Assembly (NCBI GenBank): GCA_026988525.1
Contig: JALSLC010000009.1
Location: 1-61,084 of the forward strand
Reading direction: 5' to 3'
DNA from: Archaeoglobaceae archaeon
GTDB lineage: Archaea; Halobacteriota; Archaeoglobi; Archaeoglobales; Archaeoglobaceae
DNA: 61,084 bases
This document shows, in pieces, positions 1 to 61,084 of this stretch; position 1 is the stretch's first letter, and each line of letters starts with the position of its first letter. The position numbers and the translations under genes were made by a program. A model generated the notes under the pieces. That model made no database searches, was not told the origin of the DNA, and saw only the letters and a list, made by a program, of their open reading frames with translations.

Positions 1-575
1 AAGCTTATGTTTGTTTTTAGGTTTGTATAATTTCTGTGGAATACGTAGATAGGTTTGTTGTATCCATTGCATGATATGTCTTCTAACATTCTATCGAGCA
101 TTAGTGGGGTGATTTTGCTGTATAGAACAGTATCTCTCAGTATATAATAAAAAACTTTGTAATACTCTTCCTCTTCGAGATTTATTCTAAAATCTCTAAG
201 AATCTGATCTGTCTTTTCTTTTAATATATCGATTTTATTCGTAATCTTCATTTCTGTTGGATCTATCGGTAAATACTCTAACTTGGATAAAATTTCTTTT
301 ACAATCTTTTTTTCTTTTTCATCTAATTTTGGCTCAACTACAAAGTACATTATTTCATTCGTAGCTTCTCTGCTTACAATGTAAATTTCTGAGAACGCGT
401 AGTAATCGTAAACAGGATATCTCTCAATTTCCAACCAACCTTCTGGTAATTCAAAATCTTCAATTGATTCAGCTAATTTTTTAAAAAATTCTAAGTTTAA
501 ATCTAAAATTTCTTTCTCCTCTTTTTCTTCCTTTCTCTTTTCTTTTACACTATGAAGTTTTAATCTTAGTTTCAT
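1..575 (-). CDS. Type II/IV secretion system ATPase, N-terminal part (cut by window edge)
   Basis: The left edge of the window cuts this gene, leaving about 191 N-terminal residues that read from an ATG at 575. The first 25 residues are highly charged (many Lys and Glu). An acidic N-domain follows, and near the edge comes the stretch LEDISCNGYNKPIYVFHR. That stretch is typical of the archaeal GspE/VirB11-type ATPases that power type IV pilus-like assembly on the cytoplasmic face of the membrane. The Walker motifs would lie outside the window, so ATPase activity cannot be confirmed. No partner such as TadC or a pilin is visible here. The family call rests on that one conserved block. Confidence 0.75.
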   Translation of the reverse strand, partial: MKLRLKLHSVKEKRKEEKEEKEILDLNLEFFKKLAESIEDFELPEGWLEIERYPVYDYYAFSEIYIVSREATNEIMYFVVEPKLDEKEKKIVKEILSKLEYLPIDPTEMKITNKIDILKEKTDQILRDFRINLEEEEYYKVFYYILRDTVLYSKITPLMLDRMLEDISCNGYNKPIYVFHRNYTNLKTNIS

Positions 576-643
576 TGATGATTATTCTCATTATAAGAAT
601 ATATACATTGCTGATAAAAGTTGCCAAGGTAAAAAATAAAAAA

Positions 644-1342
644 TTAAGAAGTCATTAAAGCAAAAGCTTGTCCTAGTTCTGTTAATCTTATTTTTACGTT
701 CTTTCCTTCCCTCTTCATTTCAACAAGACCATCTTCTTCCAATCCTTTGAGGTGATAGCTCATTCTTGCTCTTTGAGCCATGTACTTCTTTTGATCATCT
801 GTCTTTCCTTCAAGCAATTCAATAAGCTTGTTAATTGATTCGACTTCCCCACCCTGTTCCTGTATAGTTCTAATTATTAACATTTTATCATCGCTTATTC
901 TTTTCAATGGTGGAACCAATATTTCTTCCACTCTCTCAATTCCAACTTCTTTGCCATCTTCAAACTTCGGTATTGCCATATACAATTTACTACCAGAGAG
1001 CTGAGCTACTACATAGCTTGATAGACACATGATTCTTGAAGCGTCAGTAGTATTTATTAGTACCTCACTTCCAGCGTCAAGCTCGCTCTTTATCGTTTTT
1101 AGTATTTCTAAGGCTACAGCATACACATCTATTTTATCTACCAATATTTTATCGACATCAACCAAAACTTTTAGTGTTTTCTCTATTTCATTGGCAGACT
1201 CCTCTATGGACTTTGGATCGTAGTCTATTTCTTTACCAATTACAAGGTACACTTTTTGTATTGGATAACCGCTTTTTCTTATACTTTCCAACAATCTTTC
1301 TTTATTTACACCAACTGGAATTACATGTACTACTTTACTCAT
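644..1342 (-). CDS. DUF6293/HFX_2341-type regulator: CARF-like sensor plus winged helix
   Basis: About 232 residues. The N-terminal half starts KVVHVIPVGVNKERLLESI and has the alternating strand/helix look of a Rossmann-like CARF-type sensor, including a stretch LINTTDASRIMCLSSYV. The C-terminal 80 residues form a winged helix (ARMSYHLKGLEEDGLVEMKR). Proteins of this architecture are usually annotated as HFX_2341-type or Csa3-like transcription regulators, but no CRISPR locus is seen here. A longer reading from 1414 exists. I prefer the ATG at 1342 because the family begins with the strand KVVHVIPVG. It is divergent to the MoxR/VWA pair across a long gap, which makes that pair a possible target; this is inference. 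Confidence 0.7.
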   Translation of the reverse strand: MSKVVHVIPVGVNKERLLESIRKSGYPIQKVYLVIGKEIDYDPKSIEESANEIEKTLKVLVDVDKILVDKIDVYAVALEILKTIKSELDAGSEVLINTTDASRIMCLSSYVVAQLSGSKLYMAIPKFEDGKEVGIERVEEILVPPLKRISDDKMLIIRTIQEQGGEVESINKLIELLEGKTDDQKKYMAQRARMSYHLKGLEEDGLVEMKREGKNVKIRLTELGQAFALMTS

Positions 1343-1807
1343 ACTTACTACTTCAAATTCATTATTAATAAACTTTTCCACTAGGATTATTTTTTCCAAA
1401 AATGATAATAACAATTAAAAATAATACTATTTTCTTTACTCTAATTTGTAGATTTAATAGCTCATTCAAGTTACGTACATGTGTATCAAAGCTTTTGTTA
1501 AAATCGAGTATATTAAGTTTTCTATAAATTTAGTAAATGTTGACAATATTGAAACACTTGGTAAATTATGTTACACTGAATATCTGAGAATTATATTATT
1601 CATTAAAAATTTGTCTAATTGGTCAGTCAAATACAGTATTATATTTTACTTTACAAAGATGATTTATAAAAATTTTTTAAGTTAAAAAATGTAAATTTAA
1701 AAATATTTGAAAATATTACTGCAAAACATTCTAAATAATAGTAAACGATTAATTATTATAAATTTTTCGAGAAAAATTATTTTTACATTAGTTGTAGAAG
1801 AGAACTA
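1343..1807. other. 465-bp AT-rich intergenic region between divergent genes
   Basis: No convincing gene is seen. A 68-codon open frame at 1479-1685 is made of AT-rich codons, has no ribosome-binding site and resembles no family I know. The region is very rich in A and T, with several TATA-like stretches, and probably carries the promoters of both flanking genes. It is long for this compact genome. Confidence 0.5.
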
Positions 1808-2947
1808 ATGAACGATACGATTTCCAAGTTATCAGAACTAAAAATAAAATTAACAGATTTATTTGTCCAAAAAGAAGCAGAGATAACTGCAATACTCTCA
1901 GGTTTACTTTCTGGAGAACCAGTAATTCTCGTTGGAGAAGTTGGAACTGCCAAAACAATATTAATAGAAAAAATGGCTGAATTGATAGATGCCAAATATT
2001 TCTACTATCTTTTAACAAGGTTTACTGAACCAGATGAAATACTTGGCCCCCTCGATATAAATTCGCTGAGAGAGGGGAAGTACGTAAGAAGGACTGAAAA
2101 TCGCTTACCTGAAGCTGAAATTATATTTCTTGACGAAATATTTAAAGCTTCATCAGCCATAAGAAACATACTGTTGGATATAATTTTAAACAGAAGGTTT
2201 AGAAATAACGGAGAATTTAAAAAACTTCCTATGCTCACTCTTTATACTGCAAGTAATGAGGTTAGCAGTGATATTGAAGATGCTGCTTTTTATGACAGAT
2301 TAACAGTCAGATGTTTTGTTAGAAGCGTTTCAGAAGATGCTTGGAGTGAGCTTGTAGAAAAGGGGATAATACTCGAAGATTTAAAATTAAATCCCGTATT
2401 GAGTGTTGACGACGTAAAAAATCTACAAAAATTAACTTTAGAGAGATTTAAAAAAATGCCGGAAAGCAAAGTTTTACAAGTTTACTTAGATGCTTTAGCA
2501 TCTTTAAAACAGAAAGGTGTTAAACTTTCGGATAGAAGAAAAATAAAATTATTGAAAATAGCAAGCGCCATATCTATAATATACAATGAAGAGGCTGTTT
2601 CCCCAGATAGCATAGCTGAAGCTTTAAAGTTAGTTGCTGTTCATGATGAAGATGATATAAGAAAAGTAGATCAGGTAATATTCGAGCTTGGTTTAAGTAG
2701 TTACTATAAACACATACAGAGAATACAGACGGTCAATTCGGAGCTTCAAAATGCTATAAAACTTGCTAAGAGTGGTGGCATAGACGAGATAAAAATGTTA
2801 TCTACAATTTGCAATAGAGCTGTTGAGATGGTAGAAGAAATTCCCAAGAATCCCCGTTTATTACCATATACAAGACAGCTAAAAAGTTCAATAAATAAAG
2901 CAAAAGATATTTTAGATAAGAAGAAAGCAGAAATATTTGGTTTATGA
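1808..2947 (+). CDS. MoxR-family AAA+ ATPase (RavA-like)
   Basis: 379 residues. Walker A is GEVGTAKT (residues 43-50) and Walker B is IIFLDE (105-110) followed by IFKAS. The region around LTRFTEPDEILGPLDI matches the MoxR/RavA subgroup. The C-terminal third is helical, as in RavA. These ATPases act with a VWA-domain partner as chaperones that insert metals or help mature enzyme complexes. The next gene encodes exactly such a partner and overlaps this stop by four bases (ATGA), so the two are almost certainly co-translated. The client is unknown. The downstream fwd operon is convergent, so proximity to it is only suggestive. Confidence 0.88.
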   Translation: MNDTISKLSELKIKLTDLFVQKEAEITAILSGLLSGEPVILVGEVGTAKTILIEKMAELIDAKYFYYLLTRFTEPDEILGPLDINSLREGKYVRRTENRLPEAEIIFLDEIFKASSAIRNILLDIILNRRFRNNGEFKKLPMLTLYTASNEVSSDIEDAAFYDRLTVRCFVRSVSEDAWSELVEKGIILEDLKLNPVLSVDDVKNLQKLTLERFKKMPESKVLQVYLDALASLKQKGVKLSDRRKIKLLKIASAISIIYNEEAVSPDSIAEALKLVAVHDEDDIRKVDQVIFELGLSSYYKHIQRIQTVNSELQNAIKLAKSGGIDEIKMLSTICNRAVEMVEEIPKNPRLLPYTRQLKSSINKAKDILDKKKAEIFGL

Positions 2948-4227
2948 AGTTGGCAAACAATTTGATAAATGTAACAAACAAGGATTTTATTTATTCTTTA
3001 ATCTCCCAGAGAATATCCTCATTTCTACCACCAGACATGCAGAAGATATATGATAAATTTGAACATATAAAAATAATATCAACTGATTCGTACTTTATAC
3101 ACTACTCACTCTATCCCTTTTTAAAAAGTAGAAATGAAGACTCAGTACTGGAAGAAGCGAGAAAATTTTGCAGAGAATACATGGATAGCGAAAGATATCA
3201 AACTTTAAAAACATTAACTACCTTGGATGATGAATTAAGTCTCATTTACAGCATTTCTCTAACTAAGTACGTAATAGGCAAGCTTATGGGTTTGCTGGAA
3301 GTTCCAAATTCTGCTAAGGGCATACCATCAGCTTCATCTCTTTCATCCATCGGAGGGATAATTGGTGAATTACTGGAAGGGGCTGTAGAAGAAGCTGAAA
3401 ATGTAACTAAGAATGCTGAAGAAATAAGAGAACTTATGGGTGGAAAAAGAGCTGGAAAAGAAGCTGGTACTTTTAAAAAGGTGCTGAATCTCGCAAAACA
3501 AATGATGTTTGTTGAAGAATTAAAACATATTGTTAGAATGTCGAGAAAAATGATGGATTTTACTCCTAATGCTACTAAAATAGCAAAATTAAGAGGTAAA
3601 TTCGGAGACGAGCTCTCAGGATATATGTTAACGAGATTTATTGAAAGGGCTTTACCAAGAGAACTAGCTTTGCCAGATGAGATTTTCACTTTAAAATTTG
3701 CTTCAGAGGGCTTCCTTTCTAAGGAAAAATTAAGAGTTAACGAGGGCGCGTACTACGTGTTGATAGATAAGTCTGGATCAATGGTTGGTGAAAAAACGAT
3801 ATGGGCAAGGAGTGTAGCAATGGCAATATATAGACTATCACGTGCAAAAAGAAGAAAGTACTTTTTGAGATTTTTTGATACCAAAGTTTATCCAAACAAA
3901 CCAATAAGTGAGCCAAAAGATATTGTAGATGCCATTTTGAAAGTTCAATCAAATGGTGGAACCGATATAACTAATGCTATAAGCACCGCTATTAAAGATT
4001 TAGAGGAAAAATTTTCAGAATATACAAACACAATCGTAATTATAACCGATGGAGAGGATGTTGTAGATGATCTATCAAAAGATCTCAAAAAGGTTAGAGC
4101 AAATCTAATTTCTGTTATGATACAGGGAAACAATGAAACTCTAAAAAAGATAAGCAACTGCTACGTAAAAGCTGAATTAAGTGAAAAAGGTGGAGAAAAA
4201 ATATTAAAATTGGCTGAATCAAGCTAA
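2944..4227 (+). CDS. VWA-domain protein, MoxR partner (ViaA-like)
   Basis: 427 residues with a largely helical N-terminal region of about 260 residues, then a von Willebrand factor A domain. The MIDAS motif DKSGS lies at 275-279, with a conserved GGTDI threonine further on and the strand IVIITDGED. All classical metal-site positions are present, so the domain can be expected to bind a divalent cation and a protein ligand. It overlaps the upstream MoxR gene by four bases. Its last nine bases overlap the convergent fwdC gene. Function is inferred from the family: substrate adaptor for the AAA+ ATPase. Confidence 0.85.
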   Translation: MKLANNLINVTNKDFIYSLISQRISSFLPPDMQKIYDKFEHIKIISTDSYFIHYSLYPFLKSRNEDSVLEEARKFCREYMDSERYQTLKTLTTLDDELSLIYSISLTKYVIGKLMGLLEVPNSAKGIPSASSLSSIGGIIGELLEGAVEEAENVTKNAEEIRELMGGKRAGKEAGTFKKVLNLAKQMMFVEELKHIVRMSRKMMDFTPNATKIAKLRGKFGDELSGYMLTRFIERALPRELALPDEIFTLKFASEGFLSKEKLRVNEGAYYVLIDKSGSMVGEKTIWARSVAMAIYRLSRAKRRKYFLRFFDTKVYPNKPISEPKDIVDAILKVQSNGGTDITNAISTAIKDLEEKFSEYTNTIVIITDGEDVVDDLSKDLKKVRANLISVMIQGNNETLKKISNCYVKAELSEKGGEKILKLAESS

Positions 4228-4926
4228 TTTTTTAATTATTTTTATAATTCCTTCTCCTTTAACATTTAAATCTCCTTTAAATACATCTCCATCTTTCACA
4301 AATGAGGGCAATATTTCACATTCACCAACTCTAATTTCTCCTTTTTTCATATCCCAACCAACATATCCAGCTTTACCAAAAACAGTAATACACCCTCCCA
4401 ACATTTCACTTCCAACAAAATCTCCAGCATTTCCTTCTATAATTATCTCTCCTCCTTTCATCTTTTCCCCGATATAGTTCCCAGCATTACCTTTAACAAT
4501 TATCTTTCCTCCTTCCATCCCCTTACTCTCCCCCCAATAGTTACATCCCACTCTATTACCAGCATTTCCTTCTATAATTATCTCTCCTCCTTTCATCATT
4601 CCTCCAACCCAATCGTCACAGTTACCTTTAACAATTATCTTTCCCCCCTCCATAAATGCACCTAAGTGCATACCAGCATTTCCTTCTACTATTATTTCGC
4701 CTTTTTTCATACCTTTACCTATCCATTTAACTTTTGAAAAATCGCCTCTAAGTATTATTTTTTCTTCACCATCTTCAAAGTATTCAATTTCAAAAAGTTC
4801 TTCAAGTGATATTTCCTGTTTCCCAAGATATACTTTGAGTGATTTTAGCTCATTTAAATTAGTTGGAACTATTTCTGCTTCTACACAAACTTCAAACTCC
4901 CTCTTAGGCCTAATAATCACTGTCAA
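4219..4926 (-). CDS. fwdC: Formylmethanofuran dehydrogenase subunit C
   Basis: 235 residues from a TTG at 4926. The core is a run of beta-helix turns of the type GGEIIIEGNAGNRVG, about seven in all, as in FwdC and the C-terminal domain of glutamate synthase. FwdC is a structural subunit that sits beside FwdA in the tungsten enzyme, which reduces CO2 to formylmethanofuran or runs in reverse in C1 oxidation. A GTG at 4935 opens the longest frame, but it is part of the Shine-Dalgarno AGGGTGAT, so the TTG four bases further on is the better start. It is the last gene of fwdDBAC and runs convergently into the VWA gene. Confidence 0.93.
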   Translation of the reverse strand: MTVIIRPKREFEVCVEAEIVPTNLNELKSLKVYLGKQEISLEELFEIEYFEDGEEKIILRGDFSKVKWIGKGMKKGEIIVEGNAGMHLGAFMEGGKIIVKGNCDDWVGGMMKGGEIIIEGNAGNRVGCNYWGESKGMEGGKIIVKGNAGNYIGEKMKGGEIIIEGNAGDFVGSEMLGGCITVFGKAGYVGWDMKKGEIRVGECEILPSFVKDGDVFKGDLNVKGEGIIKIIKKLA

Positions 4927-4930
4927 TTTT

Positions 4931-4938
4931 ATCACCCT
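4931..4938 (-). promoter_or_regulatory. Shine-Dalgarno deciding the fwdC start
   Basis: AGGGTGAT on the minus strand lies four bases (AAAA) before the TTG at 4926. The GTG start that opens the longest frame lies inside this motif and is therefore unlikely. Confidence 0.7.
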
Positions 4939-4939
4939 A

Positions 4940-6595
4940 CTAAACTTTTACAACTTCTGGTTTTCTAATCCACTCTTCTTTAACACCGTAGTTGTTTTTG
5001 GAAACAGTGTAATACTTGAAAACATCGTTTAACTCTTCTTCAATTATTTCTCTTTCAGAGTTAACTTTTACCCAGAACGTCTTTCCCCAAATATCAGATA
5101 CGATCTCTCCATCTTTTACAACGATCTCCCCACTTTTTATCGTGTAAGCAGTCCTTTCTAAAGATTTTAGCAATTCTTCATCTCTAACTTCGTTGCAGTT
5201 AAAGGGATAGATAGCAATATCTGCATCAGCTCCAATTCTTAGAGTTCCTTTGTTTTTTAAACCAAGAATTTTAGCCGGAGTGCTTCGGGTCATTTTTACA
5301 ATATCGTAAAAACTTCTTTCAATATCGAGTGAAAGAAGGGATGTGGCTCTTTCTATATAGTTACTCACATTTTTCTCCTTTACTTCATTTTCTCTAAGTT
5401 TTTTACTCATAAGAAGCGAGATAATATATGGATATTCTACAAAAGGCCCACCATTTGGATAATCTGTGGAGACTACAATTTTATCAGGATCTACAAGCAA
5501 TCCAAACTCTAAACTCGTAGCCCACTGAACTGCATTTACGGGGCTTTTAGCTCTATATGTAATTGGAACTATGCCTCCTCCAGTCTCTATTTCTACATCT
5601 TTGTTAATCCACTTAGTTTTAGCAAGCTTAAACAAGGCAAATTCAAAAGGACCGTCTGCAGTCATAGTAGTTGTGTGACCAAATATAACTTGCCCCATGT
5701 CAACTGTAACTGGGCTCGAATTTATTAGCTTAGATAACTCTTCCGCCCCACTACCAATATTTTTCCAGCTATCCCCGGTATATGAATTGAATTGCACGTG
5801 AGTTATATGAAGGCAGTTTTCTTTTCCAATTTTTTCAGCAAGTTTTATCGTTTCTGCAGTTGTTTCAGCACTACCCGGAACGCCGAGGTTATTGCAGTGT
5901 ACGTGCACTTTGTGGGGTAAGTTTAACTCTACTGCAGCTTTCATCAAAGTTGTCAAAACTTCAGCAGGTGTTGCTTCAAATCCAGGAATCAATTCATGAA
6001 TGCTGTGAACATTTTTTCCGTACATCCAAGCTTCTACGCCTCCGGGATTTACAATTTTAATACCATACCCCTTCGCCTTATCTATAGCCCAAGCTACGAA
6101 AGCTTTCATTTTTTCTACATCACCTTCAGCTGCGAACTTGAAAGTTAAATGCCAATTACCAAAAAGAGGTAGAGCAGCTTTATCTACTATGGGAATGGAA
6201 TCGAGCTCCTCATGAGTATGAATTGAATATATAGTTGGAGTGGCTGGTTCTATAGCAGTAGTATATCCCATCTTAGCGTATTCATATCCAATAGCAGGGC
6301 ATGTTAGTAGAACTTTACCCATCGCACATCTTGTTTTATTACTTTTAGATCTAACGTACTTTAAGTCTTCAGGCCTCATAGATCTGCCAGCGTTAATCTT
6401 CGGCCCTGCTATGTGAGCATGTATATCAATCCCTCCGGGAACGACAGTCATACCATTAGCATCAATAACTTTCTCTACTTTCCCGGCCTCACTCTCTTCA
6501 ACCAGTTTTCCATTTTTTATAAATAAATCCATTTTTTCTCCATCTATATTTTGAGTTGGATCAACAACAATTCCATTCTTAATCATTATTGTCAT
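4940..6595 (-). CDS. fwdA: Formylmethanofuran dehydrogenase subunit A (amidohydrolase)
   Basis: 551 residues, the normal length for FwdA. It is an amidohydrolase with a binuclear metal centre: the first His-x-His is in GGIDIHAHIAGPKIN, further ligands are in KVHVHCNNLG and HITHVQFNSY, and the catalytic Asp is in VVSTDYPNGGPF. FwdA condenses formate, made at the FwdBD site, with methanofuran. The reading frame extends upstream to 6622. The ATG at 6595 is preceded at four bases by AAGGTGAT, which fixes the start and removes the apparent overlap with fwdB. It is followed almost directly by fwdC. Confidence 0.95.
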   Translation of the reverse strand: MTIMIKNGIVVDPTQNIDGEKMDLFIKNGKLVEESEAGKVEKVIDANGMTVVPGGIDIHAHIAGPKINAGRSMRPEDLKYVRSKSNKTRCAMGKVLLTCPAIGYEYAKMGYTTAIEPATPTIYSIHTHEELDSIPIVDKAALPLFGNWHLTFKFAAEGDVEKMKAFVAWAIDKAKGYGIKIVNPGGVEAWMYGKNVHSIHELIPGFEATPAEVLTTLMKAAVELNLPHKVHVHCNNLGVPGSAETTAETIKLAEKIGKENCLHITHVQFNSYTGDSWKNIGSGAEELSKLINSSPVTVDMGQVIFGHTTTMTADGPFEFALFKLAKTKWINKDVEIETGGGIVPITYRAKSPVNAVQWATSLEFGLLVDPDKIVVSTDYPNGGPFVEYPYIISLLMSKKLRENEVKEKNVSNYIERATSLLSLDIERSFYDIVKMTRSTPAKILGLKNKGTLRIGADADIAIYPFNCNEVRDEELLKSLERTAYTIKSGEIVVKDGEIVSDIWGKTFWVKVNSEREIIEEELNDVFKYYTVSKNNYGVKEEWIRKPEVVKV

Positions 6596-6599
6596 TTTA

Positions 6600-6607
6600 A
6601 TCACCTT
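6600..6607 (-). promoter_or_regulatory. Shine-Dalgarno deciding the fwdA start
   Basis: AAGGTGAT on the minus strand with a four-base TAAA spacer before the ATG at 6595. It argues against the in-frame ATG at 6622. Confidence 0.75.
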
Positions 6608-6608
6608 T

Positions 6609-7847
6609 TTATATTTTTTCAAGCAATTTTTCCATAACTTCGATATCTGACATATATTTACTGTCTCTTATCTTCTTCACTCTTAAAGGAATTCCATCCA
6701 TACGATAAATAGTACCTTCAGCTTCAATACCAACTATTGCAGTAGGTATAACTACGTTAGCTACCTTAGTCGTTAAATTTGGATGTGGATCTATCTGAAT
6801 AACCGGTATTTCTTTCAATCTATCAACTGCTTTCTTAGGGAAATGTGCTACTGGATCGCTGGCAACAATCATTGCAGCATCGCAGTCTCCCCTAATTAAA
6901 GCCTCAACAGCAGTAAATTCTCCGGGAGAGAATCTTGCATATTTCCTGCTAAAATCAATTGCATACTCAAATCCTACTTCCCAAGCTGGAACTTCACCTG
7001 AACCCACTACATTGAAGTGTCCTCTCATTGGTTGTAAGATGTATCTTGTTTTTCTATTTAAATCCTGAACGAGCTTTATTACTGCTTCAACGTTTCTTTC
7101 ATGACCTCTTGTATGTGTTATACCTAATCCAAAGAATATAACACCGTATTTTGCTTTTTCAAGTTTTTCTGCCAAATTAATTATTTCATCTCTTTTTAAC
7201 CCGCCTACTTCATCTGGAATTGCATTTTCATTACCATTTATTGCACTTCTCAAAGCCGTGAAAATAGCAAAATCTGAATTTGGTTTTACTACATAAAAAT
7301 CTGTTGCCAAATAGGCTGTTGGTGTTTTTCTAACGTCCACCACTATTACTTTTCTATCCAGCCTACCCTTAGTTAAAAATCCCTTAGCCATAACAGAATA
7401 CCTTGTTGGGTGTCTTGGATGAGCTTCTACTGGATTGCAACCCCAGAAAACTACTATATCAGCCCTATTTTTTGCTTGACCAAGTGTTCCACCAACTATC
7501 CCTTGCTCTATCATAGCCAAGGTTGTGGGTGCGTGGCAAACGCTTGAACATTGATCATATATTCCTCCTATTTTTTCTGCGATAATAACTCCCAATCTTA
7601 TTGCTTCGTTTACTGTAGAAGACCAACCATACAGAAGAGGTCTTTTAGCCTCTTTTAATATTTCAGCTGCTTTTTCTATTGCTTCTTCGTAAGTTACTTC
7701 CTTTCCATCGATCATTGGTGCTTTTATTCTGTCCTTTTTACTGAATTTAGCTTCACCAAGGGGGCATAAATTTACTCCATACTCTTCTTCAAACTCAATG
7801 TCATCGCAAGCATTACCACAAAAAGTGCATACTACATCTTTCACCAT
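6609..7847 (-). CDS. fwdB: Formylmethanofuran dehydrogenase subunit B (tungsten/molybdopterin)
   Basis: 412 residues. The N-terminal CTFCGNACDD with a further Cys in NLCPLGEAKF forms the [4Fe-4S] site. The segment DQCSSVCHAPTTLA carries the Cys expected to bind tungsten or molybdenum; this is the cysteine version, not the selenocysteine version. FWGCNPVEAHPRHPTRY is the usual pterin-binding stretch. With FwdD it holds the bis-pterin cofactor and reduces CO2 to formate. The GTG at 7856 belongs to the Shine-Dalgarno (AAGGTG), so the ATG at 7847 is preferred. It lies between fwdD and fwdA and is the catalytic reference for the divergent paralogue at 17667. Confidence 0.95.
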   Translation of the reverse strand: MVKDVVCTFCGNACDDIEFEEEYGVNLCPLGEAKFSKKDRIKAPMIDGKEVTYEEAIEKAAEILKEAKRPLLYGWSSTVNEAIRLGVIIAEKIGGIYDQCSSVCHAPTTLAMIEQGIVGGTLGQAKNRADIVVFWGCNPVEAHPRHPTRYSVMAKGFLTKGRLDRKVIVVDVRKTPTAYLATDFYVVKPNSDFAIFTALRSAINGNENAIPDEVGGLKRDEIINLAEKLEKAKYGVIFFGLGITHTRGHERNVEAVIKLVQDLNRKTRYILQPMRGHFNVVGSGEVPAWEVGFEYAIDFSRKYARFSPGEFTAVEALIRGDCDAAMIVASDPVAHFPKKAVDRLKEIPVIQIDPHPNLTTKVANVVIPTAIVGIEAEGTIYRMDGIPLRVKKIRDSKYMSDIEVMEKLLEKI

Positions 7848-7859
7848 AGTTAACACCTT

Positions 7860-8234
7860 TTAAGTAGATATTAATTCTTCAATACTTAAAACATTTTTAT
7901 CTGTTTTTTCTATGGTAGCTTTAACTCCCTTGTACTGGGGAGTACCACTACCATTTAAAATGCCAACAACTCTGTTGGCATAAGGCCCCATTGGAATGAA
8001 TATTATTCCCTCTGGAGGCTGCAAATCAACTTCTGGTTTTTTTACATATAAAACAACTTCACCAACTTCACTTCTAACAATAACTCTATCCCCCTCCTTA
8101 ACACCAATTTTTTCCATATCCTTCTCGTTCATTTCACAGTAATTTACTGCTTTCATATAAGCTTCACTTAACTTTTCATCTATGGTCATTCCCTGCTCAG
8201 TCGTTCTACCAGTAATAACTACAACTTCAATCAT
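7860..8234 (-). CDS. fwdD: Formylmethanofuran dehydrogenase subunit D
   Basis: 124 residues of the molybdopterin-dinucleotide-binding fold (C-terminal domain type of the DMSO-reductase family). Visible markers are TGRTTEQGMTIDEKLSEAY, the strand GDRVIVRSEVGEVVLYV and the loop FIPMGPYANRV. FwdD completes the pterin pocket of FwdB. It is the first gene of the minus-strand operon fwdDBAC. A good Shine-Dalgarno (GGAGGTAT) lies just before the ATG. Spacing to fwdB is about 12 bases after the fwdB start correction. Confidence 0.94.
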   Translation of the reverse strand: MIEVVVITGRTTEQGMTIDEKLSEAYMKAVNYCEMNEKDMEKIGVKEGDRVIVRSEVGEVVLYVKKPEVDLQPPEGIIFIPMGPYANRVVGILNGSGTPQYKGVKATIEKTDKNVLSIEELIST

Positions 8235-8466
8235 GATATACCTCCAGTTTTTTTGAGCAGAATATACGATTCGTATTTAACAGTTGTGGTATTTTTTAAT
8301 GACTAATAAGTATTGATATATAGTGACAATAATGCACAAGTTGTGTCAAATCTGTGCTAAAAATGCCGGAATTTTTAAAAAGAGGTACTAAAAAATTTAT
8401 CATTATTAATTACAGAAAAAGTACGATCTATTCAAATTTATGATGCTGCTTTATAATCTATAAAGC
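8235..8466 (-). promoter_or_regulatory. Promoter region of fwdDBAC with an 11-bp palindrome
   Basis: The 232-bp gap upstream of fwdD contains TATA-like stretches on the minus strand (around 8275-8282 and 8315-8322). It also has a perfect inverted repeat CACAAGTTGTG at 8335-8345 and a related half-site, CCACAACTG on the minus strand, near 8282-8290. The arrangement would suit a dimeric regulator. No regulator is identified, and the exact TATA box is uncertain. Confidence 0.4.
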
Positions 8467-9327
8467 TTAGACTGGATATTTCGCATATAGTTCTTTCCTC
8501 ATAGCCTCTAACAATCTCTCTTCTTTTCCAGCAAATTCTGCAGCTGAACAAACGTTAACTCCTGCATCTTTACCAGCACTAAAAACTTTTGATAAGTGTT
8601 CCCTCCATCTTAAATCTCTCGCCAAATGATGATCGAGTATTAAATTTTTTACATCAGTATTTTCTATTAATCTTATAAGATTTTTAATAGAAGATTCAAG
8701 AGCTGAAGTAGAATACCTATATCCAAGCATGTAAGTCATAGGGCCATCCACAAATACAGTTTTTGCATTACTTTCAAGCATAAATCCAAGTTGTTCTTCT
8801 AAGCTTGGACCCTCAACATCCGATGAATACAGAAAACTTTTATTTTTATGTTCAATTAAAATCTCCAAAACATATCCAAGTTTACTGTTTGTTCCATGGA
8901 AAACTGGCTTAGAAAATTTTATTAAAACGTTATCAAATTCAAAAGATTTAGAATCAGCAAACTCCACTCTACAAATATCTTTTACCTGATTTAAAAAAAA
9001 TGCAGCTCTTTTTTTCTGACTTAAGTTTATTTTATTAGATGGATGTTTTACAAGCAATAATTTGTTGGTAAGACAATCTACATCCTTTGGATTATGATGG
9101 TCGTAGTGGTAGTGTGTTATTACAACAATATCACAATCTTTGACAGATTTTTTTACTTTATTCCAGTACTTCTCTTTTTCTTTTATTTCTATGGGGTGGG
9201 GCGGCAATCCATATCTTTTAGGTCCAAGTGCAACACCCGGATCTATAAAAATTGAGATTTTAGATTTTACTAAGGTAGCCATACTTCTTACACCCATAGA
9301 ATCAAACGCAACTGGAATTATCTCCAT
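8467..9327 (-). CDS. UPF0282 metallo-beta-lactamase-fold hydrolase
   Basis: 286 residues. The metal motif appears as [10 protein letters not shown] about 90 residues in, and later histidines are in [20 protein letters not shown] and LDHHLARD. This is the pattern of the archaeal UPF0282 family of metallo-beta-lactamase-fold proteins, whose substrate is not established. Length and start fit the family. It is divergent to ahbC with only 51 bases between the start codons, so the promoters overlap. No evidence ties it to heme synthesis beyond the shared intergenic region. Confidence 0.85.
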
Positions 9328-9378
9328 GGGCTACATAGAGAGGTTAAAGTATTATATATTTCTCGTGAATTCTAAATT

Positions 9379-10536
9379 ATGATTGCTCTTACAAAAATGC
9401 TCACCGGAAAAGCAACAGTTTCAAAGCATTTAACTTATGGTGGAGAAGGAATTCCCGAAAAATTTAAAGAGATAAGTCAAAAACCGATACCTGTTGTTGT
9501 GTGGAACTCAACTTTAAAATGCAATCTTAAGTGTGTTCACTGTTATGCCAATGCCGGAAAAAAAGTTGATGAATTAAGTACAACTGATGCTAAAAAAATG
9601 ATAGATGATTTAGCGGAAATGAGAGTACCAGTTTTATTGTTTAGCGGAGGAGAACCTCTTTTAAGAGAAGATATTTATGAACTTGCAGAGTATGCCAACG
9701 AGAAGGGTTTACCTTGCTCTTTATCTACAAACGGAACACTAATAACAGAAAAAGTTGCAGAGAGGCTAAAAGAGTCCGGTTTCAGTTATGTTGGTGTAAG
9801 CATAGATGGATTAAGAGAAACAAACGATAGATTTAGAGGTGTTAAAGGTGCATTTGATAAGGCATTTGAAGGTTTGATTAACGCAAAAAATGCTGGAATT
9901 ATGACTGGGATCAGATTTACTGTTACTAAGTATAATATAAGAGATGTTCCAGCAATAATTGAGTTACTATCTGAGAACGATATACCTCGCTTCTGTTTGT
10001 ATCACTTAGTTCCATCCGGCAGAGCAGATTTCAGCCAAGATATAAACAACGAGGAAAGAAGAAAACTAATAAATTGGTTAATTGACAAAGCAATAGAGTT
10101 ACATGAAAGTGGATACGTAACAGAAATACTGACAGTTGATAACCCTGCAGATGGTGTTTATCTGCATCTATGGTTAAAAGAGAGGGGAGATTATGAAAGA
10201 GCAAACTATGTTCTCGAATTTCTAAAATATAGAGGAGGAGATAACAGCGGAAAGAGAATAGCTTGTGTTGATGCGGAAGGTTATGTACATCCAAATCAAT
10301 TTTGGTGGGATCATAGTTGCGGAAATATAAAAGAGAAGAAGTTTAGCGAGATTTGGCTAAAACCTACGGATGAACTACTGGTAAAACTAAGAAATAAAGT
10401 TCTATATCTTAGAGGGAGATGTGGTAATTGTAAGTTCAAAGAATGGTGTGGCGGTTTTAGGCTAAGAGCACTTAGAGCTGGCGACTTATGGGGTGGTGAT
10501 CCAAGCTGTTATTTGAGAGATGATGAAATTTTTTAG
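9379..10536 (+). CDS. ahbC: Radical SAM 12,18-didecarboxysiroheme deacetylase (AhbC)
   Basis: 385 residues. The radical SAM motif CNLKCVHCYA lies near residue 50, followed by LLFSGGEPLLRED and SIDGLRETNDRFRG. The C-terminal half has ITACV-like SPASM character, with CVDAEGYVHPNQFWWDHSCG and the cysteine cluster CGNCKFKEWCGG. These blocks match AhbC proteins closely as I remember them, better than AhbD. AhbC removes acetate side chains on the siroheme-derived route to heme b used by methanogens and sulfate reducers. A TATA-like TTATATATT about 25 bases before the ATG suggests a leaderless message. AhbD is the alternative assignment. Confidence 0.82.
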   Translation: MIALTKMLTGKATVSKHLTYGGEGIPEKFKEISQKPIPVVVWNSTLKCNLKCVHCYANAGKKVDELSTTDAKKMIDDLAEMRVPVLLFSGGEPLLREDIYELAEYANEKGLPCSLSTNGTLITEKVAERLKESGFSYVGVSIDGLRETNDRFRGVKGAFDKAFEGLINAKNAGIMTGIRFTVTKYNIRDVPAIIELLSENDIPRFCLYHLVPSGRADFSQDINNEERRKLINWLIDKAIELHESGYVTEILTVDNPADGVYLHLWLKERGDYERANYVLEFLKYRGGDNSGKRIACVDAEGYVHPNQFWWDHSCGNIKEKKFSEIWLKPTDELLVKLRNKVLYLRGRCGNCKFKEWCGGFRLRALRAGDLWGGDPSCYLRDDEIF

Positions 10537-10663
10537 AGTATTTTTATTAATTTAACCATATTATTTAAATCATTTTAGTTAAAGCTATTTAAGCCTTTTT
10601 TATAGCCTTTTTATAGGGTAAACAATAAATATATAAAATCGAAGTGTTGTTGGGGGATCAATT

Positions 10664-11296
10664 ATGTTACAGATTTTCTCCGCAATTCTTTGCTTTATAA
10701 TGGTCATAACTGGTATAATAGGTTATAGTTTTGAAATACCTGAAAATTATATAGGTAACGAAAATATATATACATCTATATTAGTTTACTATGCCACTCT
10801 TTCAGCTTACTTGTTAGTTTATGCAATTTATAGTCACATTAAAAACTATCAGTTGTATGTATTCTTGGTGATATTTCAATGCTTTTTTGCGTTAATTTCA
10901 GCCTACGGATTGTATCAGGCTTCAATTAGATGGAACACAAAAATAGAGAATGTAAAAGAAGTGTTACTTTATTTAGGTGTCATTTATTTATTGGGTAAAA
11001 CTCAACCTTTTGATGAAATAAGTAAAAAAATTATATCTGAATTTACGGTTATACCAATTTTAGCTTCAATTACTATAATTCTTTTTACTGGTTTTGTAAT
11101 ATTGAGGTTTGAACAAAAAAATACACCAGTGTTTTTTGAAGATTTTAATTTGATAAAAATTACGTTCACAATAACAGCATTGGTTGGCTTGTGTTATATT
11201 GGAAATGGTATATCTGTGATATCCTGCATAGTTATATCAATCTTAGATTTTTACGTCCTTTCCAAGCTCGTTAAACTTGCTAAGACTGTATTTTAA
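10664..11296 (+). CDS. Hypothetical membrane protein, about six transmembrane segments
   Basis: 210 residues, not recognised. Hydrophobic segments are visible near residues 1-20, 37-55, 63-90, 105-115, 130-150 and 165-200. Few charged residues lie between them, and there are no motif-like cysteines or histidines that would indicate an enzyme. The ATG is preceded by GGGGGATC and, further up, by a TATA-like AATATATAAAATCG, so it is probably a real single-gene unit. It lies between ahbC and a ModA-like gene but is separated from both by more than 100 bases. No function is proposed. Confidence 0.6.
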   Translation: MLQIFSAILCFIMVITGIIGYSFEIPENYIGNENIYTSILVYYATLSAYLLVYAIYSHIKNYQLYVFLVIFQCFFALISAYGLYQASIRWNTKIENVKEVLLYLGVIYLLGKTQPFDEISKKIISEFTVIPILASITIILFTGFVILRFEQKNTPVFFEDFNLIKITFTITALVGLCYIGNGISVISCIVISILDFYVLSKLVKLAKTVF

Positions 11297-11455
11297 CATA
11301 TATCCTAAGTGTAGTTACTGGAAAATTTTGTAGATAATTCATTCTTATTACATAGTTATCCAAACTGTTAAAAATTTAATAATTACAAATTTGTTTAACA
11401 AAATAATCAAAAACATTAGAAACATTATTATTCGTAAATATACTACATCAGAATT

Positions 11456-12274
11456 ATGGAAATGCCAGTAATACCTTCGGAAAGAGGAGATGATATTAGA
11501 GGTTTGGAGTATTTAGATTGTGCTGAGTTAATTCTATTAATGGCTGGAAATCAGTTCATGGTAATGGAAGAGCTTATTGAGACTTTCAAGAAGGGGACCG
11601 GAATTAAGAAGATATTTTATGAAACCCTTCCTCCTAAATTAATGCTGAGACAAATCCTCGCTGGAGGTGCGAAATTTAGAAATATAATTTTACCCGGGAT
11701 TCCGGATATTTATTCTTCTGTAAGTGAGGATTCTATGAATTTATTAAAAAATAGAGGGCTAATAGATGACTATTTCATTTACCTTCACAACAGGATAGTT
11801 CTGATGGTTCCTAAGAATAATCCAGCTGGAGTAAAGTCTGTTTTAGATTTAGCTAAGGACAATGTTCGAATTTCACAGCCAAATCCTGAGAACGAGGATA
11901 TAGCAAAATACATAATCGAAATGTACAGAAGAGCTGGTGGTGAACAACTCGTTAAAAGGATAATGGTGGAGAAAGTGAGAGAGGGAACAACAATTCTAAC
12001 GACTGTTCACCATAGAGAAACTCCCGAAAGACTAATGAAAGGTATTTGCGATGTTGGCCCTGTTTGGGCAACTGAAGCGATATATGCTAAGATGAAGAAT
12101 CTACCCTTAGATTTTATCGAAGTTGGAAAAGATTTAGATATGCGCGATAAAGTGAACTACTACATCGCAAGTTTCAGGGATTCTCCAAATCCAAAAAACG
12201 CCAAACTTTTTTTGAATTATATAATGTCCGAGAAAGCCAAGAAAATTTATGAGAAATACGGATTTCTAAGGTGA
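11456..12274 (+). CDS. ModA/WtpA-like oxyanion-binding protein without signal peptide
   Basis: 272 residues of the periplasmic-binding-protein type II fold. Visible features are LILLMAGNQFMVMEELIETF, an ILPGIPDIYSS segment, LMVPKNNPAGVKSVLDLA, RISQPNPENEDIAKYI and a C-terminal LFLNYIMSEKAKKIYEKYGF. These are typical of molybdate or tungstate-binding ModA/WtpA proteins. The N-terminus (MEMPVIPSERGDDIRG) is hydrophilic, with no signal peptide or lipobox, and no permease or ATPase lies nearby. It therefore looks cytoplasmic: perhaps a storage, delivery or sensing protein for molybdate or tungstate, which the tungsten enzyme in this window would need. That role is inference. Confidence 0.75.
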   Translation: MEMPVIPSERGDDIRGLEYLDCAELILLMAGNQFMVMEELIETFKKGTGIKKIFYETLPPKLMLRQILAGGAKFRNIILPGIPDIYSSVSEDSMNLLKNRGLIDDYFIYLHNRIVLMVPKNNPAGVKSVLDLAKDNVRISQPNPENEDIAKYIIEMYRRAGGEQLVKRIMVEKVREGTTILTTVHHRETPERLMKGICDVGPVWATEAIYAKMKNLPLDFIEVGKDLDMRDKVNYYIASFRDSPNPKNAKLFLNYIMSEKAKKIYEKYGFLR

Positions 12275-12302
12275 CGAATAAAATACGAGTGCAAAGATTT
12301 AG

Positions 12303-12375
12303 TGGGCTCGCCCGGATTCGAACCGGGGACCTTCGCCTCGTCAAGGCGACGTCATAACCGCTAGACTACGAGCCC
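12303..12375 (-). tRNA. tRNA-Val (anticodon GAC)
   Basis: On the minus strand a 73-base cloverleaf can be drawn. The acceptor stem is GGGCUCG/CGAGCCC with discriminator A. The D-arm is GUCUAGCGGUUAUGAC. The anticodon loop is UUGACGA on a five-pair stem, and the T-arm is CCGGUUCGAAUCCGG. The anticodon GAC reads valine codons GUC and GUU. CCA is not encoded and no intron is present. Confidence 0.97.
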
Positions 12376-12465
12376 TCCTAAATAAGAGGTAATCTATGGA
12401 TTATAAGATTTGCGGTGATGCAAAAAACAAAACATCTAAAACCATTTTGAAATTATGAAGGAACT

Positions 12466-13374
12466 ATGAAACTAAAAGTTGCTGGATTGCCAATCTTTGT
12501 TATATTTGTTGTAGCAATAGCTACTTCTGGATGTTCAAGCTCCCATTTAAAAGCAAATATGACTCAAATAAAGGAAATGTACAATTCTATACACAGCATG
12601 AGTGGTACAGCTGTGCTTAAAGAGGGGAATTTAAATGATACGGTAATATTTACTTTTGTGAAACCAAATAAGATACTAATCTGGTATTCTACCAAAAACA
12701 AGATGATAGTTTATAATGGTAGTTCTGGATTAATTACTTCAGGAGGTAAAGTAAAAAAATTTAAAGAAAAGCCATTTAATCCATTTGATTACGGAGAAAT
12801 AATAAACAATGGAAAAGCATACGTTAGTGGAAACAACATAATCGTAGAGAATAGTCTTGGAAAAGTTTGGCTTAATGAGAAGCTATTACCAGTAAAAATA
12901 GAATGGAAAAAAGGTGTTTTTGTAAAAATAGTAAATATTAGCATTAATGGTCTCGGTGATGAAAAAATAATATCTGACTTAATGGGGGGAAAACATAAAG
13001 AGAAGGCAAACAGGCTCGTTAGCATTGGTGAAGCTGAAAAAATGGTAAACTTCAGTTTGATTGTTCCAAAATATACTGCGGGATGTAAGTTTATAGGAGC
13101 TATAGTCTCAAAAGATATAGTAACTTTGTATTACGGTAATGAAAACTCAAAAAGCCTATTTACGGTAGTAGAAGCTAAAAACATAAGTTATCTTGAAAAC
13201 ACATGCGGAATGATCGTTAAATCTAAGATTGAACTAAACGGTATAACAGTAAAAGTTGGAAAAGCTCTTGGAAAGTGGGATGCTTGTGGGTTTGAAAAAG
13301 ATGGCATAGGCGTTATAGTTTATGGTAACGTAGGTAGCGAAGAAATTATAAAAATAGTTAGGTCAATAATATAA
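12466..13374 (+). CDS. Predicted lipoprotein with LolA-like fold
   Basis: 302 residues. An N-terminal hydrophobic signal (AGLPIFVIFVVAIATSGC) ends in a lipobox-like TSGC, so the mature protein should start with a lipid-modified Cys at about residue 23 and face the outside. The following part (MSGTAVLKEG, VKPNKILIWY, MIVYNGSSGLI, GKVWLNEKLLPVKIEW) resembles the archaeal and bacterial LolA/DUF4367-type proteins, which have a half-barrel. A second domain of about 110 residues follows. It is the first gene of the plus-strand run and ends three bases before alanine dehydrogenase. What it binds is unknown. Confidence 0.65.
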   Translation: MKLKVAGLPIFVIFVVAIATSGCSSSHLKANMTQIKEMYNSIHSMSGTAVLKEGNLNDTVIFTFVKPNKILIWYSTKNKMIVYNGSSGLITSGGKVKKFKEKPFNPFDYGEIINNGKAYVSGNNIIVENSLGKVWLNEKLLPVKIEWKKGVFVKIVNISINGLGDEKIISDLMGGKHKEKANRLVSIGEAEKMVNFSLIVPKYTAGCKFIGAIVSKDIVTLYYGNENSKSLFTVVEAKNISYLENTCGMIVKSKIELNGITVKVGKALGKWDACGFEKDGIGVIVYGNVGSEEIIKIVRSII

Positions 13375-13377
13375 ATT

Positions 13378-14331
13378 ATGACTTTGCTACTAACCTTAGA
13401 GGAAGTTAAAAGCATACTAAACATGAAAGATGTAATGAATGCTGTTGAAAGGGCTTTCGAATTACATGCGAAGGGATTAGTTCAAATGCCTCCAAAAGTT
13501 TATCTAAGCTTTGAGAAGGGAGATCTAAGGGCTATGCCTGCACAGGTTGGTAAGTATGCAGGGGTTAAGTGGGTAAACTCACACCCATACAACAAAAATT
13601 TGCCTACTGTAATGGCTCTTCTAATACTTAACGATCCTGAAAATGGATATCCTCTCTCAGTAATGGATGGAACATACATAACATGCATGAGAACTGGTGC
13701 CGCAGGAGGAATTGCTGCAAAGTACTTAGCCAGAAAAGATAGCTCTACATTTGGTTTCATAGGGTGTGGAACTCAGGCTTACTATCAGCTTGAAGCTTTA
13801 AGAGAAGTGTATGAAATAGAAAAAGTTTTAGCGTTTGATTTGAATGGAGAAAATGTAGAGAAATTTACTAATCACTGTAAAGAGCTGGGAATTAACGCTT
13901 ATGCTTTGGAGTGCAAAAAAGTTTGTAAATGTGATGTACTAACCACTACAACTCCCTCTAAAAAACCCATAGTTAAAGAGGAATGGATAGAAGAAGGGAC
14001 ACACATAAATGCAATTGGAGCCGACGCTCCGGGGAAACAGGAACTTGATGAAAAGTTGTTGTTGAAAGCTAAGGTCGTTGTGGATGATGTTGAACAATCT
14101 ATGCATGGAGGCGAAATAAACGTTGCAGTATCCAAGGGTATTTTTAGCCAAAATGACATCTACGCAACCATAGGTGAAGTAATCGCTGGTTACAAAAAAG
14201 GTAGGGAAAGTGAAAAAGAAATAACAATTTTTGATTCTACTGGTTTAGCGATACAGGATATTGCTACTGCAAGCTTAGTTTTTGAGAAGGCAAAGAGTAT
14301 GAAAATCGGAAGAGAGTTGAATTTTATATGA
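13378..14331 (+). CDS. ala: Archaeal alanine dehydrogenase / ornithine cyclodeaminase family
   Basis: 317 residues of the mu-crystallin/ornithine cyclodeaminase family. It has a Rossmann motif in FGFIGCGTQAYYQL, the substrate-side block MRTGAAGGIAAKYLARKDS, a conserved Lys in AGVKWVNSHP and the C-terminal FDSTGLAIQDIATA. The sequence and length agree with the archaeal NAD-dependent alanine dehydrogenase characterised from Archaeoglobus, which interconverts alanine and pyruvate plus ammonia. Ornithine cyclodeaminase activity is the alternative within the family. The stop overlaps the next gene by four bases. Confidence 0.82.
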   Translation: MTLLLTLEEVKSILNMKDVMNAVERAFELHAKGLVQMPPKVYLSFEKGDLRAMPAQVGKYAGVKWVNSHPYNKNLPTVMALLILNDPENGYPLSVMDGTYITCMRTGAAGGIAAKYLARKDSSTFGFIGCGTQAYYQLEALREVYEIEKVLAFDLNGENVEKFTNHCKELGINAYALECKKVCKCDVLTTTTPSKKPIVKEEWIEEGTHINAIGADAPGKQELDEKLLLKAKVVVDDVEQSMHGGEINVAVSKGIFSQNDIYATIGEVIAGYKKGRESEKEITIFDSTGLAIQDIATASLVFEKAKSMKIGRELNFI

Positions 14332-15368
14332 ATTCAATATATTTACCTTTACATTATGGAAAAGCTCCTAAGTGGCTATTAGTAAGAATGAAAAAGCTTG
14401 CAGAACCGATAATAAAGATTATAATAGAAGAATTTGGAGAGAAAGAGTTTTTTAATAGAATGGCTAATCCAATATTTTTTCAATCTTTTTCAAATGTTCT
14501 TGGCTTTGACTGGAATTCTTCCGGAGCTACAACAGTTCTAACAGGAGTTCTTAAGTCCGTTTTAAATTCAAATCCAGATTTTTCCATAAAAGTTGCTGGA
14601 GGAAAGGGAAAAGAAGGGCTCAAAACACCAGAACATATAAAAACTCTTGCAAGTGAGATTGGTCTTTCAGATAAAAAGATAGAAGATTTGATAACTTCAA
14701 GTAGATTTGCGGCTAAAATCGATTCCTTAGCTATTCAGGATGGTTACGACATATACCACCATTGCGTAATTTTTTCCGACAAAAGATTTTTGGTAATACA
14801 GCAGGGTATGAACGAAGCTAAAAGAATGGCTAGAAGATATCATTGGTTACCGAACTTCAAATTAAAGTGTGAAGGACAGCATTCCGGGATAATAACTGAA
14901 AAAAAAGAGAAGTTAGTAATAGATTTAACATCTAAGGAGAGCAGAGAGAATAGGAAGACATCACTTGATTTAATAAAAGAGGGCAGAGTTAAAAAAGACT
15001 ATAGAAAGCTTTTAAGCATTATCAAATACAGAGGTGGAGTTTCTGTTCCGAGAAAAGTAAACTGGAAAGCCATAGAACTTGCATACAATTTACAGCCATC
15101 TCGTTTTGAGGAATTGGTACTTGTAAGGGGATTAGGCAAAGGTACTATCAGAGCTTTAGCTTTAATATCTGACCTAATATACTGCAAGGAGTATAGCAAA
15201 CAAGATCCAGCTAAATACTGCTTTGCTGTAGGAGGGAAAGATGGGGTGCCGTACCCAGTAGATAGAGAGAGTTATGATGAAGCAATAGAATTTCTAAGAG
15301 ATGTTTTAAAACAGGCTAATTTACATAGTTTTGAAAAACTAAAAAAGATGCGTGAGTTAATCGGGTAA
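14328..15368 (+). CDS. DUF763 protein
   Basis: 346 residues. The opening [16 protein letters not shown], the block [23 protein letters not shown]-like [15 protein letters not shown] and the C-terminal helix-hairpin-helix-like [19 protein letters not shown] are characteristic of DUF763, a family of mostly thermophilic archaea and bacteria. The HhH-like segment suggests nucleic-acid binding, but no activity is established. It overlaps the alanine dehydrogenase gene by four bases (ATGA) and is followed after 32 bases by thiC. Confidence 0.85.
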
Positions 15369-15400
15369 CTTTTATCTACATACACATTACACTATGTTTT

Positions 15401-16693
15401 ATGGGTAAATCTGAAACAATAGTTGAACTTGCAAAAAAAGGTAAGCTTGATTTTGAATGGGTAAAAAATCTTGCAGAATTTGAAGGTATAGAAGTTGAAA
15501 AATTAGTAAAACTAATTGCTAAGGGTGAAGTTATAGTTCCAAGAAATTTTAACCATAAAAAAACTGTTCCAAAAGCTATTGGAAGATTAGTTAGCACAAA
15601 AATTAATGCTAATGTAGGCACATCTACAGATTACGTTAACATAGAGGAGGAAGTTGAAAAAGCCATAGTTGCTGAAAAAGCTGGAGCAGATTTTATAATG
15701 GATTTATCTATTGGAGGAAACTTAGATGAAATTAGAAAGAAAATTATGGATTCAATAAACGTCCCTTTTGGCACAGTTCCAATATATCAAGCTGCAAGAG
15801 AGGCTAAGGTTGTTGTAGATATGAGTGAAGATGACTTCTTTAGAGTTGTTGAGAAACAAGCAAAAGATGGTGTTGATTTTATGACTATACATGCTGGTGT
15901 TAACTGGATTAGCGTTGAAAGACTTTTAAAAAGCAACAGATTGCTTGGAGTTGTTAGTAGGGGTGGAGCAATTATAATAGGATGGATGATACATAATGAA
16001 AAAGAAAATCCATATTACAAAGAATTTGACTATCTATTGGAAATACTAAAAGAGTACGACGTTACAATAAGTCTTGGTGATGCATTTAGACCGGGATGTA
16101 TCCATGATGCGAGTGATAGGGCAAAGTTCATGGAGTTCATAGTTCTGGGGGAGCTGGTAGAAAAGTGTAGAGAAGCTGGAGTTCAAGCGATGGTTGAGGG
16201 ACCCGGACATGTACCAATTGACGAAATAGAAGTTTCTGTAAAAGCTATGAAGTATCTGTGTAAAAATGCACCACTGTACCTTTTAGGTCCGCTCGTAACA
16301 GATATTGCCGCGGGATACGATCACATTGCAGCAGCCATAGGGGGAGCGGTTGCTGGAATGTATGGAGCTGACTTGATATGTTATGTTACTCCATCAGAAC
16401 ACTTAGCCTTGCCTACTAAAAACGATGTAAAAGAGGGGGTTATAGCCGCAAAAATAGCAGCTCACGCTGCAGACCTTGTTAAGGAGGGACAAAGAGAGAG
16501 GGCAAGAAAAGTAGATTACGATATGAGCTTAGCCAGAAAAAACTTTGATTGGAAAAAACAGTTCAAATTATCTATAGATCCTGAAAAAGCAGAAAAAATA
16601 TGGAAAACCAGAAAATCAAGAAGTGGTGCCTGTAGCATGTGTGGTGAGATGTGTGCAATAAAAATAGTTAGAGATGCGTTAGAGAGAAGATGA
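15401..16693 (+). CDS. thiC: Phosphomethylpyrimidine synthase ThiC
   Basis: 430 residues, the usual length of archaeal ThiC. The barrel shows [93 protein letters not shown] and [14 protein letters not shown]. The C-terminal cluster motif reads CSMCGEMC, that is CX2CX3C, one residue shorter than the bacterial CX2CX4C. ThiC is a radical SAM enzyme that rearranges aminoimidazole ribotide into the thiamine pyrimidine. No THI-box is obvious in the 32-base gap upstream. The gene overlaps the following membrane-protein gene by four bases. Confidence 0.96.
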
Positions 16694-17154
16694 CAGAATT
16701 CTGGTGGAAGAGCAAATTTAACCTGTACTCTGCTTTTGGAATTGAATGGTTAAAACCATATATAGTTCCTGCAATTTTAATATCAGCTGTAGTTTTTCTA
16801 ATTTATTTGAAAAAGTGGCATAAAATAACAATTAAAAAACTAGTTAAAATTATATCAATATTATGGTTTTCATATACAGTTATTTTCTCAATTATAGTAT
16901 TGATAATCCTTTTAAGTTCAAAAGTTAAAGTCACAAGTTATGTTTTGGTAATAAACATGTTTACGATCTCAGCTACGCTAACTCTATTAACTTTTTCGAA
17001 CATTGTTGGTTTTGTCTATTCTTTATTTTGCATAATTCCAAAGTTTCTGTACTCCTCTGGAATAACCAATACATTTACAATTGAGGTAGGATCAATTTTA
17101 ATAGACGTTATAATTTTTATCTTAGGTTCTATTTTGTTTATTTACAATACCTAA
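16690..17154 (+). CDS. Hypothetical membrane protein, four transmembrane segments
   Basis: 154 residues, not recognised. Transmembrane segments are visible around residues 24-42, 53-78, 84-115 and 130-150. A short hydrophilic N-terminus ([10 protein letters not shown]) and a Lys-rich cytoplasmic loop ([13 protein letters not shown]) would place the first loop inside. It starts within the thiC stop codon (ATGA overlap), so it is translationally coupled to thiC. A role in thiamine-precursor transport can be imagined, but nothing in the sequence shows it. Confidence 0.6.
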
Positions 17155-17186
17155 GATTTAATAAACCACCTATGTTATATTTTAAC

Positions 17187-17654
17187 ATGCCAAATCCAAT
17201 GGAAATATACAAGCTACTACCTAAGACAAACTGTGGTAAATGTGGTGAGAAAACCTGTATGAGTTTTGCTTTTAAGCTATTAAATGGTGAAAAAAAGCTT
17301 GAAGATTGTAAACCTCTATACTCTAAGGAATACGATGTGATAAGAAAAAAACTCGAAGAATTAATATCGATAGTTGAAAAAGCAAAAGAGACAGGTTTAA
17401 TAATTAACGAAGAATTGTGTATAGGATGTGCTAACTGCGTTGTTTCATGCCCAGTTCACGTTGAAAAAGATCCAAAAAACGCTGGAATTGGGAGGGGTAT
17501 TGAGATTGATGAGCCCATACTCAGAATTGAAAATGGAGTTGTAGTTGTAATAAACTTAAGTCTATGTAGGAGATACGGTAAAAATAGAACATTATGTGTT
17601 ATTTGTAGGGAAAATTGCCCTACAGATGCAATAGCGTTTGTGGAAGAGTTATAA
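17187..17654 (+). CDS. fwdG: FwdG-like polyferredoxin with N-terminal Fe-S (4Fe-4S) domain
   Basis: About 155 residues. The N-terminal domain, MEIYKLLPKTNCGKCGEKTC with a later Cys in EDCKPLY, is the four-cysteine cluster domain also found at the head of the acetyl-CoA synthase gamma subunit. Two ferredoxin clusters follow: CIGCANCVVSCP, whose fourth Cys is not contiguous, and CRRYGKNRTLCVICRENCP. An alternative start lies at 17172. In formylmethanofuran dehydrogenase such subunits carry electrons to FwdB. It is directly followed by FwdB-like and FwdD-like genes, so it is the electron-input subunit of a second set. The G designation follows archaeal usage and is tentative. Confidence 0.75.
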   Translation: MPNPMEIYKLLPKTNCGKCGEKTCMSFAFKLLNGEKKLEDCKPLYSKEYDVIRKKLEELISIVEKAKETGLIINEELCIGCANCVVSCPVHVEKDPKNAGIGRGIEIDEPILRIENGVVVVINLSLCRRYGKNRTLCVICRENCPTDAIAFVEEL

Positions 17655-17666
17655 GAGGGATATAAA

Positions 17667-18812
17667 ATGAGAGTTGTTTGTACTGCGTGTTCATGCCTTT
17701 GCGATGATGTATTGGTGAAAGATAAAGTATATCACGCATGTAGAAAGGGTTTTAAGCTTATTAAAGGTGAAAGAGAAGAGACTTCGATTAATGGTGAAAA
17801 ATCAAGTTTAGAAGAATCAATTAAAGTAGCAAGAGACCTAATTGATGGTAAAAAATTGCTGATTTTTGGATTAGATAATACAACTTGTGAAGCTCAGGAA
17901 GTTGCTTTAAAAATTGCTAAGGATTTTGAAGCTACAATTTTAGATCACTCTTTTATTTACAATATTCAAGAATTTCTAAAATTACCAAGCATTAAACTTG
18001 AAAAGTTTAGAGACGAAGGATACGTTTCAATATTTTGGGGAAGTAACCCGCACAACAGCATGCCAAGATTACTATCTCGATTTATATACTATCCAAGAAG
18101 TGGAAAAAGACAGAAAGGGTATGAAGAAGATAGATTTCTTGTAGTAGCAGATTTAAGAAAAAGTGAGACAGCCAAAATAGCTGAAAAGAGTAAATCTGGA
18201 TTATTTATAAAAATAGACAATGATTATGAGCTAATAAAATCTTTTATAAGAGTGATCGAAGGTAAAGCTTGCAAGTACTTGGAAGTTGCAAAAGTGTTAA
18301 AAGAGTTGGAAAAGGCTGAAATCAATGCGATATTTGGTGGAGGAGGCCTTTTAAGGAATTTAAAGGATGCAAAATTATTTAAAGAGTTGATCGAAAAAAC
18401 AGGTGTTTACTTTGTACCCACACTAAATAAAGCCAACCATAGAGGATACATTGAAATGATGATTAAAAAAACGGGATTTTTAGCTTACGATTTTAAAGAA
18501 GATACAAATTTGTCAAAGGATAAAATTTTAAATGCATTTAAAGATTGTGACGTTGCTCTGATTGTCGCATCCGATCCTTTGAGGACTTTGCCCTACGAAC
18601 TATCCAAAATACTTACAGAAAAAAAATTGATAATTATAAACAGTCTTAAGTCGATAATTGCAAAGATAACTAAATCAGTTGTTATATCTACAGAAATTTC
18701 ACCTTTCTCAGGAGGTAGTATGATTAGATGTGATGGTGTTAAAGTTCAAATAGAAAGACAATCTGAAAAAGTATCAGATTTGGACGTTTTGAAAATGCTA
18801 ATGGAGGTATAG
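17667..18812 (+). CDS. Divergent FwdB paralogue lacking the recognisable tungsten-ligand Cys
   Basis: 381 residues, 31 fewer than the FwdB at 6609. The N-terminal cluster motif CTACSCLCDD with Cys in HACRKGFKL is kept. So are FWGSNPHNSMPRLLSRF and the later SDPLRTLPYELS. The segment that carries SSVCHAPTT in the canonical subunit reads ILDHSFIYNIQEFLK here, with no Cys. Unless the alignment is wrong, the metal is bound differently or the subunit is not catalytic. It sits between FwdG-like and FwdD-like genes with 12- and 3-base gaps, so all three are co-expressed. An active site reorganised for another substrate is also possible. Confidence 0.8.
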   Translation: MRVVCTACSCLCDDVLVKDKVYHACRKGFKLIKGEREETSINGEKSSLEESIKVARDLIDGKKLLIFGLDNTTCEAQEVALKIAKDFEATILDHSFIYNIQEFLKLPSIKLEKFRDEGYVSIFWGSNPHNSMPRLLSRFIYYPRSGKRQKGYEEDRFLVVADLRKSETAKIAEKSKSGLFIKIDNDYELIKSFIRVIEGKACKYLEVAKVLKELEKAEINAIFGGGGLLRNLKDAKLFKELIEKTGVYFVPTLNKANHRGYIEMMIKKTGFLAYDFKEDTNLSKDKILNAFKDCDVALIVASDPLRTLPYELSKILTEKKLIIINSLKSIIAKITKSVVISTEISPFSGGSMIRCDGVKVQIERQSEKVSDLDVLKMLMEV

Positions 18813-18815
18813 TTT

Positions 18816-19124
18816 ATGCTTGATTTTACTAAATTAATGAAATTTGAGGCTAAAATTGTTGTAGTAGATGATATTTTGCTTGATGGTGAAGTCGCAAGAG
18901 CCTTGATAAGTAAAGAGTTTGCAAAAAAGCTGGGAATTAATAAAAGCGGATTCATTAAAATTATAAGAAATAACTCAGTTTGTTTTGAAGTTAAAGTTTC
19001 AGAGTTTGCAGATGGAGTAGATGTAGTATTACCTTCTGGATATTTTTCTGCAAAATTGCACGGAATGGATAAAGTATTCTTAGCAGAAGTTGAAAAATGT
19101 GAAAGTGCAGACACAATAAGCTGA
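18816..19124 (+). CDS. FwdD-like molybdopterin-dinucleotide-binding protein
   Basis: 102 residues, 22 fewer than the FwdD at 7860. It shows the FwdD-like opening MKFEAKIVVVDDILLDGEVA, where the canonical TGRTTEQG loop has been replaced. A FAKKLGINKSGFIKII strand-turn and a C-terminal VVLPSGYFSAKLHGMD take the place of the FIPMGPYANRV loop. The fold assignment depends mainly on context: three bases after the FwdB paralogue. It ends five bases before the 3' end of the convergent tRNA-Leu gene. Confidence 0.65.
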   Translation: MLDFTKLMKFEAKIVVVDDILLDGEVARALISKEFAKKLGINKSGFIKIIRNNSVCFEVKVSEFADGVDVVLPSGYFSAKLHGMDKVFLAEVEKCESADTIS

Positions 19125-19128
19125 AAAA

Positions 19129-19212
19129 TGCGGGGGGCGGGATTTGAACCCGCGGACCCCTTCGGGACAGGGTCTTAAGCCCTGCGCCTTTTCCTGGCTC
19201 GGCAACCCCCGC
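19129..19212 (-). tRNA. tRNA-Leu (anticodon UAA)
   Basis: An 84-base class II tRNA on the minus strand. The acceptor is GCGGGGG/CCCCCGC with discriminator A. The D-arm is UGCCGAGCCAGG, and the anticodon loop CUUAAGA sits on a CAGGG/CCCUG stem. A long variable arm UCCCGAAGGGG is typical of leucine tRNA, and the T-arm is CGGGUUCAAAUCCCG. UAA reads UUA and UUG. CCA is not encoded. Confidence 0.97.
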
Positions 19213-19232
19213 TTGTAAAATAATTACACTTG

Positions 19233-19246
19233 CAGTTGCATATATA
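19233..19246 (-). promoter_or_regulatory. TATA box of tRNA-Leu
   Basis: AAAAATATATATGC on the minus strand, centred about 27 bases upstream of the tRNA 5' end. This is the expected distance for an archaeal TBP site, and it lies just past the end of the CBS gene. Confidence 0.6.
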
Positions 19247-19249
19247 TTT

Positions 19250-20092
19250 TTACTCCATTAGTACCTTTATTAAATCTTTGTCGTAGACTAACCCTGCCAA
19301 CCTATTTTCAACATCAAGAACTGGCATTAGATCTATATCTTTTTTAATCATTTCCTTAGCACACTTACTAACAGACGTATAAGGATATACGTAGGTTGGA
19401 CCTTTCATATAATTTTTCACAGGCTTCTTTGGTAGTTTAACTACACTAACTTCAAAGTATTTAACAGTAAAATCTCTAATACTATCCCAAGTCCAAGAGT
19501 CGTCTGTATCACTTGAAGAAGAGTAATGTGTTTGTTCTATGAATTCCTCTATTAGTGTTTCTGTTAACATTATTTTTTCATCAATTATCCCGCATAACAT
19601 AGCTTGTGAGTTTAATACAGGGCAAAGTTCTGAGTTGCTTAGTCTCATTATTTCTCCAACAATATTCAAAGGTGTTTCTTCCCACACACAAACAACATTT
19701 GGTTTTATATAGCTTCTAACTTCTTTATCTATATTCATTTCAGCTATTTTTGCAATTAAATCTCTTATTGTAATTATCCCTACAAGCCTATCATCTTTTA
19801 CAACTGGTAATCTCCTAAATGGTGTACTAACAAAAATTTCTACTACCTTTTCTATAGGCTCATCATATCTAACTGTTACTGGATCTGGGGTCATCAAAAG
19901 TGCAATCTGATCTTCATCAATTTTTCTCAATATGTCTTTTCTTGTAATTATACCAGCAATTTTACCATTTTTAACTATAGGAACTGCAGAAATTCCATAT
20001 TTTTTGAATATCTCAAGAACTTCTCTTCTTCTTCCAGGCAACTCCACATATATTACATTTTTATTCATAACATCCTCTGCTTTGAGGGACAT
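19250..20092 (-). CDS. Four-CBS-domain protein
   Basis: 280 residues made almost entirely of CBS motifs. Two clear repeats fill the first half (DVMNKNVIYVE with AVPIVKNGKIAGIITRKDIL, then LLMTPDPVTVR with RRLPVVKDDRLVGIITIRDLI). Two weaker ones fill the second half (YIKPNVVCVWEETPLNIV and NYMKGPTYVYPYTSVSKC, ending LAGLVYDKDLI). CBS pairs bind adenine nucleotides and act as sensors. No catalytic domain is attached. A Ser/Asp-rich insertion lies near residue 195. The GTG at 20095 is possible, but the ATG at 20092 is preferred. It is divergent to SepCysS. Confidence 0.85.
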   Translation of the reverse strand: MSLKAEDVMNKNVIYVELPGRRREVLEIFKKYGISAVPIVKNGKIAGIITRKDILRKIDEDQIALLMTPDPVTVRYDEPIEKVVEIFVSTPFRRLPVVKDDRLVGIITIRDLIAKIAEMNIDKEVRSYIKPNVVCVWEETPLNIVGEIMRLSNSELCPVLNSQAMLCGIIDEKIMLTETLIEEFIEQTHYSSSSDTDDSWTWDSIRDFTVKYFEVSVVKLPKKPVKNYMKGPTYVYPYTSVSKCAKEMIKKDIDLMPVLDVENRLAGLVYDKDLIKVLME

Positions 20093-20174
20093 CACATCCC
20101 AAAAACTCTTATTGGATATATACTTTTCCTATACAAGCCGTAAGTATAAATAATTCGGGAGATAAACTAAGCTT

Positions 20175-21287
20175 ATGTTCTTCGAAAGAAGTGTCAAAGA
20201 CTACATAAATATCGACCCGCTACAAACGGGAAGTAAGCTAACAGATGATGCAAAAAAAGTATTGTTGGAGTGGGGAGATGGATATAGTATTTGCGATTAC
20301 TGTACTGGAAAACTCGAAGAAATATCCAAACCCCCAATCAAAAGATTTGCCGAAGAACTTTTGGAATTCTTAGATTGTGATTGTGTGAGATTTACAACCG
20401 GAGCTAGAGAGGGTAAATTCGTAGTTATGCATTCTCTTTCAAGAGAGTATCCTGATAAAAAGTATGTAGTTGTTGATGCTAATGCTCACTATTCAACTAT
20501 ACTTTCAGCTGAAAGAGCGGGGCTAAAAATATTGAAAGTGGAAAATTCCGGATATCCTGAATACAAAGTCAATGTTGAGAAATACAAAGAAATACTTGAA
20601 AGTAGAAGCGATATATTGTTAGTAGTTTTAACGTATCCTGACGGAAACTATGGCAATTTACCAGATGCAAAGAGAGTAAGTGAATTTTGTAAAAGAGAGG
20701 AAGTACCATTACTACTCAACTGTGCATACTCTATTGGAAGAATGCCAGTAAGTTTAAGAGATATAGGCGCTGATTTTGCAGTAGCAAGTGGGCACAAGTC
20801 CATGGCATCATCGGGGCCAGTTGGTTTGCTTTGCTTTTCAGATGAATACAAAAAAGTAATTGCGAAACAATCAAAATACAAAAAAGGTAAAGAAGTAGAA
20901 TTTCTCGGATGCAGTGCAAGAGGTGTACCTCTTTTAACACTAATGGCATCTTTTGATCACGTCAAAGAGAGAGTTAAAAAATGGGAAAAAGAAGTAGAAA
21001 AAGCTAGATGGTTTTCAGAAGAGATGGAAAAGATGGAAATTAGGCAATTAGGTGAAAAGCCACACAATCATGATTTAATGTTTTTTGAATCTGAAGTATT
21101 GTATGATATTTCAACAAGGGTGAAAAAGGGAAGATATTTCTTATACAAAGAGCTTAAAAAGAGAAGAATTCATGGAATAAAACCGGGATTAACAAAGAAT
21201 TTCAAGCTTTCAACGTACTTAGTTCCAAAAGAGGATTTAAAGATTGTTTTAGAGGCTTTTGAGGAAATAATTTCTACTTACAGTTAA
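20175..21287 (+). CDS. pscS: O-phosphoseryl-tRNA(Cys):Cys-tRNA synthase (SepCysS)
   Basis: 370 residues of the PLP fold-type I family. The pair SICDYCTG (Cys40 and Cys43) and a third Cys in FLGCSARG are the three cysteines used for sulfur relay in this enzyme. The PLP lysine lies in [23 protein letters not shown] and DANAHYST are further family signatures. SepCysS converts phosphoseryl-tRNA(Cys) to cysteinyl-tRNA(Cys) and works with SepRS, which is not in this window. Its presence implies the indirect route to Cys-tRNA, and it is typical of methanogens and Archaeoglobus. It is convergent with the 5S rRNA gene, with 20 bases between. Confidence 0.93.
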
Positions 21288-21307
21288 TTTTTTGAAGGAG
21301 GGTGGAA

Positions 21308-21430
21308 AGCCGACAGTTTCCGCGCTTCCCGTGCCCTCTCGGAACACAGTACAACGCGGAACGGGATCGGGCTTAACTTCCGGGTTCGGAAAGAGTCCGG
21401 GTGTTTCCCCGAACCCTATGACCGTCGGCA
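21308..21430 (-). rRNA. rrf: 5S ribosomal RNA
   Basis: About 123 bases on the minus strand, the only strongly GC-rich block nearby. The terminal helix pairs GCCGAC at the 5' end with GUCGGC at the 3' end. The interior shows the archaeal 5S features CAUAGGGUUCGGGGAAACACC, CCGAACCCGGAAGUUAAGCC and the GAGAGGGCACGGGAAGC arm. No 16S, 23S or tRNA gene is adjacent in the same orientation, so it is an unlinked 5S gene with its own promoter. Ends are accurate to a base or two. Confidence 0.95.
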
Positions 21431-21449
21431 AAATTAGTTTAACTAACTA

Positions 21450-21470
21450 CGATATTTATAATTTTTGCTC
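21450..21470 (-). promoter_or_regulatory. Promoter (BRE/TATA) of the 5S rRNA gene
   Basis: On the minus strand GAGCAAAAATTATAAATATC combines a purine-rich BRE-like part with a TATA box. It is centred about 25-28 bases before the 5' end of the rRNA, which puts the transcription start at or next to base 21430. Confidence 0.75.
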
Positions 21471-21492
21471 GATAACTACGCAAAGTTTATGA

Positions 21493-22029
21493 ATGACATC
21501 TACAGTATTAAAATATATGAAAATAGATTTTTTTTGTTGTATATCCTGTCAAAACAGATTTCCAAATCATTTTTGTATAATAAGTCCGGATAGGCCTTCT
21601 CCTTGCGGTATAAGTTATGAGGAAGCATTAACGAGAGAAGAGTTTTTTATAAGAGTTAATCCCGGTAAAAAAATAGGTATAGACGAGTATGATGGACTGA
21701 ATTCATTTGTAAAACGTTTTGGATGTGAAAGATTAAAACTTCATTCAGTAAAAGAGTTCCCACACCCCACTTCACCCCTACAGCAGATAATAGCATTTTA
21801 CATACCGAATAGAGGGATTGGTTTGGTTGATAGAAAGTTTGGAGGTAGAACACCGATAGGATTAACTTTTATGGAAATGGAAGTACTTTCTGCAGGAAGA
21901 CAAGTCAGTGGATTTACTGGAGTTAGCTATAGCTATTTAAGAAAAAATGAGTTTCTCTGCGGAGAAGGTGGGCTCGATTCCGTTGTATGGATGAGCCCCA
22001 ATATTAGAGAATTTATATCTCACCTTTGA
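21493..22029 (+). CDS. Stand-alone CdhC/ACS A-cluster-like domain without the CGC nickel motif
   Basis: 178 residues against more than 400 for CdhC. Cys16, Cys19, Cys28 and Cys38 have spacings 3, 9 and 10, identical to the four [4Fe-4S] ligands of acetyl-CoA synthase, inside PNHFCIISPDRPSPCG. Further family blocks are RFGCERLKLHSVKEFPHPTS, NRGIGLVDRKFGGRTPIGLTF, SAGRQVSGFTG and GGLDSVVWM. Where CdhC has TSCGC, this protein has TSPLQ, so both nickel-binding cysteines are gone. It should hold a cubane but not the nickel site. It is not near other cdh genes. The N-terminus is uncertain, because an ATG at 21489 in another frame joins it across a run of eight T. Confidence 0.8.
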   Translation: MTSTVLKYMKIDFFCCISCQNRFPNHFCIISPDRPSPCGISYEEALTREEFFIRVNPGKKIGIDEYDGLNSFVKRFGCERLKLHSVKEFPHPTSPLQQIIAFYIPNRGIGLVDRKFGGRTPIGLTFMEMEVLSAGRQVSGFTGVSYSYLRKNEFLCGEGGLDSVVWMSPNIREFISHL

Positions 22030-23324
22030 ACTTTTTCCCATTTATAAAGCTCTATAATCTCAGCCAAGGTTCTACCTTTTTCTTCAATTTCGCCTCTTAT
22101 TCTATCTTCGTGTTTTTTAACTTCTAAAGCCCTTCTTGCCACTTCGTAAGCCCTCTTAGCTGGTATAACCATAACTCCGTTGTCATCTGCAACTATCCAG
22201 TCTCCCGGATTTACTATAATACCACCACAATCAATTTTTACACCTATCTCTCCAAAACCCTTTGGCTCCCCTGCATTTGGAACTACTTTCTTTGCAAAAA
22301 CGGGATATCCAAGTTTTCTTATGTCATCTGCATCTCTAACAGCACCGTATATAACAACACCCTCTACTTTTCTATTGATACAACTTCTAGTTGCAAGTTC
22401 TCCCCAAACCGCAGCACTATCTCCAGAGCATTTTATTACAATAACATCCCCCTCTCCAGCCACATCTATCGCTTCCACAGTTTTAGCCCAGTCACCATCC
22501 ATTGTACTTACTGTAATAGCTTTTCCAACTATCTTTTTACCCTCCACAATTGGATACACATCTGGTATTGGCTTAGCTCTGTGCATAGCATCACTTATAT
22601 TTGGTGTAGAGACGATTCTAAATATATTTTTTATTTCTTCATCTAAATTTATTCTTTTAGATATTTCAACTTTCTTTGCAGAATCTATTGCTTTTCTAAC
22701 TTTTTCAGTTGATGCTTTTACGTTCCTCGATTTTACAATGTTGCTACCAACTATAACTATTTTAGCCCCTGCTGAAACGCATACTGATGCTGTTTCAGCA
22801 TTAAGTCCACCGGCTACTGCAACAGGTAAGCTAACTTTCTCAACAACTTTTTCTAATATTTCAATTGGATTTTTACCGATCATTTGTTGGTCTATACCAA
22901 CGTGAACGCATATATAATCAACAAAATCTTCAACTTCTTCAGCCCTTTTTATTGGATTCTCACACTCTATTAAGTCAGCCATAAGCTTACATCCATATTT
23001 TTCTGCCGCTCTTTTAGCCTCTTTTAAAGTAGAATTCGAACTTAAAGCAAGTAAAACAACTACATCAGCTCCACTTTTTGCAGCCATTTCAACTTCTAAA
23101 CTTCCAACATCTATCGTTTTCATATCTGCTACAATTGGGCAAGAAAGATTCTTTTTTAATTCTCTAACTGCATTCATTCCCTCACTCTTTATAAGGGGTG
23201 TTCCAGCTTCAACCCAATCCGCACCACCTTCAAGTGCCTCTCTACCAATTTCAATTGCTCTTTTTAACTCCACCAAATCAAGAGCTACTTGTAATATGGG
23301 TTTTTTTTCAGCAACTAAGGACAT
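22020..23324 (-). CDS. 3-hexulose-6-phosphate synthase-like / RraA-like fusion
   Basis: 434 residues in two domains. Residues 1-215 form an OMP-decarboxylase-superfamily barrel with ILQVALDLVEL, VADMKTIDVG (the DxKxxD metal/catalytic motif) and VAVAGGLNAETA, as in hexulose-6-phosphate synthase. Residues 225-425 form an RraA/HMG-aldolase-like domain with the GELA...RD pattern in VWGELATRSC and VVIYGAVRDADDI. Such fusions occur in archaea that make ribulose 5-phosphate by the reverse ribulose-monophosphate route or bind formaldehyde. The role of the RraA part is unsettled (aldolase or regulator). It is convergent with the CdhC-like gene, overlapping by ten bases. Confidence 0.85.
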   Translation of the reverse strand: MSLVAEKKPILQVALDLVELKRAIEIGREALEGGADWVEAGTPLIKSEGMNAVRELKKNLSCPIVADMKTIDVGSLEVEMAAKSGADVVVLLALSSNSTLKEAKRAAEKYGCKLMADLIECENPIKRAEEVEDFVDYICVHVGIDQQMIGKNPIEILEKVVEKVSLPVAVAGGLNAETASVCVSAGAKIVIVGSNIVKSRNVKASTEKVRKAIDSAKKVEISKRINLDEEIKNIFRIVSTPNISDAMHRAKPIPDVYPIVEGKKIVGKAITVSTMDGDWAKTVEAIDVAGEGDVIVIKCSGDSAAVWGELATRSCINRKVEGVVIYGAVRDADDIRKLGYPVFAKKVVPNAGEPKGFGEIGVKIDCGGIIVNPGDWIVADDNGVMVIPAKRAYEVARRALEVKKHEDRIRGEIEEKGRTLAEIIELYKWEKVQR

Positions 23325-23388
23325 AGTAGTTAGTTTACCACTAATTTAAAATACGTTTTCAATTATAAATATAGGAGGTGACACTACT

Positions 23389-24141
23389 GTGATTACTGGA
23401 GATAGAAAAGTTATGAGATGAATTTAAATGAAATAGAGAAAATGCTAAAAGAAGCTTCCGAATTAAGTGTAGCAATATATACTGCTACAGGTAGAGAACC
23501 ATTAATTATAGAGAAGATATCTCACTGATACTAAACAAGGCAAAGGACTATGATTTCTATAAATTGCTTGCGATTAATGGATTGAAGCTTAAAGGTAAAA
23601 AATTATAAAATAGATAAAGTTGCAATTAGCTTAGACATTTTAAACAGAGATAAATTCTACAAAATTACAGGAGTTGATGCTTTTAATCGAATAATTGATG
23701 CTATAAAATGGGCTTCAAAAGTTTACGATGTTTGTATAAATACTGTGTTACATGATGAGAATGTATATGAAATTCATAAACTTGTAAAATTTGCAGATGA
23801 ATGTGGAATACACATAACATTTGAGCCTGTTTCCACGTATTTTCAAGGTTGTCTCGGTATAGATTCAAAAAATTAAAAAAGCGGCTTTTGAGCTATTAAA
23901 ACTTAAAAAAGATTGTAGTTGTATTTTAAATTCTAAAAACTATCTTAAACTTATAGCAGAGGGAAAAATTTTGAATGCATAAAAATTAAAAGATATTATA
24001 ATTAGCAGAGAATACTTAAAAGGAGTAGAAATTGCTAAAAATTGTAGTAAATACTATTTACTTTGTTACGCCGAACAAAGTTTGATTTATTCAAGCTTTA
24101 AGAATTCTCTTTACTTGTTGTTGAATTTAATAAAAAATTAA
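23389..24141 (+). pseudogene. Decayed radical SAM protein gene
   Basis: Behind a good Shine-Dalgarno (GGAGGTGA at 23374-23381) the sequence keeps protein similarity only by switching frames. Fragments include MNLNEIEKMLKEASELSVAI with TATGREPL (a damaged GGEP motif), FYKLLAINGLKLKGKKL, VAISLDILNRDKFYKITGVD, DAIKWASKVYDVCINTV, FADECGIHITFEPVS and a C-terminal CYAEQSLIYSSF. At least four frameshifts or stops separate them. The CxxxCxxC region is not recognisable and may be deleted. The pieces are those of a radical SAM enzyme of unknown substrate. The number of lesions makes a single sequencing error unlikely. Confidence 0.8.
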
Positions 24142-24164
24142 ATTATCTAATAAAAAATAAAAAT

Positions 24165-25349
24165 TTAAATAAGCTTAAAAGCTCCTACATCGAACAAAAC
24201 TTTACCACAAACAGTACTATCTACTTGGATGGGTTTTGTTTGAGATTCGAGTTTTTTCAAGCTTTCATATATATTTCCGTACAACATAACTTTAACGAAC
24301 TTGTCTTTGTACATGGCATTGCTACATTCAACGCTAAAATCACCACTAACAGGATTTGTAGTATGCGCTCCAGTTAAAGTGTGTACATATAAACTTTCGT
24401 AATCAATAGATTCCCTTATTTTTACATCAAGAATGATGTTAGAGGTGGATATTGTAGGGTAAGACGTTATTTCCCTTCTAACAGCGTTTCCAGCCTTTTC
24501 ATTTGTAATTTTAGAAAATCTCCAGTCAGAAAGAAGAGATTCCACTTTATCTGAATAAAGCACTTTCCTCTCAGAACTAACCCCCTCATCATCAAAAGGA
24601 CGGGAATTTAGGCCCCAGTTAAGTAGGGGATTATCTATCAACTTGAACTCCCATTCAAAACATTTTCCAACATTTATTGGACTTCTTCCTTTTACAACGT
24701 TTTCAGCAGAAAACGAAGGGAATAATGCGTAACTAACAAGCTGATTGAAAGCTATGGGTGAGAGTACGACTGTCACATCTCTTGAAACGCTATTAGTTGG
24801 TTTTTCAGCTAAGTTTTCAGCCTCTTCCACAATATTTTTTAGTTTTTCATATATATCGAGATTTCTGCTTTGAGTGTAGTTATAAGCACTACCACTTTTT
24901 ACAACCTCTATAAATGAAAATGCCAAGGTTTCAGAGTAACTACCAGAAAATTCGGGATTTTCAATTTTTGTAGTTATTCTTTCAATTTCTACAACACCCG
25001 TAGATAAATTTCCTTTTCTTAAACTTTCTATAATAGTTTCGCCCATGTTTTTTAATTCCCGTACATCAAAGTCCTCAATTTTTTTGTCGTAAATTTTTGG
25101 ATTTTTAAATTTATTAAAACTTGGAAAATCATCCATTTTTTCTCCAGATATCTTAGATAATTCTAAAGCCAGTTTTTCAAGTTTTTCAAAATCAAATGTA
25201 CCTGATGATGCTGCAAAGCCGACTTTACCGTCTTCTATAACTCTTACAGCTCTACCTTTCTCCACACAATAGCTAACACTCTTTATTCTACTCTTTTCTA
25301 TCGACAAATGCCATTTTTCTTCAATTCTTTCAAATCTTTCTGAAAGCAT
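24165..25349 (-). CDS. pmbA: TldE/PmbA-type metalloprotease subunit
   Basis: 394 residues of the TldD/PmbA family. It shows the family N-terminus with GKVGFAASSGTFDFEKLEKL and the C-terminal barrel (VVLSPIAFNQLVSYALFPSF, RPFDDEGVSSERKVLYSD, TGAHTTNPVSGDFSVECS). It lacks the HExxH found in its neighbour TldD, as is normal for the non-catalytic partner. The heterodimer degrades or trims unfolded peptides. It starts at the last base of the tldD stop, so the pair is translationally coupled. Confidence 0.92.
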   Translation of the reverse strand: MLSERFERIEEKWHLSIEKSRIKSVSYCVEKGRAVRVIEDGKVGFAASSGTFDFEKLEKLALELSKISGEKMDDFPSFNKFKNPKIYDKKIEDFDVRELKNMGETIIESLRKGNLSTGVVEIERITTKIENPEFSGSYSETLAFSFIEVVKSGSAYNYTQSRNLDIYEKLKNIVEEAENLAEKPTNSVSRDVTVVLSPIAFNQLVSYALFPSFSAENVVKGRSPINVGKCFEWEFKLIDNPLLNWGLNSRPFDDEGVSSERKVLYSDKVESLLSDWRFSKITNEKAGNAVRREITSYPTISTSNIILDVKIRESIDYESLYVHTLTGAHTTNPVSGDFSVECSNAMYKDKFVKVMLYGNIYESLKKLESQTKPIQVDSTVCGKVLFDVGAFKLI

Positions 25350-26635
25350 TATTGTCCCCCTCCCACCTTAGCTTTTACAACTGAGTGTGGTGCTCCATCG
25401 CTTACCGAAACTAATTGCCCCGCTTTTCCACAAAATCCCGGATCAAAAGCCAAATCTTTACCAAGCTTGATATCTTTCAAAATTTCAATACTACCAGAAA
25501 GGGAAACATCCTTTATAGGATTACACAATTCTCCATTTTTTATTATGTAACCATACTGAGCACTAAACTGGAAGTAGCCAGTAGCTGGATTCGTTTCACC
25601 ACCTCTTGTTCCAAGTAGGTACACGCCATTTTTTACTTCTTCAAGTAACTCTTCAAACGAGTAATCACCACTCTCTATGTACGTATTGCTCATTCTAACT
25701 ATTGGCTCCATAGTCGCCTGTGCCCGCCCATTACCTGCTCTACTACCGAATTTTGCTGCTGTTTCTCTCGAATGCAAGTAATCCACTAAAATTCCATCTT
25801 TAACCAACACTCTTTTCTCAGCTTTAATTCCTTCATCGTCATACGGATAGAACCCAAATTCCTTTAAAGTAGGATCATCCACTATATTTACGTTTTCTCC
25901 AGCTATTTTTTTACCCAATTTACCAGAGAGAACTGTTGCTCCCTGTAAAACATGATCTGCCTCTACAGCATGTCCAAAAGCTTCGTGTATAAAAACTCCT
26001 GCAAGTCTTGGATCCATTAAAACGTTCATCTCCCCGGAAGGGGGTAATTTTGCTTTAAGTAAGTCATAAAGTACTTTTTTAATATTTTCTGCAACATCAA
26101 ATGCTTTATTCACACATTCATAACCTGAAGGTTTTAGAATTCTTTCAGAGTAAAATTGAAAGTTAGAACCTTCTTTTGCTACCGCCTGTATGATTACACC
26201 TGTTCTTGGAACAGTATATTTAACTTCGATCCCACAATTGTCTCTATATTCAACACTCTTTACATTTTCGAGATAGATTATTTTAGTATTAACTATTTTT
26301 TCATAGCTACGCAAAGTTTTTTCAATTTCTTTTAAAAATTCAATTTTTTCTTCTATACTTATATCATCACATGAAATTTTAGGTTTCAATATATATTCAC
26401 CTTTACAACTTTCCAGTAAAACTTCTGAAGTTCCTTTTTCAATTACATTTTTTTCGGCTATTTTAAAACCTTCCTCTACATCAAATTCTCCAGAACAGTA
26501 TCCCCAAAAACCATTTTTTAAAACCCTAAAAGCTTTACTTTTAAAAAACTCATACTTTGGTTTTTCTACAACACCGTTATCCAAAGTAAGAGTAAGAGTT
26601 TTACTTTCAACAAACCTTACATCTTTGAATTGCAT
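25349..26635 (-). CDS. tldD: TldD metalloprotease, catalytic subunit
   Basis: 428 residues. The zinc motif HEAFGHAVEADH lies just after residue 215. Later family blocks are YPYDDEGIKAEKRVLVKDGI, YLHSRETAAKFGSRAGNGRA and GTRGGETNPATGYFQFSAQ, the last containing the conserved Cys/Asn loop region. With PmbA it forms the TldD/E protease, which cleaves unstructured peptides in a threaded pore. It is the upstream gene of the pair. It lies 60 bases from the divergent hisH, so the two transcripts share a small promoter region. Confidence 0.93.
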   Translation of the reverse strand: MQFKDVRFVESKTLTLTLDNGVVEKPKYEFFKSKAFRVLKNGFWGYCSGEFDVEEGFKIAEKNVIEKGTSEVLLESCKGEYILKPKISCDDISIEEKIEFLKEIEKTLRSYEKIVNTKIIYLENVKSVEYRDNCGIEVKYTVPRTGVIIQAVAKEGSNFQFYSERILKPSGYECVNKAFDVAENIKKVLYDLLKAKLPPSGEMNVLMDPRLAGVFIHEAFGHAVEADHVLQGATVLSGKLGKKIAGENVNIVDDPTLKEFGFYPYDDEGIKAEKRVLVKDGILVDYLHSRETAAKFGSRAGNGRAQATMEPIVRMSNTYIESGDYSFEELLEEVKNGVYLLGTRGGETNPATGYFQFSAQYGYIIKNGELCNPIKDVSLSGSIEILKDIKLGKDLAFDPGFCGKAGQLVSVSDGAPHSVVKAKVGGGQ

Positions 26636-26695
26636 GAGTCAAGTACTTTTACTTGAATAAAAACTTTCTTAAGCCATGTCATCATTTTAAGTTAT

Positions 26696-27283
26696 GTGAT
26701 AGCAATAATATACTATGGGGTAGGTAACATAAGAAGTATTCAAAAAGCTATAGAATTCGTTGGAGGTAAAGCTGAAGTAACTTCAGATGTAAGAAAGATT
26801 AAGGAAGCAGATGCTATTGTGTTGCCGGGTGTTGGTGCGTTTCAGCCAGCTATGAAAGAATTGGAACCTTTTAAAGAAGTTATTTTAGATGCAGATGTTC
26901 CAGTAATGGGTATCTGCCTTGGAATGCAACTTTTTGCTACTGAAAGTGAGGAAAATGGTCTGCACAAAGGTTTAAACGTGATACCGGGTAGAGTTGTTAA
27001 ATTTCCAAAAGAAGTTGGTAAAATACCTCATATGGGATGGAATCAGATAAAAGTTAAGAAGAAAAGTTACTTGCTCGATGGTTTGAATGGGGAGTACGTT
27101 TACTTTGTACACTCTTACCACTTTGTTACAGATGAAAAATTCGTACTTTCAACAACGGAATACGGAATTGAGTTTACTTCTGCTGTTATTAAAGATAATT
27201 TCGTTGGTTTCCAATTTCATCCCGAAAAAAGTGGAAGGGTTGGTTTAGAAATTTTACGTAGATTTGTCGATGAAGTTCGTTAG
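26696..27283 (+). CDS. hisH: Imidazole glycerol phosphate synthase, glutaminase subunit HisH
   Basis: 195 residues from a GTG. Class I glutamine amidotransferase with YYGVGNIRSIQKAI, VLPGVGAFQPAM, the nucleophile in MGICLGMQLFATES, HMGWNQIK, YFVHSYHF and the His/Glu pair in FQFHPEKSG. It supplies ammonia to HisF for imidazole glycerol phosphate and AICAR. No other his gene is in the window, so the pathway genes are scattered. Its stop is 11 bases from the convergent ABC transporter ATPase. Confidence 0.96.
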   Translation: MIAIIYYGVGNIRSIQKAIEFVGGKAEVTSDVRKIKEADAIVLPGVGAFQPAMKELEPFKEVILDADVPVMGICLGMQLFATESEENGLHKGLNVIPGRVVKFPKEVGKIPHMGWNQIKVKKKSYLLDGLNGEYVYFVHSYHFVTDEKFVLSTTEYGIEFTSAVIKDNFVGFQFHPEKSGRVGLEILRRFVDEVR

Positions 27284-27293
27284 CTACCTATTT

Positions 27294-28262
27294 TTATGTC
27301 ATATGGCAAGCTACGAAATGTCCTTTTTCCACTTCTACAAGCTCAGGTTCTTCTTTTTTACAAATTTCACTTGCAAAAGGACATCGATTGCTTAACCTAC
27401 ACCCTTCTGGGGGATTTATTGCATTCGGAACCTCACCCTTAATTTTTACTTTAAAATCCTTTTTACGTGATATAGTCGGAGCTGCGTTTATTAAAGCTCT
27501 TGAGTAGGGATGAAGAGGATTATCAATTAACGTTTTTGTTTCACTAAGCTCAACTATTTTGCCCAAGTACATAACTGCAGTTCTGTTGGTGATTAACCTT
27601 GCAATAGCTATGTCATGTGTTACAAAGAGCATACTGAGGTTATACATTCTTCTAAACTCTTCTAATAACTCGATTATTGAAGCTCTCATTGAAACATCTA
27701 TCATGGAAACTGCCTCATCTGCGACAACAAACTCCGGATTTAGTACCATAGCCCTCGCTATTGCAACCCTCTGCCTTTGTCCACCACTGAGTTGATGGGG
27801 GTACCTTTCATAAAATTCTTTTTCAGGAGTTAAACCAACTTTACCAAGCATTTGAAGAACTTGCTCTTTTGCTTCTTTTTTATCCATTCCATGAATTATT
27901 AGTGGGTGAGCTATTATTTCGCCTATTTTCATTTTTGGATTTAGACTTGAGTATGGATCTTGAAAAATTATCTGCATACTCTTTCTTATTTTTCTCATTT
28001 CCTCATCATTTAGTTTTAGGATATTTATACCATTGAATATTACTTCACCTTCAGTCGGTTCAATCAATCTTAATACTGATCTGCTCAAAGTAGTTTTACC
28101 GCATCCACTCTCTCCTATAAGCCCAAAAACTTCCCCTCTCTTTATTGAAAAACTCACACCATCAACAGCTCTTACAAATAACTTCTTTCTTTTTAGAGCA
28201 TCTATTATTCCAATTCTAACTGGAAAATACGTTTTTAAATTTCTTACTTGTACAAGCTCCAT
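27294..28262 (-). CDS. Dipeptide/oligopeptide ABC transporter ATPase, DppF-like
   Basis: 322 residues. Walker A is GESGCGKTT, the signature is LSGGQRQRVAIA and the Walker B position reads FVVADEAVSMID, with Ala-Val where most paralogues have Pro-Thr. The C-terminal oligopeptide-type extension has the four-cysteine CRLSNRCPFASEICKKEEP, which in this group can bind an Fe-S cluster. It is the last gene of the operon. An 85-bp piece encoding its C-terminus is nearly identical to the matching piece of the upstream ATPase gene. The substrate is probably peptides; nickel or another solute is not excluded. Confidence 0.92.
   Translation of the reverse strand: MELVQVRNLKTYFPVRIGIIDALKRKKLFVRAVDGVSFSIKRGEVFGLIGESGCGKTTLSRSVLRLIEPTEGEVIFNGINILKLNDEEMRKIRKSMQIIFQDPYSSLNPKMKIGEIIAHPLIIHGMDKKEAKEQVLQMLGKVGLTPEKEFYERYPHQLSGGQRQRVAIARAMVLNPEFVVADEAVSMIDVSMRASIIELLEEFRRMYNLSMLFVTHDIAIARLITNRTAVMYLGKIVELSETKTLIDNPLHPYSRALINAAPTISRKKDFKVKIKGEVPNAINPPEGCRLSNRCPFASEICKKEEPELVEVEKGHFVACHMT
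27303..27387. repeat. 85-bp near-identical repeat, copy 1 (in DppF-like gene)
   Basis: This 85-bp stretch, coding for the C-terminal Cys-containing tail, is repeated at 28274-28358 in the same orientation with one mismatch seen by eye. The surrounding coding sequences are much more different, so the tract looks like recent gene conversion. Confidence 0.85.
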
Positions 28263-29200
28263 TAGACCACCTCATGGCAAGCTACGAAATGTCCTTTTTC
28301 CAATTCTACAAGCTCAGGTTCTTCTTTTTTACAAATTTCACTTGCAAAAGGACATCGAGGATGAAAACGACATCCACTTGGCGGATTTCTTAAATCTGGT
28401 GGGTTTCCCGGAATAGCCTTAACTTTCTTATCAGAATGTACATCCGGCACGCTATCTAAGAGTGCTTTGAGATACGGATGTATTGGATTACTTACGAGCT
28501 CTTCAGATCTTCCAAGCTCACACACTTTTCCTGCATACATTACAGCTATTCTATCGCTTCTTTCAAATGCTAAGGATATATCATGCGTTACAAACATAAT
28601 AGATGTTCCACTGTTCTTCAATTCTTGTAGTAGTTCCATTATAGATTCCTGAACTATAACATCTAAAGCAGTAGTAGGTTCATCAGCTATAATTAAGCTT
28701 GGTTCCAAAGCTGCAGCTATGGCTATTGCAACCCTCTGCCTTTGTCCACCACTGAGTTGGTGGGGATAGTAATCAATTCTATCTTCTGGTATGTTAACTC
28801 TTTTCAGAAGTTTTATTGCTCTCTTTTTTGCCTCTTCTTCATCTACCCCATGCTCAGTCATAGCTTCTACAACCTGATCACCTATTTTTCTTAAGGGGTC
28901 TAAACTCGTCATTGGATCTTGGAAGACCATGCTTATTTCTCTTCCTCTTAGCTTTCTCATCTCTTTCTTGTTTAATTCAAGTATATTTTTTCCATTAAAC
29001 AAAATTTTACCACCCTGTATTTTTCCGGGATAGGGTACAAGGCGTATAACCGCCTGAGCAACAGTAGATTTACCACTTCCACTCTCTCCAACAAATGTAA
29101 TCCACTCTCTTTTAGATATTGAAAATGAAACACCTTCAACTGCTCTAACGACCCCTTTGGAAGTATAATAATAGACTGTTAGATCTTCTACTTCGAGCAA
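28262..29200 (-). CDS. Dipeptide/oligopeptide ABC transporter ATPase, DppD-like
   Basis: 312 residues. Walker A is GESGSGKST, the signature is QLSGGQRQRVAIA and Walker B is LIIADEPTTALD. The C-terminal CRFHPRCPFASEICKKEEP is the oligopeptide/dipeptide extension. It is the second ATPase of the operon and overlaps the next gene's start by one base. Together the two ATPases power import through the permeases encoded upstream. Confidence 0.93.
   Translation of the reverse strand: MLEVEDLTVYYYTSKGVVRAVEGVSFSISKREWITFVGESGSGKSTVAQAVIRLVPYPGKIQGGKILFNGKNILELNKKEMRKLRGREISMVFQDPMTSLDPLRKIGDQVVEAMTEHGVDEEEAKKRAIKLLKRVNIPEDRIDYYPHQLSGGQRQRVAIAIAAALEPSLIIADEPTTALDVIVQESIMELLQELKNSGTSIMFVTHDISLAFERSDRIAVMYAGKVCELGRSEELVSNPIHPYLKALLDSVPDVHSDKKVKAIPGNPPDLRNPPSGCRFHPRCPFASEICKKEEPELVELEKGHFVACHEVV
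28274..28358. repeat. 85-bp near-identical repeat, copy 2 (in DppD-like gene)
   Basis: Partner of the stretch at 27303-27387. Both copies encode the tail from CPFASEICKKEEP to the HFVACH region of the respective ATPase. Confidence 0.85.
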
Positions 29201-29206
29201 ATAGCA

Positions 29207-30061
29207 TCACCTCGAAGTCATTCTTTCGTTTAAAGCTTCTCCAATTAAAGCAAATGCCATTGCAAGTAGCATTATCATAAGGCCAGGAAAGAAAGCTAAC
29301 CACCAGTACCCATCGAGAAAGAAGGCTTGTCCAACTCTGAGATCGTAACCCCAATCCGGTGTAGGCGGAGTGACAGATAATCCAAGAAAGCTTAGACCAG
29401 CCTCAGTTAATATCGCATCTGCAACACTTAACGAGAAGACAACTAGTATCGTTGGAATTAAATTTGGCAAAATGTACTTGAACATAATCTCTCTATTCCT
29501 TGCACCTATTGCTTTAGCAGCCTCAACAAACAATTGAGATTTCAAGCTTAAAGTTTGACCTCTAACCATCCTGAAATACGTTGGAACGTAAACAAAAGCT
29601 ATTGCAACTGCTGCATTGATAGGACTTGGGCCGAGAACGACAGCAATAACTATTGCTAGTATAAGTGCTGGAAATGCATAAATACTGTCCATTACCATGC
29701 TGAGGATTCTGTCTAATTTTCCTCCATAATAACCAGAGATCAATCCCGATGGAATACCAATCACCATTGAAAGTGAAGAAGCTAATAACACTACATACAA
29801 AATTATCCTTGAACCCCAAACTATTCTTGAAAAGACATCCTGTCCCAGTCTGTTGGTCCCCATTATATGCTTCCAGCAAGGTGGAGAGAATGTATCCATA
29901 GTTATTGCAGTTGGATTGTACGGAGCTATAAATGGAGCGAATATTGCCATTAATACAACAATAGAAACTATAACAAGTCCAGCAATAAAGTAACCTCTTC
30001 CTTTTTTATTGCCAAATATTGCGTTTATTGGTTTTAGTAAAAATGACGAAAGCAAAATCAT
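29207..30061 (-). CDS. Dipeptide/oligopeptide ABC transporter permease, DppC-like
   Basis: About 284 residues with an N-terminal transmembrane segment (FIAGLVIVSIVVLMAIFAPF), the DppC-type motif NPTAITMDTFSPPCWKHIMG, four to five further membrane segments and the EAA loop AAKAIGARNREIMFKYILPN. The longest frame starts at 30097 inside the upstream gene. A Shine-Dalgarno GAGGTGAT overlapping the ATG at 30061 suggests that start, or the TTG six bases later. It pairs with the DppB-like permease. Confidence 0.9.
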   Translation of the reverse strand: MILLSSFLLKPINAIFGNKKGRGYFIAGLVIVSIVVLMAIFAPFIAPYNPTAITMDTFSPPCWKHIMGTNRLGQDVFSRIVWGSRIILYVVLLASSLSMVIGIPSGLISGYYGGKLDRILSMVMDSIYAFPALILAIVIAVVLGPSPINAAVAIAFVYVPTYFRMVRGQTLSLKSQLFVEAAKAIGARNREIMFKYILPNLIPTILVVFSLSVADAILTEAGLSFLGLSVTPPTPDWGYDLRVGQAFFLDGYWWLAFFPGLMIMLLAMAFALIGEALNERMTSR

Positions 30062-30065
30062 CACC

Positions 30066-31085
30066 TCAGTACTTAACTCTTGGGTCAAGTAACGCATAAA
30101 TCAAATCTACTATCAAACTGATAAGTCCAACAAAGAATGCAAAGAACACGACTGTTCCCTGAATAGCATTATAATCTCTATACTCTATTCTATCTATTAT
30201 GAAAGTTCCCATACCTGGCCAGTTGAAAGTTGTTTCTGTTAAAATAGCCCCTCCAAGCAATATAGCAAATTGAAGACCCATTAAAGTTATGATTGGGATG
30301 AATGCATTTTTTAAAGCGTACCAAGTAATTTTCCAGTCTTTAACACCCCTAGCTTTGTAAGCCCTTATAAAATCTTGATTTAAGACTTCCACCATATTAT
30401 TTCTAACAATTCTTGTGTATGCGCCACTCAATACTATACCAAGCGTTAAACTTGGTAGTATTAGGTGTTTCACTGAGCTAACGAGAGCTGGCCAGTTTTC
30501 AGTTATAATACTATCTAACACGTACAATCCAGTGATAGTATGAAGATTGACATTTGGACTTATTCTTCCAGACGTAGGCAAAACGTGTAACCAAACTCCA
30601 AAGATGTACTGTAGTATCATACCAAACCACGGAATAAAGAGAGTATATGCAATTATGCTGTAAAGCCTCATTGAAGTATCTACTATTGTTCCTTTTTTTA
30701 TGGCACCTATGGTCCCAGTTATTAATCCAATTATTATGCTGATAGTAAATGACCATATGGTTAACTCAAGCGTAGCTGGAAACCTTAATTTGAGATAATC
30801 TGATACTGGAACGCCCATTGGAAACGCCAAAGTTACTCCGAAATTTCCATGTAAAAGTTGCCATAGATAGTCAAAATACTGAACGTAAAGTGGTTTATCT
30901 AATCCAGCAATGTGCATTAGATGTTTCATTTGTTCAGGAGGTATATTTTTAGTTCCTACGACTGCAAGTATGGGATTTCCCGGTAAAACCCTCATAAAAA
31001 GGAATACTATTGTGTATAGTACAAGCACTGTTGGAATGATCATTAAAGCTCTAAGTATTATGTACTGAACAATACCCCTCGACAT
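30066..31085 (-). CDS. Dipeptide/oligopeptide ABC transporter permease, DppB-like
   Basis: 339 residues. It has an N-terminal membrane helix (IPTVLVLYTIVFLFMRVLPG), the DppB-type PGNPILAVVG and LGLDKP-like AGLDKPLYVQYFDYL. The EAA-type loop DFIRAYKARGVKDWKITWYA is followed by LGGAILTETTFNWPGMG. Six membrane spans are expected. It is the first gene after the substrate-binding lipoprotein, 39 bases downstream, and precedes the DppC-like permease. Confidence 0.92.
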   Translation of the reverse strand: MSRGIVQYIILRALMIIPTVLVLYTIVFLFMRVLPGNPILAVVGTKNIPPEQMKHLMHIAGLDKPLYVQYFDYLWQLLHGNFGVTLAFPMGVPVSDYLKLRFPATLELTIWSFTISIIIGLITGTIGAIKKGTIVDTSMRLYSIIAYTLFIPWFGMILQYIFGVWLHVLPTSGRISPNVNLHTITGLYVLDSIITENWPALVSSVKHLILPSLTLGIVLSGAYTRIVRNNMVEVLNQDFIRAYKARGVKDWKITWYALKNAFIPIITLMGLQFAILLGGAILTETTFNWPGMGTFIIDRIEYRDYNAIQGTVVFFAFFVGLISLIVDLIYALLDPRVKY

Positions 31086-31124
31086 AGTATCCCTCCAAAT
31101 ATCAAAAACAACAAAAAAATAAAA

Positions 31125-32684
31125 TTAAGAAACTTTATATAAATATGAATATTCCATTACCATATCTGGTCCTACAACAACCCCATGTACATTTGGCTTT
31201 GTTACTATGAAAAGGTTACCTTGCACTAAGGGAACATACGGTACTTGGTCAGCAAGAATTTTCTGTACTTCCTCATATATCTTTGCTCTTTCATTCTGAT
31301 TTGGTATTTCTTGTGCTTTTTTGAGTAGTGTATCAACAGTCTTGTTTGCAAAACCTGTTCCAACCCATGAATTTGCAGTACTACTCAAGAATGGGGTTGT
31401 ATAATCGTCCGGATCTAAGTAATCAGGATACCAACCCAAAAGATATGCTTGCATCTGTCCTTTTCTTGCGTAATCCACGTAAGTACCCCATTCCGCACTC
31501 TTTAAAGTTACTTTTACCATTCCTGTTCTCTCCCACTGGGTCTTTATCATCTGAGCAAGATCAGCTTCTGTATCTCCATAATGCGTTGGAGTGTACCAGA
31601 GTTGTATATGAAGTGGGTTGTTCTTACTATAACCAGCCTTTTCAAGTAGTTCCTGTGCAAGTTTTACGTTTCCATCCCCATACTTCTTGAATACGTCAAG
31701 ATGAGACCACATACCGTTGGGTATAAGGCTGTACAAAGGCTCTACAGTTCCTCTATAGACCATTTCTGCTATTTCTTTTCTGTTTATTGCAGCAGCTAAT
31801 GCCTTTCTAACGAGGACGTTTGAAGTTGGCTTCTTAACAACGTTAAAACAAAGGTACCTTATATATGTGCCCGGAACTTTTACAACATTAAAATTACTCT
31901 TTTCTAAGCTTAGCACATCACTTGGTCTTAGAGTTCTCCATGCAACATCAATCTCACCGTTTTGGAGGGCCAATCTCATTGTTGTGGCATCTCTATAAAA
32001 CTTTATTATTATCTTCTTAGTTTTTGGTTTCATACCGAAGTAATATGGGTTTGCTTCGAGAACAATTTCTTGCCCTCTAATGAACTTAATTATCTTGTAT
32101 GGTCCAGCTCCTCCAGCAGTTTGATCGGAATCTATTTTGTTCGGATTGTATTTTGGATTGACCGGATAGTAAGGTGGTGTAGTCAGAAGGGCAAGGAAAT
32201 AGGATGTTGGATGTTTCAGATAGAATACAACAGTTGTGTTGTTTTCAGCAACAACTTTTTTTACGAAATCTGTAACGAGCCATGATGGATCTCCTTTTAG
32301 CCTCATAACCCTTTCAATACTCCAGACAACATTTTTTGCTGTTAGAGGTGTTCCATCTGAAAACTTTAAGCCCTTTCTTAGATGGAATATCCAGACTGTA
32401 GAGTTATTCTTAACTTCCCAGCTTTCTGCAAGTGCCGGTTCTATCTTTAATGTACCGGGTTTGTATTTTACTAAACCAACCATCGTATTTTCAAGAATTT
32501 CCCACGTAAACGCATCGTAGGCATTGGCAGGATCGAGGTCTGTTACTTTGTCTGTTACACCAATAACTATTGCATTTGACTTTTGAAGATTTTCCACTGG
32601 CGTTTTGTTCTGTACTTTGTTATTCTGAGCACAACCAACAAAAACAGCGGCAAGTAACAGTATTAGCAATACCCACTTTTTCAT
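31125..32684 (-). CDS. Dipeptide-type ABC transporter substrate-binding lipoprotein
   Basis: 519 residues of the SBP family 5 type. The signal peptide VLLILLLAAVFVGC ends in a lipobox with Cys at about 18. Family features are VTDLDPANAYDAFTWEILEN, LRKGLKFSDGTPLTAKNVVW, GAGPYKIIKFIRGQEI, NVLVRKALAAAINRKEIAEM and a C-terminal YEEVQKILADQVPYVPLVQG. It is anchored outside the membrane and delivers its ligand to the permease pair. It is the first gene of the five-gene importer operon. Peptides are the most likely ligand, but the family also binds nickel chelates and sugars. Confidence 0.93.
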   Translation of the reverse strand: MKKWVLLILLLAAVFVGCAQNNKVQNKTPVENLQKSNAIVIGVTDKVTDLDPANAYDAFTWEILENTMVGLVKYKPGTLKIEPALAESWEVKNNSTVWIFHLRKGLKFSDGTPLTAKNVVWSIERVMRLKGDPSWLVTDFVKKVVAENNTTVVFYLKHPTSYFLALLTTPPYYPVNPKYNPNKIDSDQTAGGAGPYKIIKFIRGQEIVLEANPYYFGMKPKTKKIIIKFYRDATTMRLALQNGEIDVAWRTLRPSDVLSLEKSNFNVVKVPGTYIRYLCFNVVKKPTSNVLVRKALAAAINRKEIAEMVYRGTVEPLYSLIPNGMWSHLDVFKKYGDGNVKLAQELLEKAGYSKNNPLHIQLWYTPTHYGDTEADLAQMIKTQWERTGMVKVTLKSAEWGTYVDYARKGQMQAYLLGWYPDYLDPDDYTTPFLSSTANSWVGTGFANKTVDTLLKKAQEIPNQNERAKIYEEVQKILADQVPYVPLVQGNLFIVTKPNVHGVVVGPDMVMEYSYLYKVS

Positions 32685-32802
32685 GCCCTTAACGTTTTAT
32701 GTTTAGTTTTTAAAATTTTTTTATTGCTATTTGCTAATCATTTGCTTATTTTTTATCAAAGATTTCAATAATTAAAAGAATAAAAAAGAAAATAAAAAAG
32801 AA

Positions 32803-33534
32803 TTAAATACCATGATACAATATATCAATTAATTTACTATATTCAGGTGGCTTTAATTCCTTCAATCTGTCCTCCACTTCTTTTCTTGGATATTCAAATT
32901 CGTAGAAAGATACATCAAGCGTAGCCGTATCTACAATTAAGAAACTTGGTTTAAAACCCTTCTTTTGCACACCAATCCCACCAGGACATGCGATTTTACC
33001 AAAAACAGTCTCTGCTACAAAAGGTTCATATCCTGCTACAACCAACATTTCATACTTTTTTATTGATGCCATTATACTTTCATAGTAAGATAGAGGCATT
33101 TTTGGAAGGACTTCTGAATGAATGTCAAAAGGTTTACCGTAAGAAAATCCAAATTCGTTATCTCCAAACTTTTCAAACAACAAAGCCGGAACTTCATTTC
33201 TAAGCCATTTTCTTGCATCTCTACCCATATTTTCCCAATTCCACTCTACTATATTAGCCAAAAAAGGATCTTCTTCTCTTAACTCCTCTTTAATTTCATC
33301 ATCTTCGCTCCATTTAGCAATTAAGTGATCTATTTTCCCTCTAACACAAAGAATGTTTTGTGCATTACTCAGTAATTTGAAAACTTCCTTTGGGTAGGGC
33401 ATAAAACCAAATATTCCTATTATTATAGTTTTTTCTATGTTTTTTCCGTTCTCTTTTAATTTTTCAATCTCACTCAAAGCCTCTACTAAAGCCTTGAGGT
33501 TACCGTGAACGTTCGACAATACTGCTAACTTCAT
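32803..33534 (-). CDS. Calcineurin-like phosphoesterase-fold protein with lost metal ligands
   Basis: 243 residues that align with archaeal YfcE/PrpE-like phosphoesterases (KLAVLSNVHGNLKALVEAL, ILCVRGKIDHLIAKW, PGGIGVQKKG). Each metal motif is altered. DxHGN reads NVHGN, the GD of the second motif reads GI (IIGIFGFMP), GNHD reads GKID and GHTH reads AGYE. Four of the usual metal ligands are thus missing, so hydrolysis is unlikely. The frame is intact and codon use looks normal, so this is a maintained pseudoenzyme, not a decayed gene. It stands alone between the ABC importer and a divergent TctA-like gene. Confidence 0.75.
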   Translation of the reverse strand: MKLAVLSNVHGNLKALVEALSEIEKLKENGKNIEKTIIIGIFGFMPYPKEVFKLLSNAQNILCVRGKIDHLIAKWSEDDEIKEELREEDPFLANIVEWNWENMGRDARKWLRNEVPALLFEKFGDNEFGFSYGKPFDIHSEVLPKMPLSYYESIMASIKKYEMLVVAGYEPFVAETVFGKIACPGGIGVQKKGFKPSFLIVDTATLDVSFYEFEYPRKEVEDRLKELKPPEYSKLIDILYHGI

Positions 33535-33587
33535 GTTTTCCCATTATTTCAAATAAGTATATTAATGATTCTACTACAAATATCGTT

Positions 33588-34775
33588 ATGTCGGATATAT
33601 CTATAAGTTTACTTGGAGCATTTATAGGATTTGTTGCGGGGTTAATTCCCGGCATTCATATCAATAACTTTATTCTATTTTTAATGAAGTTTAAAGGATA
33701 CTACAACAATCTGCAGTTCTTATTAATTGTTATTTCTTCATCTATTGCATACTCATTTTCAGATGTAATTCCTTCAACTTTCTTGGGTATTCCTGATGAA
33801 AGTATGGCTGTTTCAGTGTATCCAGCTCATGAAATGGTTTTAGAGGGGGATGGAATTGAAGCTATAGCCTTAGCCACGTTTTCTGGTCTTTTTTCCATTT
33901 TATTTTTATCTTCTATATTTATCTTATTTGCCAACTTTAACATCTATAACAAGCTAAAATTCTTAACACCCTTAGTTTTAATTTTAATATTGTTGGTCCT
34001 TTTGTTTCAAGAAAAGGGTGATTTGTTTGCTGGGAAATATTCTAAAATTGTGCAAAGGACTAAAGCTCTATTTTTAATTGTAGTTTCAGGATTTTTAGGA
34101 TTTTTAGCTTTTAGATACAATCCACCTAAGTTTACTCCACTGTTTTCTGGTTTATTCGCTTTTCCCGTTATATTACAAGGTATTAGAAGAAAATCTGAAA
34201 TCCCCAAACAAAAGCTAAAATTTAGACCAAAATTACTACCTTCGATATCCGGCTCTATTGGTGGAGTTTTTACTTCTATATTTCCGGGAATAAGCTCAGG
34301 AATTGCTTCAACTATGGCTGTTATTCCATTTAAAGAAAAAGATGCGAGAAGTTACGTATCTGCTACTGGTGCTGCAAACACAGCTAATGCTTTAATGTGT
34401 TTTGCAGTCTTAATGTCTTCAGGTGTTGGTAGAAGTGGAGCTTCAAGCGCAATAAAAGATTTTATGCCTGTTTTAAATCCTTTTGATGTTTTAATATTGT
34501 GTATTTTTTCAGCTTTATTTTCTGCAATATTGACTCTAATTTCTGCCATTTTTATAGGTAAACTCATTCCAAAAATCAATACTAAATTGCTATGTTACTT
34601 TGCTCTATTCATAGTGCTTATCACAGTTTTAATTGACGGACTTTCTTCAATCTTACTTTTTATTATAAGTAGCTTAGTTGGATTAATTCCAGAAAAACTC
34701 AAAGTAAAGAGAATAAATTGCATGGGAAGTTTAATTGTACCACTAATTTTCTTTCACACTATTCAAACTCTATAG
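33588..34775 (+). CDS. TctA-like (DUF112/COG1784) multi-spanning membrane transporter
   Basis: 395 residues, about ten membrane segments. The opening [20 protein letters not shown] and the block [20 protein letters not shown] are the TctA family's two conserved glycine/proline-rich motifs. The internal repeat [19 protein letters not shown] mirrors the first. Archaeal members are found alone, without the TctB and TctC partners, as here; their substrate is not established. It is divergent to the degenerate phosphoesterase with 53 bases between. Its 3' end overlaps the convergent guaA by 17 bases. Confidence 0.85.
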
Positions 34776-35670
34776 TTGCTGGTGGTTTTGGTGTAACATC
34801 ATATACTACTCTTACAACTTCCGGTATTTCTCCCGTTATTCTCAAAGCTATCTTTCTCAATTTTTCATGTTCTATTTTTATGGGATCTGCAGTCATACCG
34901 TCTCTTGAACCTACAGCCCTTACAGCTATTATATATCCATAAACTCTTATATCCCCCTTAACACCTGTAGCTTTACCAATTAAAGCTGCAAAAGCCTGCC
35001 ACTTATCATAGTCTTTTAACTCTTCTTCGACTATAGCGTTTGCTTTTCTTACAATCTCAACTTTTTCAGGCGTAACTTCTCCACAAATTCTAACAGCTAA
35101 TCCTGGTCCGGGAAATGGCATTCTTTCTGATATTTCAGGGGGTAATCCTAAGTATCTTGCAACTTCTCTAACTTCATCTTTGTACAACTCCCTAATTGGC
35201 TCTATGATATCTTTAAATTTGTACTTTATTGGAAAACCTCCTACATTGTGGTGACTTTTTATACCTCCCATACTCTCTATTACATCCGGATATATAGTTC
35301 CCTGAATAAGATAGTCCGCTTTTTTCTCTTCTGCAACTCTCTCAAAAACTCTGACAAAAAGTTCACCGACCACTTTTCTCTTTTCCTCAGGATCGGTGAT
35401 ACCTTTTAGTGCAGATAAAAATTCATCCTTTGCATCTACAAAAACAAGGTTCATATAGCTAAAAATTTCTTTAATTCTTTCCGGTTCACCCAACCTCATT
35501 AAGCCCGTATCAACGAATACCGGTATTAACCTATCACCTATAGCTCTGTAAGCTAAAGTCGCACATACTGAGCTATCTACTCCACCAGATAACGCAATAA
35601 TTGCTTTACCATCTCCAACTTTTTCCCTTATTTCTTTTATAGCTCTTTCAACAAATTTTTCTACATCCAT
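34759..35670 (-). CDS. guaA: GMP synthase, ATP-pyrophosphatase subunit (GuaA B chain)
   Basis: 303 residues. The PP-loop is [14 protein letters not shown]. Further features are [49 protein letters not shown] and the C-terminal [15 protein letters not shown] of the dimerisation domain. It adenylates XMP and, with a separate glutaminase subunit, makes GMP. The two-chain arrangement is archaeal. The glutaminase chain is not adjacent; the amidotransferase at 47713 is of a different type. Confidence 0.95.
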
Positions 35671-35693
35671 AGTAACTCGTTGAAGTTCAAGTT

Positions 35694-36326
35694 TTAATTT
35701 TTTACCTCCTTAAATTCAAATTCACACAACTCATCACCAGTTCCCCAACACTTAATTTCTTTTACAATATAGCTTTCACCAATTGATTTAGTGAGGAAAC
35801 CTGCTATTAAACCTTCATCGAATTTACAGTAAGTTGTGCCTATATTAGGCAGTCCACTGCAAAAGTAACAATTTTCCACATCCAAAACGTTTTTTGAACA
35901 ACTTGTTTTTCCGAGTCCAAGTTTTTCCCATAATTCTGCTAAATCTTCAACCTTAGCACCACTCCAGCCAAGTGAATAACCTACTTCATAACCCGCTCTT
36001 TTAAATAGATGTGGTGATGTTTTAAGCATAACGTATCCAAGCAATCTAACAGTATTTCTAAATAATTCAACCCTATCATTTTTTGTAACGCATGTTTTTA
36101 TTTCCTTTACAAGTATTTCACCAACTTTTCCATTCGGAATTGACAAAGAGTAATATTTTCTTATAAAATTTTTAATTCTTTCCTCTTTTACAACTTTTAC
36201 CAATCCTTCTCTCTGAAGCTTCTCTATGTGATGGGATACAGTAGCTTTAGAAATATCAAGCAAATTTGCTAATTCAGTTACAGTCATCTCTCTATCAGAA
36301 AGCAATTTTAGTATTTCTTCTCTCAT
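35694..36326 (-). CDS. ArsR-type helix-turn-helix plus V4R-domain regulator (MsvR-like)
   Basis: 210 residues. Residues 1-65 form a winged helix ([33 protein letters not shown]). Residues 80-208 form a V4R domain with [11 protein letters not shown] and conserved cysteines in [18 protein letters not shown] and [15 protein letters not shown]. MsvR of methanogens has this two-domain plan and senses redox state through cysteines of the V4R domain. The cysteine count here fits a thiol or metal sensor. It lies 23 bases upstream of guaA on the same strand. Its target is unknown, though the oxygen-defence operon at 41-43 kb would suit. Confidence 0.8.
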
Positions 36327-36391
36327 ATTCTCTATACTTTGTGACCTATTAGATTTAAAAGTTATGGTTTCATGATTTTCAAACTAAAAGA

Positions 36392-37006
36392 TTATTTTAA
36401 TACTTTACCTGTAACTTTATACCAGATAATCAAATCTAATTCGGCAAGTGTTTTATCCAACGCTATCTCTCTTAATTTTCTTTCAAGCAACTCATACTTC
36501 TTTGGAGTTATCGTTTTTAATTCCTTAATATAACCTCTTTCAATCATCCATTTAAGCACATGTCTATCTATAATTGCTAAATTTTTTCTACCTACGTTCC
36601 TTAAAAAGTGGCTCGCTTCTTTATAGCCCAGACCTCTCAGTTTTTTAACTAAGTATTTTCTTGCAGATATATCATCCATATTTAAAGCTTTTACTACTAA
36701 ATCGAAATTTTCTATCGCCTCCTTAGCGTAAATAGCCTTTTTACTTGAAAATCTAACTCCAGCTGAGGACATTAAATTTTCAAGGTCTTTTACTTCTAAT
36801 CTATCAACGTTTACGTTTTCAAGCATTTTTTGAAACTTTAATCCCGCTATAGCTGAAGAGTTTGCAGTAGATATACAAAAGAGCAACTCTGTTTTTATGT
36901 TTGATTTTAAATTAAGCTCTAAAAATGGTTTAAAATTAAAAATTGTTTCTCCTTTTTCACCAAGTTTTTCAAATTCATACAATCTATTTTTTATATAATT
37001 CATCAT
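36392..37006 (-). CDS. ogg: 8-oxoguanine DNA glycosylase/lyase, Ogg2 type
   Basis: 204 residues, the right size for archaeal Ogg2. The helix-hairpin-helix LVKKLRGLGYKEASHFLRNVG is followed by RKNLAIIDRHVLKWM, which contains the catalytic Asp and the hairpin pattern. The catalytic Lys is expected in the HhH (KEASHFLR). A C-terminal Lys ends the protein (GKVLK), as in other Ogg2. It removes 8-oxoguanine and nicks the backbone. It overlaps pheT by four bases (ATGA), so it is co-translated with pheST. Confidence 0.87.
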   Translation of the reverse strand: MMNYIKNRLYEFEKLGEKGETIFNFKPFLELNLKSNIKTELLFCISTANSSAIAGLKFQKMLENVNVDRLEVKDLENLMSSAGVRFSSKKAIYAKEAIENFDLVVKALNMDDISARKYLVKKLRGLGYKEASHFLRNVGRKNLAIIDRHVLKWMIERGYIKELKTITPKKYELLERKLREIALDKTLAELDLIIWYKVTGKVLK

Positions 37007-38649
37007 ATAAGTTCTCCAACATTAAATATCTTACTTAGGTCTATTTCAAAACCTACAACTGGGTTGGGTATCTCAAAGTTTTCAAGCACTTCTGGATGAA
37101 CTTCACCAAAAACACCTACTTCTTTTTCTTCAACAAATATCGCTGCTCTCCTCCCCTCTATGAAAGCTTCATCTTTACATTCCTTAACATCCCAAGACAA
37201 ATCCAATTCTCTCATTAATGCCTGTACAACACTTCTGATTTCCGCAAAATTAGCTCTTGAGTGAGTAGAGCAGGCTGCTATTTTTAATACGTTCTTCATT
37301 TCGACAACACAATCACCCACTTCAAATATTCTCTGAGGTAAGGGGTGGTGTGTATTTACTGATAGAACTTCCAAAAGCTTCGGTAGTATATCAGTTCTTA
37401 TAATTGTATGTTCCCCTGTTAAAGGATGCATAACGGGAATAAAGCCTTTCCACGGTTCTAATTTAGGTCTTCTCATTTTTTCGTACTGAACTTCTTCGTT
37501 AGTTAAAGTGAAAGTTATAACTTCCATGTATCCAAGACCTATCATAATTTCTTTGACAATATCTTTTATTTCGTTCCATTCATGAGATTTGCCTACTGTA
37601 CTTGTCTTGGGATAATCTGGCTTTATTTTATCATATCCATATCCTATTGCTATATCCTCTATGATATCCCATGGATGCATTATATCTGCTCTATAGGGGG
37701 GGACTAACACTTCGAAATAGTTCTCCCTTATACTAACGCCATACCTCATTTTCTCCAAAGCAGAAATTATATCGCCATCACTAACTTCAAAACCGAGTAA
37801 AGAGATTATCTCAGACTTATCCACACCCATTTTTGTTGGGGATAAATCAGGAGTTGTTTCAACGTAATCTGTATAGATAATTTCTACACTCTCTAAGATA
37901 CCTCCCCTATCTGCGAGCATAGTAGAGAGTATGTTCAAAGCTCTATCGACGTTTTTATCAAATCCAGTAACATCTATAAATACATCTGTAGTTTTTTCGG
38001 TCAATCTTGTTCTGTTTGCGTTTATAATTGGTGGAAGTGAAACTACTTCTCCATTTGAATCTAAGATAATAGGGTATCTATCAAATTTTTCAACTATAAA
38101 ACTATATTCCTTACCTTTGGGATGTTTAATCAATATATCTTTAATGCTCATTTCCTCTTCAAAGTCAAGCGGAACAAAAGAGAAAGATTCGTCAACAGTA
38201 GTGTATCTCAGTGGAAATTCTAAAACACTAAGATCGTGAACACCTATAGCCATTTTTCTTCTATTCCTACCTATTGTCCAGTGTAAATCTTCTTGAATTT
38301 CCATTAGAGATCTAATTAACTCATCATTTAACTTCAAATTTCTTACAACGCAACCGCAAATTCTCGGTCTCAGATTTCTAACACTATTATCAACTATTAT
38401 CTTCCACTTACCCGGATTAACTTCGTAATTTTTGTATCCGACTTCTATACCAAGAAAACCTCTTAAAGCCCTTGCTACACCTTCTACACTATACAAATCA
38501 GGTCTGTTTGGAAAAAACTCAACATCTATATGGTCTTCTTCAATTCTTTCTATGTCACATCCCAACATTGGTAAATTCGATAAAATTGTTTCTCTATCAA
38601 CCCCTGTAAGTTTTTCAAGTTCGTTCCAGTATAAAGTTACAACTGGCAT
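37003..38649 (-). CDS. pheT: Phenylalanine--tRNA ligase beta subunit
   Basis: 548 residues, the short archaeal/eukaryal form. It shows EHIDVEFFPNRPDLYSVEG, VGVHDL-like MAIGVHDLSVLEF, PPIINANRTRLTEKTTDVFI, APYRADIMHPWDIIEDIAIG-like VPPYRADIMHPWDIIED and a core ending EVGDCVVEMKN and GEVHPEVLENF. The frame opens at 38664, but GGGGTGGTATC directly before the ATG at 38649 is a convincing Shine-Dalgarno. It follows pheS by about 20 bases and is coupled to the ogg gene downstream. Confidence 0.96.
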   Translation of the reverse strand: MPVVTLYWNELEKLTGVDRETILSNLPMLGCDIERIEEDHIDVEFFPNRPDLYSVEGVARALRGFLGIEVGYKNYEVNPGKWKIIVDNSVRNLRPRICGCVVRNLKLNDELIRSLMEIQEDLHWTIGRNRRKMAIGVHDLSVLEFPLRYTTVDESFSFVPLDFEEEMSIKDILIKHPKGKEYSFIVEKFDRYPIILDSNGEVVSLPPIINANRTRLTEKTTDVFIDVTGFDKNVDRALNILSTMLADRGGILESVEIIYTDYVETTPDLSPTKMGVDKSEIISLLGFEVSDGDIISALEKMRYGVSIRENYFEVLVPPYRADIMHPWDIIEDIAIGYGYDKIKPDYPKTSTVGKSHEWNEIKDIVKEIMIGLGYMEVITFTLTNEEVQYEKMRRPKLEPWKGFIPVMHPLTGEHTIIRTDILPKLLEVLSVNTHHPLPQRIFEVGDCVVEMKNVLKIAACSTHSRANFAEIRSVVQALMRELDLSWDVKECKDEAFIEGRRAAIFVEEKEVGVFGEVHPEVLENFEIPNPVVGFEIDLSKIFNVGELI

Positions 38650-38668
38650 GATACCACCCCACAAAATG

Positions 38669-40105
38669 TCAACGTTTTATTGCAGGTAGTTCTCTAAGCC
38701 ACCCCAAATCTGGTAGATATAATCTTCTTAAATCTTTCATACCCAAACGAAGCATTGCAAGTCTTCCAATTCCAAGACCCCAAGCAAGAACTTTATCTTT
38801 AATTCCAAGAGGTTCTGTTACTTCTTTTCTAAAAATACCGGCTCCTCCAAGTTCTATCCAACCAAGATCCTCCACATATACCTCAGGCTCCACACTTGGT
38901 TCGGTGTATGGGAAGTACCCCGGCCTAAATCTAACATCTTCAAAACCCATTTTTGCAAAAAATTCCTTTAAAAGCCCCAAAAGATGTCTAAATCCAACAT
39001 TTTTATCCATAACTACTCCTTCAAGTTGATCAAATTCAGGCAAATGAGTGGCATCAATCGTTTCCCTTCTATAAACTCTATCGATACAAAAAGCTTTTAC
39101 TGGCGGATCGGGGTTGTTTGCTAAATAGTGAATTGTTATTGCGGTTGTGTGAGTTCTTAGAACGAGTTGTTTTGCTTTGTTTAAGTCCCACTTACCACCC
39201 CATCCTGTAGATCCCGTAATCCATCCATTTTCGTGAGTATCTTTGACTCTTTCAATATAACCCCTCTTTTTTTCTTCTTTTAAATCCACATAATAGTCTA
39301 AGTAAAAAGTATCTTGCATATCTCTTGCCGGGTGATCCTGAGGTTGAAATAATGCATCAAAATTCCAAAAAGCCGGTTGAACGTAGTTTCCTTTTATTTC
39401 AGTAAAACCCATCTCCAAAAATATTTTTCTACATTCTCTTATAATTCTTTCGTATGGATGTATTTTTGCAGTGAATATTTCCTTGGAGGGTATGGTTATG
39501 TCGTACTTTAAAAACTCTTTTCCTCTCCACTCACCGGATTTTATTATTTCAGGCGTTAAATCCGAGATATATTCTCTTAATTCAATTTTTGGTACATCTT
39601 TTATAATTACATAAATATTTTTTATTTCTTCGTAATCTACCAATTTTCTTCTGAGTAAATTTTTAAGTATTTTTTCATCAACTACTTCACCTTCAGCTAT
39701 TTTTTTCAATGCATCTTTTTCTTCAAAAATTACCTCTTTTACAAGTTTTATTTTTCCATTTTCAACTTTTACTACTCCCTTTTTTTTAAGCCATCCGAGA
39801 GCTATTCCAAATTCTCTTTTACCCATTAGCTTTTGAAGTTCAGTTATTTCGTCTATTCCCTTTTTTAGAAGTATTACAAGTCTTTCTTCAGGCAGCCCTT
39901 TTTCCAGATACTCTCTCCCCTCATCTGTAAGATAGTATTTCTTTTTTAATTCTGTTATTACCTCAGCAAATCCTTTTTCCTGTAGAAGATAGGATGCTTT
40001 GAGTATCGTGTCTTTTTTCATTCCTGTTTTTTCCACAGCCTCCTCAAGATGGTACTTTCCCTTTCCAAGAGCTTTAATTAGTTCAACTTCAACTGGGGAT
40101 AACAT
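38669..40105 (-). CDS. pheS: Phenylalanine--tRNA ligase alpha subunit
   Basis: 478 residues. The N-terminal 170 residues contain winged-helix repeats, as in archaeal PheS. The catalytic core has motif 2 around AFCIDRVYRRETIDATHLPE, preceded by LLRTHTT-like LVLRTHTTAITIHY, plus EFDQLEGVVMD. Motif 3 is AWGLGIGRLAMLRLG. QPQDHPARDMQDTFYL is the alpha-chain signature. It is the first gene of pheS-pheT-ogg. Confidence 0.96.
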   Translation of the reverse strand: MLSPVEVELIKALGKGKYHLEEAVEKTGMKKDTILKASYLLQEKGFAEVITELKKKYYLTDEGREYLEKGLPEERLVILLKKGIDEITELQKLMGKREFGIALGWLKKKGVVKVENGKIKLVKEVIFEEKDALKKIAEGEVVDEKILKNLLRRKLVDYEEIKNIYVIIKDVPKIELREYISDLTPEIIKSGEWRGKEFLKYDITIPSKEIFTAKIHPYERIIRECRKIFLEMGFTEIKGNYVQPAFWNFDALFQPQDHPARDMQDTFYLDYYVDLKEEKKRGYIERVKDTHENGWITGSTGWGGKWDLNKAKQLVLRTHTTAITIHYLANNPDPPVKAFCIDRVYRRETIDATHLPEFDQLEGVVMDKNVGFRHLLGLLKEFFAKMGFEDVRFRPGYFPYTEPSVEPEVYVEDLGWIELGGAGIFRKEVTEPLGIKDKVLAWGLGIGRLAMLRLGMKDLRRLYLPDLGWLRELPAIKR

Positions 40106-40144
40106 TAAGTTCTTGACTTAAGAAATTGTTAAAATTATTTGCCA

Positions 40145-40927
40145 TTAATGGCTCATGTTTCTAAAGGTTATCTCAACTAAGGGATGAGGCACATCTTCAA
40201 TAACTTCGACATCACCAACACTTTTTAATCCCTTCTTTTTGGCTAATCTTTCTATACCAAGCTCAACATTGTTTGGAACTTCGAGTATGTATGCATCCAG
40301 TTTTTTTACTCCAGTTCTCTTAGCAGCAACAGCTCTGTGATGGCCATCAACAAGAAGTAGTTTCCCTCCTTTGCTTATAACTACAACCGGCTCAGCTAAT
40401 CCTCTCCTTAATTCGTATATTCTCCCCTTAAGCTCATCGGCAAATATCTTCGTTTGAGTAGGAATTAGTCTATCAACATCTACTTTACCTTTCTTTACAT
40501 TTACTTTAATTCCATGCACAGTTTCTATTGTTTTTTTCAGTTTTTCAACTTTTTTCGGATTTGCTCTTTCAATTTGACTTCTTATAACATCTGCATTTGT
40601 TATTATCCCAAGCAGTTTTCCATTTTCATCAACTACCGGCAATTTTGAATGCCCAGTCCTGAACATAACCCTTGCCGCATCTCTCAGGTCCATGTACTCC
40701 CTTGCAACGTACAATTTCGTACTCATTATGTCTTTTACCTTAATAGTTGCGGGTTTTCTAAGCAAATCTCTTGAAGAAATATATCCAACCAGTTTTCCTT
40801 CACTATCTACTACTGGGAACCCATCATGACCTGTGGCATTTATAAGATTTATAACTTCTCTTACCGTCGTATCAGGTTGAACTGTTATTACGTTTCTTGT
40901 CATGTAGTCTCTAACTCTAAGAGACAT
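40145..40927 (-). CDS. CBS pair fused to a ParB/sulfiredoxin-like (SerK-like) domain
   Basis: 260 residues. Residues 1-120 form two CBS motifs (VRDYMTRNVITVQPDTTVRE and GFPVVDSEGKLVGYISSRDL, then DIMSTKLYV and KLPVVDENGKLLGIITNADV). Residues 150-260 form a ParB-fold domain with LIPTQTKIFADELKGR and LLVDGHHRAVAAKR. VDGHHR is the nucleotide-binding motif shared with the archaeal free-serine kinase SerK and with ParB. Kinase activity, DNA binding or CTPase activity are all possible. The CBS part could sense adenine nucleotides. It lies downstream of no obvious operon partner. Confidence 0.8.
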   Translation of the reverse strand: MSLRVRDYMTRNVITVQPDTTVREVINLINATGHDGFPVVDSEGKLVGYISSRDLLRKPATIKVKDIMSTKLYVAREYMDLRDAARVMFRTGHSKLPVVDENGKLLGIITNADVIRSQIERANPKKVEKLKKTIETVHGIKVNVKKGKVDVDRLIPTQTKIFADELKGRIYELRRGLAEPVVVISKGGKLLLVDGHHRAVAAKRTGVKKLDAYILEVPNNVELGIERLAKKKGLKSVGDVEVIEDVPHPLVEITFRNMSH

Positions 40928-41076
40928 TAAAATATGTTAATCCAAGTCCACTTATCTGTTGTGGTTCTAAGAAAAATATATTTTCAATTTTTTATATCTG
41001 ATCTTCAATTTAAATTCAAATTTAATTTGTTCAAACAATCTCATTATAAAAATAAACAAACAAAAATAAATAGTTA

Positions 41077-41340
41077 TTACTGGAAGGGTGGTACATCAGG
41101 CAAAACTTTTCCTTTAAATTTGAAAGTTACAATTAAATCTTCTTTTTCGCTACTACCACTGTAGTTAACCACTATTTTAACAGGCTCAACAAAATCTACG
41201 TATATCTCCCTTTCTTTAAATTGACAGACAATTCTTCCGTTATCTACTTTTTCGAGCATCTTTTTTAAAAACCCTTTTAGTTCTTCTTTATTTAATTCCA
41301 TTTCTTTTTCAAATTTACCATAGTCTATTTTTTCACTCAT
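41077..41340 (-). CDS. Small hypothetical protein, amphi-Trp-domain-like
   Basis: 87 residues, starting one base after the FprA stop codon and therefore in the same operon. It begins with a charged helix (MSEKIDYGKFEKEMELNKEE), then LKKMLEKVDNGRIVCQFKER, and ends in beta strands (IYVDFVEPVKIVVNYSGS, DLIVTFKFKG). This helix-then-strand plan with the phrase VDNGRI resembles amphi-Trp-domain proteins, but the Trp residues that name the family are absent. The assignment is therefore weak. The operon context suggests a role in oxygen or superoxide defence. Confidence 0.6.
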   Translation of the reverse strand: MSEKIDYGKFEKEMELNKEELKGFLKKMLEKVDNGRIVCQFKEREIYVDFVEPVKIVVNYSGSSEKEDLIVTFKFKGKVLPDVPPFQ

Positions 41341-42507
41341 TTAGCTATCCTCCTTTACTTTATTTCCAATTTCAACTCCGATTTCATACGCTTTTTTGAG
41401 TTCTTCATCTGTAGGTCTAAATTGGACCTGAATTCCATCAATTACTTCCCACTTTAAGTCATTCATTACCCCAACTATATCTTCATAAGCTCCACTACCC
41501 CATCCATAGCTACAAAAGGCAAGTCCAATCTTATTCTTAGGTCTCAGTCCTTTTAAGTACGTTAGAAATCCCGCCATTGGAGGAAAAACATGGTTGTGCA
41601 TTGTTGGAGCACCAATACATACAGCCTTGGCATCAAGAACTTCTGTTACTATATCAGCCCATTCATCCTTTCTAACGTTGAATATCCTAACTTTAACACC
41701 TGTTGAAGCTATTCCATCTGCAATTGCCATGGCAAGTCTTTCTGTAGAGTGCCACATCGTATCATATATTACAACCGCTTTTTCATCGCTTTCAAAATTA
41801 GCCCATTTTACGTATTCTTTTACTATTTTATTAGGATTTCTCCATATAATTCCGTGAGAGGGTGCAATTATTTTTGGATTAACTTCATACTTTTCAAACA
41901 GTTTTATTAGTCTCAAAACCAAGTTTGCGTATGGCATTAGTATGTTTGCGTAGTAAACCTTAGCCCAGTAAACTGCATCTTCCAATTCATCATCAAATCT
42001 CTCTTCACTCGCTATATGTTGCCCGAATCCATCCATTGAGAAGAGAATCTGCTTTTCCACCATATATGTCATCATACTGTCTGGCCAGTGTAACATTGGT
42101 GTTTCTATGAATCTGAGGGTATTTTCACCTATTTTAATTTCTTCTCCACTTCTAACAACTTTGAAATTCCAATCTGCGTTATAGTACTTTTCTAACCCCT
42201 CTTTTGCCTTTTTTGTGCAAACCACGGTTGGGTTGGCAATCTTTACTATTTCAGGTAAACCACTTGAGTGGTCAGGCTCAATGTGATTGACCACCAAGTA
42301 TTCAATTTCTTTCGGATTTGTATAATTCTCTATCTTTTTTATCTGTTCTCTTGCAAACTTGTGTTTAACTCCATCTATAAGAGTTATTTTTTCATCTAAG
42401 ATTAAATAGGAGTTATAAGTTAAACCTCTATGTGTCGCAAAGTTGTGAAAATCTCTTTCTGGAAAATCTAATACTCCAACCCAGTAAAGGTTTTTTATTA
42501 TTTCCAT
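41341..42507 (-). CDS. fprA: FprA-type flavodiiron protein (F420H2 or rubredoxin:oxygen oxidoreductase)
   Basis: 388 residues. The beta-lactamase-like domain has the diiron ligands in NHIEPDHSSGLPEI, ETPMLHWPDS, LFSMDGFGQH and IAPSHGIIW. The flavodoxin domain starts about residue 250 with VIYDTMWHSTERLA for FMN binding, followed by IGAPTMHNHVFPPMAGFL and FCSYGWGSGA. It reduces O2 to water using electrons from F420H2 or rubredoxin. SD GGAGGTGAG precedes the ATG. It is third in an operon after rubredoxin and superoxide reductase, so rubredoxin may be its donor. Confidence 0.94.
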   Translation of the reverse strand: MEIIKNLYWVGVLDFPERDFHNFATHRGLTYNSYLILDEKITLIDGVKHKFAREQIKKIENYTNPKEIEYLVVNHIEPDHSSGLPEIVKIANPTVVCTKKAKEGLEKYYNADWNFKVVRSGEEIKIGENTLRFIETPMLHWPDSMMTYMVEKQILFSMDGFGQHIASEERFDDELEDAVYWAKVYYANILMPYANLVLRLIKLFEKYEVNPKIIAPSHGIIWRNPNKIVKEYVKWANFESDEKAVVIYDTMWHSTERLAMAIADGIASTGVKVRIFNVRKDEWADIVTEVLDAKAVCIGAPTMHNHVFPPMAGFLTYLKGLRPKNKIGLAFCSYGWGSGAYEDIVGVMNDLKWEVIDGIQVQFRPTDEELKKAYEIGVEIGNKVKEDS

Positions 42508-42509
42508 AA

Positions 42510-42887
42510 CTACTCACCTCCTTCAACTTTAATTTCCTTAAAACTCTCCCACAAACCGTGTTTATTACAGTAAGCTAAAGCTATTATTTTACCACTTTTT
42601 TCAATTTTTAACTTTATTACAGCCTCAGCCTCCGCGTATTCTGGAGTAAATTTGACTTTAGCAACTTTAACTGGGTTGAAAGCTCTACCCTTCTCAACAA
42701 AAAAGATATCCACATACCTTATTGAATGTTCAAGCTTGTTTGGATGCTTAGTAATAGATATTTTAACTTCAAAAGGCTCTCCAGCTTTGACCGTATTGGG
42801 ACATATAATTTCTGGTGTATGTGTTTCTACTTTACTAATAATTTCCCCTTCAGCTTTTTCTTTGTTGTAAATGAAATTCTCTATCAT
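42510..42887 (-). CDS. sor: Superoxide reductase, neelaredoxin type
   Basis: 125 residues. The iron-site motifs are visible: a Glu/His at the start (KAEGEIISKVETHTPEI), the histidine ligands in ITKHPNKLEHSIRYVD and the C-terminal ALAYCNKHGLW, which supplies Cys and His. No N-terminal desulforedoxin domain is present, so it is the one-iron class. It reduces superoxide to peroxide without releasing O2. SD GAGGTG overlaps the end of the rubredoxin gene. FprA follows after two bases. Confidence 0.93.
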   Translation of the reverse strand: MIENFIYNKEKAEGEIISKVETHTPEIICPNTVKAGEPFEVKISITKHPNKLEHSIRYVDIFFVEKGRAFNPVKVAKVKFTPEYAEAEAVIKLKIEKSGKIIALAYCNKHGLWESFKEIKVEGGE

Positions 42888-42897
42888 TTACTACACC

Positions 42898-43059
42898 TCA
42901 CAAGTTTAGCACATAAAATTTAGATTTTGGACAACCACAAATCGGACAAACCCAGTTTTCTGGCAAATCCTCAAACTTTGTTCCGGGAGGTATGTCGTTA
43001 AATGGGTCTCCTATGTCCTCGTCATATACATATCCACAACACTTGCATTTCCATTTCAT
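42898..43059 (-). CDS. rub: Rubredoxin
   Basis: 53 residues. [11 protein letters not shown] and [12 protein letters not shown] give the two CxxC pairs that bind a single iron, and [20 protein letters not shown] is the standard rubredoxin core. It is the likely electron donor to superoxide reductase and perhaps FprA, and it is the first gene of their operon. The stop is ten bases before the sor start. The length and start are normal. Confidence 0.95.
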
Positions 43060-43095
43060 TAAACTTAAATTGAGTTATTGGTATTTAAACTTTAT

Positions 43096-43440
43096 CTAAC
43101 AGGTTAGGTGTATTGCTAACACAACTTTGCTCTTGTTAACTTTTTCGTTAAACTCTTTTACAGCATCATCTGAAATTTTTTCAATGCATTTTATATTTTC
43201 CTTTTGTAATAAATTTTTTACATCACTACCCACTTTCATTACACCGTACTTTCCTGTACCAAATACTATAATTTCAGGATTTTTTTCAAGAATTTTTTCA
43301 ATATCCTCAACACAAACTTTATGCCCCTCTTTTCTCCACCATTTCTCTATTTTTCCATCCCAAAAAACAATTACGTCATGATTGTATTTTTTCCCATCCA
43401 CAATAATTCTACCAAAATCGTACTCATCTACTCTTACCAT
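43096..43440 (-). CDS. Mth938/DUF498-domain protein
   Basis: 114 residues: VRVDEYDFGRIIVDGKKYNH, DVIVFWDGKIEKWWRKEGHK, EIIVFGTGKYGVMKVG and a C-terminal NKSKVVLAIHLTC match the Mth938-like family. This family includes the human complex I assembly factor NDUFAF3. Its molecular function is not known in archaea. It stands between the rubredoxin operon and cobY on the same strand, with small gaps on both sides. Confidence 0.87.
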   Translation of the reverse strand: MVRVDEYDFGRIIVDGKKYNHDVIVFWDGKIEKWWRKEGHKVCVEDIEKILEKNPEIIVFGTGKYGVMKVGSDVKNLLQKENIKCIEKISDDAVKEFNEKVNKSKVVLAIHLTC

Positions 43441-43450
43441 ATATTAAACT

Positions 43451-44014
43451 CTACTTTAAAATATTAAATTTTTTAGCTATCTCTTCCACGATTTTAACGT
43501 CTTCTCTCGTGTTTACATTGAAAACCCATCTAACATTACATACTTCTTCAGGTTGAAATTCACTAATTAAAGAATGGTAACCATCGATAATATTTATTCC
43601 TACGTTCTTTGAGTTTTTTACTGCTGTAATAGCGGGTTTTGTACTTTTTAAATAAAATTCTAGTATTCTAATTAATTCATTTTTTAAAAAAACTATATCA
43701 GCTGAAACTATCAGTATTGGATTTGCATACCTAAATTCCCTCACAAACCAAACAATATCTTCAACAAAACCTAATCCGGGAGAAGTAACTACATCTAAAC
43801 CCCTTTCTCTTAAAAATTTCTCAGTTTCGCATGTTTTTGGAGAAGTTAACGCTAAAATTTCAAGTCCTATCTCCTCTATAGCTTCAATGGGGTGTTCTAT
43901 TAACCTTTTTCCACAAACTCTAACCATTGGTTTTTCTTTTTCCCCTCTAAATGGTAGATTCATTCTTCTACCGCTACCTCCACACATCAAAAGAGCCAGC
44001 ATTTCAAACACCAT
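43451..44014 (-). CDS. cobY: Adenosylcobinamide-phosphate guanylyltransferase CobY
   Basis: 187 residues of the nucleotidyltransferase fold: LLMCGGSGRRMNLPF is the GTP-binding loop, then KPMVRVCGKRLIEHPIEAI and ILIVSADIVFL. CobY replaces bacterial CobU in archaea and makes adenosylcobinamide-GDP, the substrate of CobS. The gene overlaps cobS by about 28 bases. Another start at 44002, after a GGTG, would shorten the overlap. The C-terminal part, with RWVFNVNTREDVKIVEEIAK, is complete. Confidence 0.9.
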   Translation of the reverse strand: MVFEMLALLMCGGSGRRMNLPFRGEKEKPMVRVCGKRLIEHPIEAIEEIGLEILALTSPKTCETEKFLRERGLDVVTSPGLGFVEDIVWFVREFRYANPILIVSADIVFLKNELIRILEFYLKSTKPAITAVKNSKNVGINIIDGYHSLISEFQPEEVCNVRWVFNVNTREDVKIVEEIAKKFNILK

Positions 44015-44748
44015 GCCAGTATAAAGTTAAATGCCAAGACAATGCAATTTGTAGCACCAAACATATCTCCATTAACGCCTCCAAAAACTCTCATAAAGTA
44101 AAATCGCAGAATCAAAAACAACAAAAGAGAGAATGTGAATAAAATTAATGCTGGATATTTAAAAACTAACTGTACAAAAAAAGCAAACCCACCAGCAAAA
44201 ATTGCTGATTTTGCAGAATTATCAAATTTAGCGAACTCCATCATATAGCTACCCATACCAGTCCAGAGAGGTTTTGTTGTTGAAAGCATTAACATCATAC
44301 AAGTTTTTGCTGACAATTCTGATATTAAAGATGTGAAAAAGATCCAATCAGAGCTCATTTTAATTGATGTTAAGGATATGGAAATAATCCATATAAGCAG
44401 AAATATAGTTCCCCCCGTTCCTGTATTTATATCTTTTAAAGCATTAAACCTGCGGGTTTCTGGTGCAAAAATAGCATCACCTACATCAGCCAACCCATCA
44501 AGATGATTAATACCCTCCACGCTAACAAAAGCCAGAGGAGTTAGAAATTGTAGTAAGAGAAAAGAGAGTAAATAGCATATTATACCACATATTAATCCTA
44601 ATATCAATCCAACTAAGGGCATTAAGTATATTCTCCTTCTAAAAGACTCAAATTCTTCGGGATTTTCACCAATAGGTAGTATAGATAAAAAACCAATTGC
44701 ACCTTTAACCGCGTTTAGGTACTCTTTCACAATTGCAGAAAAGTTCAA
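43987..44748 (-). CDS. cobS: Adenosylcobinamide-GDP ribazoletransferase CobS
   Basis: 253 residues, about six to seven membrane segments. The catalytic motif is EGINHLDGLADVGDAIFAP, and the N-terminus AIGFLSILPIGENPEEF is typical. It joins adenosylcobinamide-GDP and alpha-ribazole to give cobalamin in the membrane. The next gene, cobY, provides its substrate. The corrinoid is needed for methyl transfer in C1 metabolism, in line with the fwd genes. Confidence 0.94.
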   Translation of the reverse strand: MNFSAIVKEYLNAVKGAIGFLSILPIGENPEEFESFRRRIYLMPLVGLILGLICGIICYLLSFLLLQFLTPLAFVSVEGINHLDGLADVGDAIFAPETRRFNALKDINTGTGGTIFLLIWIISISLTSIKMSSDWIFFTSLISELSAKTCMMLMLSTTKPLWTGMGSYMMEFAKFDNSAKSAIFAGGFAFFVQLVFKYPALILFTFSLLLFLILRFYFMRVFGGVNGDMFGATNCIVLAFNFILAWCLKCWLF

Positions 44749-44815
44749 TTATGCTTTTTAGTTATTTTGCTTTTAAGCGATGGTTTTAAATTGGAGGGCA
44801 TTTTGATTTAAGTTA

Positions 44816-45784
44816 GTGGTAAGGCTTTCAGATTTGTTTGTGGAATTGCTATCTAAGAAGGGTGTAAAGAGAATTTGGCCATGCACGAAAATTTGGAAGC
44901 TTTCAGCATTAGTTGCGGAAGGAAAAGCCGTAGTTTGCCGTGCAAAAAATTGTAAGGTTTCCATGGATTTCAACGAAAAATGTGATAAAATTGCAGCTGA
45001 CGCTTGTGTAATACCAAGTTGTACACTACCACTTTTATCAAGAGAAGAGTTACTTAAAGAAGCTGAGAAATACAACTATCCATACATACTAATTGACTGC
45101 AGATACTACAACATACACACTGAAAAGGAGCTCAGAAGGTTGCACCTTCAATTAAAGTGCTCAGTAGGAGTAGTAAGGAAATTCATGTGGAAAGATAAAA
45201 TGGTAGTTTCAGGGTATAGTTTTCCTGAAATTGAAACTCCCTTTTATAAAAAAGCTGAAAATTTTTTTTACGAAAAGAACATAAAGAAAGTTTTGCTTTT
45301 AGATCCAAATGCTGAGACTGAATTTAGTTTAGAAGATACTAACTTTAATTGTTACGTTATAGGAGGGATAGTTGATCTTTCAGGAAATAAAAAAGGTTTA
45401 ACTTCAAAACTTGGAAAAGAGCTTGAATCTGAAGGGATAGATGTTATTTCGAGAAAGTTCTTACTTAGAGGAGATACAGTAGGTGTGCCAGATAGAATAA
45501 ACTCTATAACTGAAATACTGCTAAAATGTGTTATAGATAAGATGGATGTAGAAAAAGCGATACTCTCTGTTCAATCTCCCTTAGTCGCCAGATGGAGACT
45601 AAGAAAAGAGTTGGCAAAAATATCCTTCAGGCTTGACAAAAAGTTAAATCTAAATTTTCCAGTTAGAGCGATAAGAAAAAAAGATCTTGAAAATTTGAAA
45701 TGGTTAAATGTTGAGGAGGAAGACTTTTACAGAGAATGTAAAAAGCTTGGATTTTACATAGTGGATGAGGTGATAGATTGTTAG
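44816..45784 (+). CDS. trm10: Archaeal Trm10-type SPOUT tRNA position-9 methyltransferase
   Basis: 322 residues from a GTG. The SPOUT core shows YVIGGIVDLSGNKKGLTSKL, FLLRGDTVGVPDRINSITEI and WRLRKELAKISFRLDKKLNL, as in archaeal Trm10, which methylates purine 9 (m1A9 or m1G9) of tRNA. The N-terminal 100 residues are rich in Cys (CRAKNCK, EKCDK, DACVIPSCTLP). They could form an extra metal-binding tRNA-binding module. The downstream TatD gene starts within the last residues of this frame. The start is less certain because no Shine-Dalgarno precedes it. Confidence 0.83.
   Translation: MVRLSDLFVELLSKKGVKRIWPCTKIWKLSALVAEGKAVVCRAKNCKVSMDFNEKCDKIAADACVIPSCTLPLLSREELLKEAEKYNYPYILIDCRYYNIHTEKELRRLHLQLKCSVGVVRKFMWKDKMVVSGYSFPEIETPFYKKAENFFYEKNIKKVLLLDPNAETEFSLEDTNFNCYVIGGIVDLSGNKKGLTSKLGKELESEGIDVISRKFLLRGDTVGVPDRINSITEILLKCVIDKMDVEKAILSVQSPLVARWRLRKELAKISFRLDKKLNLNFPVRAIRKKDLENLKWLNVEEEDFYRECKKLGFYIVDEVIDC
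45767..45774 (+). promoter_or_regulatory. Shine-Dalgarno for the TatD TTG start
   Basis: GAGGTGAT within the end of the trm10 gene, three bases before TTG 45778. It supports TTG as the start. Confidence 0.7.
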
Positions 45785-46542
45785 ATAAATTAGCATTAGA
45801 TTGTCATGCTCATTTTGAATTGTATAGTAAGTCGAAAATTGAGGAAGAGATTGAACTTGCAAAAAAATGCGTTGAAGTTGTTTTTGACTCGATAACTGAG
45901 TATAGAAAGGCTCACGTTTGGAAAAGCTGGGAAATTCTAAAACCATACTTTGGATACATTATACCAACAATTGGTTTCCATCCTAACGAAGCTAAGAGAG
46001 GTAATTGGGATAGAGTAAAAAAAGTAGAGGATTTTTTAAGAGAGAAACACAAAGAGATTGTTGCAGTTGGTGAAATAGGTCTTGATTTTTACCACGCTAA
46101 AACTGAAGTTGAAAGAGAAAATCAAATGAAAATCCTTAGACACTTTCTTAAAATTTCATCTGAATTAAACTTACCTGTGGTAATACACGCCAGAAAAGCT
46201 GAAGAATTAGCATTTAAAGAAGTTGATAAGTTTGATGTGAAAGCTTACTTCCACTCTTTTACGGGTGACGTGAACTTAGCTAAGGAAATTGAATTTATAG
46301 GGATAAGTACTGGAATTCGCTTTATACCAGAAGTTAGAGAAGTAGCTAAGAAAGTAGATTTAGAAAATATATTGATTGAAACAGATAGCCCTTACATGAG
46401 TCCCTTCAAAGGTAAAGTAAACAATCCGTGCAATGTTTTTGTGGTGCTTGAAGATTTAGAAAAACTTAAAGGTGTTGAAGTAGAAGAAATTATAGAAGTT
46501 GTGAGAAAAAACACTTCGAAGTTCTTTGGCATTAATCTTTAA
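45778..46542 (+). CDS. TatD-family metal-dependent hydrolase
   Basis: 254 residues from TTG 45778, which follows a strong Shine-Dalgarno. The metal ligands are in LALDCHAHFEL, GEIGLDFYHA, PVVIHARKA, KAYFHSFTG and ILIETDSPYMSP, the normal TatD set. IGFHPNEA precedes them. TatD proteins are Mg-dependent nucleases or amidohydrolases. The coupling to trm10 (overlap of seven bases) hints at a role in tRNA or nucleic acid processing, but this is not shown. Confidence 0.88.
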   Translation: MLDKLALDCHAHFELYSKSKIEEEIELAKKCVEVVFDSITEYRKAHVWKSWEILKPYFGYIIPTIGFHPNEAKRGNWDRVKKVEDFLREKHKEIVAVGEIGLDFYHAKTEVERENQMKILRHFLKISSELNLPVVIHARKAEELAFKEVDKFDVKAYFHSFTGDVNLAKEIEFIGISTGIRFIPEVREVAKKVDLENILIETDSPYMSPFKGKVNNPCNVFVVLEDLEKLKGVEVEEIIEVVRKNTSKFFGINL

Positions 46543-46699
46543 TGATTTATTAGTATCTATTTTGGAAGAAGTATTTCGATTTTTTCATAATAGTGCTTAA
46601 AAATTAGGAAGCTTGCACAAATTATTTTCAGTTTTTATGAGGGTATTTAAGAGAGTTTAGTCTATTATCAATTTTCCATGATGATTATTACCATCTTTC

Positions 46700-46714
46700 G
46701 GAAAGTTTATATAT
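46700..46714 (+). promoter_or_regulatory. Strong BRE/TATA promoter
   Basis: GAAAGTTTATATATG is a near-ideal archaeal BRE plus TATA box. It lies about 40 bases before the ATG of the 53-residue gene, giving a leader of roughly ten bases. Confidence 0.65.
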
Positions 46715-46746
46715 GATAATGAAAATAGATAGAATCGTGATCCACT

Positions 46747-46908
46747 ATGAGGCGCTTTGACCGAAGGTCTTTTGAAAGAAAGGGTATGCGCAAGCTTTTA
46801 AGCAGAGATGAAAAGCTTCTGCTTGAAAACCTAAGCGACCTCAAGTTTGACAGCCTTAGAATGAGTATAAAGGAAATAGCAGATTTGCTACTTCCAGAAG
46901 AATACTAA
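46747..46908 (+). CDS. 53-residue basic protein of unknown function
   Basis: Not recognised. The N-terminal 13 residues are very basic and arginine-rich (MRRFDRRSFERKGMRK). The rest is helical and acidic, ending SIKEIADLLLPEEY. It has higher G+C than its neighbours, uses CGC, CTC and GAC codons uncommon nearby and follows an excellent promoter, all typical of a highly expressed small gene. It may bind nucleic acid or the ribosome. It is followed after 32 bases by the MoaD/ThiS-like modifier gene, which may share the transcript. Confidence 0.6.
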   Translation: MRRFDRRSFERKGMRKLLSRDEKLLLENLSDLKFDSLRMSIKEIADLLLPEEY

Positions 46909-46940
46909 ACATAACATGAATATACTTCTTAGAATTAAGA

Positions 46941-47153
46941 GTGTATATGGTTCGTGTAAAACTTAAATTCGTAGGATTTGAGGAGGGTGATAAAGAGTTA
47001 GAGGTTGAAAATAAAACTTACTCCGAGCTAATCTCAGACTTGGGGATAAATCCCGAAACAGTAATTGTAATAAGAGACTCAACACCTATACCCTTAGATG
47101 AGAAAGTTAAAGAGGGTGAAGTTACAATAATGAGAGTGATATCTGGTGGGTAA
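46941..47153 (+). CDS. MoaD/ThiS-like small archaeal modifier protein (ends in Gly-Gly)
   Basis: 70 residues with the beta-grasp pattern: VRVKLKFVGF, KELEVENKTYSELISDLGI, TVIVIRDSTPIPLDEKVKEG and a C-terminal VISGG. The free terminal Gly-Gly is the feature needed for adenylation and thiocarboxylate or isopeptide formation. It could serve sulfur transfer (molybdopterin or thiamine) or protein tagging (SAMP). The JAMM protease gene directly downstream makes tagging or a processing role attractive. No MoaE or ThiG gene is near. Confidence 0.87.
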   Translation: MYMVRVKLKFVGFEEGDKELEVENKTYSELISDLGINPETVIVIRDSTPIPLDEKVKEGEVTIMRVISGG

Positions 47154-47190
47154 CCGAAATCTATTTTATTTATTTAATTAATCTATTTTT

Positions 47191-47646
47191 GTGAGTTTTT
47201 TAAAAAAATTTAAAAGATTTATCGGGAAAAGAACAGAAATAAAAAACGATAAAAACAAAAAAAGGAAGGTAAAATACTACATCTCAAGAGAAGTACTGGA
47301 AACTGCCATTGCTGCTTCAAGAGATAGTCATCCTAACGAATTTATAGCTATGCTTGGAGGTAAAATTGTCAAAGACAAAGTACAAATAAACGAACTTATT
47401 TTTCTTCCATCATTAAGTGGAGGGGTTAGTGCTGTTATTTTTACAGATATGCTTCCCCTCGGAATTAAAGTTCTGGGCAGTATCCATAGCCATCCAACCC
47501 CAAATTTTTATCCTTCTACACAAGATTTAGAAACTTTTTCAAAAAAAGGATTAGTCCACATAATAATCGCTTATCCCTACAACGAAAGTAGTTGGAGAGC
47601 ATACAATAGAAGAGGGGAACCAATAAACTTAATTGTAATTCCATAA
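47191..47646 (+). CDS. JAMM/MPN+ metalloprotease
   Basis: 151 residues from a GTG start. The JAMM zinc motif is complete: His99 and His101 in GSIHSHP, then Ser109 and Asp112 (PSTQD), with the catalytic Glu50 in HPNEFIAMLGG. A basic, lysine-rich N-terminal tail (about 28 residues) precedes the domain. Archaeal JAMM proteins cleave isopeptide bonds to SAMP-type modifiers, and some release sulfur-carrier tails. Its position 38 bases after the Gly-Gly modifier suggests that they act on each other. No membrane segment is visible. Confidence 0.9.
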   Translation: MSFLKKFKRFIGKRTEIKNDKNKKRKVKYYISREVLETAIAASRDSHPNEFIAMLGGKIVKDKVQINELIFLPSLSGGVSAVIFTDMLPLGIKVLGSIHSHPTPNFYPSTQDLETFSKKGLVHIIIAYPYNESSWRAYNRRGEPINLIVIP

Positions 47647-47712
47647 GATAGTCCCACGATATGAATGCATAGACAAAAACTGTTTTATTTTCAAAAAATT
47701 TAAAGTTAAGTC

Positions 47713-48378
47713 ATGAAAGTATTAGCATTTCAACACTATCCAACAGAACCAATGGGATACATAGAGGAAATTTTAAAGGACATGGGTATTGAATACGAGT
47801 ACGTAAAGCTTTATGAGGAAGAATGTCCAAATGTAGAAGATATAGCCGAATTTACTCACCTCGTTTTTATGGGGGGTCCAATGGGCGTTTATGAGGAAGA
47901 AAAATATCCTTTTCTTGCAAAAGAGAAGAAAATAATTAAACAACTGTTTGAAAAGAAACCCATAGCAGGATTTTGTCTTGGTGCCCAGCTAATAGCAAGC
48001 GCACTTGGAGAGAGAGTTTATCCTTACAAGAAAGAGTTGGGTTGGTATGAAGTAGAAAAAGTTAATAGCGACCCATCTACTGAAGGTTTACCTAAAAAAA
48101 TGACAGTTTTTCAGTGGCATGGCGATACATTTGACTTGCCAAAACAAGCAATTTTACTTTACAGAGGAAGTGAAGTTGAAAATCAAGCATTTAGAGCTGA
48201 TAAGGCTTTGGCTTTACAGTTTCACCTTGAAGTTACAGAGGATATAGTTAAAACATGGTTAAAAGATGAAAATATGGATGAAGATGAGAAAAACAAAATA
48301 CTTGAGGATACTGAAAAGTTCGTTGATCGTGCAAATGAACTTTGCGAAATACTGATAAAGAACTTCCTTCAGCTTTAA
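47713..48378 (+). CDS. Class I glutamine amidotransferase (stand-alone)
   Basis: 221 residues. The catalytic Cys lies in AGFCLGAQLIASALG, the His in ALQFHLEVTED. MGGPMGVYEEEKYPFL and FQWHGDTFDLP are typical of the GuaA-like stand-alone group (often called GMP synthase-like glutamine amidotransferase). The actual nitrogen acceptor is unknown. It is not the missing GuaA chain, whose size and motifs differ. It ends six bases before the DUF2148 gene, so the two are probably cotranscribed. Confidence 0.85.
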   Translation: MKVLAFQHYPTEPMGYIEEILKDMGIEYEYVKLYEEECPNVEDIAEFTHLVFMGGPMGVYEEEKYPFLAKEKKIIKQLFEKKPIAGFCLGAQLIASALGERVYPYKKELGWYEVEKVNSDPSTEGLPKKMTVFQWHGDTFDLPKQAILLYRGSEVENQAFRADKALALQFHLEVTEDIVKTWLKDENMDEDEKNKILEDTEKFVDRANELCEILIKNFLQL

Positions 48379-48383
48379 AAAGT

Positions 48384-48947
48384 ATGTTGTTGAGAGAGGA
48401 AGAGTTTAGAAGAGAAGCTGTAAAAATTTCAGCATACCTAATGGCAATCTCAGCAAGAACTGCTCCAAAATCGAAAGGCGAAGATGACATAGAAATAGTT
48501 TACATAGATGGAGAAGAAAAAGAAAAGCTTGCAAACGAAATGATAAAAATTGGAAAGGAAAGAAACATTCATGGATTTATAAGAGATGGTGAATGTGTTA
48601 AAAAGAGTGAAGCTGTCCTAATCTTAGGTGTTTACGGTTGTAAACCTATAAAACTTAACTGTGGTGCCTGTGGAATGAGTTGTGAGGAGCTCGAGAGAGC
48701 TGAAAAAATAGAAGGAAAAGATTTTAGAGGACCAAATTGTGCGTTTAAATTGATAGACTTGGGAATTGCAATAGGTTCAGCTGTCAAGTTAGCTTCAATA
48801 ATCAACGTTGATAACAGAATAATGTATAGAATTGGTACTGTAGCCAGAAAATTGGGATACGCAAAATCAGATGTTGTGATGGGGATACCTCTTGCTTCTA
48901 CTGGGAAAAATCCGTTTTTTGATAGAATGGAACAGAAAAAGAAATGA
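48384..48947 (+). CDS. DUF2148 cysteine-rich ferredoxin-like protein
   Basis: 187 residues from the ATG at 48384. A frame start at 48342 would overlap the upstream gene. The N-terminus MLLREEEFRREAVKISAYLM and ISARTAPKSKGEDDIEI are family features. The cysteine motif CGACGMSCEELERAE, then FRGPNCAFKLIDLGIAIGSA, could hold an Fe-S cluster. The role is not established. It is followed by an RNA methyltransferase whose ATG overlaps the stop codon by four bases. Confidence 0.83.
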   Translation: MLLREEEFRREAVKISAYLMAISARTAPKSKGEDDIEIVYIDGEEKEKLANEMIKIGKERNIHGFIRDGECVKKSEAVLILGVYGCKPIKLNCGACGMSCEELERAEKIEGKDFRGPNCAFKLIDLGIAIGSAVKLASIINVDNRIMYRIGTVARKLGYAKSDVVMGIPLASTGKNPFFDRMEQKKK

Positions 48948-49912
48948 TCCTCGATTTTCCCAGTAATTATTTTTCTAAGAAACTATCAGAAAAATATGGA
49001 TACGATGAGTTCATAGTTAGAAGATGGATTGCCATATTCGATGATGCTGAAGAGCTAATAAAAGGAATGGAAAACGTTCCGAAGTACATAAGAGTTAACA
49101 CTATAAAAATAAGAGAAGAAGAGCTCGTTAATAGAATGGAAAAAAGAGGTTTTATATTAAGGAAAACTGATATTCAATACTGCTACGAAGTAGTTCATGA
49201 ACCATATTCTATCGGATCTACTCCAGAATACTTGATGGGTTACTACTACGTAATGGATAAATCTTCTTGCATACCTCCCTTAGTATTTTTGGATGAATTA
49301 AAAAATAATACAATTATTGCAGACTTTGCATCTGCTCCGGGGGGAAAAACAACTATGCTCTCTCAAATTATGAAGGACAAGAGAATAAAAGGCAGTATTA
49401 TTGCAATAGAAGCTCAAAAAGATAGAATTTCAGCTTTAATAGACAATATACATAGAATGGGTGTGACTAATGTTGCAGTGCTTAATATGGATGCAAGAGC
49501 CTTTCCAAAACACAATTTAAAAGTTGATGGTGTTTTACTTGATGCACCATGTACTGGAGAGGGAATAATACACAAGGATAAGAGTAGAAAGAAGAGTAGA
49601 GGTAAAGAAGACATAGAATTTTGCTCTAAGCTTCAAAAAGAGCTTTTAAAAGCAGCTATAGAGAGCGTAAAAATTGGTGGAATTATTGTATATTCTACCT
49701 GCTCTCTGACACCAGAAGAGAACGAGTTCGTTATTCAATGGGCGATTGAAAACTTTCCAGTAAAGGTTGAAAAAATAAAATTACCGGGTGAAAAAGGATT
49801 AGTTGAAATTGGAAATTTAAAGCTTGATGACAGTATTAAGCTAACTAAAAGATACTACCCTCACAAAAACAGATGCTCTGGTTTTTTTGTTGCAAAATTA
49901 AGGAGAGTTTAA
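48944..49912 (+). CDS. RsmB/NOP2-type RNA (cytosine-5) methyltransferase
   Basis: 322 residues. The SAM motif is ASAPGGKTTMLSQIM, with VLLDAPCTGEG carrying one catalytic Cys (PCTG) and YSTCSLTPEENEF the other (TCS). The N-terminal WIAIFDDAEELIKGMENVPK with RVNTIK is typical of the NOL1/NOP2/sun family, and FFVAKLRR ends the protein. It methylates cytosine in rRNA or tRNA. It overlaps the DUF2148 gene by four bases and is convergent with aRF1, six bases away. Confidence 0.9.
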   Translation: MILDFPSNYFSKKLSEKYGYDEFIVRRWIAIFDDAEELIKGMENVPKYIRVNTIKIREEELVNRMEKRGFILRKTDIQYCYEVVHEPYSIGSTPEYLMGYYYVMDKSSCIPPLVFLDELKNNTIIADFASAPGGKTTMLSQIMKDKRIKGSIIAIEAQKDRISALIDNIHRMGVTNVAVLNMDARAFPKHNLKVDGVLLDAPCTGEGIIHKDKSRKKSRGKEDIEFCSKLQKELLKAAIESVKIGGIIVYSTCSLTPEENEFVIQWAIENFPVKVEKIKLPGEKGLVEIGNLKLDDSIKLTKRYYPHKNRCSGFFVAKLRRV

Positions 49913-49918
49913 AAAATG

Positions 49919-51133
49919 TCATTCTGGTTTAAATCTTAAAATTGCTGCTATTCCCCCAAAAGCGTTGTACAGCATAGCTCCCTCCTCGCTTTCAGTGGAA
50001 AGAAATTCCACTTTAGCCCCTGTACTTTCTGCAAGTTCTGAAAGCTCCAGTATTATGTCTTTTCTTTCAACTTCCTCCATTTCAACGCCACACTCATCGC
50101 AAAATTGTTGGCTATCTCCCTTGAATCTAAGAGTTTTTTCAACTTCTTTCCCACATTTGGGACATCTATACTTAACTCTCTCAAGTCTAAGGTCTTCACT
50201 CAACAAAAGTGTATCTACAGCTCCCAGTGTTATGTATCTTCTAACTTCTTCCTCACCGTAAGCTGCTAAGCCATCTTTTGCAATCTCTTTTAAAAATCTA
50301 TTCATTAATCTTTTTTCCTTCATTAAATCAAGCTCTTGTAGTACGTCTTCCGCTTTCTCTACTAATTCGTAAAGACCGCTCTCATCAGTATAGCTAACGT
50401 CAAACAATCCAACTACCTTTTTCTGCAACTCGTGGTGTAGGTAATTTCCTTCATAGAATTCCTCTTTTGTTGGAGACGGGCCACCTATGAGTATCCCAAG
50501 AAGTTGGTCTTTATAGGGTAGTAGAGCCTCAGTAGCTTTTTCACCAACTTTTTTGTAAAACTCATGAATTGCTATCTCTCTCAATCTCTCAAATCTAACA
50601 CTGCTCTGTCCACCTTGCCTGTGTTTTCCCGGAACCATAGAAGTTGCCCTGCTTAATGCTTCTATTCTCTTCCCCTTCAGTATTCCAATTGTAGCCTCCC
50701 TTCTATCTATGACTATTAAACCGTAGAAGTCCTTTTCTTTTAACATCTCTTTTAAAGGTTCAAGGTAAAAAGAGCTGTCACAATGGTATTTGTAAAGTGG
50801 TACTGGCTCTGGAGGTTCTATTATTTCAGTTATGTGCTTCTGCTTTCCATTTAAATCGATAACTCCACTTATTATAACCATTCCATGTTCTGGAGGTTTT
50901 TTGTACATCTTAAGTCTCTGCAATATTGCTTCTAATCCAGCCATTACGTTTGTTCTCGTTTGCTTTGATTTTATATTTGAAGCTTGACTTAGTTCACTTC
51001 TTAATTGAGCAGATACATCTGCAATATTTTTATCTGGTGGTATATAGAGAGTTATCAGTTCAGTTCCTCTTCCTTTGTACTTTTCAAGCTCTTCCAATTT
51101 CCTTTTAAATTCATAATGAAGTTTTGAAGACAT
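49919..51133 (-). CDS. prf1: Peptide chain release factor aRF1
   Basis: 404 residues. Stop-codon recognition uses NIKS (ASNIKSKQTRTN); peptidyl-tRNA hydrolysis uses GGQ (KHRQGGQSSVRFERL). The minidomain has a zinc-like CPKCGKEVEK and FCDECGVEME, and the C-terminal domain ends FGGIAAILRFKPE. It recognises all three stop codons. The frame extends to 51142, but GAGGTGAT lies four bases before the ATG at 51133, giving the start MSSKLHYEF. Pelota, the related rescue factor, is encoded at 59902. Confidence 0.97.
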   Translation of the reverse strand: MSSKLHYEFKRKLEELEKYKGRGTELITLYIPPDKNIADVSAQLRSELSQASNIKSKQTRTNVMAGLEAILQRLKMYKKPPEHGMVIISGVIDLNGKQKHITEIIEPPEPVPLYKYHCDSSFYLEPLKEMLKEKDFYGLIVIDRREATIGILKGKRIEALSRATSMVPGKHRQGGQSSVRFERLREIAIHEFYKKVGEKATEALLPYKDQLLGILIGGPSPTKEEFYEGNYLHHELQKKVVGLFDVSYTDESGLYELVEKAEDVLQELDLMKEKRLMNRFLKEIAKDGLAAYGEEEVRRYITLGAVDTLLLSEDLRLERVKYRCPKCGKEVEKTLRFKGDSQQFCDECGVEMEEVERKDIILELSELAESTGAKVEFLSTESEEGAMLYNAFGGIAAILRFKPE

Positions 51134-51187
51134 TAGCATCACCTCTAACGTATATTTTCATTGCTAACTTAGTAGCCTTATAAATAA

Positions 51188-51286
51188 TTATTCCACTGGC
51201 TCATAATACTCGCATTTCTCAGGATCCTTTAAGCAGTTCCATTCTTTACATTTTTCATAGTACTTACATTTTTCACACTTTCTCAT
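51188..51286 (-). CDS. 32-residue Cys-rich small protein
   Basis: A short frame from ATG 51286 to TAA 51188 with five cysteines: MRKCEKCKYYEKCKEWNCLK, then DPEKCEYYE. The CxxC and spaced Cys look like a small zinc or iron site. It lies in the otherwise empty region between aRF1 and the Trm112-like gene, 54 bases upstream of aRF1 on the same strand. No family is recognised. The Cys pattern, which chance would rarely give, is the main support. Confidence 0.45.
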   Translation of the reverse strand: MRKCEKCKYYEKCKEWNCLKDPEKCEYYEPVE

Positions 51287-51331
51287 ATTTATTAGTGTCT
51301 TCGAAAGACTAATATTATCTTCTCTCCTACG

Positions 51332-51535
51332 ATGGATATGAGAAGAAGTCTATTAGATATTCTTGCTTGTCCAATTTGTAAAGGTGAATTAGCTCTTGAA
51401 GTTGAAGAAGAGGATGAGGAAGAGATTTTAAAAGGAAAACTAATCTGTAAAAATTGCAAAGTTGAATACCCAATAGAAGATGGGATCCCCAATATGTTAC
51501 CTCCAGATGTAAGAGAGAAAGTAGAGAGTTCTTGA
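51332..51535 (+). CDS. Trm112/UPF0434-like zinc protein
   Basis: 67 residues. [20 protein letters not shown], an acidic insertion (EEDEEEIL) and [20 protein letters not shown] match Trm112-type proteins, with two CxxC pairs for one zinc. Trm112 activates several RNA and protein methyltransferases, including class I ones. An ATG six bases later is an alternative start. It lies directly upstream of pyrG, the Shine-Dalgarno of which overlaps its stop. Confidence 0.85.
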
Positions 51536-51541
51536 GGTGAT
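51534..51541 (+). promoter_or_regulatory. Shine-Dalgarno deciding the pyrG start
   Basis: GAGGTGAT overlaps the stop of the Trm112-like gene and lies four bases before the ATG at 51546. It shows that the frame's GTG at 51537 is not the start. Confidence 0.75.
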
Positions 51542-51545
51542 TTCT

Positions 51546-53129
51546 ATGAAGTACATAATGGTAACAGGAGGTGTCATGAGTGGTCTTGGAAAGGGTATCA
51601 CTTCCGCATCAATAGGAAGGCTATTAGTAGATATGGGATACAAAGTCATACCTATAAAGATAGATCCTTATATAAACATAGATGCTGGAACTATGAACCC
51701 CTTTCAACACGGGGAAGTTTATGTTCTAAAAGATGGGACAGAAGTTGATCTTGATCTTGGGCATTACGAGAGATTTATAGGAATAGAACTAACAGGAGAG
51801 CATAATATAACGACTGGTAAGATTTACAGAAATGTAATAGAGAAAGAGAGAAAAGGAGAGTATTTAGGACAAACAGTACAGATAATTCCTCACATAACAG
51901 ATGAAATAAAAAGTTGGATAAGAAGAGTAGCAAAAAATAGCGGAGCTGAAATTTGCTTAGTTGAGATAGGAGGTACTGTAGGAGACATTGAAGGCATGCC
52001 CTTCTTAGAGGCGATAAGACAAATGAAAAACGAGGAAAAACCAGAAGATTTTTTGCTTGTTCACGTAACCCTTGTACCTCTTGATTCGAGCGGTGAGCAG
52101 AAAACAAAGCCCACTCAACACAGTGTGAAAGAGTTGAGAAGTATAGGTTTACAACCAGATGTGATAGTTGGCAGATGCAAAAGAAAGCTTGAAGAGGGGA
52201 CAAAAAAGAAGATTTCTCTGTTTTGTGATGTACCAATTGAGGCGGTAATAAGTGCAGAAGATGCGTTCGATATATACGAAGTACCTTTGATGTTTAAAGA
52301 GGAAAAGCTTGATGATTACATAATTTCCAAGCTAAAATTAGAGAAAAGAGAAGCTAATGATGAGTGGGAAAAAATGGTAAACAAACTTAGAAATTTGGAG
52401 AAAGAAATTACAATTGCTGTAGTAGGTAAGTACATTGATGTTCAGGATTCCTATTTAAGTATTAGAGAGGCTTTAAAACACGCGGGAATTGAAGCTGGAT
52501 GCAAGGTTAAAATAAACTGGATAGACAGTGGAGATTTAGAAAAAACAAGTAAAGTAGAAATTGATGCAGATGGAATTCTTGTACCCGGTGGATTTGGAAA
52601 AAGAGGGGCTGAAGGAAAAATGAAAGCAATAGAATTTGCACGAGAGAATGATATACCCTTCCTTGGTATTTGTTTTGGTTTTCAACTTGCAATAATTGAG
52701 TTTGCCAGACACGTCATAGGGTGGAGTGATGCAAACAGTAGTGAATTGGCTGAAACGGAGCATGCAGTTATAGATCTGCTTCCAGAACAGAAGGGTGTAG
52801 ATAAGATGGGAGGAACTATGAGATTGGGGGATATAGAAGTTACAATAAAACAGAATACAATAGCTCATAAATTATATAACAAGGAAAAAGTTTTTGAAAG
52901 ACACAGGCATAGATACGAAGTTAATCCTGAGTTTATACCAGAATTTGAAAAACATGGACTGGTATTTTCAGGTTATTCAGATAATGGAAGAAGAATGGAA
53001 ATTTTTGAGTATCCAAAAAACAAATTCTTCTTTGGAACGCAGTTTCATCCAGAGTTTAAATCAAGACCTTACTCACCATCACCACCTTTCTTAGGTTTTG
53101 TTAAAAGCGCGCTTGGAGTTGATCTTTAA
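51546..53129 (+). CDS. pyrG: CTP synthase
   Basis: 527 residues. The synthase domain has [57 protein letters not shown] and [18 protein letters not shown]. The glutaminase domain, from about residue 290, has [14 protein letters not shown], the nucleophile in [12 protein letters not shown] and the His/Glu pair in [12 protein letters not shown]. It amidates UTP to CTP. The start is fixed by the Shine-Dalgarno at 51534. An oligo-T terminator follows. Confidence 0.97.
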
Positions 53130-53180
53130 GCTATTATTCTGTGCTGTATTTTTATTATTTTATTTATTTATTATCTATAA

Positions 53181-53224
53181 TTTTTTAGATAGATTTGATT
53201 TTTTTAGATAGATTTTTTAGATAG
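53181..53224 (+). terminator. Oligo-T terminator region with threefold TTTTTTAGATAG repeat
   Basis: Downstream of pyrG three T-runs of six to seven are each followed by AGATAG (53181, 53199 and 53213). Archaeal termination uses such T-tracts. The repetition of AGATAG is imperfectly spaced (about 19 and 13 bases). Confidence 0.5.
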
Positions 53225-53260
53225 TTAACTAAAAATAAAGAGGGTAACAACTGTTTATAC

Positions 53261-54025
53261 ATGCCAATAATATTTGGCGTAATAAATATGAGTCCTGAAT
53301 CGTTTTATGTTAAGTCCATCTGCAGAAGTGTTGAAGAAGCTATAGAAAGAGCTGAAAAAATGATAGAAGATGGTGCTGATTATATAGATGTTGGAGGTAT
53401 GTCAACTGCTCCTTACAAAAATACATGGATTAGTGAAGAACTGGAGCTTAAGAGAGTAATACCAGTTATTAAAGAACTGAGTAAAAGAGGCTTTAAAGTT
53501 TCTATTGATACTACAAGAGCAAAAGTTGCAGAAGAAGCAATATTAGCTGGATGTGAATATGTAAATGCCGTAAAACCATCAGAGGAAATAGCTGATGTTG
53601 TTAAAAATTATAGAGTGGGTGTTATAGTTGTTGCAAGAGAAGTAGAATGGAAGGAAGACAGAAATTCCATAATAAATTCATGCATAAACTCTCTAAAAAA
53701 AGATTTAAAACTTTTCAAAGGCTGTAAAACAATAGTAGATCCAGCAATTGGATTTTGGAGGACTTATGGAAAGTGGTGGATAAGAGATTTTACAATATTG
53801 GCAAACTTAGATGAAATAAGAAATAAAACTGGAAAAAAAGTATTGATAGGAGTTTCGAGAAAGTCATTTATTGGTGCAATAACCAATACTAAACCTGAAG
53901 AAAGATTAGCAGGGAGTGTTGTAGCAGAAGTTTTATCTTCTCCTGATTATGTTAGAACGCATTGTGTTAAAGAAACACTTCAAGCTTTTAAAGTTGCAGA
54001 GTACATAAAAAAATACAGGGGGTAA
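53261..54025 (+). CDS. Dihydropteroate synthase-like protein
   Basis: 254 residues of the pterin-binding TIM-barrel fold: FGVINMSPESFYVKSICRSV, MIEDGADYIDVGGMSTAP, KRVIPVIKEL, VSIDTTRAKVAEEA, IVDPAIGFWRTYGKWWIRDF and VLIGVSRKSFIGA. These match DHPS, including the conserved Ser-Arg-Lys. In archaea related enzymes act in tetrahydromethanopterin synthesis, and this copy may do so. The methyltransferase gene follows after two bases with SD GGGGGT. Confidence 0.85.
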   Translation: MPIIFGVINMSPESFYVKSICRSVEEAIERAEKMIEDGADYIDVGGMSTAPYKNTWISEELELKRVIPVIKELSKRGFKVSIDTTRAKVAEEAILAGCEYVNAVKPSEEIADVVKNYRVGVIVVAREVEWKEDRNSIINSCINSLKKDLKLFKGCKTIVDPAIGFWRTYGKWWIRDFTILANLDEIRNKTGKKVLIGVSRKSFIGAITNTKPEERLAGSVVAEVLSSPDYVRTHCVKETLQAFKVAEYIKKYRG

Positions 54026-54027
54026 AA

Positions 54028-54594
54028 ATGTCAGTTTTTGATGAATTATGGGATAAGTATGATAGCTGGTATGAAAAAAATAAAGATATATATAGAAAAG
54101 AATTATCTCTAATTCTTAGTGCTGTAGATTCCTCAAAGAAGTGCTTAGAGGTAGGTGTTGGGACTGGTAGATTTGCGTGTAAAATAAATGCCATTGGAGT
54201 AGATGTATCTTTAAACATGCTCAAAATTGCAAGAAAAAGAGGGGTAGATGTGATTCTCGCAGACGCTTCGTATCTTCCTTTTATACAATGTTTTGATTTC
54301 GTTTTATTTATATTCACTTTATGCTTTCTAAAAAATCCAGAAAAAGCTTTAAAAGAGGCTAGGAGAGTCTTAATAGATTACGGTAAAGTGTTAATTTGCT
54401 TTATTCCAAAGGGAAAGCTCACAGATGATTACAAAAAAAGTGGAAGTCCATTTTACAAAAACGCTAAGTTTTACAGCGTTGAAGAAGTACGTGAAATGCT
54501 AAAAAATGCTGGATTTAAAGTTGAAAAAATTTACTATGAAAATTTAAGATATGAACGAGATTTAGCCTTAGTTGAAGGCAAAAAATTACCTTAA
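54028..54594 (+). CDS. Class I SAM-dependent methyltransferase
   Basis: 188 residues. Motif I is LEVGVGTGRFACKI, followed by IGVDVSLNMLKIARKRGVDV, ILADASYLPF, FDFVLFIFTLCFL and KALKEARRVLIDYGKVLICF. This is the UbiE/COQ5-like group with small-molecule or lipid substrates. The substrate is not known. It is coupled to the DHPS-like gene upstream, which suggests a pterin-type pathway, and it overlaps the convergent HD gene by nine bases. Confidence 0.85.
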   Translation: MSVFDELWDKYDSWYEKNKDIYRKELSLILSAVDSSKKCLEVGVGTGRFACKINAIGVDVSLNMLKIARKRGVDVILADASYLPFIQCFDFVLFIFTLCFLKNPEKALKEARRVLIDYGKVLICFIPKGKLTDDYKKSGSPFYKNAKFYSVEEVREMLKNAGFKVEKIYYENLRYERDLALVEGKKLP

Positions 54595-55758
54595 AATTTC
54601 ATCAAGTCTTTTTTGAACTATCTCTCTTATTCCAAAAAATCTCAAAGCAGCTTTAGCAACCTTATCAACATACTCCTCCGTTGTATAAACTCCGAGCATT
54701 AGAGATTTCTTTTCTGCACTCTTTAAAATTGAAATTAAAGGAGAAATTTCTTCTAACTTTTTTAACATACCATCTACTTCCACTAAAGCTTTGAACTCTC
54801 TTGCATCTTCTTCTTCTGGAACATCTACTATGACTTTTTCTACATCTACTCCAGCACTTTCTGAAATCTCTTTTTCAGCTTTTTTAGCATCTATTCTTCC
54901 GGGCACTCTACATCTACTTATGTATATTGCTCTTTTGAATAATTTCCGTTCATCTATTCTTTTCATAATTTCTCCAGCATACCCGCCCACACTTCTAAGA
55001 AAAGATACAATATCATAATCGTCCATTTTAAGCAGATCTCTTGGATTTAATTGTCCTTCCTCTACACAAAATTCAAGAGCTCTTTCATACATTTTTCTGG
55101 CAATTCTACAAACGTGATGATGATATACTGTTGGATACATCATAAATCTGGAAAGTAAAAGGGATTCTGCTGCTCTAATTGCTCTATAACTTATAATTGG
55201 TTCTACACCTCTAAAAGTTATTCCATCTATTAATCTCATTATATCAAAAACACCGTAGGCTACACCAGTATAATGAGAATCTCTAACCAGATAATCCATC
55301 CTATCAGCATCTATATCCCCACTTATTAAACTTACACCTTCAATTAACTTTGATATTTTGCTAAGGCTCAATCCTTCCTCTTTTAATATGTCTTCAATAG
55401 CACTACCTTTAACAACAGGATAGAAATTTTCATGTCTAAATCTCAAATATTTTTTTAGAAAGTACTCACTTGAATGAGAGAAGGGGGCGTGAGCTATATC
55501 ATGTAGCAAGGCTGCTGCAACACATTCCTTTCTTTCCTTTTCACTGCAATCCATCTTTTTTACAAGTTTCAAAGTTATATGCATAACACCAATACTATGC
55601 TCAAATCGAGTATGATTTGCTCCGGGGTAAACTAAGGAAGCAAAACCTAACTGTTTAATTCTTCTAAGTCTCTGAAATTGATGTGTATCTATTATTTTTA
55701 CACACCAGTCAGGTATGACAATATTTCCATGTATTGGGTCTCTAATTGTTTTTGGCAT
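54586..55758 (-). CDS. HD-domain phosphohydrolase (dNTPase/SAMHD1-like group)
   Basis: 390 residues. The HD metal set appears in TRFEHSIGVMHI, AALLHDIAHAPFSHSSEYFL and GDIDADRMDYLVRDSHYTG, with IRDPIHGNIVIPDW at the N-terminus. This is the pattern of the archaeal COG1078 dNTP or nucleotide phosphohydrolases. The C-terminal 150 residues are less conserved. It lies convergent with the methyltransferase gene, and the small helical gene lies 33 bases upstream. Confidence 0.9.
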   Translation of the reverse strand: MPKTIRDPIHGNIVIPDWCVKIIDTHQFQRLRRIKQLGFASLVYPGANHTRFEHSIGVMHITLKLVKKMDCSEKERKECVAAALLHDIAHAPFSHSSEYFLKKYLRFRHENFYPVVKGSAIEDILKEEGLSLSKISKLIEGVSLISGDIDADRMDYLVRDSHYTGVAYGVFDIMRLIDGITFRGVEPIISYRAIRAAESLLLSRFMMYPTVYHHHVCRIARKMYERALEFCVEEGQLNPRDLLKMDDYDIVSFLRSVGGYAGEIMKRIDERKLFKRAIYISRCRVPGRIDAKKAEKEISESAGVDVEKVIVDVPEEEDAREFKALVEVDGMLKKLEEISPLISILKSAEKKSLMLGVYTTEEYVDKVAKAALRFFGIREIVQKRLDEILR

Positions 55759-55791
55759 TTAAAGAAAAAAGCCATAAAGCAAAATATATAT

Positions 55792-55989
55792 TTAATCACT
55801 TAAGTCGCTTATTGCTTTTTTAAGATAGTACTCTCCTTCTCTAAATTTTTCAACTGCTTTTTTCAGTTTCTCAGATGCATTTGGATTTATTTCCTTAATT
55901 TTTTCCGCTAATTCTTCATATTTTCTTGTATGTTCTTCACTATGCTCTATCCAGTGCATTAATAAATGCCTAAGTTTTTCAACTTCCAA
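55792..55989 (-). CDS. Small helical protein, DUF8180-like
   Basis: 65 residues from a TTG. LRHLLMHWIEHSEEHTRKYE is followed by EKIKEINPNASEKLKKAVEK and a C-terminal helix. The His/Glu-rich HWIEHSEEH is typical of small methanogen-type helical proteins (DUF8180), whose function is not established. The TTG is supported by a perfect Shine-Dalgarno, GGAGGTGAT, three bases upstream. It may bind metal through its histidines; this is inference. Confidence 0.75.
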   Translation of the reverse strand: MEVEKLRHLLMHWIEHSEEHTRKYEELAEKIKEINPNASEKLKKAVEKFREGEYYLKKAISDLSD

Positions 55990-55992
55990 CGT

Positions 55993-56001
55993 ATCACCTC
56001 C
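55993..56001 (-). promoter_or_regulatory. Perfect Shine-Dalgarno for a TTG start
   Basis: GGAGGTGAT on the minus strand with a three-base spacer (ACG) before the TTG at 55989. Confidence 0.75.
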
Positions 56002-56079
56002 ATAGAATATTTGTATTAAATATTAATACTTTCTTACTTAATGTTTATTACCATACTCATTAAAAATTCACTTCAATAA

Positions 56080-56565
56080 TTAAATCAATCCATGCTCTTC
56101 AAGAAATTTAATCATATTTTTCCAATGACTGCCAATCCAATAAACTTTTTTACAGTTTTTACAAAACCACAACTCTTTTTTAAGTAAATCTTTCCCTAAT
56201 CCCATTTTTTCTAATATTTCTTTAGCTTCTTCTTCTTTAAGCTTTCTTAGATTTGAATTGCATAATGTACATCTCTTAGTAACGGGATAGAACTTAACTC
56301 CAAGCTCCATAACTTCCTTCATTTGCTTCCAAACCTGATTTGAAGTAATTAGCTTTGCTGGATACCCTCTTGAAATTCTTCTATGATACAACTCTCTATC
56401 TTTTGTTAAAAGTATTCTATCTTTAAAATTCTCTACTAAGTACGTATCCTCTTTTTCAGGCGTTGTATTAAAAGCCTCTTCACATACAGTGTCATAACCT
56501 GAAAGTCTTAGCCATTTTGCCAATCTTTTTAACATCCTGTCGCAAACGAATTTCAATCCCACCAT
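56080..56565 (-). CDS. Mut7-C RNase domain protein (DUF82)
   Basis: 161 residues. The PIN-like part opens FVCDRMLKRLAKWLRLSGYD and contains ILLTKDRELYHR, as in Mut7-C RNases. The C-terminal zinc ribbon has CTLCNSNLRK and FCKNCKKVYWIGSHWKNM. It is expected to degrade RNA; its biological target is unknown. It overlaps the HD gene upstream by 13 bases, so it is coupled with it. Alternative starts exist a few codons downstream. Confidence 0.88.
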   Translation of the reverse strand: MVGLKFVCDRMLKRLAKWLRLSGYDTVCEEAFNTTPEKEDTYLVENFKDRILLTKDRELYHRRISRGYPAKLITSNQVWKQMKEVMELGVKFYPVTKRCTLCNSNLRKLKEEEAKEILEKMGLGKDLLKKELWFCKNCKKVYWIGSHWKNMIKFLEEHGLI

Positions 56566-57086
56566 TTCACATCTATTCTTTCTAATAAATCAAAAATAAG
56601 TTTTCCAACTTTAGTTTTAATTTCACTCTTTTCAGGCTTGAAGTGCTTAGCTAACTCTGATATGTTTTCATATTCTCTTGCTTGAATTAGAAGTTCTAAT
56701 CTATCGGCATCTTTAACGTAATCGTTAATTTTCTCTAAATCTATTCCTGAGTTGGCTAATTCTTCATAAATTTTTTCTATATGTAAATTTTTTAATTGAA
56801 TATTTTTGACTTCTTCTTCACAACATTTTACATACTTTTTTGCAAGTTTGTGCAAATCTAAGGTCCTTGCTTCATGAGAATCGTGTAAAAGAGCTATAAA
56901 CGAAATAGCACAAGCTTCTAAGGTATTTATTCCATCAAGTTTTGCAAGTATGTATGCTATTACTGCCGTTCTAAAAGAGTGTTCCGCAACACTCTCTGGC
57001 AGCTTTATTCCTGCTTTAAGCCATCCTGATCTTGGAACTAATTTTAAAGCTCCAAGTTCAACTATTAACTTTGCCAACTCTTCCAT
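56553..57086 (-). CDS. HD-domain nucleotidase, YfbR/HDDC2-like
   Basis: 177 residues. The HD motif is in VAEHSFRTAVIAYILAKLDG and SFIALLHDSHEARTLDLHKL, with KDADRLELLIQAREYE near the end. This is the family of 5'-deoxynucleotidases such as YfbR and HDDC2. It is cotranscribed with the Mut7-C nuclease gene. The N-terminal LGALKLVPRSGWLKAGIKLP is typical. Confidence 0.87.
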   Translation of the reverse strand: MEELAKLIVELGALKLVPRSGWLKAGIKLPESVAEHSFRTAVIAYILAKLDGINTLEACAISFIALLHDSHEARTLDLHKLAKKYVKCCEEEVKNIQLKNLHIEKIYEELANSGIDLEKINDYVKDADRLELLIQAREYENISELAKHFKPEKSEIKTKVGKLIFDLLERIDVKWWD

Positions 57087-57160
57087 AAAATAAATTAGTC
57101 AGGTTAGCAGTTTACATTTTACGCTAAGTTTTATTGCTTGTGAAGTAAAACTCCGGGTAA

Positions 57161-57832
57161 CTAATCTATAAAAGCATACTCAGATGTCAAAAATGCAACT
57201 GCCATAACTATCAGCGAAAAAGACACAATCATCTTTAATGGTTCTAATATACCATTTGTATTTCCAGTTACACTCATGTTGAGTGCAAAAACAGTTGAGG
57301 ATATAACTGGAAACACTACTGGGAATGCTATTATAGGAAGTAAAAGTTCTTTTGAACGAGATTTAATTATTAAAATTGCAAGAGATGACATTGCCACAAC
57401 AAAAGCTGAATTTCCGAGAGTTAAAATTGCAAAAAACAGCAAAGGTTTTTTTATGCTCATATTAAAAACACCAACAAAAATTGGAAATACTACGATTTCA
57501 GTTATAAACATAAGAACGAGGTTATAAATCATTTTTCCAGCTAAAATGCTGGCAGGATGTATGGGTGATAATTTTAATCCATCAAGTGTTTCAAGTTCAA
57601 CTTCTCTAACGAACGCTCTTGCATAACCGAGCATTCCGACGAATATAAATATTAACCACAAAAGAGAGGCTCCTATGCTTTCAGCATAGGAAACAGGAAC
57701 TGTAACGCTAAAAAGCATTGAAGTTATAAGAGAGAACAACACCATTAAACTTAAAGTAGATTTACTCCTGAATTCAACTATTATATCCTTCCAAGCTACC
57801 TCTATAAACTTTGGTTTTGAAAAAGCACTCAT
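57161..57832 (-). CDS. CcmB-like heme-exporter/ABC-2 permease
   Basis: 223 residues with six membrane segments. The family region is KFIEVAWKDIIVEFRSKSTL at the N-terminus, with ASLLWLIFIFVGMLGYARAF and EVELETLDGLKLSPIHPASI at the loop, which matches CcmB permeases. CcmB exports something needed for c-type cytochrome maturation together with CcmA. It overlaps the CcmA-like ATPase gene by four bases. No ccmC, ccmE or ccmF is visible, so the exported compound need not be heme. Confidence 0.85.
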   Translation of the reverse strand: MSAFSKPKFIEVAWKDIIVEFRSKSTLSLMVLFSLITSMLFSVTVPVSYAESIGASLLWLIFIFVGMLGYARAFVREVELETLDGLKLSPIHPASILAGKMIYNLVLMFITEIVVFPIFVGVFNMSIKKPLLFFAILTLGNSAFVVAMSSLAILIIKSRSKELLLPIIAFPVVFPVISSTVFALNMSVTGNTNGILEPLKMIVSFSLIVMAVAFLTSEYAFID

Positions 57833-58506
57833 AAACTCACCATCTTGCTCATGTAAATTTTTTCAACTTCATGAATGCTGCATTCTGCAACTATTTTTCC
57901 GCCATACAAGATTATAGCTCTATCACAAAGTTTTTCAGCCTCGTTTATGTTATGTGTCGTTAGAAGGATAGTTTTATCAAGTTTACTCAAGTAATTCAGC
58001 AATTCTATTCTACCATTGACGTCAAGTCCGGAAGTTGGTTCATCAAGAATAAGGATCTCTGGATCGTGCAATAAAGCTCTTGCTATTGCCAATCTTTGCT
58101 TCATACCTCTCGAAAAAGTTTTTACAAGGCTGTGTCTTCTTTCATACAATTTAACCATTTTTAAAAGTTTATTTATATTACTTTCATCAACTTCGTATAG
58201 CTTGGAGTAAAACTTCAAATTTTCATAAGCTGTCAATTCATTATAAAGCATTGGATTGTGTGAAACAAAACCTATTTTTTTTCTCAATTCTATACTCATT
58301 TTTGCAGGATTGATGCCCATAACTTCTACTTTACCAGAATTAGCTCTCATCTGGCCACTTATTATTTTAACAAGTGTTGTCTTTCCAGCTCCATTTGGTC
58401 CCAATATGGCTACTTTCTCTCCTTTGTTGATGTGAAAAGTTAATCCATCGAGAGCTTTAAATCGGGAATAGTATTTAGTCACGTTTTCTAAAACTATTAC
58501 TTTCAT
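57829..58506 (-). CDS. CcmA-like ABC transporter ATPase
   Basis: 225 residues. Walker A is GPNGAGKTTLVKIISGQMRA, the signature is TFSRGMKQRLAIARALLHDP (with SRGM) and Walker B is ILILDEPTSGLD. The Q-loop has VSHNPMLYNELTAYENL. It pairs with the CcmB-like permease, four-base overlap, and it overlaps the FAD oxidoreductase gene upstream by four bases. The three genes and ferredoxin form one operon. Confidence 0.92.
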   Translation of the reverse strand: MKVIVLENVTKYYSRFKALDGLTFHINKGEKVAILGPNGAGKTTLVKIISGQMRANSGKVEVMGINPAKMSIELRKKIGFVSHNPMLYNELTAYENLKFYSKLYEVDESNINKLLKMVKLYERRHSLVKTFSRGMKQRLAIARALLHDPEILILDEPTSGLDVNGRIELLNYLSKLDKTILLTTHNINEAEKLCDRAIILYGGKIVAECSIHEVEKIYMSKMVSL

Positions 58507-59684
58507 AAAACTACCTCTTTTTCTATTTTTTTTACTACTCTTTCAACACCAAGAGCTATACCATCTACCTCTATATCATCTCCCTTAGCTCCATCTCCTA
58601 CTAAGTATAATCCCTTAATTGACGTTTCATTTTTGCAATCACATCCAATTTTTGCTCTGTTCACAGGCCATCCATCACTGAAACTTTGAATTGCCAGCAA
58701 TTCATATTTATATCCTTTTAAAATTTCTTTTAAATCTCTTAAACCTTCAGCAATCTCGAATTTTACATTTGAAGTTATCATTGGCTGATGAGCCATCAAG
58801 AAGTGCTTTTTACCAAGATTAGGATCGGCATTAGTAACTTGATTTATCCCACATATTCTCCTTGTTTCAAGAGTAAACATAACACTCGTATGGTCTATAA
58901 GAGGTTCTTCTAAAGCTATAGAGTATTTTATTCCCCTACTTTCAGATAATTCAGGAAGTTTAAGCTCAGTAAGTCTGCAAGTTTCAATTGGACCTATATC
59001 TGAAATAACTACTTCAAACTTTTTAGATTCTCTACGATAAAAGTGGACACTTAATCCAAAATTTTCTTTTCTTATAGCTCTAACAGTGTTTCTCTCTAAT
59101 TTGCAGTCGTTACTTTTTATAACCTCTATGAGTGCATTTATTACCGATTTACATCCTCCTACAGGTATTCCCGGTCCTCCAAATTCATAAGTAGCTTCGT
59201 ATATTGGATATACTTCCGAAAAAGTAACTTGTGATGGTGTAACACTTAAAGACCATCCAAGAAAAGCTCTAAGAAACTTAGCACTAAAGTCATCCAATCT
59301 GCTTTCAACTTCAGAAAGCTTTACTTCTCTAAAAAGATTTTTTAGGTAGTAAAAACCAAACATAAGCCTTGATTTAAGAGGAAAAGATTTTCTATTTACT
59401 ACTATTTCTTCCCCTCTATACAAAGCAGTTCCATTTGGTTTTGAATCAACTATTTCTATTTTAGCTCCAGCTTTTTTTAGCAGTTTTGCAAGGGGTCCTT
59501 TACTACCATGGGGTATCATGTGCAAAGCTCCAGTTGTAATTTCGTATCCTTTATAGTTAAAATTAGTAAATCTACCACCGAAAAATGGTAGTTTTTCAAA
59601 CACCTCAACTTCATATCCTTTTTCAGAAAGAAGTGCTGCTGTTAACAACCCTCCAAGTCCGGCACCTATAACTGCCACTCTCAT
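58503..59684 (-). CDS. Phytoene desaturase-like FAD oxidoreductase
   Basis: 393 residues. The FAD-binding GxGxxG is VIGAGLGGLLTAALLSEKGY (residues 4-23), followed by EVFEKLPFFGGRFTNFNYKG. Towards the C-terminus, KGLYLVGDGAKGDDIEVDGI is the second FAD motif. This matches the phytoene desaturase/isoprenoid-oxidoreductase superfamily. The start codon follows the ferredoxin stop directly, so electrons can be expected to pass from ferredoxin to the flavin. The substrate could be an isoprenoid (lipid or quinone). Next to the transporter it may modify the exported molecule; this is inference. Confidence 0.87.
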   Translation of the reverse strand: MRVAVIGAGLGGLLTAALLSEKGYEVEVFEKLPFFGGRFTNFNYKGYEITTGALHMIPHGSKGPLAKLLKKAGAKIEIVDSKPNGTALYRGEEIVVNRKSFPLKSRLMFGFYYLKNLFREVKLSEVESRLDDFSAKFLRAFLGWSLSVTPSQVTFSEVYPIYEATYEFGGPGIPVGGCKSVINALIEVIKSNDCKLERNTVRAIRKENFGLSVHFYRRESKKFEVVISDIGPIETCRLTELKLPELSESRGIKYSIALEEPLIDHTSVMFTLETRRICGINQVTNADPNLGKKHFLMAHQPMITSNVKFEIAEGLRDLKEILKGYKYELLAIQSFSDGWPVNRAKIGCDCKNETSIKGLYLVGDGAKGDDIEVDGIALGVERVVKKIEKEVVL

Positions 59685-59852
59685 TTACTCCACCCAGCTA
59701 ACAGCATTGATAGGGCAGTAAATTAAGCACTTCTTACAACTTTCGCATTTTTCTATATTAACTTCAGCTTTTCCCTCCACTCTTATAGCTTCAGCTGGGC
59801 ATACAAGCATACAAATAGCACAACCAACACATCTTTCCGTTATAACTATCAT
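59685..59852 (-). CDS. 2[4Fe-4S] ferredoxin
   Basis: 55 residues. Two clusters are clear: CVGCAICMLVCP and CESCKKCLIYCP, separated by VEGKAEVNIEK. The product is a bacterial-type ferredoxin with no extra domain. It starts at an ATG and its stop directly abuts the start of the FAD oxidoreductase, a strong sign that the two interact. It is divergent from Pelota, 49 bases away. Confidence 0.94.
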   Translation of the reverse strand: MIVITERCVGCAICMLVCPAEAIRVEGKAEVNIEKCESCKKCLIYCPINAVSWVE

Positions 59853-59901
59853 AACATTGCTATCACAATGTCTTTATTTATAAAGCCATCTGCTAATTTC
59901 G

Positions 59902-60939
59902 ATGAAAGTTTTAGAGGAGGATTTGAAAAAAAGCAACAAAGGTGTTGAAGGAGAAATAAAGCTGATACCTGAAAGCTTAGATGATCTATGGCATTTAAAA
60001 TATATAATAGAGCCGGGAGATGTAGTTTTCTCACTAACCAAAAGAGTTAGCGAGAGTAGTGATAAATTAAGAAGTGACAAAGAAATGGTAACTGTAAGAC
60101 TTGGAATTAAAGTAGAAAAAGTTGAGTTTCATAAATTTGCAAATAGATTGAGAATTTCTGGAAAAATAGTTGGTGGAGTAGAAGATTCTGGTTATCATAC
60201 GATAAATATTGGTGTGGGAAAAGAACTCAGTATAATAAAAAGTTGGAAGAAAGAGCAACTTGACAGACTTGAAAATGCCATTAAAGCAAGTAATCAACCT
60301 GAAGTAGTTATAGTTACTATTGAGGAAGGAGATGCAGTAATAGGAATATTAAGGCAGTGGGGAGTCGAAGAAGTGGCTAACATTAGAAAAAGTTATGGAA
60401 AAGAATCTAGTCAAAGAATTGAGTTTTTTTCAGATATACTCTCAACTTTAAAAAATTTGGATTTTAAATACCTTGTAGTAGCAGGTCCGGGATTTACTAA
60501 GGATGATTTTGTTAAATTTCTAAAAGAAAGAAATCCAGAGATCGCTAAAAAATGCATTACTGCAGATGCCTCAAGCATAGGTGTTAGAGGATTTGTAGAA
60601 GTATTAAAAAGAGGCGTAATATCCAGAATTGCAAGAGATATAAGACTTTCAGAAGAAACAGAATACGTTGAAAAAGTAATGGAAAGAATTGCTAAAGGCG
60701 AAAAAGTAGCATATGGATTAGAAGAAGTGAAGAAAGCATGTGAATATGGTGCTGTAGAAGTACTATTAGTTGCAGATGAATTTTTAAGAAAAGAAAGAGA
60801 AAAATGGGATATAGACTCTCTACTCGAGATGGCTGAAAATTCAGGAGGCAAAGTAGTAATAATAAGCACTGAATTTGAACCGGGAAAAAGATTGATGGCT
60901 TTAGGGGGGGTTGCAGCTCTTTTAAGATTTTTAATTTAA
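59902..60939 (+). CDS. pelA: Ribosome-rescue factor Pelota
   Basis: 345 residues. The N-terminal SM-like domain contains IKLIPESLDDLWHLKYIIEP GDVV, and the later domains contain VVVAGPGFTKDDFVKFL-like VVAGPGFTKDDF and the end ALGGVAALLRFLI. No NIKS or GGQ motif is present, which separates it from aRF1. Pelota recruits ABCE1 to empty or stalled ribosomes and stimulates splitting. No Shine-Dalgarno precedes the ATG, so the mRNA may be leaderless. Confidence 0.95.
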   Translation: MKVLEEDLKKSNKGVEGEIKLIPESLDDLWHLKYIIEPGDVVFSLTKRVSESSDKLRSDKEMVTVRLGIKVEKVEFHKFANRLRISGKIVGGVEDSGYHTINIGVGKELSIIKSWKKEQLDRLENAIKASNQPEVVIVTIEEGDAVIGILRQWGVEEVANIRKSYGKESSQRIEFFSDILSTLKNLDFKYLVVAGPGFTKDDFVKFLKERNPEIAKKCITADASSIGVRGFVEVLKRGVISRIARDIRLSEETEYVEKVMERIAKGEKVAYGLEEVKKACEYGAVEVLLVADEFLRKEREKWDIDSLLEMAENSGGKVVIISTEFEPGKRLMALGGVAALLRFLI

Positions 60940-61084
60940 ATTTTAACTCTATTCCTGCTAAAATCCAACATTTCCAAAAAACAAGCTGTAAAATAAGAGA
61001 TGCCAGCAATACGAACTTAATCAGCGAGTCGCTCATCTTAAAATTGATTAATATTATTGATTAAAGTTATATTTTATATTTTCT

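Follow-up and report, generated by a model that had tools for sequence, protein, structure and literature searches.

The window, that is, the whole stretch of 61,084 nucleotides of DNA of a thermophilic archaeon that was analysed, carries on its forward strand an open reading frame for a protein of 178 amino acids (Table 1). The frame adjoins a 5S rRNA gene on the opposite strand and lies tail to tail with a gene encoding an HPS-RraA fusion. A palindromic TATA-like heptamer located between the frame and the divergent 5S rRNA gene fits the starts of both by its spacing, and may thus be a divergent TATA box shared by the two. The window also holds a small cluster of three genes, encoding a 160-aa protein that combines a CdhE-type N-terminal Fe-S motif with a ferredoxin motif, a 381-aa FwdB-like protein (206.6 bits, against a family cut-off of 327.8) and a 102-aa protein without family match that is perhaps FwdD-like. 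The host genome (1.43 Mb, 99.8% complete) has its cdh genes elsewhere, on contig C14 (G000:C14), where cdhA, cdhB, cdhC, a CooC-like gene, cdhD and cdhE follow each other in a row; the CooC-like gene encodes an unscored 256-aa P-loop protein named by its appearance. The cdhC of this intact operon encodes 504 amino acids and keeps the SCGC motif, so that the 178-aa frame indeed lies outside any cdh operon, as had been claimed from the window alone.

Table 1. Coordinates of the features discussed, in window numbering (Met, Methanosarcina CdhC).
Feature	Position	Strand	Basis or remark
Nickel-free CdhC-like (ACS A3-domain) protein, 178 aa, very probable assignment	21493..22029	+	profile, structure-chain and relative matches
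Met9, plausible alternative start of the 178-aa protein	21517	+	
TTTATAA, palindromic TATA-like box, putative promoter	21455..21461	.	sequence read directly; between the frame and the divergent 5S rRNA gene
5S rRNA gene	21308..21429	-	
Cys15, extra cysteine	21535..21537		
Cubane ligand Cys16 (= Met C189 / Moorella C506)	21538..21540	+	invariant in 21/21 paralogues and 41/41 CdhC
Cubane ligand Cys19 (= Met C192 / Moorella C509)	21547..21549	+	alignment
Arg22, replacing the CO-alcove Phe (Met F195 / Moorella F512)	21556..21558	+	alignment with 41 CdhC
Cubane ligand Cys28 (= Met C201 / Moorella C518)	21574..21576	+	alignment
Cubane ligand Cys38 (= Met C211 / Moorella C528)	21604..21606	+	alignment
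Cys78	21724..21726		
Ser94-Pro95-Leu96, replacing the Ni-ligand motif Cys-Gly-Cys (Met 278-280 / Moorella 595-597)	21772..21780	+	alignment
Glu130, invariant in paralogues; Ala in 41/41 CdhC (Met A315)	21880..21882	+	alignment
Three-gene cluster	17172..19124		

The 178-aa protein almost certainly shares true homology with the C-terminal (A3) domain of CdhC (ACS beta) and has lost the nickel site. It matches PF19436, the ACS beta C-terminal domain, with 82.6 bits (hmmscan, E=4e-23), well above the curated cut-off of 25 bits, and hence belongs to the superfamily; the NCBIfam CdhC models recognize it with E-values of 3e-42 and 3e-32, and it falls below their equivalog cut-offs (TIGR00316, 112.2 against 356; NF003379, 144.8 against 372). 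Among solved ACS chains, chain E of the Methanosarcina structure 9c0s comes first (5e-23), followed by bacterial ACS. Moreover, the local alignment of the protein with the CdhC of its own genome scores 273, the best of 200 shuffled copies reaching 54, which together with the profile and structure matches excludes chance as the source of the resemblance. The reading of the frame as a CdhC-like A-cluster domain, made in the preliminary description, is therefore borne out. AlphaFold modelling of the window protein and two close relatives, on a shallow alignment, gave a pLDDT of 34. The A2 domain is absent from the protein, and no remnant of it was detected in the window. This, with the 5S rRNA gene just upstream, rules out the possibility raised at the outset that the frame is a frameshifted piece of a longer, normal CdhC, a possibility countered also by the presence of the same short frame in independent genomes.

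The four cysteines that had been proposed as ligands of a [4Fe-4S] cubane, at spacings of 3, 9 and 10 (Cys16, Cys19, Cys28 and Cys38), can be aligned gap-free with Methanosarcina CdhC, where they correspond to C189, C192, C201 and C211 (residues 506, 509, 518 and 528 in Moorella numbering), and all four are kept in the 21 members of the clade described below. An extra cysteine, C15, stands beside the first ligand (CC..C) in the short forms of both genera that have them, and C78 is conserved solely within the window's genus. The alignment is likewise ungapped from LHS to FYIP, and the nickel-ligand motif of CdhC, C278-G279-C280, falls on S94-P95-L96. The loss of the nickel-site cysteines first noted thus stands, but its register was one residue off, the true replacement being Ser-Pro-Leu and not Pro-Leu-Gln; no cysteine is found at the site in either register. 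Every CdhC read has CGC, and the nickel-ligand cysteines are kept in none of the 21 paralogues, which carry G/S/A and Y/L/F at the former C278 and C280, with no thiol, histidine or acid conserved at these positions across the clade. The early picture of a retained cluster frame with a lost dinickel site consequently applies to the group as a whole.

The changes extend beyond the nickel ligands. In CdhC, Phe195 forms the CO alcove above the proximal nickel (PMC11474084; PMC11321310), and the surface around the A-cluster that contacts CODH includes F195 and G279 (PMC11474084). The alcove position is Phe in at least 95% of 41 CdhC sequences and Y/R/H/K/S in the paralogues. The whole nickel-, CO- and CODH-facing edge has thus decayed, the alcove Phe (F195/F512) and its neighbourhood included. 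What the window protein shares with CdhC (TIGR00316, NF003379; 9c0s, Methanosarcina thermophila) is the A3 fold, by homology, and the four cubane cysteines, the invariants common to CdhC and paralogues being P24, R34, G39, R114, G123, Q137, G140, G143, Y148 and W166; unlike CdhC, it has no CGC ligands, alcove Phe, C-terminal extension or A2 domain, and it is not part of a cdh operon. With AcsB and bacterial ACS (Moorella 1oao, NF040764) it shares A3 homology (93.8 bits) and cubane cysteines 506/509/518/528, and differs from them in the lack of A1, A2, C595-G596-C597 and F512.

The gene is conserved across genomes, a point raised in the preliminary description. An orthologue is present in 22 of 55 Archaeoglobaceae genomes (about 40%); one of them (G002) is interrupted by a contig end, leaving 21 complete or near-complete members for analysis, all with the cubane cysteines. 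Most orthologues have 355-395 aa and span both CdhC domains, matching CdhC over A2 and A3 without its C-terminal tail (hhalign 100%, 345 columns), while short forms are of about 170-190 aa, the short open frames (174-187 aa) occurring in the window's genus (g1) and in the A. veneficus-type genus (g6). Within the window's genus the short forms share 72-76% identity, and one genome of this genus, 95% complete, misses the gene. True CdhC co-occurs in every genome bearing the paralogue. A profile search among 394 genomes sampled across the whole phylum gave at least 269.9 bits for clade members and at most 235.8 bits for all other ACS, and in this sample no member was found outside Archaeoglobaceae. 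A single-protein scan of GTDB contigs returned just the two closest relatives, and a scan of IMG/VR for the family gave no match. Independent nickel loss in secondary CdhC copies of other families of the phylum was also considered and rejected, since CGC is present in every copy with a readable cubane motif.

Two further observations were made in this survey. Two genomes of one family (G158 and G182; L115, L119, L132 and L135) have four CdhC-like genes each, the copies read keeping CGC. Four genomes of the same phylum encode, next to a normal archaeal CdhC, a bacterial-type full-length ACS of 681-739 aa with the motif TCCGCFE (L133, L138 and L139, plus L134 by motif); the three of the four that were scored (L133, L138, L139) exceed the bacterial alpha/beta ACS cut-offs. 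The A1 domain has been described as absent from archaeal ACS, and these genomes would provide an archaeal-hosted ACS with an A1 domain.

In a tree of 62 A3 domains (IQ-TREE), the 21 paralogues form a single clade with 100/100 support and a long stem of 1.42 changes per column. A tree joining them to the CdhC of Archaeoglobaceae was rejected (AU p = 0.0008). This hints at an ancient duplication or transfer as the origin of the paralogue, the long stem making the exact position of the root unsafe. Short forms are nested within long ones, meaning that A2 was lost secondarily. The term "stand-alone" first given to the window gene is thus correct for the gene itself, with the refinement that its lone A3 domain derives from a longer A2+A3 paralogue. 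Gene order agrees with the orthology of short and long forms: upstream of the A. veneficus-type short form lie the same SLOG/LOG-family and YjbQ genes as in the long forms of Geoglobus, and downstream of it the same HPS-RraA gene as in the window. The paralogues are under purifying selection, dN/dS being 0.05-0.24 in unsaturated pairs, with synonymous sites saturated within the window's own genus. Positions 195 and 278-281, of the old nickel edge, vary among paralogues, while the cubane frame is kept and S18, P37, D113-R114, E130 and S168-P169 show little or no variation. This contrast indicates that function resides in the cluster and the fold, and not in a replacement metal at the old nickel edge.

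A long member of this group has probably been reported already. In the genome paper of G. ahangari, GAH_00919 is counted as an extra copy of the beta subunit of CODH/ACS (PMC4600277). Genome G018 contains exactly one beta-like gene besides CdhC, outside the operon, and this is a long paralogue reading PPSTGNYAEA, without nickel ligands, that scores 369 bits, just under the NF003379 cut-off of 372 (the long Geoglobus form reaches 254 bits against the other CdhC cut-off, 356). Since there is only one such gene, GAH_00919 is most likely a long member of the nickel-free clade, an identification made by this reasoning and not by coordinates; published as a second beta subunit, it would correspond to a clade sequence devoid of nickel ligands. 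No description of the loss of nickel ligands was found in the literature searched, the main phylogenomic study of CODH/ACS lying outside that search.

The protein is predicted by homology to fold like ACS A3 and to hold a single, ordinary [4Fe-4S] cluster in which the protein ligates each of the four iron sites. By comparison with the known enzyme, it would have no dinickel centre and would neither bind CO or methyl groups nor synthesize acetyl-CoA, because both nickel ligands and the alcove Phe are gone, as is the A2 domain in the window protein. Its most likely role would be that of an accessory protein, redox-active or cluster-bearing, with an ACDS subunit as its ancestor. It would act in electron transfer or dock a partner by the part of the A3 surface that lies away from the former nickel edge, most plausibly still in the service of one-carbon (CODH/ACS) metabolism. 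The fact that every bearer genome also has CdhC weakly suggests that the role is within this metabolism. About half of the CODH/ACS-bearing Archaeoglobaceae, the A. fulgidus group included, do without the paralogue, and in no genome examined does gene order link it to cdh genes; it is therefore not needed for CODH/ACS. The lost F195 and Gly279 contacts argue against docking to CODH in the manner of ACS. An accessory or redox role, as read from the sequences, is put forward tentatively. The best overall explanation, that an ACS paralogue devoid of nickel carries a lone [4Fe-4S] cluster and works as a redox or accessory protein derived from an ACDS subunit, is one that we hold somewhat less than evenly probable. 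The judgement is evenly balanced on the evolutionary course, in which an ACS-fold clade may have been recruited to a new, non-acetyl-CoA function on the lone cluster and later pared to A3 alone. The initial reading of a neofunctionalised Fe-S protein finds support, and the 20 orthologues add to its strength.

No consistent functional partner emerged from the gene neighbourhoods compared. In all six g4 genomes (A. sulfaticallidus type) a MoaD-like gene of the ThiS family and then MoeA come after the paralogue in the same orientation, and in G004, which belongs to the window's genus, genes for MoaA and a MobA-like NTP transferase come next. These molybdopterin-synthesis neighbours in two lineages are weak hints pointing away from a CODH/ACS role and towards the main rival, according to which the protein would be an Fe-S accessory either to the synthesis of the molybdenum/tungsten cofactor (pterin) or to a tungsten enzyme. 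We consider this unlikely, the six g4 genomes being one lineage, which leaves two independent cases at most, and the neighbours elsewhere being different (a SLOG/LOG-family gene and YjbQ/UPF0047 in Geoglobus, A. veneficus and others; HPS-RraA and 5S rRNA in the window). It is also unlikely that the protein serves in Fe-S or metal maturation, or as a scaffold handing [4Fe-4S] to CdhC or CFeSP during ACDS assembly. Such a role would suit a cluster frame kept without catalytic site, the restriction to CdhC-bearing genomes and the position of the gene directly after a Mrp/NUBPL Fe-S carrier gene in G028; however, the Mrp linkage is seen in just one genome, CODH/ACS is assembled in many genomes that lack the paralogue, and four protein ligands suggest a stable cluster rather than a transferable one.

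A non-catalytic regulatory decoy competing with CdhC for CODH or CFeSP is quite improbable. The ancestral subunit normally docks on both partners and the long forms keep both A2 and A3, but the CODH-meeting surface round the A-cluster (F195, G279; PMC11474084) is altered and variable, and A2 was dropped in two genera with the gene retained. The view of a decaying cdhC pseudogene, to which truncation in the window's genus, the long branch and the absence from one nearly complete genome of this genus could lend weight, is already largely refuted and very improbable: frames are open in all examined genomes holding the whole gene, the cubane cysteines are invariant across deep divergence, dN/dS is well below 1, and the short forms of the window's genus remain closely similar. 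Hardly credible at all is a working acetyl-CoA synthase with other nickel ligands; fold and cubane frame are kept and Ser94 occupies one former ligand position, yet no alternative ligand is conserved at C278/C280 across the clade, the alcove Phe is lost and true CdhC is always present alongside.

ACS belongs to the enzymes that have been traced back to the last universal common ancestor, and the nickel site is regarded as the feature that defines it. The existence of a conserved branch without nickel indicates that the ACS fold can persist as a [4Fe-4S] protein, and the clade offers spectroscopy an ACS that naturally lacks nickel, in which the cubane can be studied by itself. Some of the extra CdhC copies annotated in Archaeoglobaceae would not be acetyl-CoA synthases, which bears on the carbon-fixation capacity read from genomes. 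If the proposed explanation is true, these proteins would represent a truly neofunctionalised branch of an enzyme that ranks among the oldest in carbon fixation, a branch later reduced to a minimal new Fe-S protein.
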